The translations under genes and the position numbers were made by a program. Below the pieces are notes generated by a model. That model was not told the origin of the DNA. It saw only the letters and a list, made by a program, of their open reading frames with translations, and did no database searches. From a virus: DNA of 64,000 nucleotides. Location of the stretch: positions 186,001 through 250,000 of the IMG/VR virus record IMGVR_UViG_3300023174_000036; one strand, 5' to 3'. Positions 1 through 64,000 of the stretch are shown piece after piece. Numbering within the stretch: position 1 is the stretch's first letter; every line of letters begins with the position of its first letter.

Positions 1-485
1 GGCAATGTGGGATATGCCACATCATATCTAATAGATCCGCCACCGCTGGTTGCAAATCCTGGTGTTCGCACTCCGTTTTGATCGCTGGCAATCAATACAC
101 GAATTAATCCCATTTTGCCCGCAGTTGGCCATCCTGTAAATGTTAAAGTTGCATCTCCTGCTAGAATGAATCTCTGCACAGGACCGTTAATTAAATCTAC
201 ATTAGAAGCTGTTGAAACAGTGCCTCCGCTAAAATACACGCCGTAAAATCTATTGTACAAGCCATTGCTTATAGTGCTACCATTTAGGTCGTTGTTAACA
301 ACTGCGTTGGTTGCGAGGTTGGCTTTCAACACTGCATTGGTTTGCAATGCGGTAAGTTCAGTTTTGGCAATGGCTAATCCTGCTGAAATAGCTGTAAAAT
401 TATCACGAAACCCTTGGCTGTTATTGTCAACACCTGCAACTGGGTAAGATGTGTTAATTGTTCCGACATTTATTTGACTGGTCAT
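1..485 (-). CDS. Tail-fibre-like structural protein, C-terminal part outside window
   Basis: The gene starts at the ATG at 485-483, which overlaps the stop of the upstream 871-residue gene as ATGA, and it runs off the left edge, so about 161 N-terminal residues are visible. An AGGA ribosome-binding site lies 7 bases before the start. The N-terminus (INVGTINTSYPVAG, then a GFRDNFTAI segment) is a diverged form of the motif found at the start of three other tail proteins in this operon. The visible part is Asn/Thr/Gly-rich and beta-type, with no catalytic motif. I infer a tail-fibre or baseplate-associated structural protein. Its full length and C-terminal domain cannot be seen. Confidence 0.8.
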   Translation of the reverse strand, partial: MTSQINVGTINTSYPVAGVDNNSQGFRDNFTAISAGLAIAKTELTALQTNAVLKANLATNAVVNNDLNGSTISNGLYNRFYGVYFSGGTVSTASNVDLINGPVQRFILAGDATLTFTGWPTAGKMGLIRVLIASDQNGVRTPGFATSGGGSIRYDVAYPTL

Positions 486-3097
486 ACTGTTATCCTATCG
501 TTTCTAAATACAAGATATTTATCGTTAATCGAACCGGTGACAGAATCTATTATGTATCTGTCCACTGTGTAATCTAAAGATTTAAAATCAAATTCGCTGT
601 GTTGGATATTTAATAAAATATCAGCACTTTTGCCCGCTTCGCAGTAACAAATTGGAATAGCCAACACAAATCCTAATTCTTGACTATTCCCAGGTTGTAT
701 ACTACGCATCCATAAAGGCATGTAGTTCCTCTCTGTTGCACCAGTATCTTTAATCCTGCTACGCCAATTGGTAATACTGTTTGGAAAATAGGTATTGACA
801 TTGGGATTTGAAACTTCGTAACCTGTGCTGTCGGCTGTGATTATTGGCTCCGGCCTAATGTTTTCCGGACTGTCGGCACCTAATGAATCCAAAGTTCTAC
901 TCCAAATATTGGTACTGCTATCGATAGTTATAGTATCGCTAGACAGCCCTGGTAATTGAATATTTCTTGGCAAATATTTGCCGTTTGGCTCTTGCGGGTC
1001 CACAACACTGACATATATCACTTCATATACTGTATCGGTAGTACCGGGCTGAATAGCAACTGCGGATTTAACCGGACCAAAAGCAAATCGTTTTCTTTTG
1101 TGATTCAAACCAATTGCACCAACAAACCTAGCGGCATCTTTGGTTTCTATACCAGCATATACCATCATGTTTAAATCAGTCTGAACTCCAAAATTAGCAT
1201 CATTGGTTCTATAAATGCTACTAGGTGTAAAAATAGAAGTATCGGTAATGAATGATTTCCAAAGAGCTCGTTGTGATTGTTTTAAGAACGGCTTGGTTCT
1301 GATATTGCTGAAACTTATATCGTTTGGGGTATCAATGTACAAGGTAAATGCGCGAGTAGTTGCACTATAGTCATATTGATCTCTAGCTTGCACGGTAAAC
1401 GTATATTGCTTGTCTATACTGGTAGTATCAAAATCAAAAGTTATAAATTTTCTACTTGAGCCAACTGTGTCGTAAAATCTCGTAAGGCCTTTGGATCCAG
1501 AAACAGCATCATAAAATTGATTGACCTTGCCTATAATTTCTCCGTCATAGTTTAGTGATAAACCTGGAGGCAGTGATCCACTTGTTAACGTATAAGAAAT
1601 AATTGCATCAGGTATGGTACTTGAAGCGGCCACATGCAAATTAGAAATAAAATTTGCATTGATGTTGCCCAAGTTGGCATCAGTTAGCCACGTTATTACA
1701 CTGTCAATCTCGCCAATAATACCAATAGTAAATGTTCTGGATGCAGTCGCACTGTCTTGTTTGTCTCCAAATCTAGTAGCAGTGATGGTGAAGTTATAAG
1801 TTTTTGTGATAGCTGGCTGATATGGAACCAGTCCGTATACCGTAGCAGTTTGTATATCAAAATTGGTACCTTTGGGTAACACACTCAAAGTTCCAATATA
1901 AAAACTGGTTCCTGTTGGTATGCTTACTTGTAGCGGTGTTAAGATAGTGAGACGATAACGTCCATTGCCTAAATTCTCCACCACACTGATTTTATAAAGT
2001 TGATCAGTTGCACCTGGGATTATGCCTTCAAAGTGGCAATAATATCCAGGCTGTATGGTTCCAGTAACGTTAGTTACAGTTATTTTATTTCCGTTTTTAA
2101 AATTGTCTGAAGGTAAAATATTGACTGCCTGAGCTTTTACTTCCTGATTGATCAATTCTAAATTATAAAACACATTGGAGTCATCATACAGTGCAACTGG
2201 TACAGTTAGATAGTTATTGGCTCTAAATAATCCTATGTTGGGGTTGGTAAGCCATGCTGGCTGTCTAAGATAAGTAACGTCAGCGGTGAATAGCTCATCG
2301 GCAAATCCATCTGTGGTAGTGGTGTCTGCTCTAAATTGGCCATCGCCCACAACAAATATTTTAAAAATTCTCTGAGCAATACTGGTACCATCGGACACAG
2401 TTACTTTAAATTGATAATTAACATTTAGTGTTGATGGTCGAAGATTGGGTAAATTATAATCATAAAAAACTCTATCGTAAATGTAACTATCAAATCCGTT
2501 GGTCGCTCGTAGACCAAAGTCAAAAGCTGCCGCATCATAGTATGTTTCGTCGTAAGTGCCGTTATTATCTGCTGGTTTAATCTTTATAGCAGGCAAAATA
2601 AATCCGCTAATTTTTCCATCTGACGACATGGTCAGTCCTGGAGGCAGTTTTCCATCGCCTGAAGATATAAAATATGTTAATTTTTGACCAGCACTGGTAT
2701 CCAGGTCAAATGCTTCAATTTGATAATTGATGTAAGTCTTGTCCAACACATACATTTGTTTATGTGTGCCAACTGCCAATCTTCCAGTTGTGGTTATGAA
2801 TTCCGGAGCATCTGCTCCGTCTATGGTTATAGAATATGTTCGGTCAGCTATTTCGCCTGAGGTAGATGTTGCTCTCACACAAAATGTAAACGTAGTAACG
2901 TCGGCAACTGAATATGGAGTTCCAGTAATTGTACTACCAACAATTTCCAACCCAGGCGGCAACTTACCTGAAATAACTTTGAATGTTGTTCCGCCAGCGT
3001 ACCCAGACACTAATGGCAATGGCCTATTAAAAATAGCCTGTTCTTGGAATGTTCCAAAAGTATAGCCTGACGGTTGTGACCAAATATTCAATGCCAT
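482..3097 (-). CDS. Large phage structural protein with putative Ig (He_PIG-like) repeats
   Basis: This 871-residue protein has repeated putative-Ig modules of the He_PIG type. The typical xxG-x-LPPGLxxxxxGxIxG core is seen near residues 40-60 (SGKLPPGLEI), 147-165 (GKLPPGLTMSSDGKISG) and 500-520 (SGSLPPGLSLNYDGEIIG), with a weaker copy near 400. Each is followed by a beta-rich half with an FTFxVxAxD pattern. The C-terminal part (about 620-871) has no repeats and ends in VFRNDRITV. There is no signal peptide. It lies between tail-fibre genes and its stop overlaps the next ATG. A baseplate or tail decoration protein that binds carbohydrate or other structural proteins is likely. The exact T4 equivalent is not recognised. 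Confidence 0.85.
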   Translation of the reverse strand: MALNIWSQPSGYTFGTFQEQAIFNRPLPLVSGYAGGTTFKVISGKLPPGLEIVGSTITGTPYSVADVTTFTFCVRATSTSGEIADRTYSITIDGADAPEFITTTGRLAVGTHKQMYVLDKTYINYQIEAFDLDTSAGQKLTYFISSGDGKLPPGLTMSSDGKISGFILPAIKIKPADNNGTYDETYYDAAAFDFGLRATNGFDSYIYDRVFYDYNLPNLRPSTLNVNYQFKVTVSDGTSIAQRIFKIFVVGDGQFRADTTTTDGFADELFTADVTYLRQPAWLTNPNIGLFRANNYLTVPVALYDDSNVFYNLELINQEVKAQAVNILPSDNFKNGNKITVTNVTGTIQPGYYCHFEGIIPGATDQLYKISVVENLGNGRYRLTILTPLQVSIPTGTSFYIGTLSVLPKGTNFDIQTATVYGLVPYQPAITKTYNFTITATRFGDKQDSATASRTFTIGIIGEIDSVITWLTDANLGNINANFISNLHVAASSTIPDAIISYTLTSGSLPPGLSLNYDGEIIGKVNQFYDAVSGSKGLTRFYDTVGSSRKFITFDFDTTSIDKQYTFTVQARDQYDYSATTRAFTLYIDTPNDISFSNIRTKPFLKQSQRALWKSFITDTSIFTPSSIYRTNDANFGVQTDLNMMVYAGIETKDAARFVGAIGLNHKRKRFAFGPVKSAVAIQPGTTDTVYEVIYVSVVDPQEPNGKYLPRNIQLPGLSSDTITIDSSTNIWSRTLDSLGADSPENIRPEPIITADSTGYEVSNPNVNTYFPNSITNWRSRIKDTGATERNYMPLWMRSIQPGNSQELGFVLAIPICYCEAGKSADILLNIQHSEFDFKSLDYTVDRYIIDSVTGSINDKYLVFRNDRITV
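515..522 (-). promoter_or_regulatory. Putative T4-late-type promoter GATAAATA
   Basis: On the minus strand this reads GATAAATA, one base from the T4 late consensus TATAAATA. It lies inside the 3' end of the 871-residue gene, 29 bases before the next start at 485. The same octamer precedes the Fe-S carrier gene and the 403-residue tail gene. A short AT-rich box can occur by chance, so this is tentative. Confidence 0.35.
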
Positions 3098-3109
3098 GCA
3101 TTTTCTCTG

Positions 3110-3661
3110 TTAAACAAATGTGCCAAAATTAAATCTGTTAGCGGACTGTGGACCAATAAAGGTGCCCATGTCAAACGTATAACCCTGAGCGTTGGTTTCG
3201 TAACCTGTGGGATTGTTAAATGATCCAAAGTCAACAGCAATGTTGTTGTTGGATTCAATCAGCAAGGCTATCATGGAGTTAAGAGCTACGATATCAATGC
3301 CATAAACACTGGCTTTTACATCGCCTGCTCCGACAATATCTCTGTTATTTAAATTTAAATTGCCGCCCAGTGCGGGCGTAATATCTTCTACTAATCGTGT
3401 GTTGGCTTTTAAATTTACTGTGTTATCAGTTGCGGTCAGTGTAACTGAGTTATCTGTACTGGTAATACTTTTAAACTGTAATATAGTGCTGGTTTTACCC
3501 TTTAGTACAGCAACGCCTGCGCCTAGATTAACACCGTCATTGATCTGTGCATCGCTGTCTAACAACGTAAAATTAGCATTGACTTTGTTGAATGCCGTGC
3601 GCAAATCGTCACCAGTACCGTCATTCGCATATCCACCTATTTCAATTCTTTGTATTGGCAT
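3110..3661 (-). CDS. Short tail-fibre protein with NDGTGD N-terminal motif
   Basis: This 183-residue protein begins with IEIGGYANDGTGDDLRTAF, then NKVNANFTLLD. The same N-terminal module occurs in the 1515- and 3290-residue tail proteins of this operon, so it is probably a common docking or trimerisation segment. Most of the rest is beta-rich with Asn/Thr repeats. The C-terminus has a repeated DFGSFNNPTG / DMGTFIGP / NFGTFV pattern. A GGAG ribosome-binding site precedes the ATG. It is far shorter than its relatives, so it may be a minor fibre or a connector. The structural role is inferred from the motif and position. Confidence 0.85.
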   Translation of the reverse strand: MPIQRIEIGGYANDGTGDDLRTAFNKVNANFTLLDSDAQINDGVNLGAGVAVLKGKTSTILQFKSITSTDNSVTLTATDNTVNLKANTRLVEDITPALGGNLNLNNRDIVGAGDVKASVYGIDIVALNSMIALLIESNNNIAVDFGSFNNPTGYETNAQGYTFDMGTFIGPQSANRFNFGTFV

Positions 3662-3674
3662 GTTCTGCTCCGTT

Positions 3675-4448
3675 TTATATATTTACCGTTTCTAGAAACT
3701 CTAAAGTCTTGATGAGTTCAGCATACTTTTTAGGGCTCAAATAAGGTGCCAGCGCCATGCGATTGTGTCCCGGCACGTACTGATGCAAGTTGCTGGTGCT
3801 ACTCATGCCTTTTACATCGTTTTCAGTATAGGTCTTGCTCATTCTAACCACTGTTGCTGTAGTTGCTTTAATGTCCACAATGTTGCGACCAATGTGTACA
3901 TCAGTAGGAGCCGCACCTATTCTACGGGCAAACTGTATTAGTTCCATAGCCGCATGAGGTTTGATAATGTATCCGTAAGCACCCCATAGGAACTCGCCTA
4001 CACCGTGCCAAATATTTCTTGCTGGCGGATGCCATACATCTACTGGGTCATTTAAACTGGCATCCACTTTGCCTTCATAACTATCAACGAACACATCGTA
4101 TGGTTCCAGTTTCAGTACACCGTTAAACTTGTCCAACAAGTCATCTGGCAGTGGTCGAATAAAAACACCATCGTGTTCCAAGATAATAATGGGTTCGTCC
4201 AACTTGACACATTTCATCCACAGTTCAAAGTGGCTGAGAAAGCAACCTTGATGTCCAGGATTGTCAATAAGGTCTCTAGTTAAGAATCTAGTGATTCCAT
4301 ACTTGGCAAACAGTTCTGGAGCATTGTATCCCAACACCGCGTTGTGTACTTCTGGCTCAATGCCAAACTTGCGAGCAGCCTCAATGGCTTCAGCACCAAC
4401 CATACGGCTGTGTTCACTTTCTTGTAGTATAATAACAAATGCTTTCAT
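3675..4448 (-). CDS. Glycosyltransferase, family 25-like
   Basis: This 257-residue protein matches the GT25 (LPS galactosyltransferase-like) pattern: an N-terminal FVIILQESEHSR strand, then PGHQGCFLSHFELWMKCV near residues 82-100, and PIIILEHDGVF near 105-116, which is the place of the usual EDD metal-binding motif, here EHD. A WGAYGYIIKPHAA segment near 175-188 fits the second half of the fold. Family members transfer sugar from a nucleotide-sugar to LPS or collagen. The start overlaps the upstream adhesin stop as ATGA, so the two are coupled. Its place among tail-fibre genes suggests it glycosylates a virion protein or remodels the host surface, which is inference. Confidence 0.8.
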   Translation of the reverse strand: MKAFVIILQESEHSRMVGAEAIEAARKFGIEPEVHNAVLGYNAPELFAKYGITRFLTRDLIDNPGHQGCFLSHFELWMKCVKLDEPIIILEHDGVFIRPLPDDLLDKFNGVLKLEPYDVFVDSYEGKVDASLNDPVDVWHPPARNIWHGVGEFLWGAYGYIIKPHAAMELIQFARRIGAAPTDVHIGRNIVDIKATTATVVRMSKTYTENDVKGMSSTSNLHQYVPGHNRMALAPYLSPKKYAELIKTLEFLETVNI

Positions 4449-5137
4449 GGGTAGCCAAATCTTGTTCGATATGTGGTATACAGCGACTGAACGTTGGCCA
4501 GAGTTAACACACCATTATACACTTTGATAAATCCTATATCAGCTGTTTGTACTTCACTGCCTGATGAACGACTGAACAATCGCAACTGATTGAAACCTCC
4601 GCCACCAGCATTGGTGCCGGTGAACGATGTGCCAGTTGGCGAGGAACTGGTTGCAGAATATAGTTGTCCTAGACCTGTTGAAGTGTTCCAAGTAGCCCAA
4701 TCAAGGTGCCAGAAGAGATCAGCACCCGATGACGGCAGGTTAACTGCAAAGTTTGGATAGAATGTTTGGTCGTGGCCGTTGTACAGGCCCATAAGCCAGT
4801 CTTTGCTGGCTTCGCTTTGTGTGTTCAATAATCTACCATCAGCAGTTGCTATGCGTTTGTAGGCCATGAACACTGTGTAACTTTGTCCAGTGACATAGTC
4901 AGGACCACCATAGATAACATCAGTGCCCACGTTGTTGCTTTTTCTAAATACCCCACCGTTGGAAGATTGCCAAGTGATACTACTGCCAGCATTGGCCACT
5001 GTGATAGTATGTGCGCCGGCGCCAGCCACTGTGCTTCCTGTAGTAGGCACAGCAGAATAGTTGGCTGCATCTAAATCGTATACCAGTGTGGGAAGGCTTG
5101 TTCCATAACTGGTCATTAATGCTGTTACGCCTGTCAT
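4445..5137 (-). CDS. LamG/concanavalin-A-like tail adhesin
   Basis: This 230-residue, beta-rich protein looks like a concanavalin A/LamG-type jelly roll. An early LVYDLDAANYSAVP segment (residues 17-30) is the usual opening of phage LamG domains. SYTVFMAYKRI and GFIKVYNGVLTLANVQSLY (about 200-220) match the paired strands at the start and end of the fold. There is no signal peptide and no enzyme motif. It sits directly downstream of the 1515-residue fibre and its stop overlaps the glycosyltransferase start. Carbohydrate binding at the fibre tip is the likely role, inferred from fold and context. Confidence 0.75.
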   Translation of the reverse strand: MTGVTALMTSYGTSLPTLVYDLDAANYSAVPTTGSTVAGAGAHTITVANAGSSITWQSSNGGVFRKSNNVGTDVIYGGPDYVTGQSYTVFMAYKRIATADGRLLNTQSEASKDWLMGLYNGHDQTFYPNFAVNLPSSGADLFWHLDWATWNTSTGLGQLYSATSSSPTGTSFTGTNAGGGGFNQLRLFSRSSGSEVQTADIGFIKVYNGVLTLANVQSLYTTYRTRFGYP

Positions 5138-5138
5138 A

Positions 5139-8100
5139 TTATGTTAGTCCTACACCGTTGATGTACCAGGTAGTGGCAGCTACCTTGACTGCTGTGGCCA
5201 TACCATTTGCGGCCAGAGTTCTTGAACCTGTTGATGTGCCACCTGCCAATCTCAGTGTGTCTGTGGCAATAGCAATGCTGACTGTGGTAGCACTTGATCC
5301 AGCAATAAATGTGAGAGTGGTTCCTATTGGATAGGCCACTGAAGCATTGGCTGGAATTGTTATTGTTTGACTTGCTGTGGTTACATAAATGTGTTTGCCA
5401 GCATCACCTATGGCCAATGTGGCAGTGGTAGCAGTGGCACTTTGTGGCAAGCCCAAGTAGCCTAAACTTGCGGCTGTACTTGATGTGGTAGCAGTTGCCG
5501 CAAAGCCAGTAATAGGTGCACCGCTTGCACCAATGTTCAATGCTGTGGTAGCACTGCCAGCAATGGTAACTGAAGTTTGACTTGCATCATTCAACACGGC
5601 TGTAGCAGTTAGTACAGCAACATTGTTGATCTTGTAGGACTTGCCTGAAGCAATGTTCCAATGTTCACTTGCAGTCCAGTTGGTATTGGCATTGTCCCAG
5701 ACTATGGTTTTATCAGTAGTACCTTTCAGTGTGATACCGCCGCCATCAGCTGTGGTGTTGGTTGGTGATGCAACACTGCCAAGTTCAATGTTCTTGTCAT
5801 CAACTGTGACAGTTGTTGAATTGATAGTGGTTGTGGTACCGTTAACAACCAAGTCGCCAGCAATGGTAGTAGTGCCGCCTGCCGCGCCCATGTTCAGCGT
5901 AGTGGCCGCACCAAATGCGTTAACTGTAGTTGATATTGTGTTGAATACATTTTGTGTGGCTGTGCCAATGATACTGCCTGGCACGGTTAACGTACCGTCC
6001 TTGGCAAACGTCCACGTAAACTGACTACTATCTTGTGTTGTGAGTTTTATGGCCGTGCCGTTGGCAAACATATTGAAAGCATTGTTGAGATTGGTTACAT
6101 TGGTATCTGTACCTTGATTCCAAAGATAGCCAATGGTGCCATTGTTATGATAGAATTGAGCATCAACGGTTTTGTTATTTTCCGCTGTGGGCATTGCTAA
6201 CGTAGAACGAATAAATGTTCCAGCATAGCTGTCTACAAAAAAGTTAAAGAATTTACTAGACACAGCCGATTGTGGTGTAATAGATAAATTACCTGTGGTG
6301 TTGGTAATACCCGTTGGCAATTTTAATGAGCCGTTTGTACCAAATGTAAAGTCCACATTAGCATATGAAAGAGCACCACTGCCAGCCGGTGGGCTGGTTA
6401 CACCGGCATATCTTGTTCGGATAACTAAATCTTCTTCTGGATCAGTTTGGATTATGTTAGGAACCTGCAACTTGCCATTGCTCAACAAGGTCACGGATTC
6501 AGTGCCCGAGGTAATCTCCACACTGGTCAGTAATGCTTGCCAAGTGGCGTAGCTGTCTCGAACAAGTACCAATGCGGCTCTAAGTTCAGCATACGTTGCA
6601 GATGTAATAGGAGGCTGAAATATCAGCGGCGTTGGTGGACTGGTTGGTGCACCTTGCTGTATTTGCCAAGCTGTTAACAGCTGAGCTATCAACCCAGCGG
6701 CAGTTGGGCCAGTTGCGCTCCACGCTATAAATGGCCAATTAGAAGATGTGAGACCCGAAGTAGTGGCCTGTGCCTGATAACTGGCTCGTACCCCGGCCCA
6801 AAAAGTCAAACTATCGGTATAGGCTGTGGCCGCGACAGTGATTTCAACATCGCTTGCTTGACCAATAACAGCTGAGTTAGGCAATGATAAACTACCAGTT
6901 GTGCCAAAGGTCCATGCCGCTGAGACGGGCGATGCACCCCAAGTAGAGGCTCTTACTTGTACATTACCATCGTTGACCAACTTGACATATTGAAAGTCAT
7001 CGCCCAAGTACAGTTCAGTGGTGCCGCCTATCTGGCCTGCGGTCAAGTGTACGTGATCACCGTCACCGGCTGCGGTTGGGTAAATTTTTAATGCTTGTGT
7101 GGCCGAACCTCCTTGAGGTTTAAGGATAATGGAGTGTCCAACTCCGCTGCCACTGCTGCCATCTGCAATGATGCCACCTTGAGGTAATGTTAACTCACCA
7201 GTATTTCCGGTAAAGGTCCAACCAGTAAATGCCGTTACAGTGTTTCCTTCCGCGGTGTTGGACGAATATGGTCCAATGAGAATTGCGTTGTTATTGATTT
7301 CAATTTTATTTTGAGTAAATAGAGTAGGACCACCCCCACCTAAGCTATTAACAGTATACCGCCCAAGAACAATCTTATTGCCATTAACGTTAATGCTACT
7401 ACCACTGCCCAATGAAGGGTCGCCGTTTAGAATATTAGTAACTGAGGTATCAATAGTGATGCCGGCGTTATCTGCAACTGACTGACTTATGGCAATAGCA
7501 GAAACTGTTGAACTTGCAGATCCACCACCTAAGTCAGTGATAGTATTATTGCTGATATAAGGATTCGCACCATTCGGTACTATCTTAAGATAACCATCTG
7601 GAAATGTCAAGCTACCATCTGTGCCAAATGTAAAATTATGTGGAACTGTGCTTGAGGTTGAAAAAGATACACTACGGATACCCGTATTGTTAGGCAGTGT
7701 GCCGTCTACTCTACCACTCACACGCTGCCAGGTTGGATGTGCTGGATCGTATTGTCCTTGAGTTGTAAACGCCTGTGTTATGGTGCCAGTAAACGAATTA
7801 GGCTGACCACCGGATGTTTCATACACCACACCCATACCCGTGCCCAGAGCCAGTCCAGTCACATAGGTCACAAACGCAGGGGTTCCGAACAGGGCAAACT
7901 CAATCTGTTGACTATTGCGTTGATACCATCCCTGTATAAATGTGCCGTTTACTGTTATGTCTCTTGAGAAGGCTGTTGCATTGTTATAGGTCGGACTGGT
8001 GGTAACCACTGTTTTCTGAGTGGTAACTGCAAGCGCAGTGTCTACCGCAGATTTAATGGTGTTGCTGGGAAATGTCAAGCTACCATCTGTGCTAAGACTC

Positions 8101-9686
8101 AATGTGCTGCCACCGTTGACCAAACTGCTTACACTGCCAAGCCAGGCTGTGGTCTGCACTGTGGCATTGGGGAATGTCAAGAGGCCATTTTTATCAAACT
8201 GCCAAGTGCGTAATGTTGTTCCATCATCTGTTCTTATGAATACTCTGCCATTCTCTCCGTCAGCAACAACTGCCGCTGTTAGATCGTTTCGAGTCTCTAC
8301 AGGTAATCCTTGATCAGATAATCCTTGATAGACGGTTGTGCCTACACTGACCAATGTGAGATTATTGTTTTTGGTAATTACACCTGGAACTCTCAAAGCG
8401 CCAGTGTTCTCAAAGCTGAATGTGTTGGTGCCTGCCACAATGTCAATGTTGCGTTGCAGTTCTTTGTATGCTAGGTAATTATCGCTTGCGGTCTTGGCTG
8501 TGGGCGCCATATTACCGGGTACTGGTAATTGTCCGCCAGTTGGCTGATAACCCACCACTAATGGATATGCTGTGTAGCTGGGCATACCTGCCCACGGTCT
8601 TGCACCTCGGCCAGCATTAATCTGCGCATCTTCAGTACGTATATCTATCCACGCTTGCTCAGATCCCATCCAATTTTCTAGAGCAGTTCGTATTGTGGCT
8701 GTATCTGTACTGGCACCAGCTCGATAGATTTTAGCTGAGACAATTTGATTCACATTGGTCAGTGTAGCTGACTGTGCTGGTAAAGTCAATGTGCCATCCG
8801 AGCCAAGGCTCACTGTGCGAGCACCGTTGACCAAACTGCTTACACTGCCACTGCTGGCAGTAACAACGCCACTGCCATCTATACTTAGGCCAGAGCCAAT
8901 TTTGATACCACCCAATATGGATGCGGATGCTGTGGGCAATGTGTAAGCACTGGGTATAGATCCGTAGGTAACTTCTTTAGTTGTGGTGTTGTAAAACAAA
9001 ACATTACTGGGTGTGGCATCGGTTCTAATAGGATTAACATAGAAACTATTGGTTTGGGCACTGACGCCATTGAGCGGTGCATTTACAGCATTAAGAATAA
9101 TTGTGTTAGCGGGTTGACTAGTTTGACCAGCTAGTTTACCAATAGCTATTGAATATGCACCCTGACTAGTTTGGCCAGATTGCCTACCAATAGAAATAGC
9201 ACCGGTACCTTGTGTGTCGTTCCCAGACAAATAACCAATAGCAATAGCATCATTTCTTTGTGTGGTTGTTCCAGCGTATGTTCCAATAGCCACTGCCGCG
9301 CCACCTTGTGTGTCGTTTCCGGCGTACGAACCAACAGCAACGGTTGCGCCGCCTTGAGCTATGTTACCAGCACTGTTACCAATTGCTATTCTAGTTGGAC
9401 CAAACTCATTGTTAGTGTTGGCCACTGGCCAAACGGCCAGAGCCGCCCCAGTTAACAATATTTTGTTATTGGCATCATCATAGGTCACAGTGATGTTGGT
9501 GTGACTGGCATGATTGAACATGGGTGCCGCATAGTCCTGCGCCAGCTCTCTCAAGTCTGCACTAGTGCCACCTGTCAAGGTATACAGTTCAGTAAAGTTT
9601 TGATTTATTTTATCAAACGCTGAGCGAAGTGTGTCACCGGTTTTATCGTTGACACTTTGTCCAATATTAACATTTAATTTAGTCAT
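5139..9686 (-). CDS. Very large tail fibre with YadA-like beta-roll and GxLxxP repeats
   Basis: This 1515-residue fibre starts with the shared motif (NIGQSVNDKTGDTLRSAF). Residues of about 95-200 form a run of AIGxxAGxxxQGxxxVAIG repeats like the left-handed beta-roll head of YadA-type trimeric adhesins. Through most of the rest, about ten copies of a FGxxGxLxFP motif recur (for example TFGTDGSLTFP). The C-terminal part has the phage-fibre segment DLVVNGTTTTINSTTVTVDD and a glycine/threonine-rich end without a chaperone motif. Its ATG shares one base with the stop of the 3290-residue gene (TAATG). A homotrimeric receptor-binding fibre is likely. Confidence 0.9.
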   Translation of the reverse strand: MTKLNVNIGQSVNDKTGDTLRSAFDKINQNFTELYTLTGGTSADLRELAQDYAAPMFNHASHTNITVTYDDANNKILLTGAALAVWPVANTNNEFGPTRIAIGNSAGNIAQGGATVAVGSYAGNDTQGGAAVAIGTYAGTTTQRNDAIAIGYLSGNDTQGTGAISIGRQSGQTSQGAYSIAIGKLAGQTSQPANTIILNAVNAPLNGVSAQTNSFYVNPIRTDATPSNVLFYNTTTKEVTYGSIPSAYTLPTASASILGGIKIGSGLSIDGSGVVTASSGSVSSLVNGARTVSLGSDGTLTLPAQSATLTNVNQIVSAKIYRAGASTDTATIRTALENWMGSEQAWIDIRTEDAQINAGRGARPWAGMPSYTAYPLVVGYQPTGGQLPVPGNMAPTAKTASDNYLAYKELQRNIDIVAGTNTFSFENTGALRVPGVITKNNNLTLVSVGTTVYQGLSDQGLPVETRNDLTAAVVADGENGRVFIRTDDGTTLRTWQFDKNGLLTFPNATVQTTAWLGSVSSLVNGGSTLSLSTDGSLTFPSNTIKSAVDTALAVTTQKTVVTTSPTYNNATAFSRDITVNGTFIQGWYQRNSQQIEFALFGTPAFVTYVTGLALGTGMGVVYETSGGQPNSFTGTITQAFTTQGQYDPAHPTWQRVSGRVDGTLPNNTGIRSVSFSTSSTVPHNFTFGTDGSLTFPDGYLKIVPNGANPYISNNTITDLGGGSASSTVSAIAISQSVADNAGITIDTSVTNILNGDPSLGSGSSINVNGNKIVLGRYTVNSLGGGGPTLFTQNKIEINNNAILIGPYSSNTAEGNTVTAFTGWTFTGNTGELTLPQGGIIADGSSGSGVGHSIILKPQGGSATQALKIYPTAAGDGDHVHLTAGQIGGTTELYLGDDFQYVKLVNDGNVQVRASTWGASPVSAAWTFGTTGSLSLPNSAVIGQASDVEITVAATAYTDSLTFWAGVRASYQAQATTSGLTSSNWPFIAWSATGPTAAGLIAQLLTAWQIQQGAPTSPPTPLIFQPPITSATYAELRAALVLVRDSYATWQALLTSVEITSGTESVTLLSNGKLQVPNIIQTDPEEDLVIRTRYAGVTSPPAGSGALSYANVDFTFGTNGSLKLPTGITNTTGNLSITPQSAVSSKFFNFFVDSYAGTFIRSTLAMPTAENNKTVDAQFYHNNGTIGYLWNQGTDTNVTNLNNAFNMFANGTAIKLTTQDSSQFTWTFAKDGTLTVPGSIIGTATQNVFNTISTTVNAFGAATTLNMGAAGGTTTIAGDLVVNGTTTTINSTTVTVDDKNIELGSVASPTNTTADGGGITLKGTTDKTIVWDNANTNWTASEHWNIASGKSYKINNVAVLTATAVLNDASQTSVTIAGSATTALNIGASGAPITGFAATATTSSTAASLGYLGLPQSATATTATLAIGDAGKHIYVTTASQTITIPANASVAYPIGTTLTFIAGSSATTVSIAIATDTLRLAGGTSTGSRTLAANGMATAVKVAATTWYINGVGLT
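7600..7624. repeat. Direct repeat 1, copy a (25 bp)
   Basis: This 25-bp stretch is identical to 8068-8092. Both encode the GSLTFP part of the fibre repeat, so the conservation is at DNA level and could allow recombination between modules of the 1515-residue fibre gene. Confidence 0.85.
8068..8092. repeat. Direct repeat 1, copy b (25 bp)
   Basis: This is the second exact copy of the 25-bp repeat at 7600-7624, in the same orientation within the fibre gene. Confidence 0.85.
8111..8139. repeat. Direct repeat 2, copy a (29 bp)
   Basis: This 29-bp stretch is identical to 8822-8850. It encodes the GSVSSLVNG segment that precedes a GxLxxP module in the fibre. The match ends sharply on both sides, which fits recent duplication or gene conversion of fibre modules. 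Confidence 0.85.
8822..8850. repeat. Direct repeat 2, copy b (29 bp)
   Basis: This is the second exact copy of the 29-bp repeat at 8111-8139, in the same orientation, about 0.7 kb away within the same fibre gene. Confidence 0.85.
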
Positions 9687-12600
9687 TATACTCTCCCCAC
9701 AGCAACTTGTATCATACCTGCTTCTCCGTAGTCTTTATCTTCCAGTGCTTTACCAATTACTGCACCCAAAGTAGGATTCAAAGCCTTAACAGCATAACCA
9801 GCAGTGGCACTGGTGGTCAGCATGTCACCTTTCTTAACACGCCCAATAACTTTTACTGGCACACGACCGGCCAGTGCAATACACACCTTAATGCCAGTTT
9901 GCTCACCGTTCATCACATACGCTGGGTTGGCACTGACCACGCCAGCTGAACGTGTATCGTTTATTTGTGTTGTGACAGTGACTTCTTTGTCACCACCGAA
10001 CACCAACACTGTGCCTTCTTCGTAATCCTGGTCGCCTTCATAATATTCTGCCAAGTCGGCATAGGTAGCTTGTAGTCTACTTGCACCATCCAGTCTCCAA
10101 CGTCCAGTCATAACACCTGGAATAGTGTCGCCGCCTGTGGTCAGTGACAAGGATTTTAGTGTACCTAGACTAAAGTCAATTTGACTTGATGCCTGTATTG
10201 CCCACCATCCGTTAATACTTGCACTGCCTGCGTTAGGGCCACTTGGTGCTCCTGATTTGTCAGTGGTCAACAAGTTGGTTTTTAATGTACCATTGCTGAC
10301 ATCCAATGTACCAAACACAGTCATGTTGGAATTACTTGACGTTGTTCCCAGCACAGTCATGTAATCAAATCCGCCAGGTGTAGTAAATGTATTAGTTAAA
10401 GATGTAATTCCTAATGCTTTGTATCCACCTATCTTTATATAGTTGACATCAATGCCGCCTGAACTGTCTGTTTTAACAAGACTGTTAACAGCTCGTGTGG
10501 TAGTAATGCCTGTTACCGCATACACATTGTTTGCCACGTTTACGCCATCAAATGCCACTGTCACAGCACCGCTGGCATTGAATAACGAATTAGTAAGTCC
10601 ACCTGCATCTCCCACTACCTGTGCAGGAGTTAATTCAACAGGACTTGCAGTGGACCCGCTTCTGTTACCCAGTATGGTTCCGTTACTGATCTGCTGAATT
10701 TTACTCAACGTTACGCCAGTGCTTGCACTGGAGCTTGTTCGTAAACTGGCCCAGCCGTTAAACAATGTAAATTCGTTAGAGTTAAAACTGGACACGCCAT
10801 TGCTTGACTGTATTGAAGCCGCATTGCCACTTGGCGCTGATCCAGATACTCCGGCAATGGTCATTGACAACTTGCTTTGCAGAATACCAGCACTGGGTGA
10901 AATTTGTGTATTGACAATTGAACTTGGTTGTATAACAGCAGACAACACTCCAGTGCTAGTGTTAAAATCAAGATTTACGTCACCAGTAATGGTTTTATTT
11001 TTCCATTTGCTCACTGTTTGGTCGTACACAAGAATGTTATTTGTTGACGGCCCCACCACGGTGGTATCAATCAACTTATTAATAGCATTGTATGCCAGTA
11101 CTCTGCCATCAACATATAATTTATTTGCGGCTTCGTAGTCAGTGCCTGGTGTACCCAAGTTAACAATATTAAAATTGCCCATGTTGAAAGTGGATTTCAT
11201 GGCCAACGTGCCGTTTAATGGCACATATCCTGAACCAATCAAACTTGCAAGTGCAACCGGACTGCCTCCGTGGTCAATGCCCAAACGTTTATCAATGTAA
11301 CTTCTAATAGCACTTTGTACAGGAACAGTGTCACTGGCGTTGTTGGTCATGCTTGGATCAGTTGAAAATTCACTGACCACAACACCACGTTTGAATCCCA
11401 ATCCGTCCAAGTTACTCAACGCAATACTTGCGGAGAATGTAACTGATCCAGTTCCTTGGTCAACTGTAAAGAAACGTCCCACACGGAAGATACCGTTTTG
11501 GTCAGTGGTCACATAGAACACACGACCCACGCCTTCTTCTTTAATTTCTTGAGATTGTTGATAAACTTTGGCAGGGTTACCGTAAATCACAGTTGGCCAG
11601 TTGGTAGTGGTATAACTACCAGTTCCAATGTCTAGTAAATCATGACCAGTAACACGACAAGTACTAATACGTGTAGTAACTTGAGCTGATGAATTTATAG
11701 GATATCCTGCTCTTAAAGTCACTGCGGTTCCGGTACTGAATGGTTTGCTGATACCCAATTGAGTACTGGTTCCGCTAGTCACTGACAATATCACTGTGGT
11801 GGGCGTACTGGTACTCCATGTTCCTGGATTAAAATTATAAATTAATCTAATATTAGTTGTTGTTGATCCAGTGGTGTCGACTTTGTAAAAACCATTATAC
11901 AGTGTATTTGTGTTACCAGTAACTTGATACCACGTGCCAGCTGTTGGTACTGCACCGGAATTTATAGTTAAGTTAACTGTGTATGGTCCGCTTCCGGCAA
12001 TGCTGCCAAATCCACTAACGGTCCTACTAGCGCCCACAGTAAATGCACCAGGATCACTAGCATAAATTAACCCCAATCTAGTTGTTATGTTACCTGCTGT
12101 CACTGTAGAATTAATCTGAGGCGATTCAGAAAGAACTGGAGTTAATACTGCATCGCCATAGCTGACTGTAACGTTAGGAGCACTGCTGTATCCGTATCCT
12201 GGACTAACAATAGTTACTGATTGAATACTGCCGTTTGCAACTACGCAAGTAGCAATAGCCTGTACCAATGCGCCACCACCCGATATTTCAATTTGAGGAA
12301 CTACGGTATAGTTAGTTCCGGGATTACTGATAGTCAATCCTGACAAGTATGCTACCAGTGTTGACACAATGCTACTTCCGCTTGGAATCCAAGCCGCTGG
12401 ACTGACTGTGAATAATGTAGAACTGTCAATGCTTTGAATAACACAAGTACTAGGCACATATGTACCAGTTGCAGAACTAGAAATAACCATACCCACTGAT
12501 AATGCACTAGTGCTGGCAATAGAAATTTGTGTTTTACTTATAACCGACAACACTTGATATGTGCCATTATAACTGGCGTTTGCTTGATTGGCAATTGTTA

Positions 12601-15600
12601 AATAACTGTCCACCACAGGCAATGTGGTAGTAAATGGCACATCAAAAAACACTTGAGTATAATTTGTGTTAGTAGGCCCACTAACTTTTGAGTTGTAATT
12701 CAATGATGATACACCAGTACCGTCAGCTGAGTTATTCAGTACAGCATTGGGATCTATACTCAAATATCCGTTTTTACTAACACCAAATGTAATGGTACCA
12801 GCAGGTGTGGTATTTGCTATAGCACTTAGCGTAACAGTTGCGGTTATGGTTCCAGTTCCAGTCAATGTGACATTTGAAACAGTTTGTCCACTGCTGAACC
12901 CAGTACCAGTGACAACATCGCCAATGTCAATACTTCCTGCCACGTTGGTTACAATTAATCTAAGTGTTGCATCATCGTAGCTACTGAATGCCCCAGTTGC
13001 AATAAACAACGGCGGAGTATAACCAGTGATACGGTGAACTCGTCCATTCCAGCCAGCCAAAAAGATTCCCTTGTTCAATTGGTCAATTTGGCTTTGCTGA
13101 CTGATTTGCAACACTGCTATTTTATTATCACCAACTTTACTACCCTGTGTTTTATTAGAATCACTAGGATCCAATTGGGTAATATTTGTGCCATCAGTTG
13201 TGAATTTATAATAGTTGAATGAACTATCACTTTGTAGAACAGCAACGTTTGCTGGCAACAATTCGCCTGTTGATTCTGTCAAGTTATAAGCAATAATTCT
13301 ATAAATGTCGCCTAAGTTTTCACTGTACTGAACAGCAGTACTGGGTCTTGTTGGTTTGACGTTGTCGATATCATTAAATTTGATATTTTGATTAACACGA
13401 ATGGTCAGCATTTGTCCATCGTATAATGCGTATGCCAGTCCTGTGGTGATAGTGCTGTTTGTACCAGCGGTACTTAAATTTAATTTAAGTACGTTTTGCC
13501 CGTTGACTGTGATGGTGGTATGCTCAATAGTACTGATAAGGTATCGATAGATAGCACCGCCTGATGCGGAGTGATCAATCTCAATCTCAGCATTGTTTGG
13601 AGGAGTATATGTATAACCAATAATCCAAATTCCCAAGGCCTGAGCAGTGGCAGTTGGAGCCATCTGTGTTGAAACTAATCCCTGTTTGTATACCTGTGCA
13701 GTCTGGACCATGTCGTTGGCCAATTTTACAGAATCGGGCAATTCAGTCACATCGTAACCGCTGGATCTCAAACCGTAATTACCATGTGCATTGGAGCCTG
13801 CTACAGAACGAATTTGTCCGCCGTTGTTGGCCCAATAGTGAGTATGACAATAATATGTAAATGTTGAAACTTGTTCAGTTACGCCGCCGTTGGTGGCCAC
13901 AATCGCATAACCCAAGTCGTTAATCATAGCAAAGTCATTGGCCAACATTGATCGATTACCACCCATCTCAATGTTAATACTAGTGCCGCCGCCAGCATCT
14001 AAGTAACTGATGACTCCGTTTTGTATAGAAGTTTTTGCAGACACAATAGCGCCAGCATCCAGTATGCGTTGGCTATTTTGTCCAGCTGTGGTAGGTGCTG
14101 TTCTACTTGGCACAGTTCCGCCCACTGTTAATTTTAAGTTAGTGCTAGTTACTGTAGCAATTGCACTCATAACAACAATATTAGTTACTGGATCATATGA
14201 TACAATAGTTGTTCCTGAAGGTACACCGGCATTGACTGCGCTGGCAATTGTTGCTCCATTTATCAGTGCAGGATTGTATGACACGTTGGTTATGTTAGCA
14301 GATCCTGATGTAATAGTACCAATTATGGAATTATTAAAATTGCCATCCAATATGTAATCAATGGCCAAACTGGCCAAGTTAGCCAGTATAGTTCCTTGCG
14401 CTGAAGTGGCCACAGGCAAATTAGTAACTTGCGGAGATACATTTCCCACCGTTGGTGTAACAGTGGTATTTACTACCACTGACTTTACCAAAGATATCAG
14501 TTTAGAAATTGCAGGTGAATACAAGTACTCCAACCCTGCAATCTGACTAACACTGTTGCTGTAATAGAATTGTGCAATATCTCTAGTTGCACTGTTGCCG
14601 CCGTATAACAAATCATAAGTCATTGCATCGATCAAATACCCCATGCGCTGACTCAAATCAAATGCACTATATCCCAAGTATCCTCTAGTGGCAAAGTTAC
14701 TTGCAACCCATGCAACTAGCTCGTCTCGAATGAATTGTTTGTTGGCTTTTAATATGTTTACTGCCCGTGACACGTTAGTGGCCACACCAATGGGCTCTGG
14801 GAATGTGGCCGCAGGCAATGCTGCCAAGCCGGAAGATATCATGTCAGTGACAGTGGTCATCTGACTGGTTATGATACCACGAGAAGTACCATTTGAAATG
14901 GCTGCGTTCATCAAGTCTCGAGTTTTGTTTAACCCGGCCAGCAGATATGTCTGTTTAATTCCCACCACAACATTTGCAGTTTGAAGATAATACAATCCTG
15001 TTTTGATGCTTTGGAAATTAGATCCCAGTACTAAGTCATTGGTTAAATCGTCGATGCGCAAGCCAACAGCAGTTGAGAAATTAGCAGTGTTATAAATGTT
15101 AACAGTGTTGAATGGTGTTGACACATCCAATGTCAATACAACTGTGTATGTGGCTGGATCAAAACTAACAACATCGTTAACTTGGAAACGATTACCTTGC
15201 ACATAAAACACACAAGGTGCTTGTGGTGGACGAATGTCTAATCCACTGTTTACGGAACCAGTCACAGTTACAGTGATACCTGCATCGGCCACATTGGTAA
15301 TGGTGCCAAACAATCTACCAGCAAATCCGTCAACAAATTGGCCGCCCCTGAAGGCCTGTCGATTTACCGATTGACTAAAACTTGAACAAACTTGCCCATA
15401 AGGTGATTTGGTTTTAATTTGACCTTCTGGATCCAGCACCATGGCAAAACCACCATGCCCTTGGAATGTTATATTGCTAACTCTTACTGCATCTCCACAC
15501 AAAATAACGTCAATGTCTCGATTATTTTTGGCAGTGCTGGTTATGTCTAATGGATTGGTCAAATAATGTCTGCCGTAATTGTATGTTCCATACAAATGCC

Positions 15601-18600
15601 AATTGCCAGAAGCATAAGTTGTTTTGGCGGCAAACGGATAGATAACTGAGCAGTTCATGGTATTTCCTGCTACAGATTCAACTACAGCTTTACCAGGAGG
15701 AACGTTATTGTCTTGAACAATTTTTCCAATCCAATTGGCCTGGGCCTGCCCAGAACCCAACGTGATAATAATTTTATCTGTGGTACTGCCTAATGTAATG
15801 CTAGCGGCAGTTGCATAATCAACTGATGTATTGGTCAATCCAATTTGTAGTCCGTCGATAACCGCATCTCGATAAAAGAAAATCTTTCTCCAAGGAGATT
15901 GCGAAATTCTATCCAATGGACGAATAATTGTTCGACGGAATTCATCGCCTTTGATACTACAGTTAGCGGGCAAACGTATTGGGTAGTCTTCATAGTATAC
16001 TCCGCTTTCAACAAAAATAGTAATGTTGAGATCGTTAACAGTTTCACCAAATTCCATCTGCTCAGTTGTTTGAAAGAAAGCAGGTTTAGTTAATCTTACT
16101 TGAATAGAATCTGTACTTGCACCACTGCCTGGCAAATATTTCACAATAGTACCTGCCGCACCCGATGTACTACCTAACAATATCTTGGCAGGAATAATGT
16201 GAACGCTGCCTGGAGATCCTTGATCCACATAGCCGTTGCCGCCGTTGCCAAACACCACAGTGTATATGCCAGTGCCAAACGATGCCGCAGGAGCTGAACC
16301 ATATCCGTTAGTAATGATACTAAGGATAGTATTCATATTATTAGTCAGAGTGGTCTTTGCTGGTGCTGATGCAGTCAATGACACATTGAACACTTGAGTA
16401 ACCAATGATTGAAAACGAGTAGCGGAAGTTTGATTTAATACTTGCAATGCCAAATTCTTAGCAAACGTTAAACCATCAACAGTTTCTGTCAATTGTGTTG
16501 TGATAGCTAGTCTAGCACTGGCACTTTTGTAATAACTTTTACCAGCAGTAACAGTTTGATAATTGCCACCTGTTAGTAAATCAATGCGCATACCTTCAAT
16601 AATATAGCCAATATCTCTATAACAAGTTACTTCGTTATAATTAAATCCGCCTTTGTATTTTGCAGTTAAGTAGTTGACCACACTGGCTGATATTGATGCC
16701 TTGTTACCAATAATAGTTGTTCGTGCGGCTTTGTATACACTATCAAATCCATCTAAGGTTGGATACACATACACCAATGATGTGTTGTTTTGAATGATAG
16801 TTGAAATATTTGAAAATCTTTCATTAATGGTTGATTGTGCCGCGCTGCCGCCAACCCATATGATGTTAAATGTTTGACTAATATCACCTTGGAATGTAGG
16901 AGTTACTACTGAATTAGACGACACCAGTGATGCTATATTCTGTAAACGACCAATTGCTTGTGCATAGATGCTACGCTCAGTGCTTGACAGCGTTGATACT
17001 CCGTTGAGCCAGTACTCGTAACCAGTTGGCAAACTGCCTGAATTTCCACCATAGGTAATGTCATATGCAATTGCTTCTATAAAATAATTGAGTCTGCGTT
17101 TAAAAGATGCAACTCCTTCTGAGGGAACAAAAGTAGGAGTTTGTACCAGCTGCCAAACATATGTTTCTTCTACTAAGAAATTGCTGTTGGCCAGTAATGC
17201 TTGTCTAGCATAAGTATAACCTGCATCTAATCCAGATGGACTAACATATGTAGGAACAGATCGAGAACCAATACCCAATGTTAATATATTTTTTATTGTG
17301 TTGAAATTAGCAGTAATAATACCGTTTATAACATCGTTATTAATAACAGAAAAACTTGTGTTAGAATTAATGTATGCAGTGGCCGCTGTTTTTAATGCTG
17401 TTTTCTGAGACACAATATCAGTTCTTGCTGTTAGCAACACAGACGATACAGCACTGATTGTGGGAAGCACAACTGTGGGGGTTGGCACACTGTTTGCATT
17501 GACAATGCTAGCAATAGAAGCTATGTTTGTTGAAATACTGCCTGAAGCGGCTGAGCCGCCCAGCACAGTTTCGTTTGTGTATTGTCTAAAACTGGTTTGA
17601 TACACAGTTGCAGGCTGAGCATTGATAATAATGGCTTGTGCTAAATTATTTACGTAGTTGATAGCCGCAACCCATGATTCTTTTTCTGAACTTAATAATT
17701 GATAAACTCCACCCTGCCAGTATTGCAAACCAGTGTATACACTTTGCTGATTCCCACCATACATCAAATCGTATACTACACTCCAAACTATGTAGTTTAT
17801 ATCGCGTTCACTGCGTGTTTTGCTGTATGCGACTGTTGGAAAGTTTGCTTTTAAGTAAGCAGTAACTTCAGCTTGGATAAACGGTATGTTAGCCAACAAC
17901 AGATCTCTTGCACTAACTAATCCAGATGCAGTTCCTTGTAATCTTGGAAATGATACTGCTGGTATGTCACCTGTAGTCAACAAATTATTAATCAAGTTGA
18001 TATTATTAGTGATGGATGACACAGCGTTTGTACTCAACGCTACTGATGGTATTGCTACTAGAGTAGTTTGTAAATTTAATAATGTAGCTTTGATTTCGTC
18101 AAGGTCTAATCCGGTATTGTATTGACCAAACGCTAGTGCAACTTGTATGCTTTGGAAAGACCCTTGAAAAACTAGATCGTAACATATAGCGTCAATGACT
18201 GCACCAATGTAATTTTGTGCATTAACAGTGCTGTAACTGTAGGCTAAAATTATGTTTTTGGCATAGTCAATACCATCCAACAGCTGAGTTAATTGTTCTG
18301 TAACTAGGTCTATGTAAATAGGATTGAATAATTTAGAAGCCTGCGTTACTGAATTGTAATTTGTGTTTAATACCAAATCATAACCAATGCCATCTACAAT
18401 ATTGCTTATGATTGAGTTATAACGTGCTGAATCAATTGGAATATAATTTACATATTTTTTATTAAGATACGCAATCGTTTCGCTTTGAATAAAACTTTTG
18501 TTAAGACGCAACAATTCACTTGCGTGTTCGTAACCACTAACTCCAGCATTACCGCCACTCAGTGTCACACTTTGTATAGTGCTGAATGTTTGATTAACGC

Positions 18601-19558
18601 CAACTGTGTAAGCAATTTTTTGTCTATAAGGTCCTGGCTCAATGCTTGATAAGTTAATTAAACTTTCAGCGGCCAATGCGGCCTGGCCAACTGTTTTATA
18701 AGCATACTGCCAAAAACGTCCTTCTTTGCCCTCTGGGCTTTTTGTTTGATTGTCGTCACCACTAGTTGTTGATACAAACAAATTGATATTGCTGGAATAA
18801 CTGTTGTTATCCACATAGTATTTGGTGGCCGCTTGCAAATCGTTGGCGCCATTTGGCGTGCCAAAGCCCTCCAATGGAGCTGGATGATCGCTAAGAGTCA
18901 ATGGCCCAGTCATCTTGTCACCGCCGCGATACACTGTATCTTTGCGTTGCATTACCTCAGTAGATACATAATTACCAGTCAAAGTTTTATCGTAATCTGG
19001 GTCATTGATTTGAGGAATAGCTGGTTCATTTCTTGCTCTCAAAGCATCAGTAATATATCCATTTGAAACAGCAACATAATGACTGTCTGCATAGCCTTTG
19101 TTAATGGCCAGTTGTGAAAGAGTAGTTGACACACCCAAGCTGGCGTAGGATGCATTGAACGCATCAACTAAGGCCTGACTGGGATTTGCTAATCGAGCAA
19201 TAGTAAAATTATTTGCATTTAAGTTCAGTCCTAGGCTAGGTGCGCTATCGCCGATCAATCCCGCCGTAGTCGATCTAATAGTTACACTAGCGTTATTAGT
19301 TTTATCAATTGCAATACCAGCACCAGCCACTAGGTCTCTAGCAGTTAATGTTGTCCCGGTAGTGTCAGACATGATTACTTGATTAGCGGAATAACTGGTA
19401 GGAGTATCTCCCAAATCGGTAAATCTAATAGTACCGCCTAGTCCAAAGACTGAGTAAATTTCATTAAAGTTTTCATTTACTTTACGGAAAGATTCGCGAA
19501 TACTGTCGCCCGTACCGTCATTACCTTGTACGCCAATGTCAATTAGTTGTTGTGTCAT
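9686..19558 (-). CDS. Giant tail-fibre protein of 3290 residues
   Basis: This is the largest gene of the window. The N-terminus has the shared motif (IDIGVQGNDGTGDSIRESF). Between about residues 385 and 1660, at least six degenerate modules recur with a RxxxYIIxxxxYDLxYGGNxxS core (near 400, 466, 600, 836, 996 and 1653), each preceded by an FIxxExxAYL helix. The centre and later parts are beta-rich and Thr/Ser/Gly-rich. The C-terminus has the DLAEYYEGD segment, then AGVVSANPAYVMNGEQTGI and VPVKVIGRVKKGDML, a known phage-fibre C-terminal domain that may act as an assembly or self-processing module. A long tail fibre or a very large host-recognition protein is likely. Confidence 0.9.
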   Translation of the reverse strand: MTQQLIDIGVQGNDGTGDSIRESFRKVNENFNEIYSVFGLGGTIRFTDLGDTPTSYSANQVIMSDTTGTTLTARDLVAGAGIAIDKTNNASVTIRSTTAGLIGDSAPSLGLNLNANNFTIARLANPSQALVDAFNASYASLGVSTTLSQLAINKGYADSHYVAVSNGYITDALRARNEPAIPQINDPDYDKTLTGNYVSTEVMQRKDTVYRGGDKMTGPLTLSDHPAPLEGFGTPNGANDLQAATKYYVDNNSYSSNINLFVSTTSGDDNQTKSPEGKEGRFWQYAYKTVGQAALAAESLINLSSIEPGPYRQKIAYTVGVNQTFSTIQSVTLSGGNAGVSGYEHASELLRLNKSFIQSETIAYLNKKYVNYIPIDSARYNSIISNIVDGIGYDLVLNTNYNSVTQASKLFNPIYIDLVTEQLTQLLDGIDYAKNIILAYSYSTVNAQNYIGAVIDAICYDLVFQGSFQSIQVALAFGQYNTGLDLDEIKATLLNLQTTLVAIPSVALSTNAVSSITNNINLINNLLTTGDIPAVSFPRLQGTASGLVSARDLLLANIPFIQAEVTAYLKANFPTVAYSKTRSERDINYIVWSVVYDLMYGGNQQSVYTGLQYWQGGVYQLLSSEKESWVAAINYVNNLAQAIIINAQPATVYQTSFRQYTNETVLGGSAASGSISTNIASIASIVNANSVPTPTVVLPTISAVSSVLLTARTDIVSQKTALKTAATAYINSNTSFSVINNDVINGIITANFNTIKNILTLGIGSRSVPTYVSPSGLDAGYTYARQALLANSNFLVEETYVWQLVQTPTFVPSEGVASFKRRLNYFIEAIAYDITYGGNSGSLPTGYEYWLNGVSTLSSTERSIYAQAIGRLQNIASLVSSNSVVTPTFQGDISQTFNIIWVGGSAAQSTINERFSNISTIIQNNTSLVYVYPTLDGFDSVYKAARTTIIGNKASISASVVNYLTAKYKGGFNYNEVTCYRDIGYIIEGMRIDLLTGGNYQTVTAGKSYYKSASARLAITTQLTETVDGLTFAKNLALQVLNQTSATRFQSLVTQVFNVSLTASAPAKTTLTNNMNTILSIITNGYGSAPAASFGTGIYTVVFGNGGNGYVDQGSPGSVHIIPAKILLGSTSGAAGTIVKYLPGSGASTDSIQVRLTKPAFFQTTEQMEFGETVNDLNITIFVESGVYYEDYPIRLPANCSIKGDEFRRTIIRPLDRISQSPWRKIFFYRDAVIDGLQIGLTNTSVDYATAASITLGSTTDKIIITLGSGQAQANWIGKIVQDNNVPPGKAVVESVAGNTMNCSVIYPFAAKTTYASGNWHLYGTYNYGRHYLTNPLDITSTAKNNRDIDVILCGDAVRVSNITFQGHGGFAMVLDPEGQIKTKSPYGQVCSSFSQSVNRQAFRGGQFVDGFAGRLFGTITNVADAGITVTVTGSVNSGLDIRPPQAPCVFYVQGNRFQVNDVVSFDPATYTVVLTLDVSTPFNTVNIYNTANFSTAVGLRIDDLTNDLVLGSNFQSIKTGLYYLQTANVVVGIKQTYLLAGLNKTRDLMNAAISNGTSRGIITSQMTTVTDMISSGLAALPAATFPEPIGVATNVSRAVNILKANKQFIRDELVAWVASNFATRGYLGYSAFDLSQRMGYLIDAMTYDLLYGGNSATRDIAQFYYSNSVSQIAGLEYLYSPAISKLISLVKSVVVNTTVTPTVGNVSPQVTNLPVATSAQGTILANLASLAIDYILDGNFNNSIIGTITSGSANITNVSYNPALINGATIASAVNAGVPSGTTIVSYDPVTNIVVMSAIATVTSTNLKLTVGGTVPSRTAPTTAGQNSQRILDAGAIVSAKTSIQNGVISYLDAGGGTSINIEMGGNRSMLANDFAMINDLGYAIVATNGGVTEQVSTFTYYCHTHYWANNGGQIRSVAGSNAHGNYGLRSSGYDVTELPDSVKLANDMVQTAQVYKQGLVSTQMAPTATAQALGIWIIGYTYTPPNNAEIEIDHSASGGAIYRYLISTIEHTTITVNGQNVLKLNLSTAGTNSTITTGLAYALYDGQMLTIRVNQNIKFNDIDNVKPTRPSTAVQYSENLGDIYRIIAYNLTESTGELLPANVAVLQSDSSFNYYKFTTDGTNITQLDPSDSNKTQGSKVGDNKIAVLQISQQSQIDQLNKGIFLAGWNGRVHRITGYTPPLFIATGAFSSYDDATLRLIVTNVAGSIDIGDVVTGTGFSSGQTVSNVTLTGTGTITATVTLSAIANTTPAGTITFGVSKNGYLSIDPNAVLNNSADGTGVSSLNYNSKVSGPTNTNYTQVFFDVPFTTTLPVVDSYLTIANQANASYNGTYQVLSVISKTQISIASTSALSVGMVISSSATGTYVPSTCVIQSIDSSTLFTVSPAAWIPSGSSIVSTLVAYLSGLTISNPGTNYTVVPQIEISGGGALVQAIATCVVANGSIQSVTIVSPGYGYSSAPNVTVSYGDAVLTPVLSESPQINSTVTAGNITTRLGLIYASDPGAFTVGASRTVSGFGSIAGSGPYTVNLTINSGAVPTAGTWYQVTGNTNTLYNGFYKVDTTGSTTTNIRLIYNFNPGTWSTSTPTTVILSVTSGTSTQLGISKPFSTGTAVTLRAGYPINSSAQVTTRISTCRVTGHDLLDIGTGSYTTTNWPTVIYGNPAKVYQQSQEIKEEGVGRVFYVTTDQNGIFRVGRFFTVDQGTGSVTFSASIALSNLDGLGFKRGVVVSEFSTDPSMTNNASDTVPVQSAIRSYIDKRLGIDHGGSPVALASLIGSGYVPLNGTLAMKSTFNMGNFNIVNLGTPGTDYEAANKLYVDGRVLAYNAINKLIDTTVVGPSTNNILVYDQTVSKWKNKTITGDVNLDFNTSTGVLSAVIQPSSIVNTQISPSAGILQSKLSMTIAGVSGSAPSGNAASIQSSNGVSSFNSNEFTLFNGWASLRTSSSASTGVTLSKIQQISNGTILGNRSGSTASPVELTPAQVVGDAGGLTNSLFNASGAVTVAFDGVNVANNVYAVTGITTTRAVNSLVKTDSSGGIDVNYIKIGGYKALGITSLTNTFTTPGGFDYMTVLGTTSSNSNMTVFGTLDVSNGTLKTNLLTTDKSGAPSGPNAGSASINGWWAIQASSQIDFSLGTLKSLSLTTGGDTIPGVMTGRWRLDGASRLQATYADLAEYYEGDQDYEEGTVLVFGGDKEVTVTTQINDTRSAGVVSANPAYVMNGEQTGIKVCIALAGRVPVKVIGRVKKGDMLTTSATAGYAVKALNPTLGAVIGKALEDKDYGEAGMIQVAVGRV

Positions 19559-19564
19559 TTGTCT

Positions 19565-19888
19565 TTAAACTCCGAAACTTGAACCGCACCCGCAAGTTGT
19601 GGTTGCGTTGGGGTTCTTTATGCTGAATGAACTGCCCTGTAAATCTTCTTTATAATCTATTTCTGCACCTGATAGATACTGCATACTCATTGCATCCACA
19701 AGTACACGAAACTCGTCCAGTGGAACTTCAAAATCATCTTCGTTTGCCACATCATCAAAAGTAAACCCGTAGCTAAAACCGCTACAGCCACCGCCTTGCA
19801 CAAATGTGCGTAATGCTAGTTTGGGATTGTTCTCTTCCGAGAGTAAATCTTTAATTTTTGTCTTTGCTGACTGAGAAATAGTGATCAT
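19565..19888 (-). CDS. A-type iron-sulfur cluster carrier (IscA/ErpA/HesB family)
   Basis: This 107-residue protein has the full A-type carrier pattern: [11 protein letters not shown] with Cys35, and a C-terminal TTCGCGSSF with Cys99 and Cys101. These three cysteines bind and pass on Fe-S clusters. I place the start at 19888 because an AAGGA ribosome-binding site lies 5 bases before it and upstream codons lack a site. A GATAAATA late-type box lies 18 bases upstream. With ten radical-SAM proteins in the window, each needing a [4Fe-4S] cluster, a phage-borne carrier makes sense, although that link is inferred. The family call is firm. Confidence 0.93.
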
Positions 19889-19905
19889 ATTTGTCCTTGA
19901 TTGAA

Positions 19906-19913
19906 TATTTATC
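19906..19913 (-). promoter_or_regulatory. Putative late-type promoter GATAAATA before Fe-S carrier
   Basis: On the minus strand this reads GATAAATA, 17 bases before the Fe-S carrier start and just upstream of its AAGGA site. It is one mismatch from the T4 late consensus. Confidence 0.45.
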
Positions 19914-19933
19914 AAAGGATTTTATAACCTTAA

Positions 19934-19941
19934 TGTAAATA
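19934..19941 (+). promoter_or_regulatory. Putative late-type box TGTAAATA directly before ATG
   Basis: TGTAAATAC is followed by four bases and then the ATG at 19947, with no Shine-Dalgarno sequence between. If this is a late promoter, transcription would start at or near the ATG. The same arrangement is seen before the SOD gene and the AbrB-like gene. Confidence 0.3.
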
Positions 19942-19946
19942 CAGTT

Positions 19947-20234
19947 ATGTATATTGGAACTGAATTTAGAATAAACCAGCACATACGCACCAGTAAGAAG
20001 GGTAAGACACATTCTTATAGCCGTAAAGTAACAGTGGTTGTGTTCAAGTGCGATTCGTGTCACGGAGTATTCAACCGAGAAAAAGGATCCATGGATCCCA
20101 AACGATTAAACAACAATTTTTATCATGTGTGCGGGGATTGTGACCCTAAGAAATTTGCACAGATGAAAGGGGTAGAAGCACGTAAAGTGTGGGACATGCC
20201 TGTAAGCAGTCTTAAGACACTCGACCAATTCTAG
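19947..20234 (+). CDS. Small zinc-ribbon protein, function unknown
   Basis: This 95-residue protein has two cysteine pairs: CDSC near residues 36-39 and HVCGDC near 70-75, a typical four-cysteine zinc-binding arrangement. It is basic and Lys/Arg-rich between the pairs, so nucleic-acid binding is possible. It lies on the plus strand between two minus-strand genes, shares its upstream region with the Fe-S carrier gene, and its last 23 bases overlap the SOD gene end to end. I do not recognise a named family. An HNH-like or transcription-factor role cannot be supported, because no HNH histidines are present. Confidence 0.8.
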   Translation: MYIGTEFRINQHIRTSKKGKTHSYSRKVTVVVFKCDSCHGVFNREKGSMDPKRLNNNFYHVCGDCDPKKFAQMKGVEARKVWDMPVSSLKTLDQF

Positions 20235-20772
20235 AACTAATCAAGTTCCAGTTGATAATTTTCCACTGGTTATTAAGATAACCCTTCTTGTCAGCTTGAT
20301 AATCAAGAGCCCACGCATGTTCCCACCAGTCGATCAATAGTATAATATCCATCTTAATTTCGTGATTCTTAATGGTTTTAATACTGCCATCTCTAGCCAA
20401 GTAAGCCCAGCCACTGCCCTGTATTTTCATTGCTGTTTTAGAAAATTCGTCCTTGAATCTATCAAAACTTTTGAAATGTTTGTTGATAAAGTTTTCAGCA
20501 ATGTGCTCAGGTTTGTTAGAGTTGGTAGGAGATTGGAATTGTCTAAAATATATGTCGTGTAAAAAAGCACCAGCTTCGTTGAAATCCGGGTCGCCTTCGC
20601 CCTTGTTGTATCGATCCACATAGCCTTTATAAAGCTGGCCATAATGATAATCTATAGTTTTTTTGCTCAAACTTCGACCCAGCCCACCAGCGGCGTAGGG
20701 CAATGGTGCTTGTTCTAAGGTAGTGGGAGTTTTACCTTCATTTAGGGTCACATATTTGATAAAATTATACAT
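20212..20772 (-). CDS. Fe/Mn superoxide dismutase
   Basis: This 186-residue protein is a complete Fe/Mn SOD, converting superoxide to peroxide and oxygen. All four metal ligands are visible: His in TIDYHYGQLYKGYV, His in AGAFLHDIYFRQF, and Asp and His in LLIDWWEHAWALDY. GSGWAYLARDGS and the C-terminal GYLNNQWKIINWN also match the family. The second-sphere Tyr (equivalent to Tyr34 of E. coli FeSOD) is kept, but the gateway His30 position is Leu. The first 40 residues are unlike cellular SODs. No Shine-Dalgarno site precedes the ATG, only AATAAATAC and four bases. It could protect Fe-S enzymes during infection, which is inference. Confidence 0.93.
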   Translation of the reverse strand: MYNFIKYVTLNEGKTPTTLEQAPLPYAAGGLGRSLSKKTIDYHYGQLYKGYVDRYNKGEGDPDFNEAGAFLHDIYFRQFQSPTNSNKPEHIAENFINKHFKSFDRFKDEFSKTAMKIQGSGWAYLARDGSIKTIKNHEIKMDIILLIDWWEHAWALDYQADKKGYLNNQWKIINWNLISSRIGRVS

Positions 20773-20777
20773 GATTG

Positions 20778-20785
20778 TATTTATT
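20778..20785 (-). promoter_or_regulatory. Putative late-type box AATAAATA directly before SOD start
   Basis: On the minus strand AATAAATAC is followed by AATC and the SOD ATG. No ribosome-binding site fits in between. The spacing implies a nearly leaderless transcript if the box is used. Confidence 0.35.
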
Positions 20786-20916
20786 GTTAAATAACTCAGT
20801 CAAGTGATCAATAGGGTATCCAAGGATCCGCAAGTTAAGAATTTTCCCTATTTCTTCTTGGCACAGCTAATGTAGCTCAACGGCGAATTGGCGCTTGACA
20901 CCTTAAAGGAAAAGAT

Positions 20917-21147
20917 ATGTTACATCACATTAAAAAATTATTTGGTATTAAACCAAAGGCAGAAGTTCAACCAGAAGCTCCTTATAAAGTTGAAGTTGCA
21001 ACTGTAGCAGAACCAACACCAGTTGCGGTTCAAGCTTCTGAAGCTATGGTTGAATCAGTTGCTCCAGCTAAGAAAAAACCTGCGGCTAAAAAAGCACCAG
21101 CGGCTAAAAAGCCACGTGCTCCAAAAGCACCTAAAGTAGCAAAATAA
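20917..21147 (+). CDS. Lys/Ala/Pro-rich histone H1-like small protein
   Basis: This 76-residue protein has an N-terminal MLHHIKKLFGIKP segment, an acidic/Val-rich middle, and a C-terminal tail of KKPAAKKAPAAKKPRAP-type repeats from about residue 50. Such tails are typical of histone H1-like and other DNA-binding bacterial proteins. An AAGGA ribosome-binding site lies just upstream. It is the only plus-strand gene here besides the zinc-ribbon gene and ends in a strong bidirectional terminator. Non-specific DNA binding or condensation is likely; a precise role is unknown. Confidence 0.82.
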   Translation: MLHHIKKLFGIKPKAEVQPEAPYKVEVATVAEPTPVAVQASEAMVESVAPAKKKPAAKKAPAAKKPRAPKAPKVAK

Positions 21148-21173
21148 TATAAGGGCATTACGCCCTTATATTA
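21145..21173. terminator. Bidirectional rho-independent terminator
   Basis: A perfect 12-bp stem (21145-21156 with 21162-21173) closes a 5-base loop. The AT-rich outer stem supplies T-runs on both strands and TTTT follows on the minus strand. It separates two convergent genes, and the stop codon of the minus-strand gene lies in the stem. Confidence 0.85.
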
Positions 21174-21377
21174 AAACTTGCTTAATTGCTGAGAGTAATT
21201 GGCCATATCCTCTTGAATTTTAGCCCGACGTTGATCATTCAATTTGGGATTTTCTTCCAGCTCTTCTCTAAGGGTTTCCAACCTGTGTATCAGTTGTTCT
21301 CGAGATAGTTTTGGGTTTGATGAACGAGCATTTTGACGTTGTGAGTTGTGTTGACTTTTTTTAGGATTGTAACCCAT
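21171..21377 (-). CDS. Small charged helical protein, function unknown
   Basis: This 68-residue protein is rich in Lys, Arg, Glu and Gln. From about residue 22 it is one long predicted amphipathic helix (LSREQLIHRLETLREELEEN, then KLNDQRRAKIQEDM), so a coiled coil is likely. The N-terminal 20 residues are basic and disordered. It lies between the terminator and the UV endonuclease gene, 18 bases downstream of the latter, and is probably co-transcribed with it. No family is recognised. Confidence 0.72.
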   Translation of the reverse strand: MGYNPKKSQHNSQRQNARSSNPKLSREQLIHRLETLREELEENPKLNDQRRAKIQEDMANYSQQLSKF

Positions 21378-21395
21378 TTGTTTGTTTCATTTTTC

Positions 21396-22418
21396 CTATA
21401 CTAATTTGAGTTCTACGGCTCTGTTGTAAACTTGTTCACTGCTCAAATTTTTGCCTTTGCTTTCGCACATGATATCAAAGTTTTCCCAGAAACTGAGTGC
21501 CCAGTCTGTTACGGGCTGGTTCCAGTACCAGTCACTGTGTGCTCGCATTTTTTGTTTCTTGTAGCCTGCGGCTATCAGATCAGAATGATTGGGTAATACA
21601 TCGATAGGATGATCAACCAGCACATCTTCTCTTGATACACTGTAATGGCACACCGGCCTCACTCCACGCCATGAATCGATAATACGTTTGACTCTGTCGT
21701 CTGTGGGCTGAATGTATTCACCAGTGCGTATCCAATGGTGGTGCAGATCCAGCACAAGAGCACAGCTATCCACCAATTCAATACTGCTGTCCACACCCCA
21801 GCAATTTTCATCATTCTCAATGGTGATGCAGTTACGAGCTTCGGGACTCAACTTCTTTATTGTTTCTTTGATACCTTCAGGACCACGTTTGCCTGAGATA
21901 TGCACATTTATCTTCATATCCTGGAATGTTTTACCAAAGCCCATCCAGCGAGCCATATCCGCATGATATTCAAATTCTTCAATTGAACGTTCCACAATGC
22001 CTGGATTTTCCGAAGCAAGTACACAGAACTGTCCGGGATGGAAACTGATACGCACATCATGCTTACGAGCGGCTTCACCTACTGGAGCAAAGATGCGTTC
22101 ACAGTGGCGTTGTTGATCTGGATGTTGCCACCACACAATCCAATCTTTTTCAGTATAACCACTCAGCATTTCGGATCCAATACGCATCATTCTGCGTTCG
22201 GCAGGTAGAGTAGCAACCTTCTCAATCATTTTGATTGCGGCTGATGTGTTGTGATTCATCAGGTCATATTGACGCTGTTCAGCTTCTAACGGATGCTCAC
22301 GCAACCATCGCATGGTGGTACTGCGACCATTCATCACTCTGTTGGCGGCATTGACCTTCATGCCTCTCACTTCGCTAGCATCGTCTAACCATTTGCAAGC
22401 ATAGCCTATACGTTTCAT
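21396..22418 (-). CDS. UV-damage endonuclease, UVDE family
   Basis: This 340-residue TIM-barrel enzyme nicks DNA 5' of UV photoproducts. The order of motifs fits UVDE: MKRIGYACKW at the N-terminus, RRMMRIGSEM, VRISFHPGQFCVLAS, KINVHISGKRG, NCITIENDENCWG, ALVLDLHHHWI and a C-terminal RAHSDWYW. These carry the His, Glu and Asp residues that bind the metal cluster. I place the start at 22418, where an AAAGG site lies 5 bases upstream; upstream extension would need a TTG start with no site. It follows the QueD-like gene and a small membrane-protein gene in one operon. Repair of sunlight damage to phage DNA is likely. Confidence 0.93.
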   Translation of the reverse strand: MKRIGYACKWLDDASEVRGMKVNAANRVMNGRSTTMRWLREHPLEAEQRQYDLMNHNTSAAIKMIEKVATLPAERRMMRIGSEMLSGYTEKDWIVWWQHPDQQRHCERIFAPVGEAARKHDVRISFHPGQFCVLASENPGIVERSIEEFEYHADMARWMGFGKTFQDMKINVHISGKRGPEGIKETIKKLSPEARNCITIENDENCWGVDSSIELVDSCALVLDLHHHWIRTGEYIQPTDDRVKRIIDSWRGVRPVCHYSVSREDVLVDHPIDVLPNHSDLIAAGYKKQKMRAHSDWYWNQPVTDWALSFWENFDIMCESKGKNLSSEQVYNRAVELKLV

Positions 22419-22426
22419 GTGTGCCT

Positions 22427-22612
22427 TTACCAGTGTCGTATGACACCTAAGATTATAAAAATGTTTGTAAGTACATATGATAACACAATCAAAGTACGAA
22501 TGCAAGCAATACGGTCCGATTCCTCGTCCGTACTGCCTGATTTTTCACCTAATGCTTTGGCCCAGAGTCGCCAAATATCTTTAGCCTTGGTAGATAGCCG
22601 AATTGGCCCCAT
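22427..22612 (-). CDS. Small membrane protein between QueD and UVDE
   Basis: This 61-residue gene fills the gap between the QueD-like and UVDE genes. It starts inside the last 32 bases of the former and its stop touches the ribosome-binding site of the latter. A charged N-terminal half (RLWAKALGEKSG) is followed by one transmembrane helix of about 20 residues (LIVLSYVLTNIFIILGVIRH). The small RLWAKALGEK plus C-terminal membrane helix layout recalls small conserved T4-like phage proteins, but no function is known. A GTG start at 22636 is an alternative that would add eight residues. Confidence 0.75.
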   Translation of the reverse strand: MGPIRLSTKAKDIWRLWAKALGEKSGSTDEESDRIACIRTLIVLSYVLTNIFIILGVIRHW

Positions 22613-23030
22613 GTTCTGCACACTCCACTTTGACACAATAACAACGATTATTAGTTTTTTCTCTAATCAATTTATCAGCAAAATTGAAAGCATGTTCTGC
22701 AAACTTTTCTGCACCCACACCATCAAAGATTCGTATCTCTGCTAGATCCAATGCTTCCAGTTCTTGGAATTTGGCCAAGTGTGGATCATTTTTATCCAAA
22801 GCCAACTTGTGATCAAAGTGATCTTCCAGCCATGCTTTCAGCGATTTGAGTCCGCCAAAGTCCACTGCCCAGTTTTTGTTGTCTAATTCATCACAGCCAA
22901 AAGTGAATGTGAACGCTAGACTGTAACCATGTAGTAAATGACAATGCGAATGATCTGCATTTGGTTGTCTAAACACAGCACTGAGTCCAATGTTGTGTCC
23001 GTAATGTTTTGTTGAGTAATACTTTGCCAT
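22581..23030 (-). CDS. QueD-like 6-pyruvoyl-tetrahydropterin synthase family protein
   Basis: This 149-residue protein belongs to the PTPS/QueD fold: HCHLLHGYSLAFTF, WAVDFGGLKSLKAWL and LEDHFDHKLALDKNDP follow the family order. QueD makes 6-carboxytetrahydropterin, a precursor of queuosine and of 7-deazaguanine DNA bases. The nucleophile Cys30 and His34 are present, but by alignment two of three zinc ligands differ: the His of FxAAH is Phe20 and the second His of HGH is Tyr36. Nearby His residues (DHSH) might compensate. AGGA precedes the chosen ATG. It leads the operon with UVDE from a sigma70-like promoter. No other preQ0 gene is seen in the window. Confidence 0.87.
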   Translation of the reverse strand: MAKYYSTKHYGHNIGLSAVFRQPNADHSHCHLLHGYSLAFTFTFGCDELDNKNWAVDFGGLKSLKAWLEDHFDHKLALDKNDPHLAKFQELEALDLAEIRIFDGVGAEKFAEHAFNFADKLIREKTNNRCYCVKVECAEHGANSAIYQG

Positions 23031-23102
23031 TGTTGTTTTTCCTATTAACAATGACACGCAGAGTTTATATTGCGGGATGAGCGTCTAAGTCCGCATAATA
23101 TA

Positions 23103-23130
23103 ATTATACGCTTTTACAGCGTATGGTCAA
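23103..23130 (-). promoter_or_regulatory. Sigma70-like promoter of the QueD-UVDE operon
   Basis: On the minus strand TTGACC (23130-23125) and TATAAT (23108-23103) are separated by 16 bases, about 70 bases before the QueD-like start. A hairpin occupies the spacer. Confidence 0.6.
23106..23124 (-). terminator. Hairpin at end of tail gene, inside promoter spacer
   Basis: ATACGCT and AGCGTAT form a 7-bp stem with a 5-base loop, directly after the stop of the 403-residue tail gene and within the spacer of the next promoter. It is followed by AT-rich but not T-only sequence, so it may be a weak terminator or an operator. Confidence 0.4.
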
Positions 23131-23132
23131 GT

Positions 23133-24344
23133 TTATTGGCGACCAATTGCACCAAATGGTAACCATTGTCCAGGCGTACCAGACGAAATGCACACCCAAC
23201 CAACGTAACCGCTTTCAACTGGATTCTCATTCCATTGGATATCACCTTTGTTGAACTGTCCTTCGGTTGGAACTTGACTACCTTTGATAAATTTCTTATT
23301 ATTCAAAGTAACTGCACCATCAACGGTTAAATCTGAAGTGGTGGCAATTGGACCAAATATCTTAACTGGTCTGCGACCAAAGTTTGGATTACCAACAATG
23401 ATTTCGTCATTACTGCCATAAAATATATCTTCTTCATTGATGGAGATTTTATGGTGTTTGTTACTGTTAGTGCCTTGTGCAGTTACAGATAAACTTTCAA
23501 TACCGTTGTTAATAAACACAGATTTAAAACTTGCGTTGCTTAGTCTAGCATTTAAATTGCCTTGTATTTCAGCATCACCAGTAACGGTCAACCACTGTAG
23601 TGGTCCCACAGTGATTAGGTTACTGTTAACCACACTTGAACCCAAATCAGTCGCACTCAATACAGATCTACCATTTATATGATATGCTTGCTGGTCATCC
23701 AGATCCAAGGATGTACTGGCCCATAATCTATCAGGACCATCACGCATGATCAACTGACGAGTAATACGATCTGCAGACCAAATTAAACCCAAACCGTATA
23801 TGCTGCCGTCTCTATTGGCTTTGAATTCTAACGGACTGTTACGTTCAACACGAGTATCTGAAACAAAATTGTCAACGTGCAAAGACCCATGCACTCGCAA
23901 TACACCAGATTTTCCAGCTTCATTTCCAATAACTACTTCACCGTTGCTTTTTACAAGTATGCGTGGAATATTGTCAGAAATGATAGCAACATCGCTAGTG
24001 GAATAAGTTCCAAAATGTGCAATACCAGGCTCAGGGCTTCCAATAGCAATTTCAACGTCGTTGTCTAAAATACTGATGCTGGCGTTGGCATCTAAAGTGC
24101 CAAGACCCAATCGGCCGTTTGAGCTGTTAAAATGTGCAAATTCTGCCAGTGTGGTAGTGCCTGATACTTCTAAACTTTTAAGAGTACCAATTTCTCTTAG
24201 ATTACTTTTAGTAACAGTAATACCAAGCTCAGTGCTTGATAACACAGGAGTATTATCAATTTTGTAAGCGTGATCAGCAGACAGATCTAGGTTACTATCT
24301 GCCCATAATCTATCGTTTCGTACGGTTAATTGTTGTGTTGTCAT
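23133..24344 (-). CDS. Tail-fibre-like structural protein with two internal repeats
   Basis: This 403-residue protein has two copies of a module of about 55 residues: RLWADSNLDLSADHAYKID (near residue 12) and RLWASTSLDLDDQQAYHIN (near 205). Each continues into a VLSxTxLG segment, a VxxSNL segment and a short beta strand. The middle is beta-rich (GxLRVHGSLHV, GEVVIGNEAG), as in phage fibres. The C-terminus GYVGWVCISSGTPGQWLPFG is a frequent fibre end. It stands alone between the QueD operon and a sigma70-driven gene, with a GATAAATA box upstream. A separate fibre or fibre tip is likely. Confidence 0.85.
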   Translation of the reverse strand: MTTQQLTVRNDRLWADSNLDLSADHAYKIDNTPVLSSTELGITVTKSNLREIGTLKSLEVSGTTTLAEFAHFNSSNGRLGLGTLDANASISILDNDVEIAIGSPEPGIAHFGTYSTSDVAIISDNIPRILVKSNGEVVIGNEAGKSGVLRVHGSLHVDNFVSDTRVERNSPLEFKANRDGSIYGLGLIWSADRITRQLIMRDGPDRLWASTSLDLDDQQAYHINGRSVLSATDLGSSVVNSNLITVGPLQWLTVTGDAEIQGNLNARLSNASFKSVFINNGIESLSVTAQGTNSNKHHKISINEEDIFYGSNDEIIVGNPNFGRRPVKIFGPIATTSDLTVDGAVTLNNKKFIKGSQVPTEGQFNKGDIQWNENPVESGYVGWVCISSGTPGQWLPFGAIGRQ

Positions 24345-24364
24345 AATGGAGTCTCTTTATCTAA

Positions 24365-24372
24365 TATTTATC
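24365..24372 (-). promoter_or_regulatory. Putative late-type promoter GATAAATA before 403-residue tail gene
   Basis: GATAAATA on the minus strand lies 20 bases before the ATG at 24344. The gene is structural, so late expression fits. Confidence 0.5.
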
Positions 24373-24398
24373 AGAGACTCCATCAATGAACTACCAAA

Positions 24399-25595
24399 TT
24401 ATGCTACCTTAAGCAAGATGGTATCTTCGTTAATACGGCCGTTTAATTTGGTGTCCGTAGCGTTAATGTCATCTAAGAATTTACGCAACTGCACCTTGCC
24501 CGCGGCCTTGAACTCTTTGAGTTTTTCTTCGGGCTTACGTATAGTCTTTTGAATACTGGTAAACTCGTTAAAGTTGGTAATTGTAGTACCTTTGACGTTT
24601 AATGTGTTAAACTCTGCGGCCACATACTTGCCCAGTTTACGAGTTTTGGTATTAAAAATCCACAGTTCGCCAGCACCGATAATGTCAGTGGGATTAATCG
24701 AAACAAGTTTCAAAGGCTCATTTGTCTTCATAAACTTGAGTTTAGCAACTAACTTTTCTTTTGGAACTGCTTTAGTTTTACGTGGAGCACGATTAACTTT
24801 GGCTTCTTGTGCCAGCATATCGCAAGCACTCATAATCTCTTGATAAAAAGCAATCAAGTTCTTAATTTGCTTACGGCTACGGTGGCTATAGCCCTCTTTG
24901 AGCTGTTCATCTGCCTTACCGCTAGCCAACTCTTCAAGCTCAGCTAAATCCCTACTGTAGAGGGTTTTAATGATTCTAGCATGTGCCGCTTTGACTTCCT
25001 TGCCTTTCAGCAAGTTAAGCATTTTAAATGCTTTAGGATCAAAGTTTTCTGGATCTGCGTGGAAACCTTCGATGGCGTCTTCAATTTCTTCAGTCATACG
25101 CAAGGCAGATTCTTTAACACGCTCTTGAATAGTGGGTTGCGCCACCGTGGGCTTTACTTCGACAACTGCTTCTTCGTCTACGTCGTCTTTACCCTGTGCA
25201 ACGATTTGCACAATTTCGTTACGCAACCAAACTGTAGTGTCTCGGCCCTTGTTAAAATCTTCACGAACAGCAGGCATACCTCGAAGCAAGCAACTGGCAA
25301 TGGCACCCATTGTGACATTACAACGATTATCTTTGGTTCGCTTGAAAGCCGCAATGTCTTCTTTGGTACAACCAATAGTAGTCATCCATTTGATAACAGC
25401 AGGCTTCAAATCCTTGCCCGAAAATTCCAAACGATAGTAGCTCATAGCACTGTGAAAATGGCGCATGAATTGATCAGCGTCCATAGTTTCACAACCTTCC
25501 CAAGTTGGGCTGTGATCCTTAACCGCTTTGGTGCGATGTGCAATCACTTGCTTTTTGGTTACACGAGTTTTTGTTGCTGGTGCTTTAGTAGCCAT
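24399..25595 (-). CDS. 398-residue basic protein, function unknown
   Basis: The start at 25595 is set by an AGGAG site 6 bases upstream. The N-terminus is basic (TKAPATKTRVTKKQVIAH), followed by two mostly helical parts (about 30-130 and 165-265) and a C-terminal third that is mixed alpha/beta (GAGELWIFNTKTRKLGKYVA). A Lys/Arg-rich linker lies near 285-300. There is no signal peptide, membrane segment or recognised catalytic motif. It has its own perfect sigma70 promoter, so it is probably expressed early, and nucleic-acid binding is possible. I do not recognise a family. Confidence 0.85.
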   Translation of the reverse strand: MATKAPATKTRVTKKQVIAHRTKAVKDHSPTWEGCETMDADQFMRHFHSAMSYYRLEFSGKDLKPAVIKWMTTIGCTKEDIAAFKRTKDNRCNVTMGAIASCLLRGMPAVREDFNKGRDTTVWLRNEIVQIVAQGKDDVDEEAVVEVKPTVAQPTIQERVKESALRMTEEIEDAIEGFHADPENFDPKAFKMLNLLKGKEVKAAHARIIKTLYSRDLAELEELASGKADEQLKEGYSHRSRKQIKNLIAFYQEIMSACDMLAQEAKVNRAPRKTKAVPKEKLVAKLKFMKTNEPLKLVSINPTDIIGAGELWIFNTKTRKLGKYVAAEFNTLNVKGTTITNFNEFTSIQKTIRKPEEKLKEFKAAGKVQLRKFLDDINATDTKLNGRINEDTILLKVA

Positions 25596-25625
25596 TTCTG
25601 CTCCTGTTTGTTTAACAATATACAT

Positions 25626-25654
25626 ATTATACTGCCAAACTGCGGTGTTGTCAA
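25626..25654 (-). promoter_or_regulatory. Perfect sigma70 promoter
   Basis: On the minus strand TTGACA (25654-25649) and TATAAT (25631-25626) stand 17 bases apart, 30 bases before the start of the 398-residue gene, overlapping the 3' end of the upstream gene. It matches the host vegetative consensus at all twelve bases, as expected of an early phage promoter. Confidence 0.85.
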
Positions 25655-26460
25655 CCAGACAATTTTCTTATTGTACTGTCATTTTTGGGCAAAATTCCCA
25701 AATTAACATAATCTAAATATTGATTTAAATTGATTTTTTTATTTAATATTTTTGAATGAAAATATTCATGTTTAAAATTATTTACATCCAACTCTTGAAT
25801 AGACTGTGTTATCAAATCAACTAGTATCTTTATATTAGGTTCGGATAAATGGTTTGAACGTGGGTCAAATCCAATCATATTACCACGATACTCGTCGTTG
25901 GAATAAAAATCATAAATTTCATTTCTAGAAATATGCCCTAGATACACATCGGGCATTAAAAAATTTTTTGGCATCGCATACGGTAATTTTTCACGGAACG
26001 GTAAATTCTTCAATAAAATAAATTTTACGCTTGGTTTAGCGTATGCATAGTTAATTAGAGAATGTATATAGCTTTGTTGATTTATGTCTATCAGTCTATA
26101 GTCTTGGTTTACCAAGTACCATTCAATAAATGATTTATTATCACAATACCAAGTGTCTCTATAATTGTCTGGCACATCATGCACATAATTACTAGCCTTG
26201 TTAGGCACATTGTCGGTTACATATCTAAGATTTACTCTGCCAGCAGTAGTCATTACAAAACAAATTATATCATCATCAGCAATAACATTATTACTAATGT
26301 CTCTGCAAATATTAAGCATAGAAAATTCCGTACTACTGCCACCTACTGCTTGGTTGATTAATGGGATACCAAGGCTTTTGGATAGCAGTTTAGGCCAACT
26401 ATCTTGACTATAGTCATACTCGGCCGCATAACTACATCCGTAAATTCTTAGGGTACTCAT
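25651..26460 (-). CDS. SGNH/GDSL-hydrolase-like protein 1
   Basis: This 269-residue protein opens with LRIYGCSYAAEYDY, where GCS stands in the place of the block I GDS of SGNH hydrolases. VGGSSTEFSML gives a block II-like Gly, and DPRSNHLSEPN near residue 195 gives the DxxH-like block V. Family members are esterases, often removing or adding acyl groups on sugars. Its start overlaps the stop of a second SGNH-like gene as ATGA. Because the block I Asp is replaced by Cys, activity is uncertain, although the serine is kept. A role in processing the product of the neighbouring sugar-type genes is possible. Confidence 0.72.
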   Translation of the reverse strand: MSTLRIYGCSYAAEYDYSQDSWPKLLSKSLGIPLINQAVGGSSTEFSMLNICRDISNNVIADDDIICFVMTTAGRVNLRYVTDNVPNKASNYVHDVPDNYRDTWYCDNKSFIEWYLVNQDYRLIDINQQSYIHSLINYAYAKPSVKFILLKNLPFREKLPYAMPKNFLMPDVYLGHISRNEIYDFYSNDEYRGNMIGFDPRSNHLSEPNIKILVDLITQSIQELDVNNFKHEYFHSKILNKKINLNQYLDYVNLGILPKNDSTIRKLSG

Positions 26461-27128
26461 GGTAAACTCAATTCCACTAAACCAGTTGGGTTAATTAAAA
26501 TCAAATCAGCTAATCTATTTCCAAATTTTTGATTTTGGTCGTCTGTAAAATGGTTACGATTTGATTGATCTTCTGGGTAACCTGCCCATGCCCATAATCT
26601 TTCTTTGATAGTCATGCCATTTTGAAACACATAGTTTACAGTACTGTCAAAACACAGCAGATGTACCACATAAGGAATATTATAAGATGCGATGAGCGCA
26701 TCCAGTTCTAGATGCCAAGCCTGTTGTGCCCACCTACAATACTCTCCACACCATAGTTGTTCATAATAAGATACTGCCGCCTTAACAATTTTCTGTTGTG
26801 TAGATCTATCCATATCCAGATGTTCACCGTGCAACGCTATTTTTCCATGGCCAAGTATACCGCTATTGATACCACAATCCATGTCGTTGGGTATTCTATT
26901 TGGTTCAGTATGACACATTATCAAAACTTTTGGTACGCAAATTTCCAGCTCTGACAACAAACGTTTTCTAGTGCTCCACCACGAGCCTCCGCCAAATCCG
27001 TATCCTCGTGGGATGTTATTATAACCAGTCAATCGCTGACTTATAATCATAGGCCAGTCGTTGTGAGTGTCTCTATCTCCGCAAAAACTATCGCCCACTA
27101 TCAGTATGTCTTTGTGTTCAAACATCAT
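26457..27128 (-). CDS. SGNH/GDSL-hydrolase-like protein 2
   Basis: This 223-residue protein has a standard block I, ILIVGDSFCGDR (residues 8-19), with the nucleophilic Ser in GDS. GFGGGSWWSTRKRL gives the Gly-containing block II. NRNHFTDDQNQKFGNRLADL near 190-210 supplies the C-terminal catalytic His. It is probably an esterase or acetyltransferase-like enzyme acting on glycans, but the substrate is unknown. The ATG overlaps the stop of the cytidylyltransferase-cupin gene (TAATG) and the end overlaps the next SGNH-like gene, so all three are coupled. Confidence 0.78.
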   Translation of the reverse strand: MMFEHKDILIVGDSFCGDRDTHNDWPMIISQRLTGYNNIPRGYGFGGGSWWSTRKRLLSELEICVPKVLIMCHTEPNRIPNDMDCGINSGILGHGKIALHGEHLDMDRSTQQKIVKAAVSYYEQLWCGEYCRWAQQAWHLELDALIASYNIPYVVHLLCFDSTVNYVFQNGMTIKERLWAWAGYPEDQSNRNHFTDDQNQKFGNRLADLILINPTGLVELSLP

Positions 27129-27877
27129 TATTTTCTTTCTATATCCAATTCAGTGCAATTATCTCCGTATTGTATCTCTACCACATGCAAAATGTTGCTG
27201 CCAATGTTTTCAAGCTGATGCCATTCGCTTTTATGTATTTCAATAGTGCCATACTGTTTAATATCAGTATAGCCCAAATGCCAGTGTACTCGGGCTGAGC
27301 CCTGTGCCACAAACCAAAATTCCGTTCGATACGCATGACGTTGCATACTTAATTTCTCACCGGGATTAACTATTAGTTCTTTGGTTTTTACAGCGTTATT
27401 TATTTGAGATAACACACGCCATTCTCCCCATGTTCGGCCAACACGTTCGCCACTCCAGTTGCTCAAGATCCAACTACTTGAATTCTTTTTGTCTTCTCCG
27501 CCTACTCCAAACACAAATTGTAAATTTAAATATTCTTCGAGTAAATCCATTTCTGGAACATTATGTTGAGTCCTATCTCCGCCGTTGGCAAAAATAATAT
27601 CATGATTGGGAAAAATTGATCTGGCCTTACGTACAGCATCTTTGGCAGAGCCGTCGTTGTCATTAAAAGTAATAACTCTATCAACCACAGATAATGCCGC
27701 AATAATTGTGGCACGTTCTCCCCAAGGCATAAATGCCGCACCTTTCTTACGTGATAACCAAGCATCACTGTTAAGTCCAACAACTAATTTATCACCAAGC
27801 TGTCTGGCAGCATTAAAATACTCAATGTGTCCACTGTGTAATGGGTCAAATCCGCCTGTGACTAATACTATTTTCAT
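27128..27877 (-). CDS. Cytidylyltransferase-cupin fusion protein
   Basis: This 249-residue protein joins two domains. Residues 1-140 are a nucleotidyltransferase of the RfaE/HldE C-terminal type: TGGFDPLHSGHIEYF with the HxGH signature at 14-17, and GLNSDAWLSRKKG. Residues 150-249 resemble the cupin of type II mannose-6-phosphate isomerase/ManC proteins: WGEWRVL, LSMQRHAYRTEFWFVAQGSARV and SEWHQLENIG. The first domain would activate a sugar or alcohol phosphate to its CDP or ADP form. Start chosen at the ATG that overlaps the upstream stop as ATGA. The pairing of these two domains is unusual to me. Part of a nucleotide-sugar path is likely. Confidence 0.85.
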   Translation of the reverse strand: MKIVLVTGGFDPLHSGHIEYFNAARQLGDKLVVGLNSDAWLSRKKGAAFMPWGERATIIAALSVVDRVITFNDNDGSAKDAVRKARSIFPNHDIIFANGGDRTQHNVPEMDLLEEYLNLQFVFGVGGEDKKNSSSWILSNWSGERVGRTWGEWRVLSQINNAVKTKELIVNPGEKLSMQRHAYRTEFWFVAQGSARVHWHLGYTDIKQYGTIEIHKSEWHQLENIGSNILHVVEIQYGDNCTELDIERK

Positions 27878-28701
27878 ACAAGATCCTTGGCAATACAAAC
27901 ACGATTCAACATGTTGCCTCTGTTAAATTCTGAATATTCCGCACTGAGACCAAATAAAATGCAATCAGTTGGCTGTAAATTTAATTCTTTGCAAACTAGA
28001 TCATACTGGTTAGCATAGGTATCCCAGTTGTGATCTATTGTGTATTTTTTCATAAGGAATACTGCTGTGGCCATGTTCTTATGCGGCACCATGCCCACAC
28101 TGTTGAACGCATCTATGCCATCGTCTAAATTTTCTCTTTGGAATCTAATCCCACATCTCAAATATTGTGCGCCATCAAACACTTTGCTTATGCTGGTGCA
28201 AACGGAGTCTATGCATTTGTAGTTTAAATTAACATTGATATTTTTAGATATGCCTAGATAAGCAAAATCCAGCAGTACTGGCACATTTAATAATTCGCAT
28301 TGCTCCAGTATACTGTCCAATTCCGTATGTTTAGATCCAGAGTCGCTGAATGGCACACTGATAATAACAGCATCGTTTGATTCCACAACACTGTCATTCA
28401 GCCAAGACCATGACAATCCAGCTTTTACAGAAGCCTTGTGGTACATGAACTCGCCTTGGAAAAATCTAAATCGTCTGGCAAAATGTTTTAAATAAAAGTG
28501 ATCAAAACCCTGTACAGTGCCGTGAATAAATGATCTAGAACCATAGTTTTCTAAACCCAAAAGATGATTATGTTTGCTGTTGACAATCCATTGAGTGTAT
28601 GTTTCTAGATATTCCGATAGATTGACCTCGGGCGGATTATGATATTTTATTTCTTCAGCAATTGCACTGTTGGGAATAGGTGTTGCACCTGCACATGGCA
28701 T
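27874..28701 (-). CDS. PLP-dependent aminotransferase-like protein
   Basis: This 275-residue protein looks like a short fold-type I aminotransferase. NVPVLLDFAYLGISKN near residues 138-153 matches the hhxDxAYxG strand that carries the PLP-contacting Asp and Tyr. VCTSISKVFDGAQYLRCGIRF near 165-185 matches the SxSKxF segment with the Schiff-base Lys, followed by the usual Arg/Gly region. The small N-terminal domain is shorter than in classical enzymes. It is coupled to the cytidylyltransferase-cupin gene by ATGA, which suggests an amino-sugar or amino-acid derived product. Activity is not certain from sequence. Confidence 0.72.
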   Translation of the reverse strand: MPCAGATPIPNSAIAEEIKYHNPPEVNLSEYLETYTQWIVNSKHNHLLGLENYGSRSFIHGTVQGFDHFYLKHFARRFRFFQGEFMYHKASVKAGLSWSWLNDSVVESNDAVIISVPFSDSGSKHTELDSILEQCELLNVPVLLDFAYLGISKNINVNLNYKCIDSVCTSISKVFDGAQYLRCGIRFQRENLDDGIDAFNSVGMVPHKNMATAVFLMKKYTIDHNWDTYANQYDLVCKELNLQPTDCILFGLSAEYSEFNRGNMLNRVCIAKDLV

Positions 28702-28704
28702 ACA

Positions 28705-29241
28705 TTAACCTTTATAAAATCCTGAAATTTGTAAAGTATATTTGTCTTGCATACCTGCATTTGAACTGAGATGTAACACATTGCTGTCCCACATAAAGCC
28801 CGATCCTTTCTGCCAGTCAACACTAGTTTTGTAAGAGTCTTCAGTTTGATACTGAATAAACTGTCCCAGTTTCCAATCTTCTAAATAAATGTTAGCCCTG
28901 ACTTTTAAATCTGTTCGATTGGGATATTGTTTTGAAATTTGAAAGAATGTATCTCTATGCAAAGGCACTACACAACCCGGAGGTTGCAATATGGTGCTCA
29001 CAGTAATGACTTCCATGTTTAGTTGTTGGCCTAATTCCACATAGTCAACTTGATCAGCAGTCCACCAAAGTTGATGTATAATGGTATTTTCAAAACAATA
29101 GCTCTTGGGAAATCCGCCATATGTTTCATGCACATCTGTTAATTCATGTACTTGATGTTTGATGCAACTGCCTTCGTGAACAGAATAATCTGCACTTAGA
29201 AACATTTCAAAATCATAATCTAGTTGTATTTCTTTTAACAT
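28705..29241 (-). CDS. 2OG-Fe(II) oxygenase-like protein (178 residues)
   Basis: This protein shows the double-stranded beta-helix pattern of aspartyl/asparaginyl hydroxylase-like enzymes: CVVPLHRDTFFQIS supplies the HxD iron ligands, and GSGFMWDSNVLHLSSNAG supplies the distal His. KVRANIYLEDW and YTLQISGFY are the flanking strands. The ATG at 29241 lies two bases after the stop of the radical-SAM gene; a TTG at 29247 overlapping that stop is an alternative. It lies between a radical-SAM gene and the aminotransferase-like gene. Hydroxylation of a peptide or small molecule is possible. Confidence 0.75.
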   Translation of the reverse strand: MLKEIQLDYDFEMFLSADYSVHEGSCIKHQVHELTDVHETYGGFPKSYCFENTIIHQLWWTADQVDYVELGQQLNMEVITVSTILQPPGCVVPLHRDTFFQISKQYPNRTDLKVRANIYLEDWKLGQFIQYQTEDSYKTSVDWQKGSGFMWDSNVLHLSSNAGMQDKYTLQISGFYKG

Positions 29242-29243
29242 AT

Positions 29244-30299
29244 TCAATTTTCTTTATATTTTATTTGAGTATTCTGATCTTTGAGTAGATTTATGTTACT
29301 GCCACACATTATTGCACATCTTTCTAATCTGTCGTTTTCCCAAGATTTTCGTATACGATCAAACCATTGTCCGTTTACAATGTCTTTTAAATTCTTTTTA
29401 AAAACATTAGTATCCACCCCATCCATCATTTTTAGAATTTTCACATGATCGGAGTTGGATTCTGCTTCTATACCATATATGCGATCGTGTAAGAATCCGC
29501 AAGGAAATACATTGCCATCGGCTCCTATATATAATTTATAATTTTTCATCCAATAGCACTCTATTTTTGTATTTTTAACATACTCTGATAAATCAGTGTG
29601 TTTAATTGCACTATATGAAGTATTTAAGTATTCATTATCTGGAGGCAGTAATTCGTATTCTTTATTGCCTTTATGATCTAAAACATCAATTTTATTTACC
29701 AATTGATGATTCTTGTTGAAAAATCTTCCTGTTTTTTTAACATTAAATTCTGCAAAACCCAACGATAAACTCAATTCTCTAGCTTGATCAACTTGATGCT
29801 GATTGTGACGAAACACTATAAAATCCCAAACAGCTTTGCCACCCGACTTGATAAATGTGTCTGCATTGCCAATAATGCTGTCCCAATTGGTATTTTTTCT
29901 ATAAAGGTGATTGGTATCCGACAGTCCATCTATCCCAAACGCAATAAAATCAACTAGTTTGGCCAATTGTTCATATGTTTGTGTTCGACCCACTCCACCA
30001 TTGGTATGTATGCCAATTTTAAGAGCTGGATTAACCTGCATCAACCATTCGCACATTTTTGGCAAATCTGCGTTCATCAATGGATCACCATATGTTCCGC
30101 AAAAGTATATTAATTCAAGCTGTTTAACAAAATCAATATCTAACACAGTCTTAAACTGTGCCAAATTCCAATTGATTAACGGTAAGTTTTCTATAGTCTT
30201 GCCGCCATAGTTGTTTCTTGGACATTGCGGACATGCGGCATTGCAATGAGTGCTGATTTCGATCTCAATATTTCGAATTGTATCAAATGAATAATTCAT
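29244..30299 (-). CDS. Radical SAM protein, type B (CGxxGDP)
   Basis: This 351-residue enzyme carries the radical-SAM cluster motif at Cys19, Cys23 and Cys26 (HCNAACPQCPRNNYGG). The usual GGEP SAM-binding motif is replaced by CGTYGDP near residues 67-73. A cysteine in YIGADGNVFPCGF and others in the last 40 residues (RCAIMCG) suggest an auxiliary Fe-S cluster, as in SPASM proteins. It is clearly paralogous to the gene at 54178-55149: both share VDFxKQL, LYRxxTxW and the GGxAVWD segment. Family members modify peptides or small molecules with the 5'-deoxyadenosyl radical. It is coupled to the 2OG-oxygenase-like gene. Confidence 0.92.
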   Translation of the reverse strand: MNYSFDTIRNIEIEISTHCNAACPQCPRNNYGGKTIENLPLINWNLAQFKTVLDIDFVKQLELIYFCGTYGDPLMNADLPKMCEWLMQVNPALKIGIHTNGGVGRTQTYEQLAKLVDFIAFGIDGLSDTNHLYRKNTNWDSIIGNADTFIKSGGKAVWDFIVFRHNQHQVDQARELSLSLGFAEFNVKKTGRFFNKNHQLVNKIDVLDHKGNKEYELLPPDNEYLNTSYSAIKHTDLSEYVKNTKIECYWMKNYKLYIGADGNVFPCGFLHDRIYGIEAESNSDHVKILKMMDGVDTNVFKKNLKDIVNGQWFDRIRKSWENDRLERCAIMCGSNINLLKDQNTQIKYKEN

Positions 30300-30301
30300 T
30301 G

Positions 30302-31567
30302 TTAACTTGCAAGTCCTTCAACGTATGCTCTGAATTCGTCAGCACGTTTATATACGTTCAATCGATTGTGTTCCACTATCTCAGAACATTGTGAAATAAT
30401 TCCGTCTAAATCTTGTGAACATAGGCCTTTTACAATTTGTGTAACTCTTTCGACTCGTTGAGCATAATCTTCAATGTTGTCATAATCTTCTGGCCAAACA
30501 CTATCAAAAGTTTTGTAGCCAGCAGTTCGTAAATAATTCAAAGACTGCGGAGTAGACATCAGTATAAATGGATGTTTATATAATACAGCTCTCATCAATT
30601 TTTCTGTGTAAAAGCTATAAGGTTTAGGGCTTTCAAACCTGCTTTCAAACACCACGCTAAAATAACTGCGATGAAAATAATCTAGCAATTGTTCACGACT
30701 GCCGAATCCCAACCACGAAGTCATGCCACCGCGCTCTCGATCCGTGACTGATCTTTGATCTAAAATACTTGGTAAAACATCAGCACTGTCCTGAATATTT
30801 AAATCATTTCTAATGTACTCGTGTAATGATTTTCCAGCGCCAGTACATTTTTCTGGCATGGAGACAAACCCTTGCTCATTTAAATTTTCTCTTGCAAAAG
30901 ACACATGCGATAAAACACGACCTTTGGTGTATCGACGAACCAATTTGACAAATTTTTTGTTTCGAACAACACTGGGTTCTGGTGCTACATAAGGAGGCAA
31001 TTGATCCACACTCCACATTTCCGCATAAGGAATATGTACCAGCTGATTCCGATAAGCAGGATTGATGCGTTCTACATCAGTGGATTTAAATATAGAAGTG
31101 GTCCACACATACATGCCATCACACGAACCAAATTCTTTATAAAAGCCGTCTAATATTCTGTTAGCAATATCCAACTCGCAATCGTCCCAGATGTGACTTA
31201 TGACAATTTTACACTTTTTGTTTTTCCATAATGTAATAATATTATCGGGCAAGTATTCTATCCAAGAACCTCGACCATTGGCAAATAAAAAATGTCCTTG
31301 ATACCGCATGTTGTGATGAACATTAATCATATATATGATTGGCCCTTGCGAAGCATATATCTCTGTATTTTTTAAGATATCAGAGTGATGAACATACATG
31401 TCACCAAAACCAAGAAATCTATGAAAACTTGGCAATGCAAAATATGACATACCGTGATTGATAGGGGTTTGATAAAAGTGTGAAAAAAATTCTTCAGTTT
31501 TCATTCCTATAGAGTTAGGAATAGGCCCATGTGGGCCAAAACTGTCAATGGCATATACTATTTTCAT
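30302..31567 (-). CDS. Putative glycosyltransferase-like protein (GT10-like C-terminal half)
   Basis: The ATG at 31567 follows the upstream stop by one base; an upstream extension would need GTG. The 421-residue protein begins with a KIVYAIDSFGPHG strand. The C-terminal half has SYFSVVFESRF near residue 300 and YTEKLMRAVLYKHPFILMS near 322-340, with YLRTAGYKTFD following. This SEK/TEK plus PFI pattern is like fucosyltransferase (GT10) or exostosin-type glycosyltransferases, which use nucleotide sugars. The N-terminal half is not recognised. It sits between two radical-SAM genes. The call rests on weak similarity of one half. Confidence 0.55.
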   Translation of the reverse strand: MKIVYAIDSFGPHGPIPNSIGMKTEEFFSHFYQTPINHGMSYFALPSFHRFLGFGDMYVHHSDILKNTEIYASQGPIIYMINVHHNMRYQGHFLFANGRGSWIEYLPDNIITLWKNKKCKIVISHIWDDCELDIANRILDGFYKEFGSCDGMYVWTTSIFKSTDVERINPAYRNQLVHIPYAEMWSVDQLPPYVAPEPSVVRNKKFVKLVRRYTKGRVLSHVSFARENLNEQGFVSMPEKCTGAGKSLHEYIRNDLNIQDSADVLPSILDQRSVTDRERGGMTSWLGFGSREQLLDYFHRSYFSVVFESRFESPKPYSFYTEKLMRAVLYKHPFILMSTPQSLNYLRTAGYKTFDSVWPEDYDNIEDYAQRVERVTQIVKGLCSQDLDGIISQCSEIVEHNRLNVYKRADEFRAYVEGLAS

Positions 31568-31568
31568 T

Positions 31569-33617
31569 TTACACTTCGCTAGATTTTGACAGTGGAATGT
31601 CGGCACCACAAGTACATGATCTCTGTGTGCAAACTATTTCTTTTTTAAAATTAACCCAATTGATTTTTTCCCACTCGGCCATGGTTCCCCAAGACCTACC
31701 ACCTACTTGACAGTTTGCCTTGCGTATGTTGCCAGTCTGATGTATGAACATACTTTCTTTACCAATAGAACAGTTCCAGTTGTAAAATCTAGTTTGTCCT
31801 TTATTGATCAACGATTGATAACTATCCGCTCCTTTTACAACAGTGCCGTCTTTGTATGTTATCATTGGGCTCATATTTAGATTTTTAACAAAATAATTAG
31901 GAGAAGCTGTTCTTGGTTCTATAGTTTTAAAGTTTTCAAAAAATTTCAGCTGTTCTGGACTGTAGTTTATTACACAAAGTTTGTTGGCCTGCTGACCATA
32001 TTGTTCCTCAATCATAACAATGTCAATTCTCACATTGGTCTGTGTTTTTACTTTTTCAATGAATTCTATACAGTTGTCCCAATATAACGGATCCATCATA
32101 ACCCTCACCGTTGTTTTAGTAAACCTGCTGGAAACTTTTAATTTTTCAATAAATGCATCACTGGTTTGATTTTTGAATTCAAATGCAGGATGAAAGCTAC
32201 ATGATGCTTGTAACAAATATTTGAAATTTTCTTCAATAAATCGTTCAGTGCGAGATAAATTGGTAGTCAGCACAGTGTGATGACCGCGATCATATATCTC
32301 TTTAATCAACTGCGTGAAAAACGGACTCATGGTTGGTTCGCCGCCTGATATTGAAAAAATAATTTTTCTATCGTTTTCTGATAGCATGTCTATGGAGTGA
32401 GATATAAAAGGCTCCACTTGTTCCCAGCTGAGAGGATAATTTTTACCGTCATGCAATTCGCTTGGACAATATCTGCACGAGTAGTTACACACATCATTAA
32501 GGATCCAGGTCACTAATGAAAATTCGTTATTTTCAATTTTGACAATCTCCGTACCTTGTATGGGCGGCAACTGTTTCCAATAGGGTTGTCTTTTTTCCTT
32601 GTCCTCATATTCCTCGTAGGCTTGACTGGACGATATGATAGAATAATCAAATATTTCAGTAAATCTTGACAAATCAACTTTTAAAGAGTATTGACGATCT
32701 GACCATAACTCTTCTTTTTGTCTGCCATCCAAGGTTCCAATGGCATAGTATCCTTCTCTATTTTTAAAAAATTCGCCGTAACTAAAACCAAATTGCTCTG
32801 GATTTAATTTCTTCCAGCGATGGTGGTATAGTTTAAATCTTTCGGGTGTATTATCCGACGGAAACATGTGTATCAATATTTCGTTTGACCATGTGGTTTG
32901 TGGGGATATTAAATTTTTCTTTAAACTTTCTAAATCTTCATCGTGTATGATATGTTTGAGACTTTTGCCCAGAGTATTGTAACCCAGGCAAAAATCCCCA
33001 AAGTCTAGAAATGGCTTTAGGCAAAATAAATCTTCATCTTCCAATTCATAATTTGTTCGAGGATTATAACTTGCCACACAAACAAATTCTGACGCTTCTG
33101 TCCAGTCTTCTTTTAATGCAACTTCTGCTGAATGTATTAGGTCGTTGAGCAGTACAAATGCATTGTGCATGTCTTCGTTGAATGTTATGCCTGGCCAACG
33201 CTTTGCATAAGCATGAGTTTCATCGTACAGTTGATAAGCAGTATCCCACCATTTTTCTTTTAATTTTTCCTGATTTCGAACACCGTATATTGCATAGTTG
33301 TCGTGTAATTCGTTCAGTATATCTTGTGTTAATATAGTTATGGGATATCTTAATTTTAAATCATAAAAAGAATTTATTCTCTTGATAATGGTATTGAATT
33401 TTTTTATAAAATCTTCATCAATTTTAAAATTTTTATGATGTACTTTTCTTTCTCGAAAGCTGTAATCACTTTTTTTAAGTTTTTTTAATTCAGCTACCCA
33501 TTTGTGTGCAAGTGGTACATCAAACAAATTAAAATAAAGATCGTAGTTTTCCAAAGTCTTGGGATCAATCAAAGTGACTCGGACTGCGTCATTTATAAAT
33601 CGATTTGCATTACTCAT
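31569..33617 (-). CDS. Partner-domain/radical SAM fusion, type A
   Basis: This 682-residue protein has two parts. Residues of about 1-350 match a stand-alone protein encoded at 52291-53181: shared points include the NDLIHS / NDSIHS helix and FGDFCLGY / FGDLCMNY. Residues of about 365-682 are a radical-SAM enzyme with Cys376, Cys380 and Cys383 (VCNYSCRYCPSELHDG), a GGEPT SAM motif and a C-terminal cysteine set (NWNCSIG, KANCQVGG, CTQRSCTCGADI) for an auxiliary cluster. The arrangement is rare: in the other locus the same two units are separate, adjacent genes. The partner probably presents or recognises substrate, which is inference. Confidence 0.92.
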   Translation of the reverse strand: MSNANRFINDAVRVTLIDPKTLENYDLYFNLFDVPLAHKWVAELKKLKKSDYSFRERKVHHKNFKIDEDFIKKFNTIIKRINSFYDLKLRYPITILTQDILNELHDNYAIYGVRNQEKLKEKWWDTAYQLYDETHAYAKRWPGITFNEDMHNAFVLLNDLIHSAEVALKEDWTEASEFVCVASYNPRTNYELEDEDLFCLKPFLDFGDFCLGYNTLGKSLKHIIHDEDLESLKKNLISPQTTWSNEILIHMFPSDNTPERFKLYHHRWKKLNPEQFGFSYGEFFKNREGYYAIGTLDGRQKEELWSDRQYSLKVDLSRFTEIFDYSIISSSQAYEEYEDKEKRQPYWKQLPPIQGTEIVKIENNEFSLVTWILNDVCNYSCRYCPSELHDGKNYPLSWEQVEPFISHSIDMLSENDRKIIFSISGGEPTMSPFFTQLIKEIYDRGHHTVLTTNLSRTERFIEENFKYLLQASCSFHPAFEFKNQTSDAFIEKLKVSSRFTKTTVRVMMDPLYWDNCIEFIEKVKTQTNVRIDIVMIEEQYGQQANKLCVINYSPEQLKFFENFKTIEPRTASPNYFVKNLNMSPMITYKDGTVVKGADSYQSLINKGQTRFYNWNCSIGKESMFIHQTGNIRKANCQVGGRSWGTMAEWEKINWVNFKKEIVCTQRSCTCGADIPLSKSSEV

Positions 33618-34926
33618 TTGATAAATTTTCCACAGCTTGTTTTACTAGTCTCATTTCAGGAATTACATCTAGCAATTTTTCATCTCTAACAGCATCAACT
33701 TGTTCAGTTACCTTTAAGAATTTTTTGGCCGCTGACAAATCAAAGGGCTGTTTTAGCTCATGAATAGTATGTGTAAACAAATGATCAATAGTGGTATCGT
33801 ATTTTTTGTTGTGTTCCACAATGAACTTTTCTAATTTTTTAATGGTTGCTTGTCTAAAATCATCTGGCAATATATGCATGTGATAATGAGTTGGATCAAA
33901 CAAAAGATTAATAAAGAAATTTTGAAATTTATGTTTCTTACGCACAACACCAATTTCCACTAGTCTGTTGATAATTTCGGGCAATCGATTAACATTCCAT
34001 GCACCAATAGTTAATCCTGGTCTAACAACAATGTTGTCCAGTTTGACCATCTCTTTCAAGTTGTCTTCTACCTTGCTCCACACAGTGCCTGACCTTATGA
34101 TCTCAGCACGTTCGTCGATTTCGTCAATACTGGGCCATACTTCAACTTTCCAATCGTCCCACAATCTCCAATAGTCCAGCACATTCTTTTTGCCGTACAT
34201 CAACGTACTTGCATTGGTATTGTAACTGACTTTGACATCGAATCTCTTATGCTCCACTAGCATATCTAAGATTTGCCAATGCTCGGGCATCAACAGTGGC
34301 TCACCGCCCGCAAAGTAAATTTTTTGTACATGTTCTACTTGATCTTTTAAGAAATCAAAATTGGTAGATGTGCCAACTTGGTCAATACTCCAAACTTTTT
34401 CTTGATCAGAATAACCAAGTTTTTTAGCATCAGGAACCCATGCGCTACTATATCGTGGGCCGCAACTGCGACATTTCATATTGCACAAATTGCTAAAACG
34501 AAAGTCCCAGTATTTTAACTCCATAGTTTTACATGTGCCATCAGGTTCTGTAATTTCTGGAATAATCTTAATTACATCAGGAAAATCTTTATTGTGATAA
34601 AATCTTCCACTTTCTCCGGTGACTTTTTCTCGGTCAAAACATTTGTTGCAAATTTTAGGCTCTACTCCGTTGATCATATCTTTGCGGAGATCTTTCATAT
34701 TTTGACTATTCCAAACCTGATCAATAGTTTGCGTATTTAGGTCGCCCGCAAAATAATTATGCACCGAAGTTAAACAACACGGCACAACTTGTCCACTAGG
34801 TTCGAATGCCAAATGCATCCACGGCACTGCACATAGGGTATCTTTACTCATTTTATTTTTTCTCTTATGTATAAATCGTTTGTATTTACGATAATACTTT
34901 TCTAAAACCGGCCGTATTGAAATCAT
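33610..34926 (-). CDS. Radical SAM protein with N-terminal twitch domain, type C
   Basis: This 438-residue protein has an N-terminal twitch/SPASM-like domain (LCAVPWMHLAFEPSGQVVPC, then CNKCF near 90), followed by the radical-SAM core with Cys148, Cys152 and Cys155 (LCNMKCRSCG) and AGGEPLL. This order, twitch first, is the known N-terminal-twitch radical-SAM family (N_Twi_rSAM), whose members occur in phages and act on unknown substrates. The start at 34926 overlaps the upstream stop as ATGA; the ATG at 34851 is an alternative that would match the short N-termini of the paralogues better. Related genes lie at 50395, 55133 and 63888. Confidence 0.92.
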   Translation of the reverse strand: MISIRPVLEKYYRKYKRFIHKRKNKMSKDTLCAVPWMHLAFEPSGQVVPCCLTSVHNYFAGDLNTQTIDQVWNSQNMKDLRKDMINGVEPKICNKCFDREKVTGESGRFYHNKDFPDVIKIIPEITEPDGTCKTMELKYWDFRFSNLCNMKCRSCGPRYSSAWVPDAKKLGYSDQEKVWSIDQVGTSTNFDFLKDQVEHVQKIYFAGGEPLLMPEHWQILDMLVEHKRFDVKVSYNTNASTLMYGKKNVLDYWRLWDDWKVEVWPSIDEIDERAEIIRSGTVWSKVEDNLKEMVKLDNIVVRPGLTIGAWNVNRLPEIINRLVEIGVVRKKHKFQNFFINLLFDPTHYHMHILPDDFRQATIKKLEKFIVEHNKKYDTTIDHLFTHTIHELKQPFDLSAAKKFLKVTEQVDAVRDEKLLDVIPEMRLVKQAVENLSNE

Positions 34927-35762
34927 GTCCAAAGACTGTCTCGGGCCTTAATAAGACGAATCATCATTTCGGTATCTTCTTTTTCGTAAGCCGCTTCAAT
35001 CTTTTGCAGTAGCTTGTGTGCTTTATCGCTGGCCTTTTTAAGTGTAGGATCTTTTTCCTGTCCCCAATTTAACTTGCCACCATTGGCGATACGACTTGCT
35101 TCGCAGACCGCAGTCCACCCACTGGCTTCATATGGATCGGGTCGGTTGCGATAAGTCACTGTCCACCAAGTGTACAGCTCTTTGATTTCTTTAGCACGAA
35201 TTGCTTGTCCGGTAGGTTTGCCGTAGTCGGGATGATCTGGTTCACACCAGTCAGTGTTAGTCAAAGTCATTGCCCAATCAAGATGATCGAGTCCTGCTTG
35301 TGGGCAACGCCAAGTTCTCCAACGCCACCAACCACTGGCCCAGAAAGGAGGATTGTATTTGGCACGATCTTCTTTGCTTCCCCAAGCGATGTGACTCCAT
35401 GCAGACTCTACTTCAACAAAATCCACAAGTTCGTTAAAAAGACATGGGAGAAACCGATTGCCAACATCGCACCAATTACCAGGGGTAATATCACGAGGGT
35501 GAGCAGTGAGTGAGTGGGTTCGAGTAACGAATCGATTATTGATATAATACTTTGCATCATAAATTTTCCTTACAGGCCATGTGACAAAATCTTGAACGTG
35601 TCCAAGTGCTTCTTCGGCTAGCCAATAACGGAAGTTGTGTTTCATTTGAGCCCGAGTGGTCCACTCGTCCCATTCTTCTGCTGTTCCTGCACTCAATTTC
35701 TTAGTGCCGCGAAGCCAGTCTGCAAAAGGTGTGCATGACCAATAGTGTGTATGATGTGCCAT
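34923..35762 (-). CDS. Trp-rich conserved phage protein, function unknown
   Basis: This 279-residue protein is rich in Trp and Arg. Its FADWLRGTKKL start and RYWLAEEALGHVQDF segment recall a protein common in T4-like cyanophages, as far as I can tell from memory. It has several His, Trp and Asp residues (WSHIAWGSKED, WWRWRTWRCP) but no motif that I can assign. The C-terminal 60 residues are helical. It starts at a TAATG junction with the preceding gene and its end overlaps the twitch radical-SAM start as ATGA. No function is proposed. Confidence 0.85.
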   Translation of the reverse strand: MAHHTHYWSCTPFADWLRGTKKLSAGTAEEWDEWTTRAQMKHNFRYWLAEEALGHVQDFVTWPVRKIYDAKYYINNRFVTRTHSLTAHPRDITPGNWCDVGNRFLPCLFNELVDFVEVESAWSHIAWGSKEDRAKYNPPFWASGWWRWRTWRCPQAGLDHLDWAMTLTNTDWCEPDHPDYGKPTGQAIRAKEIKELYTWWTVTYRNRPDPYEASGWTAVCEASRIANGGKLNWGQEKDPTLKKASDKAHKLLQKIEAAYEKEDTEMMIRLIKARDSLWT

Positions 35763-36199
35763 TAAATCTTCTCGTAAGTTTGTGCAAATATATCTTTTTT
35801 GACTACCCCGTAGTCGTTCTCACCATGTCGAACAATAACATCTTCGCCTGGATTATAGTGTAACTTCTCACCCCATGATGTGTCAACTGATCCGGAACGA
35901 TCCGCCAACTTGGCCCATTTGACGATCTTTTTTGGTGTACAAACACCATCTCCCAAATCGTCTTTAAGATCGTCAAACCGTTCTGGACTGATAGGATATT
36001 GTTCTCCTTTGGGCCCGGTCATAATATAAAAACCTTTAGGATACTTGACTGGTCCTTCCAGTGTATCAATAGTGCCAGGTTTATCTGCAATCTCATAACG
36101 TTCTTTGGCAGGACGTTTGTAGGCTTTGAATCCACCGTCCTTGAACCAGTCGTCAGTGATATGCATACCTTCTACAATATTGATGTATTCACGAATCAT
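35762..36199 (-). CDS. Small phage protein, function unknown
   Basis: This 145-residue protein begins MIREYINIVEGM, an N-terminal form seen in several small phage proteins. It contains two short similar beta units, GTIDTLEGPVKYPKGFYIMTG (near 43-63) and GSVDTSWGEKLHYNPGEDVIV (near 102-122), so it may be an internally duplicated beta-barrel. It has no signal peptide or catalytic motif. It is joined to the Bax-inhibitor gene by ATGA and to the next gene by TAATG, so all are co-translated. Confidence 0.82.
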   Translation of the reverse strand: MIREYINIVEGMHITDDWFKDGGFKAYKRPAKERYEIADKPGTIDTLEGPVKYPKGFYIMTGPKGEQYPISPERFDDLKDDLGDGVCTPKKIVKWAKLADRSGSVDTSWGEKLHYNPGEDVIVRHGENDYGVVKKDIFAQTYEKI

Positions 36200-36891
36200 T
36201 TTCTATCTCCAAACAACTGTAACAAGTTGATAAACAAGTTAATAAAGTCCATGTACAGAGTCAGTGCTCCACGAATTTCTGCACTGTCACTAGTCTCTAC
36301 ACTTAGCTCTTCTCGAATTTGTTGTGTATCATAAGCAGTAAGTCCTAAAAAGATAATAATGGCTAGTGCAGAAATCACCATCTGCATCACAGTACTACCA
36401 ATAAAGATATTGACGATGCTGGCAATAACAATTGCAATTAAACCAACAAACATAAACTTACCAAGACTATCTAGACTCCGTTTGGTAAAATAACCATAGC
36501 CACTCATTACTGCAAACAAGATTGCCGCACCCATAAATGCACTAACAATAGATCCCATGGTAAACACTGCAAAAATTGTGGCAAAGCTCAGACCCATTAA
36601 TGCCGCAAAACCATGTAAACATAACTGCGCCACGCCCTTGCTAGGATTGTTACCTAACACAAAGCTAATACCAAAGATTGCGGCAAGTGGTGATAATATC
36701 ACAATCCATTTTATCCAGCCTGTAAAAAAGAATTCCAGCAACTCTGGACTAGTGCCAACAAAGTAGCTGACCATCATAGAAACAATAACAGCGAGACTCA
36801 TATGTCCGTACACACGGCCCATGGCTGAATTGATTTCAGCGGCGGATCTATAATTTAAAATTCCGCCATTTGTATAATTTGCACCAAACAT
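36196..36891 (-). CDS. Bax inhibitor-1/YccA family membrane protein
   Basis: This 231-residue protein has about seven transmembrane helices and the family's C-terminal signature: FLGLTAYDTQQIREEL (near 182-197) followed by ALTLYMDFINLFINLLQLFG, with the conserved Asp pair of the BI-1 pore. The N-terminal LNYRSAAEINSAMGRVYGHM also fits. In bacteria such proteins (YccA) bind and restrain the FtsH protease or leak calcium. A strong AAAGGAGA site precedes the ATG. Phages carrying YccA-like proteins could protect membrane or phage proteins from FtsH, but that is inference. The family call is firm. Confidence 0.93.
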   Translation of the reverse strand: MFGANYTNGGILNYRSAAEINSAMGRVYGHMSLAVIVSMMVSYFVGTSPELLEFFFTGWIKWIVILSPLAAIFGISFVLGNNPSKGVAQLCLHGFAALMGLSFATIFAVFTMGSIVSAFMGAAILFAVMSGYGYFTKRSLDSLGKFMFVGLIAIVIASIVNIFIGSTVMQMVISALAIIIFLGLTAYDTQQIREELSVETSDSAEIRGALTLYMDFINLFINLLQLFGDRK

Positions 36892-36902
36892 TTTTTTCTC
36901 CT

Positions 36903-37268
36903 TTAAATAAATGGTTTGAGATTGGGCGTCACCCAGCCCACAGGTTTTAACACTTTTCCATCTTCACGCTTGCGAACCTTGCCCGTGTCGTGATCAACTT
37001 TGGCAAAGTTTGTCTTCATAACTTCTTTCCATGCACCTTCTGCATCCGACCCCATGCTATGGATAGCACCGATAGTGACAACCAAAATATCAATCAATGC
37101 GTCAAGTGTTTCCAATTGATCATTGTTGTCCACTGCAACTCTAAGTTCTTTGTATTCTTCATCAATAAGGCCAAGATACATTTTAAATTGTTCTTGGTCA
37201 AATTCACCTCCTGCGGTTTGATCGCAGGCCTTCATAAATTTTTCTTGATCTCTAAATGGGTTTGTCAT
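36903..37268 (-). CDS. MazG-like nucleotide pyrophosphohydrolase
   Basis: This 121-residue protein has the all-alpha NTP-pyrophosphatase core: GLIDEEYKELRVAV near residues 31-44 gives the ExxE pair and LDALIDILVVTIGAI near 54-68 gives the ExxD-type pair (ETLDALID), which bind Mg. The end, GKVRKREDGKVLKPVGWVTP, is typical of the phage phosphoribosyl-ATP pyrophosphohydrolase-like form. It would hydrolyse nucleoside triphosphates or a related nucleotide in the cytoplasm. It starts at a TAATG junction with the small coiled-coil gene downstream of DNA ligase, in a likely early DNA-metabolism operon. Confidence 0.85.
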   Translation of the reverse strand: MTNPFRDQEKFMKACDQTAGGEFDQEQFKMYLGLIDEEYKELRVAVDNNDQLETLDALIDILVVTIGAIHSMGSDAEGAWKEVMKTNFAKVDHDTGKVRKREDGKVLKPVGWVTPNLKPFI

Positions 37269-37468
37269 TATGCCATCCTATCTACGTTTTGTCCTGCACG
37301 GTTCATCCGTCGGTTCATTTCAATTCTTGCTTCTTCGTTGGCTTTGAGATTTGCTTTTACACGTCTCTCTTCCAAACGCAGTTCTTCGTGCCGCTTGTCC
37401 AATTTTTTAATTTCTGTCTGACGATACATTTCTGCATTTTGTGCAGATACTCTACTGATTTCTGTCAT
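37268..37468 (-). CDS. Small coiled-coil protein downstream of ligase
   Basis: This 66-residue protein is almost entirely one charged helix (IKKLDKRHEELRLEERRVKA, then ANEEARIEMNRR), so a coiled coil is likely. No family is recognised. Its ATG overlaps the DNA ligase stop as ATGA and its stop overlaps the MazG-like start as TAATG, which makes it a real translated gene within this operon. Confidence 0.78.
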   Translation of the reverse strand: MTEISRVSAQNAEMYRQTEIKKLDKRHEELRLEERRVKANLKANEEARIEMNRRMNRAGQNVDRMA

Positions 37469-38790
37469 AGTTTTTCTCCTACTTCAAAGCCCCTGAACCG
37501 TAAGAACCTTGGAAAGCGCAAACTGTATGTGCCGTCTTGGTTCCTTGTAACGGCATCTGCTCGCACTTCCACGATCTGGCCAAGTAAGGAATCACGTGAA
37601 CTCCAATAACTATCGCGATCACTATCGCTAAAACCACTACCAACGTTGACTCGAATAGTTTTTCCGTCATCGACTCCTTGGCATACAATTGCTCCAAGGC
37701 GTCCAATATTTCTTCCTGTTCCTTCTTCGACATCTATCACCTCCAAAGACACTTCAATAAAAGGCTTCAATTTGAGCCATGCCACACTGCGTTTACATTC
37801 ATAAGGCGCCGCAGGATCTTTAATCATAATGCCTTCGTACCCGCCAGCCACTGCCTTTTGATTAATTTCTTTAAAACGTACTTGACCATCTGCTGTGTCC
37901 AAATCAACAAGTTCATGACCAACAACTGTGACATTGGGCAACATATCTTTATATGTTTTGTGCCAGTGGTAAATCATGTCACTACGAGTGGACTGATCTT
38001 TATCCCAGAATCCTTTTTCAAAATCTGCTAACGGTATTACGTCAAACAAGTTAAGCACAGCATCACCTGCTTCAACATTGTCCTTGCGGTGTACTTGTTT
38101 CATCAAGTCTTGAAAACTGGACGACATGATCTCACCGTCTAGCACAACATCTATATTTTGGTCAGTACCATGTGTTTTGACCACTGCACTAAGTTGTTCT
38201 ACAATGTGTGGAAAATTAGCAAGTTCTTTACCATTACGACTGAACATGTCCACCCGACCATCACTGCGTACAATAGTAAGTACTCTAACTCCGTCGAGTT
38301 TAACTTCGATAAGTTTTTTGCCTGATACCTTCGACTCATGATTAGCACTATCATGAGCAAGCTGACAACCGAATACAGGAATAGCATAGTCAGCATACTT
38401 CTTTTCCACTACTTTGTTAATTGTTTTTTCGCTTACACCACAGCGCAGGTCTTTGATCAAAATACGACGATACCAGCCATTCCATTCTTTTTGAGTAGCT
38501 GACTTCATCATTGCTTGAATCATGTCACGTGCTGTATTGCCTGTGACGTTGCGAGTAACGAAACCAGTAAGAGCGAGAGTAAAACTACTCCAAGGTAAGC
38601 CAGGCCCATCTTCATCTTTTTTCTCCGGAATTTGTTTGAGTCCAAAAGTAATCATAGGATCAAGAGCAAGGCGACACCCTTCAAAAAATTCATCACATTT
38701 TTCTTGTGCAATGACTTCGATAATGCCTTCTTTATCTAAACGTGAATTATGGGTTTCTAAATTCCAAATATGACTGGCACAAACGCTCAT
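37465..38790 (-). CDS. ATP-dependent DNA ligase
   Basis: This 441-residue protein is an ATP-dependent DNA ligase of T4 gp30 type. Motif I is KLDGVR with the adenylated Lys164; motif III/IV and V regions are seen as DVVLDGEIMSS, YEGIMIKDPAAPYECKRS and WLKLKPF. The C-terminal OB-fold (GRLGAIVCQGVDDGKTIRV) follows. The N-terminal 120 residues match the helical domain of phage ligases. It seals nicks during phage DNA replication and repair. A perfect sigma70 promoter and a GGAG site lie upstream, and the next gene starts by ATGA. Confidence 0.95.
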   Translation of the reverse strand: MSVCASHIWNLETHNSRLDKEGIIEVIAQEKCDEFFEGCRLALDPMITFGLKQIPEKKDEDGPGLPWSSFTLALTGFVTRNVTGNTARDMIQAMMKSATQKEWNGWYRRILIKDLRCGVSEKTINKVVEKKYADYAIPVFGCQLAHDSANHESKVSGKKLIEVKLDGVRVLTIVRSDGRVDMFSRNGKELANFPHIVEQLSAVVKTHGTDQNIDVVLDGEIMSSSFQDLMKQVHRKDNVEAGDAVLNLFDVIPLADFEKGFWDKDQSTRSDMIYHWHKTYKDMLPNVTVVGHELVDLDTADGQVRFKEINQKAVAGGYEGIMIKDPAAPYECKRSVAWLKLKPFIEVSLEVIDVEEGTGRNIGRLGAIVCQGVDDGKTIRVNVGSGFSDSDRDSYWSSRDSLLGQIVEVRADAVTRNQDGTYSLRFPRFLRFRGFEVGEKL

Positions 38791-38822
38791 TTTGACTCCG
38801 ATGATTAACTGTATAAGTTTAT

Positions 38823-38851
38823 ATTATACAGAGTAATTATCAGTATGTCAA
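38823..38851 (-). promoter_or_regulatory. Perfect sigma70 promoter of the DNA ligase operon
   Basis: On the minus strand TTGACA (38851-38846) and TATAAT (38828-38823) are 17 bases apart, 32 bases before the ligase start. It overlaps the end of the HExxH protein gene. Confidence 0.85.
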
Positions 38852-39565
38852 GTGATTTGTGGTCTTAAATGGTTTGCCAAGATGTGCATTTTCCAAATTA
38901 CGCACAACCAAATTTCTCATTCTGCGTATAATTGGATGATTGTGGTTCCAATCAAATGCTTTTAAATAGTCATTCCAAGTGGAATTTTTATGTCGTCGAC
39001 ATTGATTTGAATCTAAGTAACGAGCAATAGCAGTTGGGTCGTAGCCAAAACGGTCAACCAATTCACAAGCACAATTGAACGCATGAGCACCCATTTCGTC
39101 TCGATCACCATAGTACTCTTGCTGTTTACGCTCTTTGGCATATTCTGCGGTGCTTTGATATCCGGGAATATTTTTAAAATTACGGCTACGGAATTGGCGT
39201 TGATGCACGATTTCATGCAGTACCACATCAGCGAATCTTATAGCCATTCGTTTGAAACGATGATTAGTTAACCTCAACTTTTTATCCTCGGGATTGTAGT
39301 TGAAATTAACTTCTATGGCAGGCACCTTTTTTCGATCCAAATCACTGTAATAAACACCACCCATGAAAACAAAACCTTTGGTAGTGGGTGCATATATGCA
39401 TTTTTTAATCTTAACGGGTACATGCCGTTTGACATGTCTAGAAATGCGTTTTTGGAGTTGACTAGGACTTAGCTCTTTGCCCACTATTTCACTGTTAAGC
39501 GAATAGAACATAGAGTACAGATTACTGCGTGTTAGTTCCGACCAATTGAACGGTAGCTGAGTCAT
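38840..39565 (-). CDS. SprT-like HExxH metalloprotein 1
   Basis: This 241-residue protein has DVVLHEIVHQRQFRSRNF near residues 113-130, the HExxH zinc motif, followed about 30 residues later by DRDEMGAHAFNCACEL, whose acidic residues could complete the site. The layout is like SprT-like metallopeptidases. A second member of the family in this genome (47308-47976) has HEFKHQRQ and a DDEIDAYAFSIAVEL segment in the same place. An AGGAGTG site and a TATAAATA late box lie upstream. Protease activity, substrate and role are not known. Confidence 0.8.
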   Translation of the reverse strand: MTQLPFNWSELTRSNLYSMFYSLNSEIVGKELSPSQLQKRISRHVKRHVPVKIKKCIYAPTTKGFVFMGGVYYSDLDRKKVPAIEVNFNYNPEDKKLRLTNHRFKRMAIRFADVVLHEIVHQRQFRSRNFKNIPGYQSTAEYAKERKQQEYYGDRDEMGAHAFNCACELVDRFGYDPTAIARYLDSNQCRRHKNSTWNDYLKAFDWNHNHPIIRRMRNLVVRNLENAHLGKPFKTTNHLTY

Positions 39566-39584
39566 TGCACACTCCTAGTAAGTA

Positions 39585-39592
39585 TATTTATA
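39585..39592 (-). promoter_or_regulatory. T4-late-type promoter TATAAATA
   Basis: On the minus strand this is an exact TATAAATA, 19 bases before the HExxH protein start and located in a 58-base gap behind clpP. It is one of three exact matches at gene starts in the window. Confidence 0.65.
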
Positions 39593-39623
39593 GTATACTA
39601 GGGTGTACCTTTATATACGCACT

Positions 39624-40214
39624 TTATGGGCGTTTTCTAATGATTTCGTCAATCAAACCGTAGTCTAGAGCTTCTTGCGCACTCATAAATTTATCACGTT
39701 CCATATCGTGTCTAAATTGTTCGTAGGTCTTGCCCTTGCTATTATGATCCACATAAATCTGTGTCAAATTCTTCTTCATTTTAAGAATCTCTTCAACTTG
39801 GATTTCCATGTCTGTTGCTTGCCCACCTGCACCACCCGAGGGTTGGTGAATCATGTGTCTAGCACTTGGTAGCATCTTACGCTTGCCAGGAGCACCAGCA
39901 GTAGCAAGCAGACTTCCCATACTACAGGCTTGGCCCATAACGATGGTACTAACGTCAGGCTTAATGAATTGCATAGTATCGTAAATAGCCATACCAGCTG
40001 TGACTACACCGCCTGGACTGTTGATAAAAAATGTAATGTCTTCATTACCTTGACTCTCCAAAAACAAGAGTTGAGCTACCAGCAAACTAGCACTGTGCTC
40101 GTTTACATCTGTATCCAGCATAACAATACGATCTTTGAGAAGACGACTGTAAATGTCATAACTGCGTTCACCACGAGCTTCTTGCTCAATAACCATTGGT
40201 ACCAAATTAGGCAT
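39624..40214 (-). CDS. clpP: ClpP-type ATP-dependent protease subunit
   Basis: This 196-residue protein is a full-length ClpP. The catalytic triad is seen as Ser98 ([12 protein letters not shown]), His123 ([11 protein letters not shown]) and Asp174 ([13 protein letters not shown]). [18 protein letters not shown] and [11 protein letters not shown] also match. ClpP forms a barrel that degrades unfolded proteins delivered by a Clp ATPase; no ATPase gene is seen in the window, so it may use the host ClpX or ClpA, or cleave a phage precursor. The ATG overlaps the stop of a small membrane-protein gene (TAATG). Phage ClpP-like prohead proteases exist, but this sequence is the classical cellular type. 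Confidence 0.94.
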
Positions 40215-40354
40215 TAATTTTCCTTTTGTTTTTCTTTATTTTTTGATTCTACTTTTTCAATCGGTGGAGGAAAATACGGTTCGATAACATAGTGATTAGC
40301 ACTCCACCAACCAAAGGCTGTGATGAAGCCATATAAGAATACCTCAAGTATCAT
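40214..40354 (-). CDS. Small single-span membrane protein
   Basis: This 46-residue gene lies between the lipoprotein gene and clpP. Its ATG overlaps the upstream stop as ATGA and its TAA overlaps the clpP ATG, so it is translated in a coupled chain. One N-terminal membrane helix ([18 protein letters not shown]) is followed by [13 protein letters not shown] and a Lys/Glu-rich tail. Small proteins of this shape are common in T4-like phages, with no known function. Confidence 0.82.
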
Positions 40355-40902
40355 TGAAGTTCCTTGAACGCCTCTGTAGAACGACCTGCGGCAATTTCAC
40401 GTTGTTTGGCAGCTTCTTTGGCTTTACGCAATACATTGGCATCACCTGTGGGCAACGCTACCAACACGTATGTGCGAAAACGTGGGCCTTCAGCAATGTG
40501 TTTGATTTCTTTGATTTCAACACCAGTCAAATCAACACTTTTGCATGATGTACGCAAAGCCATTTCACTGAACTCAGTGCTGGTTGCTTCACTGTCTGAG
40601 CGATAGATTTTAGTTTGTTGACTTGCAGTTCCGCCAGCCGCCATACAAATCTTGCCATACGCATCCGCTTTGGCTTTGTGATCAGCCATACTCCAATCTG
40701 CACTAACACTGGTACCTGCTTCAAAAACAGCACTGTTGCTGATAGGAGGCTCACGAAACCATTTGGGTGCTTTGTCAATAGCTTTTTCAACATATCGTTC
40801 TGAACGCTCACGTTCGTTGTCTGCACGTTTTTGATAAACATCAGTAGTACCGCAAGCAGTTAATGCGGCCACAATTGGCAATACAATAAAAATATTTTTC
40901 AT
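40351..40902 (-). CDS. Outer-membrane lipoprotein-like protein (LPP20 type)
   Basis: This 183-residue protein has a lipoprotein signal peptide with the lipobox LTAC at residues 14-17, then GTTDVYQK. The mature part has WFREPPISNSAVFEAGTSVS and a repeated Ala-rich helix (DHKAKADAYGKICMAAGG), like LPP20-type lipoproteins, which sit in the outer membrane. Two later cysteines (KICMAA and RTSCKSV) may form a disulfide. It would be exported and lipid-anchored in an infected Gram-negative host. Superinfection exclusion or envelope stabilisation are possible roles, but unproven. Confidence 0.82.
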   Translation of the reverse strand: MKNIFIVLPIVAALTACGTTDVYQKRADNERERSERYVEKAIDKAPKWFREPPISNSAVFEAGTSVSADWSMADHKAKADAYGKICMAAGGTASQQTKIYRSDSEATSTEFSEMALRTSCKSVDLTGVEIKEIKHIAEGPRFRTYVLVALPTGDANVLRKAKEAAKQREIAAGRSTEAFKELQ

Positions 40903-40903
40903 C

Positions 40904-41038
40904 TTAGTTTCCCACTTTCTTAATATAATTACCAGCTTTGTTCAAATCATCGCCAGCACCTGAAACTGCCCCACCGATTGTACCACAAGCGGTCAGTGTT
41001 GCTACTACTAAACTCAAAATTAACATTTTCATTTTCAT
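40904..41038 (-). CDS. Entericidin-like small lipoprotein
   Basis: This 44-residue gene starts at 41038, with AGGAG eight bases upstream, and that ATG overlaps the stop of the preceding small gene as ATGA. A signal peptide (MKMKMLILSLVVATLTAC) with lipobox LTAC precedes a mature GTIGGAVSGAGDDLNKAGNY part, closely like bacterial entericidins (small toxic or bacteriolytic membrane lipoproteins). Its order beside a larger lipoprotein gene is notable. A role in envelope stress or lysis is possible but not shown. Confidence 0.8.
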   Translation of the reverse strand: MKMKMLILSLVVATLTACGTIGGAVSGAGDDLNKAGNYIKKVGN

Positions 41039-41163
41039 TTTGCCATCTCCTGACTGTGTGTTTTAACTGTGTCTACGCCTCTATCAAGCATACGAGCAAT
41101 GCCGGAAAATCCAACAGTTGCTAGTACCAATCCAAAGACTGTGCCTAAAATAAATGCCTTCAT
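41035..41163 (-). CDS. Small membrane or exported protein of 42 residues
   Basis: This small gene starts at 41163 with AAAGG seven bases upstream and is the first gene after a perfect sigma70 promoter. The N-terminus is a membrane helix (FILGTVFGLVLATVGFSGIA), followed by a short charged tail (ARMLDRGVDTVKTHSQEMAK). No signal peptidase site is evident, so it is probably a single-span inner-membrane protein. Its stop overlaps the entericidin-like start. Function unknown. Confidence 0.75.
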   Translation of the reverse strand: MKAFILGTVFGLVLATVGFSGIARMLDRGVDTVKTHSQEMAK

Positions 41164-41198
41164 AAAGTTGCCTTTCTATGTGTGTTAAACATGTTAGT

Positions 41199-41227
41199 AT
41201 TATAGCGTACTCGTAGTCAAATGTCAA
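41199..41227 (-). promoter_or_regulatory. Perfect sigma70 promoter of the small lipoprotein genes
   Basis: On the minus strand TTGACA (41227-41222) and TATAAT (41204-41199) are 17 bases apart, 35 bases before the 42-residue gene. The leader contains a TTAACACACA stretch also found before two other early genes. Confidence 0.85.
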
Positions 41228-41236
41228 AGCATTTGG

Positions 41237-41806
41237 TTACCATCTATCTACCACAGTCCAATTATTATCAATGCGGCCATTTTGGCAAATAACACCGTTG
41301 TAGATTTCTTGATTGCCTTTGAATGTATAACGTTCGGTAAACATTCTGCAAGTTTGCTTGTTGTAAGTAAAATAGTTTTCAATTTTACTTCTGCCTACTT
41401 CGCTCTCCAAAATCCTATCACCAATTTTAAGTTTAAGTGGTTCAAATCCTTTTGATAAGCGTTCGGCGTTGGTGTCGCCTTCTCTACAAACTGTTATGGC
41501 TTCGGTTGTGAATGTACCACCAATACTGGCCAGAAGTTTTTCCTTGCCATATCTAATAGCATCTCTGCACAGTGCAGATTCTTTGGTCCATCTATCTTCC
41601 TGTGTTTCTTCAACTGTATGCCATTGCCCATTTACATTAAGTTTGAAGTTAACTGTGCATTTTCCAGGCACAACAGTTTGTTTAAGATCAGTTACTTCAC
41701 TGACTTGATTTTGTCCGTTTAGCACACTTGAAGATCTTACATTACAATTGGCAAGGGCAATTTGATTAGCAAGTAATAGTGTTATCAAAATTAATTGTTT
41801 AATCAT
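41237..41806 (-). CDS. Secreted Cys-containing protein, function unknown
   Basis: The start at 41806 overlaps the stop of the 89-residue gene as ATGA. The 189-residue product has a signal peptide (MIKQLILITLLLANQIALA) and six cysteines in the mature part (NCNVRS, GKCTVN, ALCRDA, VCREGD, TCRMFT and VICQNG), so disulfides in the periplasm are likely. Its fold is beta-rich. It has no recognised family; it could act on the envelope or in superinfection control. Confidence 0.8.
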   Translation of the reverse strand: MIKQLILITLLLANQIALANCNVRSSSVLNGQNQVSEVTDLKQTVVPGKCTVNFKLNVNGQWHTVEETQEDRWTKESALCRDAIRYGKEKLLASIGGTFTTEAITVCREGDTNAERLSKGFEPLKLKIGDRILESEVGRSKIENYFTYNKQTCRMFTERYTFKGNQEIYNGVICQNGRIDNNWTVVDRW

Positions 41807-42072
41807 TTTTCGCACCCAAAATAGAACCACCAAATGGTAGATTTTAATCTGCTGTTATATGCACGGTCATACTCGTTTAGTGCATCAGGATTTGAATTAA
41901 AGTTTTTGATTTTTTGTATTTGGCGTAAATGAGCAAGTTGTGTTTCTTTTAACTTGCAATCTACTGGATAACTACGCAATTCTTCTAAAGATAAGATTTT
42001 GGTCTCAGCAGAGCACACAGCAGGATATAACCCTGCCATGGTCAATGCAATTGCGATGGTTATTAGTTTCAT
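41803..42072 (-). CDS. Small exported protein of 89 residues
   Basis: This protein has a clear signal peptide (LITIAIALTMAGLYPAVCSA) followed by about 67 mature residues with two cysteines (VDCKLKETQLAHL and FYFGCEK) and a helical, charged middle. It resembles small exported proteins common in T4-like phages, from general memory, without a named function. It is joined to genes on both sides by ATGA overlaps, so the operon is strictly coupled. Confidence 0.78.
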   Translation of the reverse strand: MKLITIAIALTMAGLYPAVCSAETKILSLEELRSYPVDCKLKETQLAHLRQIQKIKNFNSNPDALNEYDRAYNSRLKSTIWWFYFGCEK

Positions 42073-42494
42073 TGATATTTGTCATTCAAATCAACACCAG
42101 TCAAACTGGCCAAAGTTTGAAACTTTTCCCAAGCTAATTTAACTGTGGGGTTGTTTTCCAATTCACTGTTAGGCAATACCGCCTCCAGCCAAATTTCTGG
42201 CCTACGTCTCGGATGAGCACCAAACTGTCGAGGCTGATGCATCTTACCATCTTCGTAGAGCATGATGCTGATGCTACGGAATTTGTCTTCATGATCTTTG
42301 TTGTTCAAATCATAGTTGGCCCACTCAGGGTTACTCAATCCACCCAATGTGTATCCTTGCCAAATACCTATCCACTCTTCATCGACTCGGGGATCAAAAT
42401 CCGTACGGGTAATAAGAACTAAAACATCGTCCATGTCCACCCGACCTTCAACAATGTCCAAAACGCAACGGCTATAGCTTAGTCCAATTTTCAT
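42069..42494 (-). CDS. Conserved phage protein, function unknown
   Basis: This 141-residue protein is cytoplasmic by sequence, with MKIGLSYSRCVLDIVEGRVD at the start, a VLVLITRTDF strand and a basic FGAHPRRRPEIWLEAVLP segment. No catalytic motif is assigned. The SYSRCVLDIVEG start recalls small phage proteins near nucleotide metabolism genes. Coupled by ATGA to its neighbours. Confidence 0.82.
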   Translation of the reverse strand: MKIGLSYSRCVLDIVEGRVDMDDVLVLITRTDFDPRVDEEWIGIWQGYTLGGLSNPEWANYDLNNKDHEDKFRSISIMLYEDGKMHQPRQFGAHPRRRPEIWLEAVLPNSELENNPTVKLAWEKFQTLASLTGVDLNDKYQ

Positions 42495-42805
42495 ACAATC
42501 ACACTTTCGGTTTTAGGTGTTTTAAATACATTCTGTCCACAACGCCTAATGGCGTCTGCCAATTCCTGCGGTTGCTCTTTGGCATACTCATTTAACTCGT
42601 CCAAACTGATTTCGCTTTCGAAAGCCCAAATTTCAGGAAAACGTTGCGGGTTAGCTTGTGCTCTTATTATAGCATATCTGGGTATAGGGAAGTCAACCTT
42701 CTCGTCACCTTTTAATACTGCCCAAAACTTTTTCTTTTCGTATTCGGTTACATTAAAGATCCATTCAAAACCCAATGTATCAAAATATGCCATGTAAGCT
42801 GACAT
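42491..42805 (-). CDS. Small phage protein of 104 residues
   Basis: I take the ATG at 42805, which has an AGAGG site six bases upstream; a longer form would run through the end of the next gene without a site. The protein starts MSAYMAYFDTLGFEWIFNVT, followed by a FWAVLKGDEKV strand and a helical C-terminal half with one cysteine (RRCGQNVF). No family is recognised. Its end overlaps the 141-residue gene. Confidence 0.75.
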   Translation of the reverse strand: MSAYMAYFDTLGFEWIFNVTEYEKKKFWAVLKGDEKVDFPIPRYAIIRAQANPQRFPEIWAFESEISLDELNEYAKEQPQELADAIRRCGQNVFKTPKTESVIV

Positions 42806-42806
42806 G

Positions 42807-43046
42807 CTAACCTCTTGTGCTTGTTTTGGTTTTAGTAACAGTTGGGCCTTCGCTGGTAAAGTCCATGCCAGCGGCCCGACCTTCATATGTGCGTCCATTC
42901 CAGTTCATTAACAATTTGACTGATTTGTTCATGACCACAGTCAAGTTACGACCTTCATTAAACGCCATAACTTCGCCATCTACTTCTTTGCCAGTAGCGG
43001 CCTGTTTAACTGTGCATCTATCACTGTGTCTCGTTACTGTGCTCAT
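42807..43046 (-). CDS. Small phage beta-barrel-like protein
   Basis: This 79-residue protein has CTVKQAATGKEVDGEVMAFN, then LTVVMNKSVKLLMNWNGRTY and GRAAGMDFTSEGP: short strands and turns consistent with a small SH3-like barrel. The end is Lys/Thr-rich. It starts inside the last 26 bases of the upstream gene. No function is assigned. Confidence 0.75.
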   Translation of the reverse strand: MSTVTRHSDRCTVKQAATGKEVDGEVMAFNEGRNLTVVMNKSVKLLMNWNGRTYEGRAAGMDFTSEGPTVTKTKTSTRG

Positions 43047-43335
43047 ATGCTTGACCTAATGTGAATGAAACAGATTTAATTGAGTCCCAACGAAAACTCT
43101 TCCAATGTCCAGCCTCCATGTCATACACAGGCATCACATCTTCGTTAATTTTCTTTTCTCTTTTAGCTTCAACCGATGCTGGTTCCTTAAACATAATATA
43201 TGTAGGATTGGTTGTGCATTTCATAACTCGTTCAGTACCGTCCTTTTTGGTAAAGGTAACTGTAACGGGTCCAAATTTCAAATGTGATCTAAGCCATTTT
43301 TTAAATAGCTTGAAATCGTTTTCATTTAAGGTCAT
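43021..43335 (-). CDS. SH3-fold DUF2693-like protein
   Basis: This 104-residue protein matches the DUF2693 type: VTVTFTKKDGTERVMKCTTN (residues 24-43), PTYIMFKEP, then MPVYDMEAGHWKSFRWDSI near 68-86. Such phage and plasmid proteins adopt an SH3-like barrel and have no proven role. The first 20 residues are a charged helix. It starts inside the 59-residue gene end (14-base overlap). Confidence 0.82.
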   Translation of the reverse strand: MTLNENDFKLFKKWLRSHLKFGPVTVTFTKKDGTERVMKCTTNPTYIMFKEPASVEAKREKKINEDVMPVYDMEAGHWKSFRWDSIKSVSFTLGQAYEHSNETQ

Positions 43336-43501
43336 CGGCTTTGCTTTCCAAATCGGATATTCTATTTGTTAATTGTACTACAGATTGTTCTAACTTGTCA
43401 ATATGATCGGCAATTTGCGTTAGAAAAATTGTTTGGTTTTCCGCAGTGATTCGAATCATGTCTGCTACTTTGATTGTTTCTTGTTTGTTTTCTGTTGTCA
43501 T
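43322..43501 (-). CDS. Small coiled-coil protein of 59 residues
   Basis: This gene starts at 43501, one base before the end of the 203-residue oxygenase-like gene at 43502. The product is helical, with heptad-like IADHIDKLEQSVVQLTNRIS near residues 30-49. Short length and strong coiled-coil pattern suggest an oligomerising protein. The reading frame is open throughout and its spacing fits the operon. No function is known. Confidence 0.72.
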   Translation of the reverse strand: MTTENKQETIKVADMIRITAENQTIFLTQIADHIDKLEQSVVQLTNRISDLESKADDLK

Positions 43502-44113
43502 TTAATTCTCCGTATGAATTTTAAAATTGGTTGCAAGGCTAACCCGCAAATTATCGCTGTTGTTCAGTTCCACATGATGTAAGAACCAACTTGGAAAAAT
43601 TATGTAGTCGCCTTTTTTTGGTGTGTATCTAAATTGTGTTTGAAATATATTGGCAGTTTTGGTTACGGCCGCTGATGTGTTTCTTGAAGAACCCACATCG
43701 GATAATATCAACGGGCTATTGTCATCGGTCAAATACACCACTGATGAAAAAACTGATCCTGGGTGATTGTGCAATATGTTATAGTCATTTTTCAAATTGA
43801 AATTGAACCAAGAGTTTCCCACCTCAATTTCAAATGTTTCAGATGTTTTATAACTGTGATTCACACCTTCTCGAATTAGCCCGGATAATACTTCAAGTAA
43901 TTTTTGGAATTCATCTGAATTTGAGTAGTGGTCAATAGTATGAGGCCAAAACGAATTGCTTTGCCAACCGCCACGATTTGACACAGCAACTCCAACAGGT
44001 TGCTCTTGTTTTATCTCTTTTGCAAATGCAAGCAATTTTTCAAGATCAACGCCGCCGAGTTCTCCAAGCCACACAGCATCCTTGAATGGAACAATTTCAG
44101 TTATTGTAAGCAT
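43502..44113 (-). CDS. 2OG-Fe(II) oxygenase-like protein, phage type (TIGR02466-like)
   Basis: This 203-residue protein fits the 2OG-FeII_Oxy_5/TIGR02466 group: RGGWQSNSFWPHT near residue 47, NSWFNFNLKNDYNILHNHPG near 100-119, SSVVYLTDD, then GDYIIFPSWFLHHVELNNSD near 168-187 with the distal His and LRVSLATNF. The usual HxD pair appears here as HNHP, as in many members of this group. It would hydroxylate an unknown substrate using iron and 2-oxoglutarate. The ATG overlaps the metallophosphoesterase stop (TAATG). Confidence 0.85.
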   Translation of the reverse strand: MLTITEIVPFKDAVWLGELGGVDLEKLLAFAKEIKQEQPVGVAVSNRGGWQSNSFWPHTIDHYSNSDEFQKLLEVLSGLIREGVNHSYKTSETFEIEVGNSWFNFNLKNDYNILHNHPGSVFSSVVYLTDDNSPLILSDVGSSRNTSAAVTKTANIFQTQFRYTPKKGDYIIFPSWFLHHVELNNSDNLRVSLATNFKIHTEN

Positions 44114-44997
44114 TACACTTCCAATAAAATGTTGGGGTTCCAGCCTGTGTCTTCGCTGTAACCATCGTTTTCATAACCACGTGGGTTACACACAACTCTA
44201 GTTTCACCGATTACATAATCAAACGGATGATGTGTATGTCCATGTGTCCACAATTTAATCTGTGGGTGATCCAGGATGAACTCACTCAAGTCACTGTGAT
44301 ACCCACCGTTCATCAAAGTTTCATGTGCATACATTGGATGCACACTTTGAAAGCTGGGACTGTGATGTCCAACTACTACACATTTCTTGTCCTTGTGTTC
44401 TTGAACAATGTGTTTGATGTAGGCAAGAGTCTTGTCATGACGGATGGCAACATCCAGCGCACTCATAGTGGCATAGTTACGCTTGTCATTACGAATAATA
44501 CGAAAGTCGTTCATCATGCCTTCAATGGCATGCATGGTGAGAGGATCACGTTTGTTCATGTTGGTCCAAAGTGTCCCGCCCACAAACACAACATCAGTTA
44601 CTTCACCTGTTTCTTTATTGCGATCTTGAATAGTGTAGGTATCATTCTCTAACATATGAATGTTGGGATACTTGGCACACTCGTCACGCATGTAGTCAAT
44701 GGCCGCATAAAACTTACCATGGTAGAATTCGTGGTTGCCCATGATGTAGATCACATGCGGAAACTGAAAACTACAACGTTTGAAAAAATCACGGAACCGA
44801 GCTACCCGTTGCATCTTACGGCTAAGGTCAGCCAATGCACCGTTGCTGTAGGGATTGAAATCCGCGGCATGATGGTCGTGAAGATCCTGGGCGATCATAA
44901 TATCACCACCGAGGATCAAAACATCGTAGTCCTGATCATTTTGAATATTAATGTCACTGAACTCCAAGTGGAGATCGGAAACCAGCTTAATCCTCAT
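44113..44997 (-). CDS. Metallophosphoesterase
   Basis: This 294-residue calcineurin-like phosphoesterase has all the motif blocks: VSDLHLEF (DxH), LILGGDIM (GD), IMGNHEFYHG (GNHE), VVGHHSPSF (GH) and WTHGHTHHPFDY (GHxH). These residues bind the two metal ions. It hydrolyses a phosphoester, perhaps a nucleotide or phosphoprotein; substrate unknown. The start at 44997 is the first ATG; a longer form would begin at TTG. It overlaps the upstream gene by 11 bases. Confidence 0.93.
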   Translation of the reverse strand: MRIKLVSDLHLEFSDINIQNDQDYDVLILGGDIMIAQDLHDHHAADFNPYSNGALADLSRKMQRVARFRDFFKRCSFQFPHVIYIMGNHEFYHGKFYAAIDYMRDECAKYPNIHMLENDTYTIQDRNKETGEVTDVVFVGGTLWTNMNKRDPLTMHAIEGMMNDFRIIRNDKRNYATMSALDVAIRHDKTLAYIKHIVQEHKDKKCVVVGHHSPSFQSVHPMYAHETLMNGGYHSDLSEFILDHPQIKLWTHGHTHHPFDYVIGETRVVCNPRGYENDGYSEDTGWNPNILLEV

Positions 44998-45592
44998 CGT
45001 CTTCTTTCTCTTTTTCAAACGGCCAAGCCGTTTTGCTTTCTAATACAAAATTTTGAGCATCTTTTCTAGTAAGACGCCCTGCTTCGACTTCTGCAAGAGC
45101 ACGGCGCAACGCTTCTTCAACCAGCTCGTTAAAGGTCATATCACGCTCGTGCGCTAGTTTCATGTATTGTAACAGTTCTTCATCCGAAAAGTCAACCGGA
45201 ACCTGCACCCGTGTATCATAAGTCTCACCAGCACGAATAGACAGTGCTTTTTGAATAAAATCGTCCGCTACTTCTAAATCTACATAGTCCACTTCATCCC
45301 ATGCTTCGTTCAAATTGACATTACGGGATTCTGCTTCCTTGCTGTGCTTCTTTTGATTCTTTGGATTGATCATACGATAAGCACGGTCATTGGTGTAGTC
45401 ACACATGCTTACTTCGTATACTTTTTGGCTCTTAGTACTGAACACAATACTGAAACTATAGCCGCCCGTGCCGTGAACACCATTCCAAGAATCCAGTGTA
45501 TAGGCATTTGGGCCGTAACAACTCCAACCATATTCACCACCTTCGGTGATTCGATAGTCAACCAATTCCATCCATTCTTTCATTGTAATCAT
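44987..45592 (-). CDS. Conserved phage protein, function unknown (201 residues)
   Basis: This protein has two parts. Residues 1-90 hold GEYGWSCYGPNAYTLDSWNG and a YEVSMCDYTNDRAYRMINP segment, a beta-type domain. Residues from about 130 to 201 hold a helical segment with VPVDFSDEELLQYMKLAHER and LVEEALRRALAE, like an antitoxin or ribbon-helix-helix type dimerisation region. The C-terminus is highly acidic (KEKEDDED). No family is named. Its ATG overlaps the stop of a small membrane-protein gene as ATGA. Confidence 0.78.
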   Translation of the reverse strand: MITMKEWMELVDYRITEGGEYGWSCYGPNAYTLDSWNGVHGTGGYSFSIVFSTKSQKVYEVSMCDYTNDRAYRMINPKNQKKHSKEAESRNVNLNEAWDEVDYVDLEVADDFIQKALSIRAGETYDTRVQVPVDFSDEELLQYMKLAHERDMTFNELVEEALRRALAEVEAGRLTRKDAQNFVLESKTAWPFEKEKEDDED

Positions 45593-45750
45593 TGTACCAA
45601 TCCTTCTTTACGTTGATAAAAAGTAACTTCAATCCAGCCAATCAAGGCCACTAACCATCCTGCGTTTGCAGAAGTTTCCCAAGTAGCAAATACTTGAAAT
45701 ACACACATTATTAAAATTGCTATTGATAAAATTTGTTTAAGTTTGATCAT
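45589..45750 (-). CDS. Small two-span membrane protein of 53 residues
   Basis: This short gene is coupled on both sides by ATGA overlaps (45750-45747 and 45592-45589). It has two hydrophobic segments, LSIAILIMCVFQVFA and GWLVALIGWIEVTFY, joined by a short polar turn, so it is likely an inner-membrane hairpin. The C-terminus is charged (QRKEGLVQ). It is too short for family recognition but its position is strong evidence of a real gene. Confidence 0.8.
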   Translation of the reverse strand: MIKLKQILSIAILIMCVFQVFATWETSANAGWLVALIGWIEVTFYQRKEGLVQ

Positions 45751-46187
45751 AACTCTAATCCATCCTTTCTACATTGTTCTTCAATTCGAGCATTACGCTC
45801 TGCTTCATGTACATCACACAATGTACGCACCCAACCACCACTGCGGCGTTTACCAATACCGCCACACACCTCGCAGGCAATATCTGCCCAAGATTCTGCC
45901 ATACTAACTAGCCCATGAACATAGTCATCCCCGCCTTCATAGTAGAATCGTAGTCCGCCAAATTTTTCTTTAACTTGCATTACAACAACTTGTGGGCAAA
46001 CTTCAGTTTCCCTGTTAGCAAATTCAATGTGTTGCTGGATGCTAGAACTTAATCGTTCAATGATTGGATACCAGCCCTTGCCCACAGCAAACCCGCCGTA
46101 CTTGCCCCCATACATTTTAGGATAGGACTTCTCCAAACGTTGGGCAAATGTTTCATAATCTATAAATTCTTGATCTTCATTGTTCAT
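45747..46187 (-). CDS. Zinc-finger phage protein, function unknown
   Basis: This 146-residue protein contains CEVCGGIGKRRSGGWVRTLC plus DVH near residues 105-127: a CxxC and a CxxH that would bind one zinc. Upstream is VVVMQVKEKFGGLRFYYEGG, a common companion of this finger in phage proteins. The C-terminus is a charged helix. It is probably a small nucleic-acid- or protein-binding factor. It lies one base after the 55-residue gene. Confidence 0.83.
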   Translation of the reverse strand: MNNEDQEFIDYETFAQRLEKSYPKMYGGKYGGFAVGKGWYPIIERLSSSIQQHIEFANRETEVCPQVVVMQVKEKFGGLRFYYEGGDDYVHGLVSMAESWADIACEVCGGIGKRRSGGWVRTLCDVHEAERNARIEEQCRKDGLEL

Positions 46188-46188
46188 A

Positions 46189-46356
46189 TTAATGTACCGA
46201 TTCCTTTGCGTCTACTGTACATTCAACAACCCAATTGTTGAATTGTGTAAACTTATTAACTTCGATACCTAACCCAACTGCTTCATTTACAAAATGTTGT
46301 AACAGTGAATTGTACAACTCGTCGGGCATGGTATTTTTATCAAATTTGATTTTCAT
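46189..46356 (-). CDS. Small phage protein of 55 residues
   Basis: This gene starts at 46356 with an AGGA site six bases upstream and ends one base before the zinc-finger gene. The product (MKIKFDKNTMPDELYNSLLQ at the start, VVECTVDAKESVH at the end) has a helical centre and a final strand. No family is recognised. The open frame and operon spacing support it. Confidence 0.68.
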   Translation of the reverse strand: MKIKFDKNTMPDELYNSLLQHFVNEAVGLGIEVNKFTQFNNWVVECTVDAKESVH

Positions 46357-46363
46357 ATTAATC

Positions 46364-46582
46364 CTAATCGTAAGCTACACCGGGCATTTGTTTCTTGCCT
46401 TCCCAATGTTCTCGAGTTACGCATAAACCTTTGTGACGTACTTTCATTGGATGATCTAAATTAGTCAATTGTATTTTCACAGCTTCACAATCTTTTTGAC
46501 TATTGAAGCCCACAGTATTTTTCCCCATGAAGTCTCCAGCAGGGCTATACATTGCTATGATTAAAATCCAGGAGTATGTCAT
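46364..46582 (-). CDS. Small membrane-anchored or exported protein
   Basis: This 72-residue protein has a hydrophobic N-terminus (YSWILIIAMYSPAGDF), which may be a membrane anchor or a weak signal. Two cysteines occur (KDCEAV and KGLCVT) with a basic end. Its ATG overlaps the stop of the 230-residue gene as ATGA. Function unknown. Confidence 0.7.
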   Translation of the reverse strand: MTYSWILIIAMYSPAGDFMGKNTVGFNSQKDCEAVKIQLTNLDHPMKVRHKGLCVTREHWEGKKQMPGVAYD

Positions 46583-47271
46583 TGTGCCGCCTTTACGTAG
46601 TTAAGTCTAGTAACATCGTTGCCGTGCTTCCAGTGTTTAGAGTGCTCTTTAACTTTGGCTTTGACAATAATACATGCACCCAACTGCAAGTTAGTTTTGT
46701 TTAGCCAAGAGCACATCTTACTGTTGATTATAGCATCTATATTGTAACCTTCAAAGTTTTTTGACTTGATTGAGGAAATTATTTCTGCATCCAAGTCTTT
46801 AAGATTACTACCAATATCTGACAAGTAACCTTCTTCAACTGACCGTGCGGCCTTCTTAACTTTAGATTGAGCAATGTCTCTTACATATACACTGGGCAAG
46901 CAAGCCACATAACCAAATTGATTTTGTTTAACTGTATCGCCCGACAGTATTGTGTTTATATTAGTTTGAAAATCATTCTCACCTTCGATGGCACTGAACA
47001 AGAATTTTCGAAAATGTCGTTTGATTTCTTCTGCTAGAGCAGTATCTTCGGCAAGTACCTTTAAAGGCATTGGTGCTTCTTTAGGATCAGCAGTCCAAAT
47101 GGCAGGATCCAGTGTACACAACATCATTAATTTATTGGTCTGTTTGGAATACATGTAGATATTGTCGTCCGAATACACTGCCTGTGCTTCCTTGATATAA
47201 GCACCGTTCACTCGTTGTGCCGCACAAGCCAGCTCAAGAACTTGTTGGGTTGGAAACTCTTTGTTAGCCAT
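46579..47271 (-). CDS. 230-residue protein of unknown function
   Basis: The N-terminal half has ELACAAQRVNGAYIKEAQAV, a helix pair, followed by DDNIYMYSKQTNKLMMLCTL. A mid helix region (HFRKFLFSAIEGENDFQTNI) and a C-terminal strand group (LQLGACIIVKAKVKEHSKHW) follow. No motif is recognised. A sigma70-like promoter and the TTAAC-CACACA leader lie upstream, so it is likely an early gene, and its end is coupled to the small membrane-protein gene. Confidence 0.83.
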   Translation of the reverse strand: MANKEFPTQQVLELACAAQRVNGAYIKEAQAVYSDDNIYMYSKQTNKLMMLCTLDPAIWTADPKEAPMPLKVLAEDTALAEEIKRHFRKFLFSAIEGENDFQTNINTILSGDTVKQNQFGYVACLPSVYVRDIAQSKVKKAARSVEEGYLSDIGSNLKDLDAEIISSIKSKNFEGYNIDAIINSKMCSWLNKTNLQLGACIIVKAKVKEHSKHWKHGNDVTRLNYVKAAQ

Positions 47272-47304
47272 TTCGCTCTCTGTGTGTGAGTTAATATACT
47301 TTGT

Positions 47305-47333
47305 ATTTTACAGGAAAACAGCATCTGTGTCAA
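47305..47333 (-). promoter_or_regulatory. Sigma70-like promoter of the 230-residue gene
   Basis: On the minus strand TTGACA (47333-47328) and TAAAAT (47310-47305) stand 17 bases apart, 33 bases before the start. Only the third -10 base departs from consensus. The promoter lies over the end of the second HExxH protein gene. Confidence 0.7.
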
Positions 47334-47976
47334 TCTTTTGTAATCGCACATAGACCTTTTTGGTTAAACGTTTGATTACAGGATTGGTTAAATCCCCAAA
47401 CTGTCCAAAATAAGAAGCCAAACACGGACTAACGAATTTGCCATTAAACTTTAATTTGGCTAGAGAAGATACCCTATGCATATATCGTAATGCACGATAT
47501 TTTCCTAAAGCACGACATAGTTCAACGGCTATGCTAAATGCATAAGCATCAATTTCGTCGTCTTCTTCCAAATAGTCTTTGTAGGGTTTTTTAACGTAGT
47601 CTGAATAGATTACATATTTTCGTTTTACGCTTTGTCGTTGGTGTTTGAATTCATGTATAGTGGCGTCAAAAATTTGAATTAAGAATTCTGTAGTTTGTGT
47701 AGTATCCCAAATAACTGTATTATCAAAATTATGATGCACAACTACTTCTATAGGTGTTTCGTTATTTTGATCTTCTTCGGCATCATAATATGCGTTAACA
47801 TAAAATTCTTCGGGCCCTAGTACTTTATCTCTAGTGGATTTAATTTTTAAATTAAATTTTGCCAACCTAAATTCTCTACGAAGAGATACTACTAGATTTT
47901 GGAAACTGGAACCGAGTTTACTTTTGCGTCTAACTTGATTGCAAACAGCACTGACAGTTTCCATTACGGCATTCAT
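47308..47976 (-). CDS. SprT-like HExxH metalloprotein 2
   Basis: This 222-residue protein has TIHEFKHQRQSVKRKYV near residues 98-114 and EEDDEIDAYAFSIAVEL about 25 residues later. Both points match the protein at 38840-39565 (LHEIVHQRQFRS, and DRDEMGAHAFNCACEL), so the two are paralogues. The HQRQ following HExx is shared. C-terminal residues (NPVIKRLTKKVYVRLQ) also match that protein's HPIIRRMRNLVVRNL. A zinc-dependent peptidase is likely but unproven. It follows IF-1 at a TAAA-ATG junction. Confidence 0.8.
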   Translation of the reverse strand: MNAVMETVSAVCNQVRRKSKLGSSFQNLVVSLRREFRLAKFNLKIKSTRDKVLGPEEFYVNAYYDAEEDQNNETPIEVVVHHNFDNTVIWDTTQTTEFLIQIFDATIHEFKHQRQSVKRKYVIYSDYVKKPYKDYLEEDDEIDAYAFSIAVELCRALGKYRALRYMHRVSSLAKLKFNGKFVSPCLASYFGQFGDLTNPVIKRLTKKVYVRLQKIDTDAVFL

Positions 47977-47977
47977 T

Positions 47978-48196
47978 TTATAACCTATATGTTACACGAC
48001 CTTTTGATAAATCATAAGTGCTTACTTCCACTCGGACTTTATCGCCTAAAATAATTTTAATTTTGTGTTGTTTTAATCTGCCACCTAGATAAGCCAATAT
48101 GATGTGTTGATTATCGTCCAACTGTACTCTGTACATGTTACCAGGCAATACTTCAGTAACCTGTCCAGTTAATTCAAGTAGGTCGTCTTTGCTCAT
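47978..48196 (-). CDS. infA: Translation initiation factor IF-1
   Basis: This 72-residue OB-fold protein follows bacterial IF-1 along its length: ELTGQVTEVLPGNMYRVQLD, ILAYLGGRLKQHKIKIILGD and KVRVEVSTYDLSKGRVTYRL match the S1-like barrel and the ribosome-binding loop. IF-1 binds the A site of the 30S subunit and guides initiation. In a phage it may bias host ribosomes to phage messages. Its ATG overlaps the stop of an AbrB-like gene (ATGA). The family call is firm; the role in infection is inference. Confidence 0.94.
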   Translation of the reverse strand: MSKDDLLELTGQVTEVLPGNMYRVQLDDNQHIILAYLGGRLKQHKIKIILGDKVRVEVSTYDLSKGRVTYRL

Positions 48197-48363
48197 GCTT
48201 TGCTAATGATCATTTTTCCATCTTCCACCTGAATATTCAGCGTAGTACCTTCAACCCATCCTTGTGCTTCGCAAATCTCCGGTGGAATTTTCATCATGAC
48301 ATTATCCGGGTCTCCAGGAATATCTTCAAAAATTTCTTCTGCTAAAAATGTTAGTTTTTCCAT
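48193..48363 (-). CDS. AbrB/SpoVT-like small protein
   Basis: This 56-residue gene lies directly upstream of IF-1 and overlaps it by ATGA. The product reads FLAEEIFEDIPGDPDNVMMK, then IPPEICEAQGWVEGTTLNI and EDGKMIISKA. The IPPEIxxxxGWxxGxxLxI core is the AbrB/antitoxin swapped-hairpin form, so DNA binding or regulation is possible. No Shine-Dalgarno site precedes it; instead AGTAAATAC plus four bases leads to the ATG. Confidence 0.78.
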   Translation of the reverse strand: MEKLTFLAEEIFEDIPGDPDNVMMKIPPEICEAQGWVEGTTLNIQVEDGKMIISKA

Positions 48364-48368
48364 AATAG

Positions 48369-48376
48369 TATTTACT
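48369..48376 (-). promoter_or_regulatory. Putative late-type box AGTAAATA directly before ATG
   Basis: On the minus strand AGTAAATAC, TATT and the ATG of the AbrB-like gene follow each other without a ribosome-binding site. The box lies directly behind the stop of the upstream gene. Confidence 0.3.
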
Positions 48377-48931
48377 TTATAGTTCTTCGTCTTTATAAGG
48401 AACTGGTCTCCATCCCAATCGATTTAAATCTAATTCAATTTCTTCAGTTACTTGACCTTCTGGAACATAGGTACGACCATCAGAGACATCCGGCACAGTT
48501 CCATCTAAACCATTGCCTAATTCTGGATTGCCAATACCGCTACAATACCAATCGATGTAGTCACCTTGCTCTCGCATGTCAGCAACAATACCGCCAGCAT
48601 GGCGCCAACTGCACGACCAGGTTTCACCTTTTAGTTCTTGCCAAAACTCTCTGCTTTGCCAATCCATGTTGCACATGGCCGCATACAAGTTTTGAGCATA
48701 ATTTTCACTGGCTTTGACTTTGTCGCACAGTTCTTTTGAACTACGGAGATCATACTCCATATTGTTCTTCTGCCACTTTGGATCTTCAAGATTGGCCACG
48801 TCTTGTTCTCGCCAAGATTTGTACATTTCTAAATATGCAGGATTGGGTAATTTGCCTTCTTCTTCACAGTGTTTGACATACCCTTCCTTTTGGAACGTAT
48901 GTCGCTCAGGACTTGATGCTATTTTTTTCAT
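48377..48931 (-). CDS. Conserved phage protein, function unknown (184 residues)
   Basis: The ATG at 48931 overlaps the upstream stop as ATGA; a longer form would start at TTG. The N-terminal part is charged and helical. From about residue 80 there is a Trp/Cys-rich segment (WSCSWRHAGGIVADMREQGD, then YIDWYCSGI) that ends in an acidic C-terminus. Two conserved-looking cysteines and SWRHAGG suggest a compact domain. No family is recognised, though the SWRHAGG segment seems familiar from T4-like phages. Confidence 0.8.
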   Translation of the reverse strand: MKKIASSPERHTFQKEGYVKHCEEEGKLPNPAYLEMYKSWREQDVANLEDPKWQKNNMEYDLRSSKELCDKVKASENYAQNLYAAMCNMDWQSREFWQELKGETWSCSWRHAGGIVADMREQGDYIDWYCSGIGNPELGNGLDGTVPDVSDGRTYVPEGQVTEEIELDLNRLGWRPVPYKDEEL

Positions 48932-49260
48932 TTGTGGAAATTGCCTTGGAAACAATGCCGGACTTCGTGACCTAAAGTATCGTGGTCAGTTGTTTTTGCA
49001 GTAATCACAGTACACATGTTAGACTTGTTTGGGGCAGGGTTAGACCAAAAAGAGCAACCGTCCATTTTTTGACCACTGCCTAACCTAGCGAACCCACCGT
49101 TGCCCCGATTTTTACTTTCAGTGTCGCAAGCTTCAAATACATTATCAACTTGTATCCACTTGATGGTACTAGTTGTAACAACATTAGAACTTGTTGAAAA
49201 CTGTTCGCCGGCTTGAACTGTTCCCACAAACATTAAAAATACTGCCAGTGCCTTTTTCAT
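48928..49260 (-). CDS. Exported HExxH protein
   Basis: This 110-residue protein has a signal peptide (KKALAVFLMFVGTVQA) and a mature part with DTLGHEVRHCFQGNFH at the C-terminus, an HExxH zinc motif with a further His seven residues on. Three more cysteines (EACDTE, DGCSFW and NMCTVI) fit disulfides in the periplasm. It is probably a small periplasmic or secreted metallopeptidase-like protein; activity is not shown. It is first in its operon behind a tRNA-like gene, with an AGAGG site upstream. Confidence 0.78.
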   Translation of the reverse strand: MKKALAVFLMFVGTVQAGEQFSTSSNVVTTSTIKWIQVDNVFEACDTESKNRGNGGFARLGSGQKMDGCSFWSNPAPNKSNMCTVITAKTTDHDTLGHEVRHCFQGNFHK

Positions 49261-49287
49261 TCTTGCCTCTTTCTGTGTGTGTTAAAA

Positions 49288-49398
49288 TGGTGTAGACGGT
49301 AGGATTCGAACCTACAAAGTCGCTCTAAGAGCTAGACCCTGACCCTCCGTTCGCCGAAGCTACTAGGAGGAGGTATACCAAGTTCCACTCACGTCTAC
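49288..49398 (-). tRNA. Atypical tRNA-like gene, isotype unresolved
   Basis: On the minus strand a 7-bp acceptor stem (GTAGACG with CGTCTAC) is followed by ACCA, so CCA is encoded. The T arm is perfect (GTAGG, TTCGAAT, CCTAC) and the D-arm region has GGAACTTGGTATA, like a class II (Leu-type) tRNA. But the part between D and T arms is about 60 bases: a hairpin with a CCTCC/GGAGG stem and a 17-base loop, then a second hairpin (AGGGTC/GACTTT). A normal 7-base anticodon loop is not found. It may be a tRNA with insertions, a tRNA needing processing, or a decayed gene. Confidence 0.6.
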
Positions 49399-49404
49399 AG
49401 TTGT

Positions 49405-49433
49405 ATTATATACTTATTTGTAAATACTGTCAA
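49405..49433 (-). promoter_or_regulatory. Perfect sigma70 promoter before the tRNA-like gene
   Basis: On the minus strand TTGACA (49433-49428) and TATAAT (49410-49405) are 17 bases apart and end 7 bases before the tRNA 5' end. It overlaps the start region of the plus-strand radical-SAM gene. Confidence 0.85.
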
Positions 49434-50404
49434 TGAGCTTTTCAACCATTCCTTTCCAAAATATTGTACGGTTTGGGCAACGCACAATGCTAGCCAAACC
49501 ATTGTTTTCTACCAGTTGGATTTTGGGTAGATTCTGTAACTATAATTGTAGTTACTGTTGGCCCTATGCTCGCAGTGACCGAATAGATCACCAACCACTT
49601 GAAGTGTATAAAGCCACGGTGGACGAGATTAAGCGTCAAGCACGAGCTAATGGATTCAACCAGTTTCATTGGTCGTTCAGTGGAGGTGAGCCTACTGCTT
49701 ACAAACAGTTGCTAGATCTAGTTAAACATTTGGATGAATTAGAATCCAAGTATCAAAGTATTCATATGACCACTAATTTGTCGCCTGGATCAAAATGGTG
49801 GAACACTTGGTGTCGGAATACTGAGATGTTACAACGTAGAAGTATCACTGCCAGTTTTCACGATGAGTTTGCTTGCGAACAAGAATTTGGCGACAAGTGT
49901 TTACAGTTGCAATACGAACTGGTACACGTTACAATCAATCAAGTAATGGTGCCCGAAAAATTTTACGAATTATATGATCGCATGGAGCGTTTTCATTCTC
50001 GCGGCATCAACGTTACATTGAAGCCTCAAAGCGATCCCACAGCGAGTGCGGTTGTTGACGGTTATACCAAAGATATGATGCATAAAATGCAAACAGGTTT
50101 CCCGCAACGTGCTAATGGTGAGGATGCTTATCAAATAGCATTATACGATGCTGACAACACCGAATACTTGTTTGACCAAGCAGAAAGATTTAATGCATTT
50201 GGATTTAACAAATTCACCAACTGGACTTGTAATGCCGGCTATCAAAGTGTTATAATAAGAGGTAATGAGGTTAAAAGAAGTTACAGTTGTCATGATGTGC
50301 CGTTAGGCACACTTGACAGCTTTGAATTATTCAAAGAACCCAAACGCTGTACTACTCCCAGTTGTGTTAGTAGTGCAGACTCAAAGATACCAAAATGCAA
50401 ATAA
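49433..50404 (+). CDS. Radical SAM protein, type A (first of plus cluster)
   Basis: This 323-residue enzyme has the cluster motif at Cys35, Cys39 and Cys42 (FCNYNCSYCWPYARSD), a GGEPT motif and, near the C-terminus, NWTCNAGYQSV, YSCHDV, and CTTPSCVSSADSKIPKC, a cysteine set for an auxiliary Fe-S cluster like SPASM proteins. It is similar to the type-A enzymes at 31569, 53178 and 59186. No Shine-Dalgarno site precedes the ATG at 49433, only TGTAAATAC and five bases; the ATG at 49487 is an alternative but also lacks a site. It overlaps the next gene by 10 bases. Confidence 0.9.
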   Translation: MSFSTIPFQNIVRFGQRTMLAKPLFSTSWILGRFCNYNCSYCWPYARSDRIDHQPLEVYKATVDEIKRQARANGFNQFHWSFSGGEPTAYKQLLDLVKHLDELESKYQSIHMTTNLSPGSKWWNTWCRNTEMLQRRSITASFHDEFACEQEFGDKCLQLQYELVHVTINQVMVPEKFYELYDRMERFHSRGINVTLKPQSDPTASAVVDGYTKDMMHKMQTGFPQRANGEDAYQIALYDADNTEYLFDQAERFNAFGFNKFTNWTCNAGYQSVIIRGNEVKRSYSCHDVPLGTLDSFELFKEPKRCTTPSCVSSADSKIPKCK

Positions 50405-51687
50405 CCTTTAGAGACTACGTAAAAACATTTCCCAAACTTGAAAAAGAGTTTGATAATGCCGCTATGTGTGCTATGAAGTGGATCTATCTGTATGTGCATT
50501 TAGGTGAAGGAGTTGTTAAAGGATGCCATAATGTTCCTCACAGATATGTTACTAGTGATGACATTGCCAAGTACGGTAAGGACTTATTTACTAACAGCGA
50601 ATATGAAATTAATACACGCCGAGAAAAATTAAACAACATAAAAAATCCAGAATGTCAAAGGTGTTGGAGTAGCGAATCAAAAAATGTTCGTAGTTGTAGA
50701 TTACCAGAACCTTACTATAAAATGCATAGGGATCGTTTTCCAGAAATCACCAATGATTTAACCCCTATGCCAACTATGATAGAAATTGCATTTAATAATA
50801 CCTGTGATTTAAAATGTATATATTGCAGTAGCACTTTTAGTTCTCAGTGGCAAACTGAAGATAAAAAATTTAACATTGTATCTAAACAACAAGCCGTTGC
50901 CCCAGAAGGATTTGAAGATATATTTTGGCAATGGTTAGAACAAGACGGTTCAAATACCCTACTACAATATTATATTTTGGGAGGCGAGCCCTTAATACAA
51001 CCGGAGTTCTATAATTTCATAGACAGGTTTATCCCTTTAATAAAAGCTAATCCAAATAAATTCAACGTTAAACCTGAATTAGTTATTCTTACCAATGGCA
51101 ATACACCTGAAAAATATTTAACTAAGTGGTTTGAAAAAATAAAAGAATTAAATGAAGTAGTGTCTATTCAATTTCATATCAGCATTGAAGGATACGGAAA
51201 CAAAGCAGAGTACATCAGAACTAATTTAGACTGGGATAGATTTTCCAGCAACGTGGATAAAATATTAGAATTTTCTAAATCAGGTGCAAGTGAAATTAGA
51301 TTCAGCATTACACATTCAGCTATGAGTATTACTAGTTGTTTAGACTTACTACAGTGGATAAAAAAATTATCGGATAAACACAGCATTGATGTAGATTTAA
51401 TTCGAACTAGTGTTGTTACTCCAGAACATCTTGCGCCTTGCATGTTAACTCCTAATTTTAATACCTACATAGATGAAGTGTGTTCATGGATAGAAACTGA
51501 TGCTCCCAAATGGAATCACTACATTGATTTTTTAAAAGGCATTGGTAATAGTTTTGGAAAACACTCTGTTGCCGATTTAAAAAAATTTACTGCATGGGAG
51601 CAAGATATGGTAAGCCGAAGAAATTTTAAAACTAAAGAAACATTCCCTGAGTTAGCTACATGGCTAGAGTATTGCAATGAAAATTGA
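50395..51687 (+). CDS. Radical SAM protein with N-terminal twitch domain, type C (diverged)
   Basis: This 430-residue protein has an N-terminal region with cysteines in VVKGCHNVP and NPECQRCWS, followed by the radical-SAM motif at Cys137, Cys141 and Cys144 (TCDLKCIYCSS) and ILGGEPL. The order is that of the N-terminal-twitch radical-SAM family, but the first twitch cysteines are less regular than in paralogues at 55133 and 33610. The last 130 residues are helical. It starts within the previous gene and overlaps the methyltransferase-like gene by 11 bases. The substrate is unknown. Confidence 0.88.
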   Translation: MQITFRDYVKTFPKLEKEFDNAAMCAMKWIYLYVHLGEGVVKGCHNVPHRYVTSDDIAKYGKDLFTNSEYEINTRREKLNNIKNPECQRCWSSESKNVRSCRLPEPYYKMHRDRFPEITNDLTPMPTMIEIAFNNTCDLKCIYCSSTFSSQWQTEDKKFNIVSKQQAVAPEGFEDIFWQWLEQDGSNTLLQYYILGGEPLIQPEFYNFIDRFIPLIKANPNKFNVKPELVILTNGNTPEKYLTKWFEKIKELNEVVSIQFHISIEGYGNKAEYIRTNLDWDRFSSNVDKILEFSKSGASEIRFSITHSAMSITSCLDLLQWIKKLSDKHSIDVDLIRTSVVTPEHLAPCMLTPNFNTYIDEVCSWIETDAPKWNHYIDFLKGIGNSFGKHSVADLKKFTAWEQDMVSRRNFKTKETFPELATWLEYCNEN

Positions 51688-52291
51688 TACCGAACACTTA
51701 CACTATTGGATGCAGGCTATTAGGCAAAGCCCAGACCCTATGCGGACTATGGATGCTTTTTGGTCAGGACAAATTAAAAGTAAAGAGTGGCTGATCAATT
51801 CGTTAGAGTTAGTTGTACATCCTCAAGTTGATTGTAAATTGCCCAAGCCTTTTTCTATAGACATTCACGGTGGGTGGGTTGGTGTTCTTGCTAGCATGAT
51901 ATTTCAAAGTAGGATACCGGTTGCTAATATTCGAAGTATTGATATAGACCCTACTTGTGAATCCATTGCCACAATGATGAACAAGGGTGAAGAAATAAAT
52001 GGCAAGTTCCGTGCAGTAACTTCAGACATGTGTGCTATACGAAGCGATGCAGATATTGTTATCAATACCAGTTGCGAACATATTACACAAGATCAGTATG
52101 ACTTGTGGAAAAGTGGAATGCCTCATAATAGTATACTTGTCTTACAAAGCAATAATTATAATATTCCCGAACATGTTCGCATTGCCAATAGTTTAGAAGA
52201 ATTTAAACAACAATGTGATATCAATGTACTATGGTCTGGAGAACTAGAATTACCTTTATACAAACGATGGATGATTATAGGAAAAGTATAA
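51677..52291 (+). CDS. SAM-dependent methyltransferase-like protein
   Basis: This 204-residue protein has a Rossmann-type pattern: FSIDIHGGWVGVLASMIFQS near residues 58-77 (motif I region), IRSIDIDPTCESIATMM near 85-101 (acidic end of strand two), AVTSDMCAI and VINTSCEHITQDQYDL. These fit class I methyltransferases; the SIDIDP Asp would hold the SAM ribose. Its target may be the product of the flanking radical-SAM enzymes. Its TAA overlaps the ATG of the partner-domain gene, so the two are coupled. Confidence 0.75.
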   Translation: MKIDTEHLHYWMQAIRQSPDPMRTMDAFWSGQIKSKEWLINSLELVVHPQVDCKLPKPFSIDIHGGWVGVLASMIFQSRIPVANIRSIDIDPTCESIATMMNKGEEINGKFRAVTSDMCAIRSDADIVINTSCEHITQDQYDLWKSGMPHNSILVLQSNNYNIPEHVRIANSLEEFKQQCDINVLWSGELELPLYKRWMIIGKV

Positions 52292-53181
52292 TGGAGTATG
52301 AAATTTACAACAACAAACCTGGAATTGAAATTGTATTTTCTAACGGCTTTGAAAATATTAGTTTGTTTTATGCAATTTATGATTGGCCAGCTGCCACTAA
52401 GTTTTACAAGTTGTTAACCGATGCTATCAATAATAAAAATTCATTTATAAGTGATACTAGTTTCAATGTATCTGAACACGATGAAGTTGTACTATTAAAC
52501 ACCATAAACGATACAGTTGATAAAATAAACAAAAAATACAAAATCAATATTCCTGTAATTACATCAGACTCAGATTTAAATTTATTGCATAGAGCAACTG
52601 TTCCTGTTAATTGTGAGTTGTGGAAAATTATTAATGACAGTATACATTCTTATGAACAATATAAGATTCAAATTAATAGTGAGCCACGTGTTAACGCATA
52701 TTTTAGATTTGAGCCTAGAAATTTAATCCCATTAAATAAAGAAGATTTTTTATTTTTTAAAGCTGACAGAGAGTTTGGCGACTTATGCATGAACTATACC
52801 CATAAGGGAAAACATTGGTTAGAATTACAATCCGATAACGATCCTGATAGTCTAACTGATGGTCAATTGCAAGCAGAAACACATTTAGAAGCAGGAGGCT
52901 ACTTGGTATTTAGACCCCCAAGTCCGAATCCTTTTTATCGTTTAAATAAATTTATACAATGGTTTAATAATGCATGTCCGGGAAAATCCGTAACATCCGA
53001 GATGGCCGTTGGATATTTGTTACTGGGTAAGATGGTGATGCCACAATCTTGGAATGGCTTCTACGTTCCGGAAAGATCTGATTGGGTTAGAAGGTTGTGC
53101 AATTATAAAACCATTATAGGTATAAATTTAATTACAATCAACGATGTACCGTCGTTATTAAAAAAATCTAAGATAATATGA
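52291..53181 (+). CDS. Stand-alone radical-SAM partner protein
   Basis: This 296-residue protein is homologous to residues of about 1-350 of the fusion protein at 31569-33617: LFYAIYDWPAATKF, IINDSIHSYEQY and REFGDLCMNYTHKGKHW match LYFNLFDVPLAHKW, LLNDLIHSAE and LDFGDFCLGYNTLGKSL there. No catalytic motif is seen. Here it is encoded directly before a type-A radical-SAM gene, with an ATGA overlap, whereas at the other locus both are one protein. The ATG at 52291 overlaps the upstream stop (TAATG) and has AGGA upstream. A substrate-binding or scaffolding role is inferred. Confidence 0.88.
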   Translation: MEYEIYNNKPGIEIVFSNGFENISLFYAIYDWPAATKFYKLLTDAINNKNSFISDTSFNVSEHDEVVLLNTINDTVDKINKKYKINIPVITSDSDLNLLHRATVPVNCELWKIINDSIHSYEQYKIQINSEPRVNAYFRFEPRNLIPLNKEDFLFFKADREFGDLCMNYTHKGKHWLELQSDNDPDSLTDGQLQAETHLEAGGYLVFRPPSPNPFYRLNKFIQWFNNACPGKSVTSEMAVGYLLLGKMVMPQSWNGFYVPERSDWVRRLCNYKTIIGINLITINDVPSLLKKSKII

Positions 53182-54185
53182 AACCAATTGCTATTGTTAA
53201 TTTTAATCATAACGACTATTTGTATATCACATGGTCGTTAACTTCTACTTGTAATTACGAATGCAATTATTGCTGGCCAAATGCTCACGATGGAAAACAT
53301 AGATTTCCTATAAATTTAGATTTAATTTGTAAGAATATAGAACATTTGATATCAACTTACAAAACTCACTTTAATAAAACAAATGTAAGATTGTCCTTAG
53401 CAGGCGGCGAGCCAACGTTGTGGCCCGAATTAGGAGAGTTCGTTAAACGCATACACGAATCTACCGGTTGTCGTGTTACACTTAATACTAACGGTTCACG
53501 AACTATACGGTGGTGGAAAGAGTATGCCAAATATTTTGACGATATACAGATTAGCGTACATCGAGAACAATGCGATGTTGCTCATGTTATAGAATTATTA
53601 GATTTGATATACAAAGAAACAGATGCGTTCTGTGCAGGCCGAGTATTGATGGATCCACTAGCGTGGGACGTTAGTATAGGTATGTTAAATCAATTAGTCA
53701 ATCATCCAACTCCTTGGCTTGTTAAAACTGTATTACTCACTGATCCGTTAACTGGTGAAGTAATGACAAATTATCAAAATGAACATTTTGATTTTATGAG
53801 AGACACTGTTAAAAAACGCCCGTCCGACGAATATGTAATGCGCATGAAAAATGCTGGTAAGATAGATGAGACTGATAAAAAAGAAGCAAAGGTAATATTT
53901 TCAAATGGTAACGAAGAACCTTATGATTCTTTCCGCTTAATGGAAAATGGTTGGAATAAATTTTATGGATGGGATTGCAATGTAGGTCTTGATCGTTTGG
54001 GAATTAATTATGCAGGCGAAGTAGAAGGCAACTGCGGCGAAAAGATTTTTAATACAAGTTTAAATATAAACGATCCTAATTTTATTTCTAAATTCAAACC
54101 CGAGTTAGTTGCTCCTATTAAATGTAAGAAGATATGGTGTGATTGTACATCTGATATAAGAATTACAAAACAGAAAAATGTATAA
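53178..54185 (+). CDS. Radical SAM protein, type A, coupled to partner protein
   Basis: This 335-residue enzyme has Cys25, Cys29 and Cys32 (TCNYECNYCWPNAHDGK), AGGEPTLWPEL, and a C-terminal cysteine set: YGWDCNVGLDRLGINYAGEV, EGNCGEK and CKKIWCDCTSDI. It is very similar in layout to the second half of the fusion protein at 31569. The radical-SAM core binds a [4Fe-4S] cluster and SAM, and the C-terminal set probably holds another cluster. It is coupled upstream by ATGA to the partner gene and overlaps the type-B gene downstream. Confidence 0.93.
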   Translation: MKPIAIVNFNHNDYLYITWSLTSTCNYECNYCWPNAHDGKHRFPINLDLICKNIEHLISTYKTHFNKTNVRLSLAGGEPTLWPELGEFVKRIHESTGCRVTLNTNGSRTIRWWKEYAKYFDDIQISVHREQCDVAHVIELLDLIYKETDAFCAGRVLMDPLAWDVSIGMLNQLVNHPTPWLVKTVLLTDPLTGEVMTNYQNEHFDFMRDTVKKRPSDEYVMRMKNAGKIDETDKKEAKVIFSNGNEEPYDSFRLMENGWNKFYGWDCNVGLDRLGINYAGEVEGNCGEKIFNTSLNINDPNFISKFKPELVAPIKCKKIWCDCTSDIRITKQKNV

Positions 54186-55149
54186 TTTACAAGATATCAA
54201 AGTTATTCATTTAGAAGTAACTAGCAAATGCCAAGCTAGTTGCCCAATGTGTGTACGTAATATCCGCGGCGGAGTAGACAGTCCTGATTTAAAAATTTCT
54301 GAAATTACTTTGGATCAATTTAAAAAATGGTTCTCTGTTGATTTTATAAAACAATTAGACAAAGTTTATATGTGCGGCAATACAGGAGATCCGATACTTG
54401 CTAAAGATACTTTGAGCATATTTGAATACTTACGTACAGTTAATACAGAATTAGAGCTTAGTATGAATACAAATGGCAGTGCCAGAGATATAAAATTTTG
54501 GCAAGGATTGGCGGAATTAAAAGTTGCAGTTAGATTTGGAATTGACGGCATGAATGATACTCATAGTCTTTATCGAATTGGTACAGATTGGAATAAGGTT
54601 ATACACAATGTACAAACTTTTATAAACAACGGTGGCTATGCAGTGTGGGACATGTTAATATTTGACCATAACAAACACCAAGTTGATGCCTGCGAACAAC
54701 TAAGTCGTAATCTTGGTTTTGCACAATTTGTAACAAAGAACACAAGTAGATTTCAAAATGATAATCTTACTGTGTTAAATAAAGACGGTACAATAAGTCA
54801 TATACTAAAACCTTCTATTAAGAGTAAACAGATTACTGAGAAGTTATCGGAGCAAGAATCTGTTATAACTTGTAAGGTAAAAACGCCTGGCAGTTTATAT
54901 GTTAGTGCCGAAGGAAAGATTGCTCCATGTTGCTGGTTGGATTTCAATGCTATTTCTAGCAATGCTCCTAGTCATGCAGATTTTATTAGCAAGGGTTTTA
55001 ATAATCCAAATTTGCATATACAAGATTTGAAACAAATATTTGACAACGACTTTTTTACAAGAATAGAACAATCTTGGACAAAAAACCCATTACGTGCTTG
55101 TAGTAGACAGTGCGGCAAGGTAGATAAATTTAATGAACAATTCAAATAA
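54178..55149 (+). CDS. Radical SAM protein, type B (CGxxGDP)
   Basis: This 323-residue enzyme has Cys18, Cys22 and Cys25 (KCQASCPMCVRNIRGG) and CGNTGDP in place of GGEP, as in its paralogue at 29244-30299. YVSAEGKIAPCCWLDF and a final RACSRQCGK give further cysteines for an auxiliary cluster. Shared stretches with the paralogue include VDFIKQL, FGIDGMNDTHSLYR and GGYAVWD. It overlaps both neighbours by 8 and 17 bases. The reaction is unknown. Confidence 0.92.
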   Translation: MYNLQDIKVIHLEVTSKCQASCPMCVRNIRGGVDSPDLKISEITLDQFKKWFSVDFIKQLDKVYMCGNTGDPILAKDTLSIFEYLRTVNTELELSMNTNGSARDIKFWQGLAELKVAVRFGIDGMNDTHSLYRIGTDWNKVIHNVQTFINNGGYAVWDMLIFDHNKHQVDACEQLSRNLGFAQFVTKNTSRFQNDNLTVLNKDGTISHILKPSIKSKQITEKLSEQESVITCKVKTPGSLYVSAEGKIAPCCWLDFNAISSNAPSHADFISKGFNNPNLHIQDLKQIFDNDFFTRIEQSWTKNPLRACSRQCGKVDKFNEQFK

Positions 55150-56443
55150 AACATTTTGTCCGCTACCGTTTATACACATTGCTACTCGTCCTAACGGCGA
55201 CGTTCGTGTATGCTGTACAGCCAACGCTAGTGGCGCAGGCATTATAGATATTAAGGACGCAGGCTTAGTTAAGGAAGGCACTGAAAATTTAAATCTTAAA
55301 ACTCACACTATTAGCCAAATATGGAACAGTCAGTATATGAAAAATATACGATTGGACATGCTGTCTAACAAAATTCCATCCAGCTGTGAAAAATGTTTTA
55401 AAGAAGAAACACAAGGAATTAAAAGTAAACGTAACTGGGAAACACAAGTATGGTCCGAGCGTTTAGATTTAAAATCAATTGTGGATCAGACAGCTGGAGA
55501 CGGATCTCTACCTGTTTCTATTCCCTACTTTGATTTACGATTGGGAAATCTTTGTCAGTTAAAATGCATTATGTGCAGTCCACACGATAGCAGTAGTTGG
55601 ATTAAGGATTGGAAGGTACAATTCCCAAAATATAAAATACAAGAATTAAAACAAGATCAAAGTTGGAATATAGATTTTGATTACACATGGTATCAAAAAG
55701 GATCTTTTTTAGAAGATATGCGTTCAAACGCATCCAATATTAGAGAGTTATATTTTGCAGGAGGCGAACCGTTGTTAATACCTGAACACTATAAGATTTT
55801 AGAGTTCATGGTAGAAACAGGAGCCGCAAAATTATGCGTTATACGTTATAATTCTAATGGTTTAGAATTGCCTGAAAAATTATTTGATTTGTGGAAATAT
55901 TTTAAAGAAGTTAAATTTAATTTTAGTGTGGATGCCGTAGGAGATCGTAATGACTATATTCGCTATCCTAGCAAGTGGAATAATGTTGTTGCAAATTTAG
56001 AAAGGTTAGATGATACCCCGGATAACATCACTGTAAACATAGCGTGTGCGGTGCAGTTGTTAAATATATTGTCTGTGACAGAGTTAGTACATTGGAAGGA
56101 AACTAAAAACTTTAAAAAAGTTAATAAGGCACCTTACGGCGCTGGATTAATTGGAACACATTTGGTATATCTTCCTAGCTATTTAAATGTAAGGGTACTA
56201 CCTAAACATCTAAAAGACCAAGTAGCGGCTCAAATTGATTATTTTTGTTTTAGACAATCGAGGAACATAGAATTCCAAGATAATCCTTACGGCCAACAAC
56301 GATGGCAAGGCCTAGTTCGATACATGATGGCAGAAGACTGGTCCAGCAAATTGCCAGTAACTGTTGAATATTTAGAGCAATGCGATCAACAGCGTGGAAC
56401 TGATTTTAGAACTATTTTTCCAGAATTGGGTGCAGTGCTATAG
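55133..56443 (+). CDS. Radical SAM protein with N-terminal twitch domain, type C
   Basis: This 436-residue protein shows the complete form of the family: N-terminal FCPLPFIHIATRPNGDVRVCC (residues 8-28 hold the twitch Cys), SSCEKCF near 85-91, then the radical-SAM motif at Cys141, Cys145 and Cys148 (LCQLKCIMCSPHDSSS) and AGGEPLLIPEHY. It is closest to the protein at 33610-34926 (AGGEPLLMPEHW, NTNAS versus NSNG). The twitch domain should bind an auxiliary cluster. Its last 32 bases overlap, end to end, a minus-strand tail-like gene. Confidence 0.93.
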   Translation: MNNSNKTFCPLPFIHIATRPNGDVRVCCTANASGAGIIDIKDAGLVKEGTENLNLKTHTISQIWNSQYMKNIRLDMLSNKIPSSCEKCFKEETQGIKSKRNWETQVWSERLDLKSIVDQTAGDGSLPVSIPYFDLRLGNLCQLKCIMCSPHDSSSWIKDWKVQFPKYKIQELKQDQSWNIDFDYTWYQKGSFLEDMRSNASNIRELYFAGGEPLLIPEHYKILEFMVETGAAKLCVIRYNSNGLELPEKLFDLWKYFKEVKFNFSVDAVGDRNDYIRYPSKWNNVVANLERLDDTPDNITVNIACAVQLLNILSVTELVHWKETKNFKKVNKAPYGAGLIGTHLVYLPSYLNVRVLPKHLKDQVAAQIDYFCFRQSRNIEFQDNPYGQQRWQGLVRYMMAEDWSSKLPVTVEYLEQCDQQRGTDFRTIFPELGAVL

Positions 56444-56999
56444 CATATTCAACACCGTCAAGAATTGCCTTTACAAATTTTGCTGGCCGATGCATTGCAT
56501 AAACTTCCTGGTCAGTTATGGTCAACTTCCCAGTTGTGATGTTACCGATTGTTGTTAAGTTACCAGCAGAGTCAACTTTTAATTTGATTTCCATTCCGGA
56601 ACTATTCGTTAACGCTAATAAAAACTCTGTTAGTACTGGCCCAGTTCCAGAATAATCTCCAGCTACTTTAAAGTGCAATCCGCCAGCCAACGGCGTTTCT
56701 TCTTGACAGTAGCCTAAACTATTCCCCGGAGAAGTCCTTGCATAAACTTGTAGTCCGCCTATCATATCGTCAGCACCAACTGGTAGCTTATTACTTTGGT
56801 CGCCTCTTGATTTGGTTAACCCTACGTACACTGGAGCACCGCCCACACCAGCATAGTCCAAGTAGAATAGCTGTTCGTTTTTTGATGTCCGTATGATTAC
56901 ATGGCCACTCTTGGTACTGTCACCAAATATCTCTTGTTTATCAAAATCTGATGGATCGATGTTGTCTGGTATTACCTTGTCAGAAATATTATAATTCAT
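56412..56999 (-). CDS. Tail-like structural protein of 195 residues
   Basis: This minus-strand gene stands between two plus-strand blocks. The product begins MNYNISDKVIPDNIDPSDFD, followed by a beta-rich part (GHVIIRTSKNEQLFYLDYAG, GGLQVYARTSPGNSLGY, GNLTTIGNITTGKLTITDQE) typical of phage fibre shafts, and ends in a compact AKFVKAILDGVEYAIALHPI. No signal or catalytic motif is seen. A TATAAATA late promoter lies 29 bases upstream, shared as an inverted repeat with the divergent neighbour. A small fibre or virion accessory protein is likely. Confidence 0.8.
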   Translation of the reverse strand: MNYNISDKVIPDNIDPSDFDKQEIFGDSTKSGHVIIRTSKNEQLFYLDYAGVGGAPVYVGLTKSRGDQSNKLPVGADDMIGGLQVYARTSPGNSLGYCQEETPLAGGLHFKVAGDYSGTGPVLTEFLLALTNSSGMEIKLKVDSAGNLTTIGNITTGKLTITDQEVYAMHRPAKFVKAILDGVEYAIALHPILEK

Positions 57000-57009
57000 T
57001 GCCAGTACC

Positions 57010-57017
57010 TATAAATA
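57010..57017 (+). promoter_or_regulatory. T4-late-type promoter TATAAATA (plus)
   Basis: An exact TATAAATA, 27 bases before the ATG at 57045, in the left arm of the inverted repeat. Confidence 0.7.
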
Positions 57018-57028
57018 TGTTCACCGAC

Positions 57029-57036
57029 TATTTATA
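57029..57036 (-). promoter_or_regulatory. T4-late-type promoter TATAAATA (minus)
   Basis: An exact TATAAATA on the minus strand, 29 bases before the ATG of the 195-residue tail-like gene at 56999, in the right arm of the inverted repeat. Confidence 0.7.
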
Positions 57037-57044
57037 GGAATGTT

Positions 57045-57797
57045 ATGAATCAAAAAGAGTTTTTTTGGTTGCACAGAGATTACCATAATCGAAGCCTTAA
57101 TGAAATGGCAAAATCTATTACAGAATACAACACAGCATTTCTATTGAGCAAAGGATATGAAGTATTTTATTGCACCAATGGGGCCGATCCTCAGTTAGAA
57201 CAAGCCGAAATTGGTTCCTTGTTTCCAACCACGGACTTGGATTACACTGTTAAAGATACACACATTGTAAATGATATTTTTAATTTTAATACCTACTTTA
57301 CAAAAAATACAGAAAATAGAATTCAAGTTTCGGGAGAGCATTATAAAACATTTGATTGTTTAGTGTCTCTAGCCGCAGGAGATAAAGTTGATAAAAATCC
57401 AATAGACATTGGATTGCTGGGAGATAATCATTATGTCGTTGATATCAGCCCAACTGCCATTCACAAGTCCATGGGAATTTACAAAGAAGTTTCATCTTAT
57501 AAACAACTTGATATTTTTAATGCAGTAGAACTTAAAAAATTCTTAGCAACATGTAAAGGAACCAAAGGTTTCTTTGTTGTGAGTAATTGTTTCTTATACA
57601 GTGTAAGTGCATTGATTTATGATGTGAAATTAAGATTACAAATGCAAAATCAATTTATTGAAATACTTGCAAACGATAAAATTGATTGGTATGTTGAAAT
57701 GGATTCAGCCGACGGCGAATTTTTCAATTGTGTAAGAGCCAAGGACATACAAAACAAAAAATTAGACAACAGATTCAAAGCCCTGCCATGGATATAA
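57045..57797 (+). CDS. Possible methyltransferase-like protein, function uncertain
   Basis: This 250-residue protein begins a plus-strand block. Its centre has DCLVSLAAGDKVDKNP, HYVVDISPTAIHKSMGIY and KGFFVVSNCFLYSVSALIYD, which fit the strand order of a Rossmann fold, with DISPTAI like the acidic strand-two region of class I methyltransferases. The motif I glycines are not regular, so the call is weak. The first 60 residues are charged and helical. An AGGA site five bases before the ATG lies in the inverted repeat's right arm. It overlaps the oxygenase-like gene by 10 bases. Confidence 0.7.
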   Translation: MNQKEFFWLHRDYHNRSLNEMAKSITEYNTAFLLSKGYEVFYCTNGADPQLEQAEIGSLFPTTDLDYTVKDTHIVNDIFNFNTYFTKNTENRIQVSGEHYKTFDCLVSLAAGDKVDKNPIDIGLLGDNHYVVDISPTAIHKSMGIYKEVSSYKQLDIFNAVELKKFLATCKGTKGFFVVSNCFLYSVSALIYDVKLRLQMQNQFIEILANDKIDWYVEMDSADGEFFNCVRAKDIQNKKLDNRFKALPWI

Positions 57798-58540
57798 ATC
57801 AATTTTTTGTCAATGAATCATCTCGTCCCTTTAATCAGGATGCGTTAATTGCTCCTAAGGAGTTTATTGGTTGGCAATCCGATGATAATATACTGACAAG
57901 TTATTTTAATTGGATACGAGAAAATAGCAGGTGTGCTTGCTTACGTCTGGATATTAATGCATCAATAGATGAAGTTGTAGAAGAATTGGAACACAAAGCA
58001 AGTAAACTTGCAGTTCCACACAGAGCAGGGGACAGTGTTGGTTGGAGAACTATAACACTGCACGGTTACTCTTCTTTGATGTCAGATTATTCTGGTTACT
58101 ACAAAGAAGAAGGCATAGTTTCCCAAGATGCTGTTGAAACGTGGACAGATTCTTGCAGTATTTTTCCTAAAACTGTGCAGTGGATTAAAGACAACATACC
58201 CTTTACAAGTTACAGTAGAATTCGCATAATGGTGTTAGATGCTGGCGGATATATTAATCCGCACAGAGACTGGCAAGGACAGATGCTGGGCGGTGGCATT
58301 AATATTGCCATGACCAATCCAGAAGGAGTTGAATTTGGACTAGAGAATGGCGGACTAGTACCATGGATGCCGGGAGATGTTAGAATCATAGATGTTGCAA
58401 GACATCATGGTGTTAGAAATCTTAGCAGTACTCCGCGAATTCATATTATTGCATCTCCTTTAGGAAAAACTTGGAACAAAGAAGCAATGGTATTAGCATG
58501 TAAAAGTTATTCAATGACACACGGGATGATGTATGACTAA
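57788..58540 (+). CDS. Aspartyl/asparaginyl hydroxylase-like 2OG oxygenase
   Basis: This 250-residue protein has a clear beta-hydroxylase core: RIRIMVLDAGGYINPHRDWQ gives the HxD pair, LGGGINIAMTNPEGVEFGLE, and VPWMPGDVRIIDVARHHGVR plus NLSSTPRIHIIA supply the distal His and the 2-oxoglutarate Arg. Such enzymes hydroxylate aspartyl or other residues in proteins, or small molecules. The start is the ATG at 57788, since an earlier start would be TTG. It stands between a methyltransferase-like gene and a second oxygenase-like gene, close to a radical-SAM gene. Confidence 0.85.
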   Translation: MDINQFFVNESSRPFNQDALIAPKEFIGWQSDDNILTSYFNWIRENSRCACLRLDINASIDEVVEELEHKASKLAVPHRAGDSVGWRTITLHGYSSLMSDYSGYYKEEGIVSQDAVETWTDSCSIFPKTVQWIKDNIPFTSYSRIRIMVLDAGGYINPHRDWQGQMLGGGINIAMTNPEGVEFGLENGGLVPWMPGDVRIIDVARHHGVRNLSSTPRIHIIASPLGKTWNKEAMVLACKSYSMTHGMMYD

Positions 58541-59189
58541 CGAAGAATTTGAAAGGGCAATGTTATGGAACAGCTTAACAAATTTAGGAAGCTATGCTAA
58601 ACTGGATCTGAGAATAACTGAAACTGTTGTCACAAAAGATTTATTAAAGTTTTCTGAAAACTGGTGTCCTTACAATGAAAAAAAAGATGTACACAATAAT
58701 CGCTGGGGACTCCCAGTAACTAGTCATACTGGCGACGTCATGGATAATTACCATCTTAATAGTTTTGGTTATATGCAAAAATATCATGACGTAGAAATGA
58801 AGGAAGAAAACTTTACAACTCCTACGGATGTATATCATGCAATACCAGAAATTAAAAAACTAGTTGATGTGTTTGCTCCAGATATTGGCAGAGTTCATAT
58901 ACTAAAAGTAAATCAAGGCGGCTACTTTCCTCCCCACAGAGATTTTGCAGGAGTTGCGCCGGAGTATTTTCGACTGTCATGTGTTTTTGGAAGCTGTTCA
59001 GATTTTAATTACGTGCAAACATTACACGATCAAATTTTCAGGCCAGAACGCAGTCATTTATATTTTGTTAATTTTCAATTAAACCACAGCGTTTTTAGTT
59101 TTTCAGATAACTTATATAATCTAATCTTAACAGTTAAATTGAATCGTAGAACACATGATTTGGTTATCAAACATTCCATGTCAAAATGA
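58533..59189 (+). CDS. 2OG oxygenase-like protein (218 residues)
   Basis: This protein has IGRVHILKVNQGGYFPPHRD near residues 115-134 with an HxD pair, and YFVNFQLNHSVFSFSDNLYN near 175-195 with the distal His, followed by a LILTVKL strand. It fits the same hydroxylase-like fold as its upstream neighbour, but is more diverged. The N-terminal 90 residues are not recognised. Its stop overlaps the start of the type-A radical-SAM gene as ATGA, so they are coupled. Confidence 0.72.
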   Translation: MTNEEFERAMLWNSLTNLGSYAKLDLRITETVVTKDLLKFSENWCPYNEKKDVHNNRWGLPVTSHTGDVMDNYHLNSFGYMQKYHDVEMKEENFTTPTDVYHAIPEIKKLVDVFAPDIGRVHILKVNQGGYFPPHRDFAGVAPEYFRLSCVFGSCSDFNYVQTLHDQIFRPERSHLYFVNFQLNHSVFSFSDNLYNLILTVKLNRRTHDLVIKHSMSK

Positions 59190-60100
59190 AACTAGCTTAC
59201 GCCGATACTGCTAAAGAAAATTGGTTCCTAGTTGCATGGACGTTGTCAAACAAATGCAACTATCGCTGTAGCTATTGTCCTTCATATCTCAATGATGGTA
59301 GCACTGGACAACCTGATTGGCCGGTGGTTGAACAATTTGTAAACGGATTTGATATTCCTGGCAAAACAATTTGCTACAGGATAAGCGGCGGCGAACCCAC
59401 TTATTGGAAACATTTTTTAGACTTGGCTAAACTAGTTAAATCAAAAGGTCATCAGTTTACTTTCTTAACTAACGGTAGCCAAACAGTTGAGTATTATAAA
59501 GAAATTAGTAAATTTTCTGACGGTATCATGATTAGCTACCACGACGAGTATGCTGATATCGATCATATCATCGATGTTGCTAATGCTGTTGAATGCGTAG
59601 TAGTTGTTAATTTAATGATGGTACAAGACAAATTTGATCACATGGTTGGAATAGGTCAACAGTTGTATAAAGGAACTGACAAGTTGGCCATATGGCCCAA
59701 AGTAGTTTTAGATAAAACCAGCGGCGAGTTCGTAACTAACAAAGTAAGCGATTATACCGACGAACAAAAAGCCATCATAAAATCTTGGCCTTATTTTAGA
59801 AAAATTGATGATTCGAAAATACATAGAGGAGCTTTGTTACTTGATAATGTTCCAGTAACAGGAAACGACATTATAGTAAAAGGTCTAAACAATTACAAGG
59901 GCTGGGACTGCTGGGCAGGCGTAGACATGCTGAGTATCGACATGTGGGGTGATGTGTATCGAGCTGAATGTAAACAAGGCGGCAAGCTGGGTAATTTAGC
60001 TAATTACAATTTGCCAACTGAAACTATAACTTGTCCTGCTAACAAATGCAGTTGTCTTAGCGATATCTATCTTCAAAAAGAATCCAAAGTTACTATATAG
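59186..60100 (+). CDS. Radical SAM protein, type A
   Basis: This 304-residue enzyme has Cys24, Cys28 and Cys31 (KCNYRCSYCPSYLNDG), ISGGEPTYWKHF, and the C-terminal cysteine set of type A: KGWDCWAGVDMLSIDMWGDV, RAECKQGG and CPANKCSCLSDIYLQK. The close match of the last block to CGADIPLSK and CTSDIRITK in the paralogues shows a shared auxiliary-cluster site. It follows two oxygenase-like genes and a methyltransferase-like gene in one coupled block. Its last 28 bases overlap the convergent beta-propeller gene. Confidence 0.92.
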   Translation: MKLAYADTAKENWFLVAWTLSNKCNYRCSYCPSYLNDGSTGQPDWPVVEQFVNGFDIPGKTICYRISGGEPTYWKHFLDLAKLVKSKGHQFTFLTNGSQTVEYYKEISKFSDGIMISYHDEYADIDHIIDVANAVECVVVVNLMMVQDKFDHMVGIGQQLYKGTDKLAIWPKVVLDKTSGEFVTNKVSDYTDEQKAIIKSWPYFRKIDDSKIHRGALLLDNVPVTGNDIIVKGLNNYKGWDCWAGVDMLSIDMWGDVYRAECKQGGKLGNLANYNLPTETITCPANKCSCLSDIYLQKESKVTI

Positions 60101-61197
60101 CTTTCTTGGTCATTAAAGTTGTGTGCCATTGTCACAACACTGTTTTTATATATAATTGGCCTACCCAACAAATGATCAGCAAACATGTCCCTTGCTAATA
60201 TTTTGCCATGCTTGTTAATAGTTAGTATTGGACAACTGGGAGTTCCAGTGGGTAGGAACATGGCATTACCTCCATAAGCAACTCCTGATCTAAATCTATA
60301 TTTTCCGCCAAATGATAATCCTATATCAAATGTAGTATGCTTGCCGGTAACAATATTGTAAGTTAATCCCCATTGGCTATTGTTGGCATGCTCATCGCCG
60401 TAGGGCAAAGCTACAATTGTGTCGTCTACCAATACCCCAGCATTGTATTTCTTTGCAAAGTCAGGTATGTCTAATTCGTGAAGTTTGTAGGTGTTGGTAA
60501 TAGTATCAAACTCTATTAGTTCCGATACCCCGGACGTTTCGCCAAATGGTAGAATGTACAGTGTATTACCAGTTACAATTATATCCGAATACTTTCTTGT
60601 TACACTGGGATTTTTTACGTTGATTGGAAATGTTTTTATTTTGACGCCGTCAAAGCTGGTCATATTTATGTACCCAGCAGTATCTCCTCGAGGAGCACTC
60701 CAGTACCTACCATTCGCATGTACTGTGCCCATGTGTGTTTTAGTGTGTTCCTGCTTATCAAATTCTACAGTATGCACTGCATCGTCTTTGATGTATATTC
60801 CATAGCTGGTTTGTTCATATCCTAACGGAAAACTAAAAGCAGTGTTACCATCAGTTGCTGAACTGTAGAACTGACCTTTGCCTGGTTTATCAATATAATG
60901 GTATATTGGTTTAAAATCTTTTAATTGTACAACTACATTAAAATCATCCCATATGCCATAAGGTATGAACCATACACTGTCGCCCACGCTTGAAATGGCA
61001 TTGAATTTACTAGTGGCCGCAGGCAAGTCTAAATCTATAAACCAAGTCTTGTCTCCGTCTTTGCACATAACTTTGCTGTAGTTCTTGCATTGTTCTGTAG
61101 CAAAAGGCGGACTAACTAATATATTGTTATGATTGTGCAGTACCAAATGTTTAATTGGTTCTTCTTTGTAAAAATCCTCAAACGCTTTATACTTCAT
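60073..61197 (-). CDS. Beta-propeller protein 1
   Basis: This 374-residue protein is built of about seven beta-sheet repeats with a short PxG core: FIPYGIWD, SFPLGYEQ, SAPRGDTA, ILPFGETS, ALPYGDEH and FLPTGTPS, each followed some 10-15 residues later by a hydrophobic strand and an FDxxT-like turn. This is like kelch- or WD-type propellers. No signal peptide is seen. It is paralogous to the next gene. Such propellers bind ligands or proteins, and its place among modification genes suggests a binding or sensing part. It starts inside the end of the second propeller gene. Confidence 0.75.
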   Translation of the reverse strand: MKYKAFEDFYKEEPIKHLVLHNHNNILVSPPFATEQCKNYSKVMCKDGDKTWFIDLDLPAATSKFNAISSVGDSVWFIPYGIWDDFNVVVQLKDFKPIYHYIDKPGKGQFYSSATDGNTAFSFPLGYEQTSYGIYIKDDAVHTVEFDKQEHTKTHMGTVHANGRYWSAPRGDTAGYINMTSFDGVKIKTFPINVKNPSVTRKYSDIIVTGNTLYILPFGETSGVSELIEFDTITNTYKLHELDIPDFAKKYNAGVLVDDTIVALPYGDEHANNSQWGLTYNIVTGKHTTFDIGLSFGGKYRFRSGVAYGGNAMFLPTGTPSCPILTINKHGKILARDMFADHLLGRPIIYKNSVVTMAHNFNDQESYIVTLDSF

Positions 61198-62458
61198 TTA
61201 AGTTGATCTCTTTAATCACAGTTTCGCTAATGGTGTCAAATACCAGTACAGTGTGAAATGTTTCGCTTTGTCCGTAAGGAAAAGCAAATATTTTATCATC
61301 GATGATTACAGACGAGTTGAACTTTTCAATGGTTGTGTTATCTTTAAAATATTCGCTAATGTCTATAGTGTAGAATGAATCATTTGTTGTATCAACAACT
61401 AGTATATCAGCAAGATCGCCTTGTTGCTTCCAATTTTCTTCTGGTTCGCATACACATCCGCCACGCGGTATCCAGTATATCTTTCCTTGAGTATTTTCCC
61501 ACCCGGTAAAGTATTTTTTGCTTTCATATCCTACGCCGTCTACTGGAACTTGTTTCCATGTATCGTTGTTAGAATCAATTATCAACATTTTATTCCAACT
61601 ATCTTCATGGCCTGCTGGAGGGAAGTATGCTTTACCATTTTTAGATACTGCATGACTAAAGTATTTTCTTGAAGTGTCTTGCATACCTGTTTTTTCATAA
61701 GACCAACTAGTGCCATCGAATTTTAACATTATATCAAAATTATCATTTTCACTGTAAGGAGGTGCATACAACTTGTTTCCCACCTGCGCCATGGTTGTGT
61801 ATTTTTTATTAGTTATAATAGGAAACGGTTGCACATCATATTCTTTCCATGCGTGGGACATATCAGTTAATTCGTAATTAAACGTCTCGCAATCTAATTT
61901 TATTATGTAAGGGAAATACGGTTCAATGTAACGTTCTCCACGAGGTACTCCGTATATGAAATTATTAATTAGTTTACTAGTATGCCATTTCTTTTGGTCG
62001 TTGATTGGACAAACAATATTTTTTAAAAGTAATTCTTTAGTATATACATCAAATGAAATAGCAAAATCAAATTCTTTGTGTTCGCCGTATGGTAATGCTA
62101 TTACTTTATTTTTATATCTATGTGAAGCAATATATTTCCCCGGAGAATCGAACGGTAACTTAATCTGAGTTATTTCATCATTATCTGTATTAACAATTAA
62201 AATACTACATTCGTTGTATGGAAGAAATACTATAAAATTGTCTACTATAGTTCCGTACTGCCATTTTTCAAAACTTTCATCTGCTTCTAAATATATTTTT
62301 GTAACATCGAAAGTTACAGGATCAACCTTTATCATATAATCAATACGTTCTTTCAATCCGTACGGAGGTACATAGATCATGTTGTTTTTTCCTACCGTAG
62401 GAAAACTAAATGCTTGCGGGGTCAAATTTTTCTCCAAATGCAGATTTAAGGTCGGCAT
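61187..62458 (-). CDS. Beta-propeller protein 2
   Basis: This 423-residue protein has eight repeats marked by VPPYGLKE, FLPYNECS, ALPYGEHK, GVPRGERY, APPYSEND, FPPAGHED, WIPRGGCV and AFPYGQSE, evenly spaced at about 45-60 residues, with IxFD or KxD strands between. A beta-propeller is likely. It has the same PxG core as the adjacent gene, so the two arose by duplication. The start chosen overlaps the kinase-like gene by 53 bases, which is large; the ATG at 62380 would avoid overlap but would remove part of the first repeat. Confidence 0.75.
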   Translation of the reverse strand: MPTLNLHLEKNLTPQAFSFPTVGKNNMIYVPPYGLKERIDYMIKVDPVTFDVTKIYLEADESFEKWQYGTIVDNFIVFLPYNECSILIVNTDNDEITQIKLPFDSPGKYIASHRYKNKVIALPYGEHKEFDFAISFDVYTKELLLKNIVCPINDQKKWHTSKLINNFIYGVPRGERYIEPYFPYIIKLDCETFNYELTDMSHAWKEYDVQPFPIITNKKYTTMAQVGNKLYAPPYSENDNFDIMLKFDGTSWSYEKTGMQDTSRKYFSHAVSKNGKAYFPPAGHEDSWNKMLIIDSNNDTWKQVPVDGVGYESKKYFTGWENTQGKIYWIPRGGCVCEPEENWKQQGDLADILVVDTTNDSFYTIDISEYFKDNTTIEKFNSSVIIDDKIFAFPYGQSETFHTVLVFDTISETVIKEINLNEV

Positions 62459-62861
62459 GTAGCTTTATTAATATTTCTTCGTTACTGTACAGTCCCACAT
62501 TATCCCAATCTATCATATATATTTTATCATCATCAATTATAATATTACTTAGTACCCAGTCATAGTGAGCATAAGGTGCAGTTTGTTTAATATTATCTAA
62601 ACAAAATTTATATATTTTTTTTATGAAATCAGGACTGTGAGGAAATTTGTTGGCAGTAACTCCTGATATTTTTTTAACCTCTACCCACATCGTATCATGT
62701 GACCATCCGTATTCCTTTATGTAGTCGGGCCATATTGTCTTCATAATGTTAACATGATTAATTAAAAGATCTATATCTTTATATTTCCAAACTTTTTTAT
62801 AAGAATTTGGAAGCTCATATACATCTCTCTGTTTTGCAGGAGTTGATTTAATTAAGACCAT
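62406..62861 (-). CDS. Small kinase-like protein (APH/choline-kinase fold)
   Basis: This 151-residue protein has the catalytic core of aminoglycoside-phosphotransferase-like kinases: YAHYDWVLSNIIIDDDKIYM near residues 97-116 has HxDxxxxN, and MIDWDNVGLYSN near 116-127 has the metal-binding Asp. The N-terminal lobe with the ATP Lys is mostly missing, so this is a minimal form of the family. It might phosphorylate a sugar or alcohol. It lies between a twitch radical-SAM gene and the propeller genes and overlaps both. Confidence 0.75.
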   Translation of the reverse strand: MVLIKSTPAKQRDVYELPNSYKKVWKYKDIDLLINHVNIMKTIWPDYIKEYGWSHDTMWVEVKKISGVTANKFPHSPDFIKKIYKFCLDNIKQTAPYAHYDWVLSNIIIDDDKIYMIDWDNVGLYSNEEILIKLHADLKSAFGEKFDPASI

Positions 62862-63888
62862 ATGCTGTTGCTACTTCTGGCAAGTAGTCTCTAATATTAA
62901 TTTTCCGCCAACTATCTAATGCTGATATTTTAAATTTAAAATGTTCGATCATTTTTTCATCTGCAACACCCGCAGACCAGTTTCTTACCGAATTACTTTG
63001 ATACTGATCTTTAAGTCGTTGAGGAGCATTTTTGCAACTAAGCCATGCCGGACCATTTAAAATATTTTCATAGTAACCAAAATTATTTTTATCAGCATAT
63101 TCTTTTATATCATCAGTAAAGCTGGCATTGAGAACACTGATAGTAGGAGTTAAATCAACTTTGCAAAAATCTGCGTACCTATGAGCATTTTCATTTATGA
63201 CATCCCAGTTACTTCCGTATCTAATATAATCTATTCGTTTGTCGACTGCATCCAAACTTAATGCCATTAATACATTATTAAATTTCCTAAGAATTTTTTC
63301 AAGTTTTGGATTCCATATTGTACAATTTGTATTAAATCGTAGCGCAACACTGCTATCTAATCTTTCTAAAAATTCTGGTAGATGCCGGACCATCATGGGT
63401 TCGCCACCCGTTAGATAAACTTCTTTCATTTCAGCAGTTTCAATTTTACGAAATGTTTCCTCAGAAGCCCAGTTAAAATTGGGAATTTCTAAAATTCCAT
63501 ATATAGGCGCAGTTCCAGATTGTTGCATATCAATTGCTTCTTCAGCAATACTACTGCTACTCATTTCCCAACAGCTAATACATTTTAAATTACAACTATT
63601 TCCAAATCTCAAATCAAAATGACTCAGCCCGGGCCCATAAGGACGAGTCTTTTGACGTTGACTTTGTATTCCTTTTTCTTCTAAATTTTTACAAGGATGG
63701 CATGCTTCTGGCCAGATTTCGAGATCTAACTGTTTTCTGATATCTGTATGGAAATCACTGTCATGCCACTCTTGGGGAGTATGGGTATGTACAGTTTCTT
63801 TGTTAGTTGATTCTACGCTAACACAGCATAGCCGATATTGTCCGTCGGATCTTATACACGTTTGATGTTCTAAATATTTACATTTCAT
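62848..63888 (-). CDS. Radical SAM protein with N-terminal twitch domain, type C (short)
   Basis: This 346-residue protein has an N-terminal twitch part (KCKYLEHQTCIRSDGQYRLC plus C, ACHPCKN near residue 62), then Cys99, Cys103 and Cys106 (SCNLKCISCWEM) and LTGGEPMMVRHL. It is shorter than its paralogues at 33610, 50395 and 55133 but has the same order of domains. The N-terminal MKCKYLEHQTC start is close to complete. There is no obvious Shine-Dalgarno site; a TGTAAATA box lies 30 bases upstream. The substrate is unknown. Confidence 0.92.
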   Translation of the reverse strand: MKCKYLEHQTCIRSDGQYRLCCVSVESTNKETVHTHTPQEWHDSDFHTDIRKQLDLEIWPEACHPCKNLEEKGIQSQRQKTRPYGPGLSHFDLRFGNSCNLKCISCWEMSSSSIAEEAIDMQQSGTAPIYGILEIPNFNWASEETFRKIETAEMKEVYLTGGEPMMVRHLPEFLERLDSSVALRFNTNCTIWNPKLEKILRKFNNVLMALSLDAVDKRIDYIRYGSNWDVINENAHRYADFCKVDLTPTISVLNASFTDDIKEYADKNNFGYYENILNGPAWLSCKNAPQRLKDQYQSNSVRNWSAGVADEKMIEHFKFKISALDSWRKINIRDYLPEVATAYGLN

Positions 63889-63918
63889 TAGGAGTCTTAA
63901 ATTAATATAGCATGGTAG

Positions 63919-63926
63919 TATTTACA
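63919..63926 (-). promoter_or_regulatory. Putative late-type box TGTAAATA before twitch radical-SAM gene
   Basis: On the minus strand TGTAAATAC lies 30 bases before the ATG at 63888. A nearer ATG at 63913 would give only three codons before a stop. Confidence 0.3.
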
Positions 63927-63953
63927 TAAGTATTGTGTGCAAGAAAAATAATT

Positions 63954-64000
63954 ATGAAACCACACATCAACCAATTAGAAGAATTTTGGCAAGAAAATTC
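63954..64000 (+). CDS. Start of a plus-strand gene, truncated by window end
   Basis: An ATG at 63954 opens a frame (MKPHINQLEEFWQEN) that is intact to the window end. It diverges from the twitch radical-SAM gene, leaving a 65-base gap. Only 15 full codons are seen, no clear ribosome-binding site is present, and no function can be given. Confidence 0.45.
   Translation, partial: MKPHINQLEEFWQEN

Follow-up and report, generated by a model that had tools for sequence, protein, structure and literature searches.

The region studied here raises the question of whether a 296-residue protein, encoded within an island of radical-SAM genes, acts together with one of these enzymes, which of them would be its mate, and what kind of subunit it would be. 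The window (the whole 64,000-base stretch of DNA that was analysed) corresponds to bases 186001-250000 of a virus record of 356,312 bases. Because the terminase of this record shares 53% identity with those of PA5oct-like Pseudomonas jumbo phages and 50% with that of Sinorhizobium phage Phosso, we take the record to be that of a jumbo tailed phage. The stand-alone partner gene (52291-53181, plus strand; identified by its open reading frame and translation, its family and its model) starts with the ATG at 52291 and stops with the TGA at 53179-53181, and the ATG of the following radical-SAM gene (53178-53180) overlaps this stop in an ATGA (53178-53181, plus strand). The adjacency and coupling of these two genes, as reported in the first-pass annotation, are therefore correct in the reading frames and in the sequence itself. 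At the other end, the stop of a 204-aa gene (51677-52291, plus strand) overlaps the partner start in a TAATG (52289-52293); this preceding gene is methyltransferase-like by eye, is kept in many related islands and has no family match in Pfam and PHROG scans. A longer form of the partner could begin at an alternative ATG at 52231, but its homologs in the alignment start at about 52291.

The gene directly 3' of the partner encodes a type-A radical-SAM protein of 335 aa (53178-54185; Pfam Radical_SAM, E 3e-14, and tree position). The same plus-strand island comprises a further type-A enzyme carrying WILGRFCNYNCSYCWPYARS (49433-50404; Pfam E 2.5e-12), an N_Twi radical-SAM protein of 430 aa (50395-51687; NCBIfam NF033640, 223 bits for a cut-off of 170), a radical-SAM protein of 323 aa with a C-terminal SPASM region (54178-55149; Pfam), a second N_Twi protein of 436 aa (55133-56443; NF033640, 410 bits) and a YCP-type type-A enzyme of 304 aa (59186-60100; Pfam E 5e-11, tree and co-occurrence). 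The islands also carry N_Twi proteins above the cut-off, an Asp/Asn hydroxylase-like oxygenase (Pfam) and a probable methyltransferase, judged by eye. Several other features of the region deserve a mention in their own right. A minus-strand gene of 195 aa (56412-56999), tail-fibre-like by eye, sits within the plus-strand island and is kept in three related loci (L003, L004, L005). Two minus-strand repeat-like genes, beta-propeller-like by eye, are found at 60073-61197 and 61187-62458, and their relatives come after the radical-SAM island in L019, L023, L056, L195, L203, L204 and L207. Between 3110 and 24344, several large proteins, among them reading frames of 3290 and 1515 aa, have a common N-terminal motif of the type NDGTGDxLRxAFxKxNxNF and are tail-fibre-like by eye.

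The minus strand of the window also encodes a 682-aa protein (31569-33617) in which a partner domain (about residues 1-345; 32583-33617, minus strand, delimited by profile alignment and model) is followed by a type-A radical-SAM domain (31572-32558, minus strand; motif CNYSCRYCPSELHDG; Pfam E 9e-9 for the whole protein, and BLAST similarity to the 53178 product). Its 682 codons are uninterrupted and the linker has no in-frame ATG. Another phage encodes an orthologous fusion of 663 aa (L215, identical in L216), with the partner domain at residues 8-320 and the type-A radical-SAM domain at 339-661, which is collinear with the fusion of the window at 41% identity over 677 residues. This ortholog makes a local frameshift or an assembly artefact an unfavoured origin of the fusion, and the two fusions are most simply explained by one fusion event retained in two lineages. 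The proposal that both units lie in one chain, in the same order, is thus borne out by the open frame and by its ortholog.

Several approaches demonstrate that the stand-alone partner and the N-terminal half of the fusion are homologous. In a single comparison, BLASTP aligned them at 28% identity over 116 aa (E 1e-6). A search of the 356-kb genome with the partner returned itself and the fusion only (E 1e-5), and a profile built from the partner and the N-terminal half of the fusion found the same two proteins only in the whole genome; among the loci fetched by radical-SAM similarity, this profile also picked out the family on additional divergent contigs. For the radical-SAM halves, the fusion and the 53178 product align at 29% identity over 345 aa (BLAST, E 6e-31). 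When IMG/VR was scanned, the family profile that resulted yielded 127 relatives, of which 80 were kept, and the 52291 subfamily yielded 31 loci; about 50 non-redundant proteins make up this profile family, which includes the N-terminal half of the fusion. The stand-alone partner (pLDDT 87, pTM 0.82) and the N-terminal half of the fusion (pLDDT 77, pTM 0.78), both modelled with AlphaFold2, share one succession of strands and helices, namely two strands, a helix, a strand, a block of long helices, alternating strands and helices and a final long strand, and the two models are not fully independent because their input alignments have most rows in common. The fusion model covers the N-terminal half, and full-length alignments that placed partner rows on the radical-SAM half were discarded. 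All nine viral-structure matches of the fusion model (E 2e-8 or better) are within the ten of the partner model, with nothing else close. By profile similarity, topology and invariant residues, the N-terminal half of the fusion is a member of the partner family. The homology first suggested by the shared points NDxIHS and FGDxCxxY is therefore upheld by BLAST, profiles and models: these points are subfamily forms of family motifs with residues invariant in 48 sequences, the profile comparison chosen in advance as a test found similarity between the two N-terminal regions, and the predicted folds agree.

The partner is an undescribed protein family that is essentially phage-only. The stand-alone protein has no Pfam, PHROG or NCBIfam match beyond chance, six relatives scanned with Pfam and PHROG gave nothing beyond chance, and tblastn of the partner against cultivated phage records found no match. 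We found no mention of the family in the open-licence papers searched, and the main text of an overview of jumbo phages does not contain the term "radical SAM" (PMC7824862). Two peptide patterns searched in prokaryote species genomes returned a single match, a fragment at a contig edge in a Bacteroidetes MAG (L179:1-873), which we rejected as a cellular member because it runs into unrelated sequence and probably belongs to a chimeric contig. Separately, a 768-aa protein of an uncultured phage (BFVD A0A6J5T9P3) contains a stretch with the partner fold and could be one more fusion.

To avoid circularity, the association between the partner and radical-SAM genes was counted only in loci fetched by partner similarity (L099-L178). 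In these loci, a type-A radical-SAM gene lies directly downstream on the same strand for 47 of the 49 distinct partners. With a stricter gene call, 46 of 49 partners stand directly before a type-A radical-SAM gene, whereas 28 of the 173 other non-radical-SAM genes of the same loci do so (Fisher p 2e-24, a value that is only indicative because the sequences are related). Across a wider locus set the two frames overlap, usually by 13 bases. The downstream mates have the common signature WN[LIM]GKRCNxDCxYCPxxIHD, and of 76 partner loci, 64 contain a YCP-type enzyme, most of the others being truncated stretches. Together with the orthologous fusion in another phage and the same gene order in two cultivated phages (see below), this adjacency backs the earlier claim that the two act together, and it is very likely, on these genomic patterns, that the partner and its type of phage radical-SAM enzyme work together. 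A partner paralog of 322 aa (L180:1393-2361, on the contig of L077) is found away from the type-A radical-SAM gene, among other kinds of genes. About 20 radical-SAM enzymes of the paired clade and of neighbouring clades have no partner beside them, an absence that is provisional because contigs are fragments; most of these enzymes are directly behind an N_Twi-like radical-SAM gene. When 21 contigs with such enzymes were searched with a profile, just one proved to carry the partner, at a different site on that contig. We rejected the idea of an undetected partner upstream of them, as the upstream genes are mostly N_Twi-like radical-SAM genes with no homology to the partner. Since these paired-clade enzymes lack it locally, the partner appears to be accessory and not obligatory.

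Which of the enzymes in the island is the mate is a separate matter. The fusion, 53178 and 59186 all belong to the Radical SAM superfamily, with PF04055 scores of 36.1, 54.0 and 43.5 bits for a cut-off of 29.5. Among relatives, the three radical-SAM cysteines are 100% conserved and five C-terminal cysteines are 89-98% conserved; these five would be consistent with one auxiliary cluster, and the Pfam SPASM profile matches neither 53178 nor the fusion. A FastTree phylogeny of 118 type-A proteins separates into two halves (support 0.90), one with 53178-like enzymes, mostly YC[WF]P, and the other with the fused enzymes, the paired GKRC clade and the 59186-like and 49433-like enzymes; relations within this second, YCP half are poorly supported. 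The ATGA coupling of 52291 and 53178 is kept in close relatives. Across the 52291 subfamily the arrangement varies: the partner lies before 53178 in the window and its close relatives, after a 53178-like gene in L193 and divergently in L204 and L207, and the immediate neighbour in several islands is a radical-SAM gene of another kind. In L195 and L203 it sits between a SPASM-type and an N_Twi radical-SAM gene, and on these whole contigs of 23-25 kb the partner is kept, a 59186-like gene is present and a 53178-like gene was not found. In L019 and L023 the partner comes directly after a 59186-like gene, and the gene before the 53178-like one encodes a different protein, about 355 aa long. In terms of motifs, the usual mate of the partner is a radical-SAM enzyme with a YCPxx[IL]H[DN]-like motif, and 59186 is the enzyme of that type in this island. 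From the two halves of the tree, the varied arrangements and these four loci, we infer that 53178 is probably a paralog encoded in the same island rather than the split version of the fused enzyme, and that the mate of the stand-alone partner is most likely 59186, as co-occurrence would suggest.

As for the role of the partner, eight residues (H100, N115, H119, E122, Y169, G173, K174 and G241) are invariant in 48 partner sequences less than 80% identical, and both fusions, in the window and in L215, retain all eight. Invariant polar sets are found more typically at ligand or active sites than in pure adaptors, and the eight residues suggest a putative site of that kind; for this reason the label of substrate-binding domain is disfavoured, though possible. 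The partner model has no significant match among PDB structures. Among its weak fold matches in the PDB, cyclophilins occur most often, with a probability of 0.41 at most, E values of 0.7 or worse and a target TM of about 0.5; in the viral library, cyclophilin-type matches reach a Foldseek probability of 0.51 at most. Cyclophilins do not recur among the top structure matches of the model of the fusion's N-terminal half, and hhalign of the partner against PF00160 and PF18050 sequences gave probabilities of 0.1-0.2, so we assign no fold to the partner; the resemblance to cyclophilins is a weak structural hint with no profile similarity. Matches of the partner profile in a PDB sequence search were likewise rejected as chance helical matches.

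Comparison with known systems helps to place these observations. The RRE is a small winged-helix domain, and radical-SAM partner domains that only bind substrate exist, as in PqqD with PqqE. As in PqqE with PqqD and in RRE-containing RiPP maturases, the present system has a radical-SAM enzyme with C-terminal cysteines of putative auxiliary-cluster type and a partner unit placed before it, coupled or fused. In contrast to RiPP maturase systems, no precursor peptide was found in the window, and unlike an RRE the partner has about 270-300 aa, a mixed barrel-and-helix topology, invariant polar residues and no structural match. In line with this 300-residue mixed topology, no RRE structure is among the PDB matches listed for the partner and no RRE or PqqD-like domain was matched in Pfam or NCBIfam. 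NF033640 (N_Twi_rSAM) includes neighbouring genes within these islands, whereas 53178 and the fusion, at 31.0 and 18.1 bits, fall below its cut-off of 170. The best PHROG is 13987 (radical SAM domain-containing protein), for both 53178 (E 5e-17) and the radical-SAM half of the fusion (E 4e-10); it covers the radical-SAM half only, and the partner half has no PHROG match. Phage genomes with many radical-SAM genes have been noted previously (PMC7150976), and T4-like marine phage contigs are described as rich in them, with 12 in one 183-kb phage genome (PMC5332604). The passage concerned gives these enzymes as iron-sulfur proteins and, within that passage, mentions no partner family (PMC5332604).

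A structure search extended the fold to cultivated jumbo phages, pointing to the Atu_ph07 protein A0A2L0UZJ4, a homolog that tblastn had missed. In Atu_ph07 the profile search gave a weak match (118058-118552, E 0.04) inside AUZ94948.1, and hhalign of the Atu_ph07 and Phosso homologs against the partner family gave a probability of 95% (E 2e-8). As in the window, the partner-fold protein lies directly upstream of a radical-SAM gene, AUZ94948.1 before AUZ94947.1 in Atu_ph07 and XYS97442.1 before XYS97441.1 in Phosso; both homologs are annotated "hypothetical protein" within a radical-SAM operon. Unlike in the partner family, the invariant residues are not kept and the mate is of another, SPASM-like type, which implies that the fold and its pairing with radical-SAM enzymes are broader than the invariant site. 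This operon is near a gene whose product is a virion structural protein about 4,500 aa long (AUZ94962.1, XYS97451.1), a position that suggests modification of a virion protein. We also observed phage proteins of about 170-310 aa with a strict C-terminal C-H-x-S tail, for example CHSSCHGSRGRR (L188:13119-14009, AUZ94952.1; L245:5856-6776, XYS97446.1; L246-L318). The motif lies in the last 40 residues of 45 reading frames, and 41 of these have a radical-SAM reading frame in the fetched stretch, usually directly adjoining, which makes these proteins candidate radical-SAM substrates. Three of them have no NCBIfam match, and no literal mention of the motif was found in the open-licence papers searched. 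They were rejected as the substrate here, being absent from this window's genome, and no partner-fold gene was found upstream of the corresponding radical-SAM gene in other C-H-x-S loci.

Based on our results, we favour, with a probability of roughly 0.55, the reading that the partner belongs to a phage two-component radical-SAM system, either as an accessory subunit or as a second enzyme that is tightly coupled, as the genomic evidence would have it. Partner and enzyme would form one catalytic unit, in which the radical-SAM enzyme would generate the 5'-deoxyadenosyl radical at its CxxxCxxC cluster, its C-terminal cysteines would hold an auxiliary cluster, and the site of the partner (His, Asn, His, Glu, Tyr, Lys) would bind or chemically handle the same substrate or intermediate. 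The normal mate would be the YCPxx[IL]H[DN]-type enzyme, that is the fused enzyme and, for the stand-alone partner, most likely 59186; plausible substrates would be a small metabolite or a component of the virion or of a surface. The invariant polar residues, which resemble an active or ligand site, also suit a partner that is an independent enzyme, catalysing a step before or after the radical-SAM reaction, with overlap and fusion serving equal expression or channelling and no stable complex being formed. The occurrence of paired-clade enzymes without the partner, and of the 52291 subfamily beside differing radical-SAM types, point the same way; yet near-constant adjacency to one radical-SAM subtype and a conserved fusion exceed ordinary operon membership, and we consider this account possible but somewhat doubtful.

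The first-pass annotation leads instead to a non-catalytic substrate-binding subunit whose split mate would be 53178. The direct ATGA coupling, retained in close relatives, and the precedent of PqqD speak for it, but 53178 falls in the half of the tree opposite the fused enzyme, L195 and L203 keep the partner with no 53178-like gene, no known recognition fold or domain was matched, and the invariant H, N, H, E, Y and K are no less compatible with a ligand or catalytic site, so that this version, in both its parts, now seems improbable. That the adjacency is a by-product of radical-SAM islands moving as blocks, with no functional tie, would agree with islands that are mosaic and with neighbours that differ among relatives; it is very hard to reconcile with an in-frame fusion that is conserved, with an adjacency far more frequent than for other genes in these loci and with the same order beside another radical-SAM subfamily in two cultivated phages. 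Returning to the two-component system that we favour, a bolder and speculative extension is that the partner could be a new class of radical-SAM subunit, with its own fold and a conserved ligand or active site, which together with a YCP-type enzyme would constitute a phage-specific two-component enzyme; in aquatic jumbo phages, this enzyme would introduce a novel modification into a metabolite or into a component of the virion or of a surface.

In conclusion, the notion that the two proteins act together, which began with one fusion, is now supported by a pattern seen across the family. The partner and its radical-SAM enzyme represent a definite pair for co-expression and purification, with conserved residues to mutate, and the homologs in Atu_ph07 and Phosso provide a genetic entry that uncultivated phages do not offer. 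In the islands of many radical-SAM genes carried by large aquatic phages, the partner family would mark which radical-SAM genes form a unit.
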